A stretch of 8,199 bases of DNA, from positions 1 to 8,199 of the forward strand of contig MNUO01000007.1 of the NCBI GenBank assembly GCA_001871015.1, written 5' to 3'. Shown here in pieces: positions 1-8,199 of this stretch. Origin of the DNA: Candidatus Desantisbacteria bacterium CG1_02_38_46. Lineage in GTDB: Bacteria; Desantisbacteria; UBA1551; UBA1559. Under the pieces are notes generated by a model. The model did no database searches. It was not told the origin of the DNA and was given only the letters and a program-made list of their open reading frames with translations. Each line of letters begins with the position of its first letter. The stretch's first letter is position 1. Both the position numbers and the translations under genes were made by a program.

Positions 1-2
1 CA

Positions 3-233
3 AATCTTCAAACAGTAGAAAGACGTCTAATGAATTTCCAAGTTCGATACCAAGAAGTAGCTCGTCCCTTTAGCTGGAAATTCACCAGGAAAGACCTTAA
101 AGAAAGACTTAATCTTGTTAGTGAGAATGTCATTAATCAATATCAACCAGTAATTTTCCAAGAGTCAATCCTTGAAGAATTTCCGTTGTGGAACGATCCA
201 CAAAAAGTTTTATCTGTCTATGTAAATACATAA
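3..233 (+). CDS. IS630-family transposase, C-terminal end (5' part outside window)
   Basis: The frame is open from the window edge (codons starting at base 3), so the ATG at 30 is internal and the gene is cut by the window, not shown to be truncated. The segment reading NLQTVERRL…RYQEVARPFSWKFTRKDL matches the C-terminal signature of IS630/Tc1-mariner-like transposases, where a [Y/N]-x-x-x-A-[R/K]-P-F-x-W-x-[F/Y]-T motif follows the DDE catalytic core. The catalytic residues are not in view. About 40 further residues follow that I do not recognise. It is the only plus-strand gene and converges on the flavodoxin-like gene, with only 22 bases between the two stop codons. The right terminal inverted repeat and flanking TA would have to lie in that gap, and I cannot identify them. 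Whether the element is intact is unknown. Confidence 0.75.
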   Translation, partial: NLQTVERRLMNFQVRYQEVARPFSWKFTRKDLKERLNLVSENVINQYQPVIFQESILEEFPLWNDPQKVLSVYVNT

Positions 234-255
234 CAGAACTTTTGAAATAGACCAC

Positions 256-729
256 TTAGCCCAATCTTTTAACCAACCTGGCAATGCGACTGCCAAGTTC
301 TCTGCACTGTTTTTTCACGCGGTCATCAGGAGCGCCGATTGAAACAGGCCCATAGTGGTCACCACTGGAATTTCCCTGGACAACCATTCCATGAATTAAC
401 ATTGCTTCAATTATGCTTAAAATAGTTGTTTCATTTCCTCCACCAATGTTTGCTGATGAAGAAAAAGCGCCACCAACCTTGCCTTCAAGTTGTCCGTGAA
501 ACTTTACACTTTCATCGAGAAATTTTTTAATTTCTGCGGCAAGTGTTCCATAATAAGTCGGCGAGCCGATGATAATTCCATCGTAATTGAGCAACGCTTC
601 AACTTTAATCTCTTTGACATCCTTCACATCAACATCTGCACTTTCTTTCTTTACACCTTCTCCAATGAGTTCAGCCATCTTCTTTGTATTTCCTGTTCTG
701 GAATAGTACAAAACTAAAACCTTTGCCAT
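256..729 (-). CDS. flavodoxin-fold protein (WrbA/flavodoxin-like oxidoreductase)
   Basis: Predicted cytoplasmic FMN-binding protein of 157 aa. The N-terminus is a beta strand followed by the flavodoxin phosphate-binding loop YYSRTGNT (residues 8-15). A second FMN-contact segment, GSPTYYGTLAAEIKKFLD (55-72), follows, and then a glycine-rich loop SSANIGGGNETT (91-102) that resembles WrbA-type NAD(P)H:quinone oxidoreductases. The C-terminal part (GDHYGPVSIGAPDD, then a helix with ELGSRIA) is also WrbA-like, but at 157 aa the protein is shorter than WrbA (about 200 aa). I therefore call only the fold. The start is supported by a GGGGG-rich ribosome binding site a few bases upstream of the ATG. 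It lies 61 nt downstream of ogt on the same strand and could be co-transcribed with it. The electron donor and substrate cannot be deduced. Confidence 0.85.
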   Translation of the reverse strand: MAKVLVLYYSRTGNTKKMAELIGEGVKKESADVDVKDVKEIKVEALLNYDGIIIGSPTYYGTLAAEIKKFLDESVKFHGQLEGKVGGAFSSSANIGGGNETTILSIIEAMLIHGMVVQGNSSGDHYGPVSIGAPDDRVKKQCRELGSRIARLVKRLG

Positions 730-790
730 ATATACCCCCTTAGAAAACCCTTTTTAAATAAGGCTTTTAAAAAATAGTGTCTGCCCCTAC

Positions 791-1342
791 TTAAGTAAGT
801 AATACCCCTTCCAGCTGGAGTAGCCGCTCTTTCCATTTTATTCCCAGGGAAAATCCACCAATTTTCCCATTCTGTTCAATCACGCGATGGCAGGGGACAA
901 GCAGGGGAATGGAATTTATTTTAAGTGCCTGCCCGACTGCTCTATACCCTTTGGGATTGCCCGATTTCTTTGCCACCCACCGATATGAACGCGTCTCCCC
1001 ATATGGAATGGCACGCGTGGCAGTGAATACAGCACTTTGAAAAGGAGTGTAGCGGCTTAAGTCAATGGTGTAATCAAACTCAGCTTTCTTGCCTGCAAAA
1101 TAATTTTCAATGTTTTTCCTTAAATTTTCAAAATCCTGTGGAGATTCCTCTATCTGTGATTCGCCAGCACTGCTCTTTATTAATTCCAACACCTCTTCCT
1201 TCGTTGAACGTGGTAACACAAGTAAGGAAATCCCTTTTTTTGTAGCACAGATTCCCATCCATGATTCATCTGAGCGGTAATTAATCTTACCGGGCTCGAT
1301 TTTGAAAACAGTATATTTTAACACCTGTTTTTTCTTTTGCAT
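791..1342 (-). CDS. ogt: methylated-DNA--[protein]-cysteine S-methyltransferase
   Basis: Suicide DNA-repair enzyme that transfers the alkyl group from O6-alkylguanine (and O4-alkylthymine) to its own cysteine. From the chosen start it has 183 residues, normal for Ogt/MGMT. The C-terminal DNA-binding domain is clear: PYGETRSY, the arginine-finger segment YRAVGQAL, the Asn hinge in KINSIP, and the active site PCHRV with the acceptor Cys at about residue 151, followed by GGFSLG. The N-terminal roughly 90 residues form the less conserved alpha/beta domain. The frame can be extended 14 codons to an ATG at 1384, but that extension reads through palindromic repeat DNA. The internal Met, giving MQKKKQVLKY and preceded by GTGGA, is therefore preferred. 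The gene lies downstream of lepA, separated by about 140 nt of repeats, so it may be transcribed separately. Confidence 0.9.
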   Translation of the reverse strand: MQKKKQVLKYTVFKIEPGKINYRSDESWMGICATKKGISLLVLPRSTKEEVLELIKSSAGESQIEESPQDFENLRKNIENYFAGKKAEFDYTIDLSRYTPFQSAVFTATRAIPYGETRSYRWVAKKSGNPKGYRAVGQALKINSIPLLVPCHRVIEQNGKIGGFSLGIKWKERLLQLEGVLLT

Positions 1343-1362
1343 ATTTATTCCACTTGCAGAGC

Positions 1363-1396
1363 CGGGGCACCCCGATGTTACCATCGGGGTCGTGCC
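1363..1396. repeat. palindromic hairpin in the lepA-ogt spacer
   Basis: A 9-bp inverted repeat, ACCCCGATG (1369-1377) and CATCGGGGT (1382-1390), flanks a TTAC loop. Outer GGCAC (1366-1370) and GTGCC (1392-1396) could alternatively extend the stem around a bulge, and GGGG-CA-CCCC (1364-1373) is a competing small palindrome. The segment is much more GC-rich than the neighbouring DNA. No T-tract follows on either strand, so it does not look like a classical intrinsic terminator. A partial copy of the adjacent repeat unit (CACTTGCAGA, 1351-1360) precedes it, so it belongs to the same repeat cluster. Confidence 0.75.
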
Positions 1397-1449
1397 ACTA
1401 CTTGCAGACCAAGGTCTGCCACTACTTGCAGACCAAGGTCTGCCACTAC
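1394..1449. repeat. 24-bp tandem repeat with internal palindrome, 2.3 copies
   Basis: Two identical 24-bp units occupy 1394-1417 and 1418-1441, and the first 8 bases of the unit recur at 1442-1449. Each unit contains the inverted repeat GCAGACC-AA-GGTCTGC (1404-1419 and 1428-1443) joined by the linker CACTACTT. There are no variable spacers, so it is not a CRISPR array. It sits between the lepA stop and the ogt start and probably belongs to a dispersed intergenic repeat family. Only the copies seen here can be confirmed. Confidence 0.85.
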
Positions 1450-1453
1450 AAAA

Positions 1454-1481
1454 GTAGATTGCTTTGCTTTTCGCAATGACA
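1454..1481. repeat. short REP-like repeat (TGTCATTGCGA…GCAATCTAC)
   Basis: On the minus strand this reads TGTCATTGCG…AAAGCAATCTAC, with arms ATTGC (1458-1462) and GCAAT (1473-1477) around a purine/pyrimidine-biased loop. It is joined to the preceding tandem repeat by a small CTAC-AAAA-GTAG hairpin (1446-1457). The TCATTGCGA…GAAGCAATC pattern resembles a short intergenic repeat I have seen in several bacterial and candidate-phylum genomes. That resemblance is from memory, and only a genome-wide search would confirm it. It ends 2 bases before the lepA stop codon. Confidence 0.55.
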
Positions 1482-1482
1482 G

Positions 1483-3366
1483 CTATATTTTTAATATGCT
1501 CAGAAATGCTTCCTGTGGAATTTCGACTCTGCCAATCATCTTCATTCGCTTTTTACCTTCCTTCTGCTTTTCCCATAATTTGCGTTTTCTGGTGATGTCT
1601 CCACCATAACATTTGCCAGTGACAAATTTACGCAGTGCAGGAATGGTTTCTCTGGCAATTATTTTTCCGCCAATTGCTGTTTGAATTGCCACTTCAAACA
1701 TGTGGCGTGGAATCAATTCCTTCAGTTGTTTTGCCAGTTCTCTTCCTCTGTGGTCCGCATTATCCCTGTGTACAATGAAAGACAGCGCATCTACTCTGTC
1801 TCCAGCTACCAGCACATCCACTTTCACCAGGTCCCCGAGCCTATAATCTAACACTTCATAATCCAGAGATGCATAGCCGCTTGAGATAGATTTTAACTGG
1901 TCGTAGAAATCCAGAATCATCTCGCCTAACGGCATTTCATAATCTAAATACACCTGTGTTTCATCCATATACTTCATATTTTTGAAGATACCCCGTTTTC
2001 GCTTTAATACGAGGTCCATAACATTACTTACATATTTTATCGGACTTATTATCATCACTTTTATGTATGGTTCTTCAATTTTAACAATTGAACCTGGTTG
2101 AGGCATCTTCGCTGGATTGTCAATTTCTACCGGACCATTATGAGTGATTACGCGGTAGATGACACTGGGCATAGTAAGAATCAATTCGAGGTTGTATTCC
2201 CGTTCAAGCCGTTCTTTGACAATATCCATATGAAGTAGCCCCAGGAACCCACAGCGCAATCCCGGACCGAACGCAGGAGAATCTTCAACGGTATAGGTAA
2301 AAGATGCATCATTAAGGCTCAATTTTTCCATAGAACCCTTCAGCATTTCAAAATCACCGCAACTTACAGGATAAATACTGGCAAAGACCATTGGTTTTAC
2401 TTTTTTATATCCGGGTAAAGGTTTAACTGCTGGTCTGTCCGGATGCGTAACAGTATCTCCGATTTGTGTGTCGCGAATATCCTTGATGTTTGCAATAATA
2501 TAACCGACTTCTCCACTGGAAAGTATATTTGTTTCAATCATCTTACGGGGTTCAAAAACTCCAACTTTAATGACTTCATATGTTTTTCCAGTGGACATTA
2601 ATTTGATTTTTTCACCCTTCCTGACTTTTCCTTCCATTACTCTCACATAGACGATTACACCTTCATAGGGACTGAAGGAGGAGTCAAAGATGAGGCATGC
2701 CAGTGGATTTTTAGATGAACCTTTTGGTGGCGGAATTTTTCTGACAATTGATTCCAGGATTTCCTTGGTGCCCTGTCCATTCTTGGCACTGGCAAAAATA
2801 ACATCGTCGTGCATTCCGCCCACCTGACTCACTATCGTGGGGTGGAGCACTGCTTCACGGGTTGGCACCCAGATTTGGCGGGCAAGCGAGGGTTGTACGC
2901 CGAGCGTTAATAACTTAATCAGCTGAGAGCTGGTACGTTCAATCTGCGCATTTGCCAGGTCAATTTTATTTATAACCGGGATAATTTTCAATTCGTGCTG
3001 TATGGCAAGGTTAGCATTGGCGATTGTCTGGGCTTCAACTCCCTGACTTGCATCCACAAGCAAGATTGCTCCTTCACAGGAAGCAAGGCTGCGGGAAACT
3101 TCATAACTGAAGTCAACATGGCCGGGCGTGTCAATCAAATTCAAAGTGTAATCGTTTCCATCGTCGGCTTTGTATATAATCCTTACTGCTTTTGCCTTGA
3201 TGGTAATACCACGCTCCCGCTCTAAGTCCATAGAATCCAGTATCTGTTCCTGCATATCCCTTTTCTCAACCATACCGGTCATTTCAAGGATGCGGTCAGC
3301 AAGGGTGGATTTTCCATGGTCAATATGTGCAACAATGCAAAAATTTCTAATAAATTCATTTTCCAT
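1483..3366 (-). CDS. lepA: elongation factor 4 (LepA), ribosome back-translocating GTPase
   Basis: Translational GTPase acting on the ribosome. All G motifs are present: G1 AHIDHGKS (13-20), G2 region RERGITI, G3 DTPGH (79-83), G4 NKID (133-136) and G5 SAK (193-195). These are followed by the EF-G-like domains ([49 protein letters not shown]) and the LepA-specific C-terminal domain ([61 protein letters not shown]). It has 627 residues against about 600 usually. The excess is a block of about 28 residues between G4 and G5 (V157-G184), which is GC-rich at the DNA level and reported separately. The start ATG lies one base after the HAD stop codon (TGAGATG), so translation is probably coupled to that gene. 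The C-terminus is intact. Confidence 0.97.
2815..2898 (-). repeat. GC-rich in-frame insertion inside lepA (G4-G5 region)
   Basis: These 84 bases encode residues V157-G184 of LepA, between QLIKLLTLG and [11 protein letters not shown]. In ordinary LepA proteins those segments join almost directly through a short D/E-rich turn. By hand count 52 of 84 bases are G/C (62%), whereas the next 84 coding bases downstream have 36 (43%). On the coding strand it has nested inverted segments: GCCCGCC against GGTGGGC (one G-T mismatch) and TGGGTG against CACCCCA (one extra base). GGCG occurs at both edges and could be a short target duplication. It looks like a palindromic intergenic-type repeat inserted without breaking the frame, but a lineage-specific protein insertion remains possible. 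Confidence 0.55.
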
Positions 3367-3367
3367 C

Positions 3368-4183
3368 TCAAATATTTTTTATAATCTTTCTCATTCCAGT
3401 TACATCTTTAATAATATATTCTGGTTTATGCAGACCCTTTGCCTCTCTTGCCATTTTCTGTGTTGTCGCACCACTCAGGACCATCACTGGTATAAAACCC
3501 ATTCGGTTTGCGAATATAATGTCAGTATCAAGTCTATCCCCGATGAAATAAGTTTTTTCATTTTTCAGGGATTTTTTGCCAAGAACAATGCGAATGATTT
3601 CTGGGTTTGGCTTTCCGATTATATACGGTTTTTTACCTGAAGCAGTGCTTATTGCAGCAAGCAGTGAGCCGCAACCTGGAGAAATTGTATTTTTTTCAGG
3701 AAATGTTTTATCTGCATTTGTGGCGATAAACTTTGCTCCATTGATTAATTCTGATGAAGCTCTTCTCATTTTTTTGTATGTAAAATGCCAATCCATTCCT
3801 ACCACAACATAATCTGCCTTGTCTTTGTCGTTTAGTTTCAGGATTTTAGCAGGAACTTTTTTAATTTCTTTCTTAAGCGGGAGCGTCCCGATTACAAAGA
3901 TCTTTGGTTTGAAACCTGGATTGCCAAAATCCTTTTTTATTCTTTTTTCAAGATACATTCTGATAGCATTTGCAGAACATATTATTTCTGAACGCTTTGA
4001 TTTTATACCAAGTTTTTCTAATTTTTTCTGATAACCTGACTGTGAACGAGTAGAATTATTAGTTAGAAAGTAGATTTTATGTCTGTTTCTTCTGAATTTT
4101 TCAATAATGGCTGGAATTTTTCTGTTTATAAGAATTGTCCCACGCCAGATAACACCATCGAGGTCAAAAATTAAAGTAGCCAT
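3368..4183 (-). CDS. HAD-superfamily IIA phosphatase (NagD/phosphoglycolate phosphatase-like)
   Basis: Cytoplasmic Mg2+-dependent phosphohydrolase of 271 aa, the normal length for HAD-IIA. Motif I is FDLDGVIW with nucleophile D7 and acid D9. Motif II is LTNNST (T41), the loop phosphate-binding lysine is in GKPNPE (K191), and motif IV is [10 protein letters not shown] (D216, D221). The C2-type cap lies between about residues 70 and 180, including the family-typical [23 protein letters not shown] stretch. Relatives act on nucleotide monophosphates, phosphoglycolate, p-nitrophenyl phosphate or glycerol phosphates, and the substrate here cannot be assigned. It starts 21 nt after the OmpA-like gene without an obvious Shine-Dalgarno sequence. 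It ends 1 nt before lepA, which suggests one transcript and coupling to lepA. Confidence 0.9.
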
Positions 4184-4204
4184 TAGAATAATGTTACATC
4201 GCGT

Positions 4205-4918
4205 TTATTTAATAATAATTTCCACACGCCTGTTTTGTTTTCTGCCTTCTCTGGTCTTATTTGTATCAATCGGGCAGGCTGAGCCCAGTCCCTCAACGAT
4301 TATTTTGTCTTCAGGGATTTCTTTTGCAATCAGATAATTTGCCACCGCCTTTGCTTTGACGAGAGAGGTATGCAGGTTCGTTTTTGAACTCCCAAAACTA
4401 TCAGTGTAGCCGGCAATAATGATACGGTGGTCCGGATGAGCTTTCAGCGCTTTTACAATTACGTCGAGAGAGCGGTAAATAACGGCTTCAAGCACATCGT
4501 GATAAAAGAAAAAGTCAGTGTTAAAAATTATTTTCAATTCTTCAGCAGAAGGAACAACCTGCGCATATTTTGTTATTTCTGTGGTTATAATTTCTTCGAG
4601 AGTACGGGTTTCTTCTACTTTTTGCTCGACAGGAAGGACAGATTTCTCTTGTTCCATTTTTTCCAATTTCTTATTTGATTCTTCCAATTCCGCAGATAAT
4701 TTAGCATTATCAAGTTTTAATTTTTCAATTTCAACATTCTTTGCAGCAATTTCTTTATCCTTCCGGGCAAGCGTTTCGCCGAAGGATGCATTTAGGACCG
4801 CCTCCCTTTTCTTTATTTCTTCCGCTACTTCCTTGTCGCTTTTCCCGAACAACCCTGCATAACTAACACCTGAACACAGAAGAACCACAATCACCACTAA
4901 ACCAATTTCTTTTTTCAT
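4205..4918 (-). CDS. OmpA-family peptidoglycan-binding envelope protein
   Basis: Exported protein of 237 aa. Residues 1-21 are a signal peptide (basic MKKE, hydrophobic core, likely cleavage after VSYA). A strongly charged heptad-like helix follows (about 28-95, rich in K/E/L), predicted to be a coiled coil spanning the periplasm. A C-terminal OmpA domain occupies about 125-237: IIIAGYTDSFGSS (D173), the helix NLHTSLVKAKAVANYL, VEGLGSACPI, and EGRKQNRRVEIII at the end. OmpA domains bind diaminopimelate in peptidoglycan through an Asp and an Arg; the position usually holding Arg in the SxxRAxxV helix is Lys188 here. The start is supported by a strong AGGGAGGGG sequence just upstream. There is no beta-barrel, so it is more like the Pal/coiled-coil OmpA group than true OmpA. 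A lipobox is not convincing (VLLC). Confidence 0.88.
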   Translation of the reverse strand: MKKEIGLVVIVVLLCSGVSYAGLFGKSDKEVAEEIKKREAVLNASFGETLARKDKEIAAKNVEIEKLKLDNAKLSAELEESNKKLEKMEQEKSVLPVEQKVEETRTLEEIITTEITKYAQVVPSAEELKIIFNTDFFFYHDVLEAVIYRSLDVIVKALKAHPDHRIIIAGYTDSFGSSKTNLHTSLVKAKAVANYLIAKEIPEDKIIVEGLGSACPIDTNKTREGRKQNRRVEIIIK

Positions 4919-4921
4919 TTT

Positions 4922-4930
4922 CCCCTCCCT
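4922..4930 (-). promoter_or_regulatory. strong Shine-Dalgarno of the ompA-like gene
   Basis: The minus strand reads AGGGAGGGG followed by AAA and the ATG. It is the strongest purine-rich ribosome binding site in the window and fits high expression of an envelope structural protein. The 75 nt between this gene and the upstream RF-like gene are AT-rich. I see no confident promoter hexamers or terminator there. Confidence 0.7.
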
Positions 4931-4993
4931 TTTCTAATTTTTTTTAGATTACTCATTTTTCAAACAGAATACTTTTTACAGATTCTCTAAAAT

Positions 4994-5365
4994 TTAATTA
5001 TGGCCATATTTTAAAAGTGTCCTGCGTCTGTGTGCTGATTTCCTGTGGCGTGCTTTTTCTATTTCCTTGAGCCACTTAGATGTCCGGGGAGAAATTCGCA
5101 TCTCAATTTTATCCACAAGTTCACGCAGCGCAAGGAATCTGTTTATGCTGCGCTTGCGGTCTTTTTGCATCCGCACCTGAATTCCAAGCGGCGGATAGCT
5201 CAATCTCACACAGTTGGCTGTCTTGTTGATTTTCTGCCCACCCTTTCCACCGCCGCGGATAAACTGTTCTTCAATATCTGAGATATCAATTTTTAAACGT
5301 TCTATGCGTTCACGTAATGTCGCAACTTTTGCAGGAGATACATCAAATAATTCATTGAAATTCAT
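4994..5365 (-). CDS. stand-alone GGQ release-factor-like protein (RF-1 domain; ribosome rescue candidate)
   Basis: Small cytoplasmic protein of 123 aa from the preferred start. It holds only the class-I release factor catalytic domain: RGGGKGGQKINKTANCVRLSY carries the GGQ that triggers peptidyl-tRNA hydrolysis, followed by GIQVRMQKDRKRSINR and helix LALRELVDKIE. The tail is very basic (KARHRKSAHRRRTLLKYG), as in ArfB/YaeJ and the mitochondrial C12orf65 (mtRF-R) group, where it reaches into the ribosome. Codon-recognition domains are absent, so a role in rescue of stalled ribosomes is inferred. The exact family (ArfB or C12orf65-like) is unclear, hence no symbol. An upstream ATG at 5389 is in frame, but it has no ribosome binding site and falls near the predicted transcription start. 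The start at 5365 (MNFNELFDVSPAK) is therefore preferred. Confidence 0.85.
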   Translation of the reverse strand: MNFNELFDVSPAKVATLRERIERLKIDISDIEEQFIRGGGKGGQKINKTANCVRLSYPPLGIQVRMQKDRKRSINRFLALRELVDKIEMRISPRTSKWLKEIEKARHRKSAHRRRTLLKYGHN

Positions 5366-5393
5366 ATGTGTATTATTCTTGAGCAGCATAATT

Positions 5394-5399
5394 ATTATA
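5394..5399 (-). promoter_or_regulatory. candidate -10 box (TATAAT) for the RF-like gene
   Basis: A perfect TATAAT lies on the minus strand, with a weak -35-like TTAAAT 17 bases upstream (3 of 6 matches to TTGACA). Transcription would start near 5387, leaving a 5' leader of about 20 nt before the preferred ATG at 5365. The local DNA is AT-rich, so a chance match is possible. Confidence 0.35.
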
Positions 5400-5428
5400 A
5401 AAATAGATTTATCCTAATTTAACTTTTA

Positions 5429-6523
5429 TTAATATTTTTTTTCGCTAAATACTATTTTTTTATCTTTATCAAACTCATATTCAAAATATTTCACAGGTTG
5501 ACACTTAGCTTTAAATTCGCTATTAAACTTTGGCAGTAGAATTTTTGATAATTTATCGGTATCTTCTTCATTGTTTTCTGAAGGTTTTGGCAATACAATT
5601 GTGGGATATAAATTTTCAGGTTTAGTGCCGTTTTCAGAACCGTTCAAATACTCAAGAGACCATTTTACATATCTTTCCAATTGATAGCAAATTCCGAGGT
5701 CTATGACTGTTTTTAATTCTATCAGTCTAAACCCTCTATTTGGACTATTTACAATAGTGAAAATATCTATCTTTTGCATCCCAACACCACAAAAAACTTC
5801 ATTGCCTATCCAATCTATCTCATTGCTTTTGCCGCAAATTTGAGCAAAAAATGTATTGTCAAACTTTTTTAAACCAGCATTTTCAGAAAAATATGCTTGC
5901 AAATATGTTTCCACTCTTCTTTTTCTATATATAATTTTTTCTATGTTTGGTATGTTTGCTTTGCTTTTATCATATTGAAAAGAACTATCTGTTTTTATAA
6001 TTTTACCTTTTTCCCAAGAAAATCCTCCAGCAGGATCCAAAAATTTTCTATTGTTTTTATTTCTTATTAGTTCAACCAATTTATTAGCTTCTTTGGGAGT
6101 GACAGGAGTACAACCACGACCTCCTTTGAGTTTTCTGTAAATTAGACTCCAGATAATATCTCTGGGATTATCTGGAAGTTTTTCCAATGCATCCCACTCA
6201 TCAATTGGTTGGGAGTACACTTCTTCTGGTTCAATGAAGACTCTATACAGAAGTTTTTTCTTTAGCCTTCCGTTGCAGAAGTTATCTTTATCATAATATA
6301 CAATTTGCTTGCCATCTGAGTCAATATTCTTTTTGATCTTGAATATTCCATAGAAACCAACTCCTTCAAAATAGAATATTACTCTATCCCCAGCCCGAAC
6401 TCTTTTTATATCTGCCAAAAGACTGATATTATTATCTTGTTCTCCAGAGCTTGTGCCCGCAAACATATATTCTAAGTGCGCTGGAAATGTATTTTCATTA
6501 ACTATAAAAACATGTGTAGTCAT
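5429..6523 (-). CDS. putative restriction endonuclease: EVE/PUA-like domain plus NucS-like PD-(D/E)XK nuclease
   Basis: Protein of 364 aa with two recognisable parts. Residues 3 to about 65 (HVFIVNENTFP…LADIKRVRAGDRVIFYFEGVGFYGIFKI) have the strand pattern and the 'V-x-x-GD-x-V-x-FY' core of EVE/YTH/PUA-like domains, which in other nucleases read modified bases. A conserved-looking linker, IIWSLIYRKLKGGRGCTP (123-140), follows. The C-terminal half holds a PD-(D/E)XK core: KID with D253, then RLIELK (E269, K271), then CYQLERYVKWSLEYL. The Q-x-x-RY helix is typical of the NucS/DUF91-like branch. It follows the methyltransferase with a 1-nt stop/start overlap (TAATG) and its own AGGAG, so it is probably the restriction partner of that enzyme. 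Recognition sequence and cleavage type cannot be told. The EVE call is by motif only; the nuclease call is firmer. Confidence 0.75.
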   Translation of the reverse strand: MTTHVFIVNENTFPAHLEYMFAGTSSGEQDNNISLLADIKRVRAGDRVIFYFEGVGFYGIFKIKKNIDSDGKQIVYYDKDNFCNGRLKKKLLYRVFIEPEEVYSQPIDEWDALEKLPDNPRDIIWSLIYRKLKGGRGCTPVTPKEANKLVELIRNKNNRKFLDPAGGFSWEKGKIIKTDSSFQYDKSKANIPNIEKIIYRKRRVETYLQAYFSENAGLKKFDNTFFAQICGKSNEIDWIGNEVFCGVGMQKIDIFTIVNSPNRGFRLIELKTVIDLGICYQLERYVKWSLEYLNGSENGTKPENLYPTIVLPKPSENNEEDTDKLSKILLPKFNSEFKAKCQPVKYFEYEFDKDKKIVFSEKKY

Positions 6524-7701
6524 TATTTCTCCTTTTTGAATAATAAAATATACTCATGTTTAAAAATATAAAATCCACCGACCAAAGCACGGTACTGCCA
6601 GAGTTCTTTTTGGTTTCGCTTGCCTCGTGTTTCTTCAAAGTTTTTCACAATAATACTTTTTAGGGAATAGCCTCTTTTCATTACTTCTTGCATAGTATAA
6701 AAACCAAGTGGTATCCATTCGCCTCTGGAGTATTTGTCGCCAATCACAATTGCGAGGTATCTTCCTTTTTGAAGTATGGGATAGGTATTATCAATTACTT
6801 CACCAAACATTTTCAAAAAAGATTCGGTAGATGGAGCATTTGATAAATCATCAGCGCTGTTGCTAAACTTAATAATGTTATGATATGGAGGATGCATAAT
6901 CAATAATTGGGTTTCTTTGATTCCCTGTTTTTCAAGTAATTTCTTTAAATCTATCTTGCGACTGTCTCCTGTTTCGATAATAGTTTTAACATTAAATGGG
7001 TTCTGCTCTTTATTGATAAGTGCTTTTGCTTTTTCTGCAACTTCAGGATTTAATTCTAAACCAATGCCATTTCTGCCAAGTCGCTTACACTCAATCAATG
7101 TAGTACCACTACCAACAAATGGGTCAAGTACCCATTCACTTTTCTTAGTATATCTTAACATCATTTGATGAGGGATTTGTGGAATAAAATTACCCCAATA
7201 CCATCCCATATGTGCACCAGATGCATCTCTTTTATCGAGAACCCAGAGGCTGTCGGTAAGGATATCGGTATATTCTTTCCAGCGATTTAAATTTATATCG
7301 TTAATTTTGCTTGTTCTGATTTTTTCAACACCTTTTTTAAGACGCTCAATATAGTAATGGGCTCGTTCAAAAGTCTGAGATTGAGATATTTGACTTAATT
7401 CTTCTAGTAGAGCACCTTTGTTCATTATTATTGTGTCGCCATTACCGTCTATGTTCATAATTCCAATTTTATCTGACTTGGGAAAATTGACAATTTGCTG
7501 AATAAGTCCAATTTCATACCTCAAAGAAGATTTGTCAGATAAGTTTTGTAGTTCTTCTATCTTCCCCAGTAATTTTGTTTTGTTTATAATTACGCTCTTT
7601 TTCCAAGATAGTGGGTCAGATTCATATTCATTAAATAAAACATGTTCTTCTAATTTCCAATTTTTTGTTCTACTTTTATCAGTTTTCTTATACCGCTTCA
7701 T
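6523..7701 (-). CDS. putative R-M DNA methyltransferase (N4-cytosine/N6-adenine type)
   Basis: SAM-dependent amino-methyltransferase of 392 aa. Motif X/I is clear: IPHQMMLRYTKKSEWVLDPFVGSGTT, with the SAM-binding loop DPFVGSGTT (193-201). Motif II is GLELNPEVAEKA (214-225), motif III GDSRKI (245-250), and catalytic motif IV LLIMHPPYHNIIKFS, with HPPY (270-273) where classical enzymes have DPPY, NPPY or SPPY. Downstream strands (RYLAIVIGDKY, then YILLF) complete the fold. The order X-I-IV is gamma-like, but no C-terminal target-recognition domain follows. The unrecognised N-terminal 150 residues may hold it. The start has a strong GAAGGGAG 5 nt upstream. It is 38 nt downstream of the EamA gene, and its stop overlaps the start of the nuclease gene. 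The target base cannot be decided. Confidence 0.85.
   Translation of the reverse strand: MKRYKKTDKSRTKNWKLEEHVLFNEYESDPLSWKKSVIINKTKLLGKIEELQNLSDKSSLRYEIGLIQQIVNFPKSDKIGIMNIDGNGDTIIMNKGALLEELSQISQSQTFERAHYYIERLKKGVEKIRTSKINDINLNRWKEYTDILTDSLWVLDKRDASGAHMGWYWGNFIPQIPHQMMLRYTKKSEWVLDPFVGSGTTLIECKRLGRNGIGLELNPEVAEKAKALINKEQNPFNVKTIIETGDSRKIDLKKLLEKQGIKETQLLIMHPPYHNIIKFSNSADDLSNAPSTESFLKMFGEVIDNTYPILQKGRYLAIVIGDKYSRGEWIPLGFYTMQEVMKRGYSLKSIIVKNFEETRGKRNQKELWQYRALVGGFYIFKHEYILLFKKEK
6529..6533 (-). promoter_or_regulatory. Shine-Dalgarno of the nuclease gene inside the methyltransferase gene
   Basis: AGGAG on the minus strand lies 5 nt before the nuclease ATG and within the last codons of the methyltransferase gene, whose stop shares a base with that ATG (TAATG). 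The nuclease can thus be translated by coupled re-initiation after the methyltransferase, a common way to keep modification ahead of restriction. Confidence 0.75.
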
Positions 7702-7739
7702 TTATTCTCCCTTCTTTTATTGTTTCTGGAGTCGTAAAA

Positions 7740-8150
7740 TTATATACTTATCAGAATAAGACCGATAGTTCCGCTGATTATCCCTAAAATCCCCCTGATT
7801 CCTAATTTTTCTTTGAAAATAAGAACAGCAAGGACGGAAACAGTAATTAAATTGCCTCCACCAGCAATAGGAAAAACAATTGTTGCCGGTATTTTGGTTA
7901 AGGCAAGAGTCATAAACAGAGAACCTGAAAAACTGCTTACTCCTGCTACTACACCAATGATAATTTCTTTTTTAGCCGGGAAAGTTCTTGATTTAAAACA
8001 GAAAAGAAAAGACCAGAGAAATCCAACAAAATAAAAAACTAAGAGATAGCATAGAAAAAAATTACCCATTCCTAACTTAATAAGTGCATTCACCGCTAAA
8101 AGACAGAAACCATTAGAGAAAAAAGCTAAAATAATGAATTTTTTCCACAT
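7740..8150 (-). CDS. half-size EamA/DMT-family membrane transporter
   Basis: Inner-membrane protein of 136 aa with about five hydrophobic helices (roughly 5-25, 31-52, 62-84, 88-112 and 116-136). The C-terminal half (ALTKIPATIVFPIAGGGNLITVSVLAVLIFKEKLGIRG, then GTIGLILI) is the typical end of an EamA repeat, including the FKEKL motif. Full EamA transporters have two such repeats (about 300 aa). Half-size members such as ArnE/ArnF and paired SMR proteins work as homo- or heterodimers. The start follows AAAGGA by 9 nt and overlaps an upstream stop codon (TAATG). The frame is technically open further upstream, but those codons give an unlikely polar and aromatic sequence. The substrate is unknown. 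The methyltransferase starts 38 nt downstream on the same strand. Confidence 0.8.
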   Translation of the reverse strand: MWKKFIILAFFSNGFCLLAVNALIKLGMGNFFLCYLLVFYFVGFLWSFLFCFKSRTFPAKKEIIIGVVAGVSSFSGSLFMTLALTKIPATIVFPIAGGGNLITVSVLAVLIFKEKLGIRGILGIISGTIGLILISI

Positions 8151-8199
8151 TATTTTACATCCTTTCCAATAAGAACAATAGAAATAAAGATTAAAATTA
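8150..8199 (-). CDS. C-terminal end of a hydrophobic membrane protein, probably the EamA partner (truncated by window)
   Basis: In the frame one base off the EamA gene, the minus strand encodes ILIFISIVLIGKDVK followed by TAA. A hydrophobic helix with a short charged tail is how EamA or small multidrug-resistance subunits end. Its stop overlaps the start of the next gene as TAATG, and the Shine-Dalgarno AAAGGA of that gene lies within its last codons. This arrangement suggests a two-gene half-transporter. Only 15 residues are visible, so the family is an inference from context. Confidence 0.55.
   Translation of the reverse strand, partial: ILIFISIVLIGKDVK

Follow-up and report, generated by a model that had tools for sequence, protein, structure and literature searches.

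The lepA gene of the candidate-phylum bacterium studied here raises the question of how elongation factor 4 came to carry a block of extra residues in its G domain, and whether that block arose as protein or as DNA. The window analyzed, 8199 bases in length, is contig C125 of a MAG (hereafter G000) of 1.73 Mb in 133 contigs, 87.8% complete. The relevant features of the gene are the following:

1483..3366, minus strand: lepA, the gene for elongation factor 4, which contains the insert; intact, 627 codons encoding 627 amino acids
2959..2970, minus strand: G4 motif NKID
2815..2898, minus strand: in-frame insert of 84 bp, encoding exactly V157-G184 (28 codons)
2782..2790, minus strand: G5 motif SAK

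A preliminary description of this DNA had placed some 28 extra residues, V157-G184, between G4 and G5; these corresponded exactly to positions 2815-2898, and alignments agreed. With the closest solved LepA, that of Aquifex (2ywe, E 1.4e-218), the alignment stopped at residue 156 of both query and chain and restarted at residues 186 and 157, respectively; the excess between NKID and SAK was about 27-29 residues. The window protein and 29 LepA sequences from the genome collection were aligned with MAFFT. No residues were present at the block position in any of the 28 proteins from outside the order, so that the expected absence from related LepA proteins held for other lineages. It did not extend to G001, the only other genome of the same order in the collection (the remaining genomes share only the domain), whose LepA carries at the same place a shorter, different insert, CCAGCATCTTCGGGCATCCAGCATCCAACATCCAGCAT, a degenerate array of the heptamer CCAGCAT.

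Base composition and symmetry were also as previously described. The block contains 61.9% G+C (62% had been counted), as compared to 44.0 and 42.9% in the adjoining 84-base stretches (43% had been given for the following one) and 42.2% in lepA as a whole, and its value was equalled or exceeded in 20 of the 8116 84-nt windows of the whole sequence. The inverted repeats reported in it were found as GCCCGCC / GGTGGGC, within 2872-2883 and 2816-2825, together with two inner hairpins. The 90-nt RNA of the block folded no better than its own dinucleotide shuffles (z -1.07). That the block is more than a chance sequence is concluded not from folding energy but from the occurrence of repeat copies elsewhere.

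Such copies were revealed by BLAST of the block against its own genome, which matched C69:9783-9826 with 89% identity over 44 nt (E 4.7e-10) and, less strongly, some other places; used as a query, the C69 copy matched the YggS gene on C41 (83% over 46 nt, E 3.2e-7). The repeat family so defined, named F4, is represented in the window by the following elements:

2825..2868, minus strand: copy of the F4 repeat, nested in the insert, GTGCCAACCCGTGAAGCAGTGCTCCACCCCACGATAGTGAGTCA; matches the rhamnosidase gene copy with 89% identity over 44 nt
2842..2858, minus strand: F4 hairpin 1 GTGAAGCAGTGCTCCAC
2828..2841, minus strand: F4 core hairpin 2 CCCACGATAGTGAG, the module common to all F4 copies

Three full copies are known, all in frame within genes, namely those for LepA, an alpha-L-rhamnosidase (LPTRGAVLHPTKVGRVPE) and YggS (VSTHGVVLHPAEAGRVWE). 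A covariance model built from them, R1, recovered its three source copies in G000 at E 1e-16 or better, as expected for model input, and additionally matched ValS on C110 (E 1.2e-5) and an intergenic site on C52 (E 0.05). The search of the block against the rest of its genome, proposed earlier as a check, thus did find other DNA copies, with R1 E-values of 8.6e-18 to 1.2e-5 within G000. Patterns of the core palindrome matched further genes, encoding ValS, a PreT/GltD-like oxidoreductase (C131), QueE (C71), HycI (C110) and a DsbD-like protein (C24/C35), the last assigned by eye and the other host-gene families by Pfam; the DsbD-like protein on C35 probably starts on C24. The same patterns read backwards, as a control, had no match in G000. 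Besides the C52 copy, an intergenic one lies at C110:4341, and that at C131:52449, where an ORF just begins, is probably intergenic too. Copy number is low, about 12. A YacP/NYN copy (C66) was rejected as a member, being in a different register and too degenerate to count. In the core stem 90.7% of cells are paired, with a G-C to A-U exchange at one pair in three of nine copies, and no Rfam family matched. YggS and PreT show a gap at the F4 copy with respect to solved structures; insertion is less certain for the ValS copy, because the linker there varies in length.

Outside G000, R1 gave nothing convincing in 40 relatives, a match in G029 (E 0.025) being taken as chance. A degenerate pattern of 22 bases, run on 84,980 GTDB species in a collection that may not include the source genome itself, produced two matches, about as many as expected by chance according to our own estimate. 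As far as sampled, F4 appears from these searches to be lineage-specific.

The dispersal of F4 bears on the most ordinary explanation of the block, a protein insertion peculiar to the lineage, produced by local duplication or drift and evolving as protein, with no mobile DNA involved. The extra residues of G001 LepA at this position would be in line with it, as the loop would then grow easily in this order. However, those residues derive from a different repeat, the CCAGCAT heptamer, and F4 has DNA copies in unrelated genes and between genes. Moreover, the F4 peptides differ mostly by non-synonymous changes: comparison of the copies gave pN/pS values of 0.7-2.2 on 42 bases, which are small numbers. 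Non-synonymous changes are not depleted between them, and the F4 peptide is therefore not conserved as such. Phylum-wide conservation of the protein block combined with a lack of other DNA copies, which the preliminary description had set as the sign of an ordinary insertion, was not what was found. A protein origin further needs the matches to be due to chance; given an E-value of 4.7e-10 and the outcome of the null controls, that is very improbable, and a protein origin is considered largely refuted.

F4 accounts for the inner part of the block. The 5' part, CTCGCTTGCCCGCCAAATCTGG, is not present in other F4 copies. When the 44 bp of F4 (2825-2868) were set aside and the flanking arms joined, they scored 49 against a repeat of G001, GACGCACGACGCACAGCTTGCCCGCCAATCTTGCTGGGCGGGACGCACGACG, the maximum in 2000 shuffles being 29. 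These arms are:

2869..2898, minus strand: outer palindromic repeat, 5' arm GTACAACCCTCGCTTGCCCGCCAAATCTGG, which together with the 3' arm matches the G001 repeat GACGCACGACGCACAGCTTGCCCGCCAATCTTGCTGGGCGGGACGCACGACG
2805..2824, minus strand: outer palindromic repeat, 3' arm GGTGGGCGGAATGCACGACG, in which the final 10 bases possibly belong to the original lepA coding sequence

The comparison with relatives proposed earlier did give a match, in the outer arms rather than in F4. In G001 the GACGCACGACGCACAGCTTGCCCGCCAATCTTGCTGGGCGGGACGCACGACG repeat occurs at about 20 places, including in-frame positions inside ValS and a PabA/TrpG-like protein; no other clear copy of the outer repeat was seen in G000. 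The PabA/TrpG-like glutamine amidotransferase of G001 (L122 836-1762) has a long repeat-encoded extra stretch just before its GVQFHPES motif. The best reading of the LepA block is one palindromic repeat nested in another, both in frame. The earlier proposal of an in-frame palindromic repeat like those of Rickettsia stands in that copies exist elsewhere and other conserved genes are hit, and is amended in that two nested repeats are seen rather than one. Where the insert ends can be fixed only to within a few codons, because several outgroup LepA proteins have acidic residues at ATGCACGACG; these last ten bases of the 3' arm could equally be read from the sequence as ancestral lepA codons (M-H-D). 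No empty lepA site was found among the available genomes, the sole same-order relative having a different repeat there, and G001 offers no clean empty site to define either the ends of the F4 insert or a target-site duplication.

Combined, these results favor, with a probability of roughly 0.87, the reading that two small palindromic DNA repeats entered lepA, together form the block, and were kept since the frame was unbroken. The outer repeat (GCTTGCCCGCC...GGGCGG; about 20 places in G001) would have entered the loop between the helix following NKID and the strand leading to SAK, and F4, of 44-45 bp and two hairpins, would then have entered the loop of the outer repeat, an order that we deduce from the nesting. 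Neither insertion would have introduced a stop or a frameshift, at a site presumably tolerant of extra residues. The repeats, probably mobile, would be non-autonomous and might be moved in trans by a Y1 (IS200/RAYT-like) transposase that the genome encodes. Selection would purge insertions that break proteins, and families open in all frames would persist in genes and stop-rich ones between genes.

The relation of open frames to location was examined in a 220-kb set of stretches from G000 that is biased to contigs with F4 matches, counts of non-F4 families in it not being genome-wide. Family F1, with two of six frames open, was intergenic in 22 of 22 cases in this biased sample. F4 and F6, open in all six frames (for F4, in the consensus), lay mostly inside ORFs, and F5 and F7, with six and five open frames, were often intergenic all the same. 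Open frames alone fail to explain location, because F5 and F7 break the rule. An abundant intergenic palindromic family, ATCAGGACTAAAGTCCTGAGTTAC, often tandem or within TGTCAGGTCTTGACAAATGACA repeats, was also seen in the sample (L033 13223-13319 and elsewhere).

Within genes, F4 occurs in either orientation with its register constant, and the register relative to the core was identical in all nine clear coding copies. Were three registers equally likely, a single one would be expected by chance about once in 6500. This identity is treated as a lead, because copies may be non-independent owing to gene-to-gene copying or to a bias for benign peptides. It is conceivable, albeit unlikely, that F4 is a register-locked family spreading mainly via coding genes, by insertion directed by codon phase or by gene-to-gene copying, with nested insertion enlarging core-enzyme loops throughout a nearly unsampled lineage.

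Repeats inside genes were not limited to F4. Clean in-frame gaps with respect to solved structures were observed at residues 146-186 of UvrA (41 amino acids), 124-148 of TsaD (25 amino acids) and 178-216 of Asd (39 amino acids versus 6 in the structure). The UvrA insert, about 105 bp long, is itself a repeat and recurs almost unchanged on C109 and C51; repeats of type F3 lie inside TsaD, Asd and an OppD/DppD-like ATPase, and the interior of PlsY holds an F2 repeat. G000 thus behaves much like Rickettsia, with palindromic repeats within many conserved genes and frames unbroken. At five sites (LepA, the ValS linker, HycI, UvrA and the PreT linker), G001 has a different repeat-like sequence from that of G000.

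Some individual genes are heavily loaded. In QueE (C71, L041 11902-12777), a small enzyme, an F6/F4 insert, KRDSPRPAVAGAPTTSSVNSDGPQGQS, is accompanied by a C-terminal F2 repeat (ICHLSRPDT) and two apparent heptamer-like stretches (MSHESCVMS and IQYPGSNIYHS). The DsbD-like protein (C35, L115 741-2930) has four tandem F3-encoded repeats (SSSRVNSATT) plus its F4 copy, and its N-terminus on C24 seemingly has another F4 copy directly after the signal peptide. In the PreT/GltD-like gene of G001 (L084/L080, C54:5187-6205) a different palindromic repeat occupies the same linker as in G000, and a frame shift splits the gene into two conserved ORFs, as might result from a pseudogene, an assembly error or recoding.

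The spread of inserts over many loci allowed two further explanations to be weighed. Repeats often cause misassembly, and in a MAG of 133 contigs that is 87.8% complete they might have been misjoined into genes during assembly or binning. Yet both gene halves align around in-frame inserts, at many loci and on different contigs, and G001, a second genome, independently behaves alike; an artefact of this kind has next to no probability. The other explanation is that removal of the repeats from the RNA, or skipping of them in translation, as with introns or bypassed hairpins, leaves a protein of normal length. Their richness in hairpins would suit this, as would the frame-shifting PreT insert of G001, around which both gene halves are nonetheless conserved. 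But the clear gene-internal copies of G000 are all open without a stop, which neither bypass nor splicing needs, and a single register is kept throughout, making such skipping highly improbable.

If the repeats are indeed translated as part of LepA, their effect on the protein depends on where they lie. The preliminary description had located the insert near the nucleotide-binding loop; this was not sustained, as the known Ras-like topology predicts that the site is at the other edge of the sheet. The insert enters the loop that joins the helix behind G4 to the strand leading into G5, and this loop should lie at the sheet edge away from the nucleotide. That is the position of the G' subdomain in EF-G, and EF-G matches in the search against solved structures break off in the same region as the LepA insert. 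With the nucleotide expected on the other side of the G domain, tolerance by LepA is less surprising. An AlphaFold2 model of the window LepA alone had a mean pLDDT of 32.9 and was set aside.

The rest of the protein speaks against inactivation. The G motifs and the entire C-terminal part are intact, with no stop or frameshift, and identity to G001 LepA is 78%. Outside the insert, the comparison of the two gave a pN of 0.136 and a saturated pS of 0.841, and this part of LepA is under strong purifying selection. An alternative is that the insert has inactivated lepA or is making it a pseudogene, the damage being tolerated as LepA is dispensable in some bacteria; deletion of lepA in E. coli is without obvious growth defect (PMC4245954). 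The intact motifs and the identity to G001 tell against this, and genes expected to be essential (valS, tsaD) also carry inserts, so that inactivation was judged very improbable. Under the composite-repeat reading, LepA with its insert would presumably stay active. Its tolerance is made plausible by a guanylate kinase of Rickettsia that contains an RPE insert: the enzyme is translated and remains active, although its substrate affinity is altered (reviewed in PMC2229807).

Possible means of movement were sought in tags and transposases. One pair of tagged repeats adjoins lepA itself:

1393..1440, minus strand: tandem pair of 24-bp repeats with GTAG tags, GTAGTGGCAGACCTTGGTCTGCAA, belonging to family F3 and lying a short way downstream of lepA, with other copies of the family spread over the genome

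GTAG stands directly before a stem in F3 repeats and in four F4 copies (HycI, C110:4341, C24 and C35), and is absent from the F4 copies in LepA, rhamnosidase, YggS, PreT, QueE and ValS. GTAGTGG was counted 35 times in the 220-kb sample, where shuffled sequence gave 16.4, and a stable hairpin follows 26 of these sites. Y1 (IS200/RAYT-like) transposase genes are present in G000 as two ORFs and one fragment, none of which is flanked by F3, F4 or related repeats. Elsewhere in the window, positions 15-259 form a 245-bp stretch with a second copy on C77 (L036 18671-18916), possibly a transposase remnant; positions 4994-5389 encode a small putative protein with a GGQ motif that resembles a class I release factor domain (ArfB-like); and positions 5429-7701 hold adjacent genes for a DNA methyltransferase lookalike (DPFVGSGTT motif) and a partner, a possible restriction-modification pair.

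The earliest palindromic repeats documented within genes came from obligate intracellular Rickettsiales; REPs were later found within genes of some other bacteria. The RPEs of Rickettsia lie in frame inside conserved genes and have equivalents in Wolbachia (PMC3767692, PMC2229807, PMC10969869); in R. japonica different RPE groups (RPE-4/6/7) lie near the same place in orthologues (PMC3767692). The families of G000, likened to RPEs by description, share with them the in-frame position in conserved genes and the presence of different families at the same place in related genomes. Unlike RPEs, they show a core of about 45 bp (F4) versus about 100-150 bp, few copies and apparent nesting in LepA; their host is not in Rickettsiales, and its order has one other genome in the collection as against the densely sampled Rickettsiales. 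GTAG- and CGTC-tagged REPs have been found inside genes of several species, including uvrA (Di Nocera and colleagues 2013, PMC3733652), and GTAG before a stem characterizes the REPs whose movement is attributed to RAYTs (PMC3733652). G000 is similar in the GTAG of F3 and four F4 copies, in intragenic insertion, also in uvrA, and in having Y1/RAYT-like transposases, and dissimilar in that the LepA copy lacks GTAG and the Y1 genes lack flanking repeats. Stop-free versions of the 107-bp Correia/NEMIS element and of ERIC are fused inside genes, unlike a stop-rich 155-bp version (reviewed in PMC2229807). The G000 repeats, likewise stop-free inside genes, are shorter, and a terminal TA or target-site duplication is not established for them. 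Nematomorpha mitochondria have long perfect palindromes in protein genes (PMC6649704); the inverted repeats in G000 genes are by contrast short, imperfect and members of dispersed families.

By its presence at several unrelated loci and the preserved frame of its gene-internal copies, the family qualifies as a protein-coding palindromic repeat. In-frame palindromic repeats are an established kind, comprising RPEs, intragenic REPs and Correia/ERIC elements. The earlier suggestion of a perhaps undescribed element accordingly applies to the families, which appear to be new, and not to the kind, known beyond Rickettsia from intragenic REPs (PMC3733652). In the literature covered, which included few subscription papers, nothing relevant on such repeats in candidate phyla was found, and to that extent no precedent is known for the families, the lineage, the probable nesting in LepA or the occupation of five sites in parallel in the two genomes.

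Several unrelated families occur in LepA, ValS, UvrA, TsaD and Asd of a lineage from which two genomes, both of one order, were available here; this suggests that the process recurs independently, and repeat insertion may be a general route by which surface loops of core proteins gain residues. That F4 is read in one register is a specific oddity, and one open to testing. As the five sites hold different repeats in the two genomes, these genomes constitute natural replicates for asking which loops tolerate insertion and whether the inserted peptides gain function.
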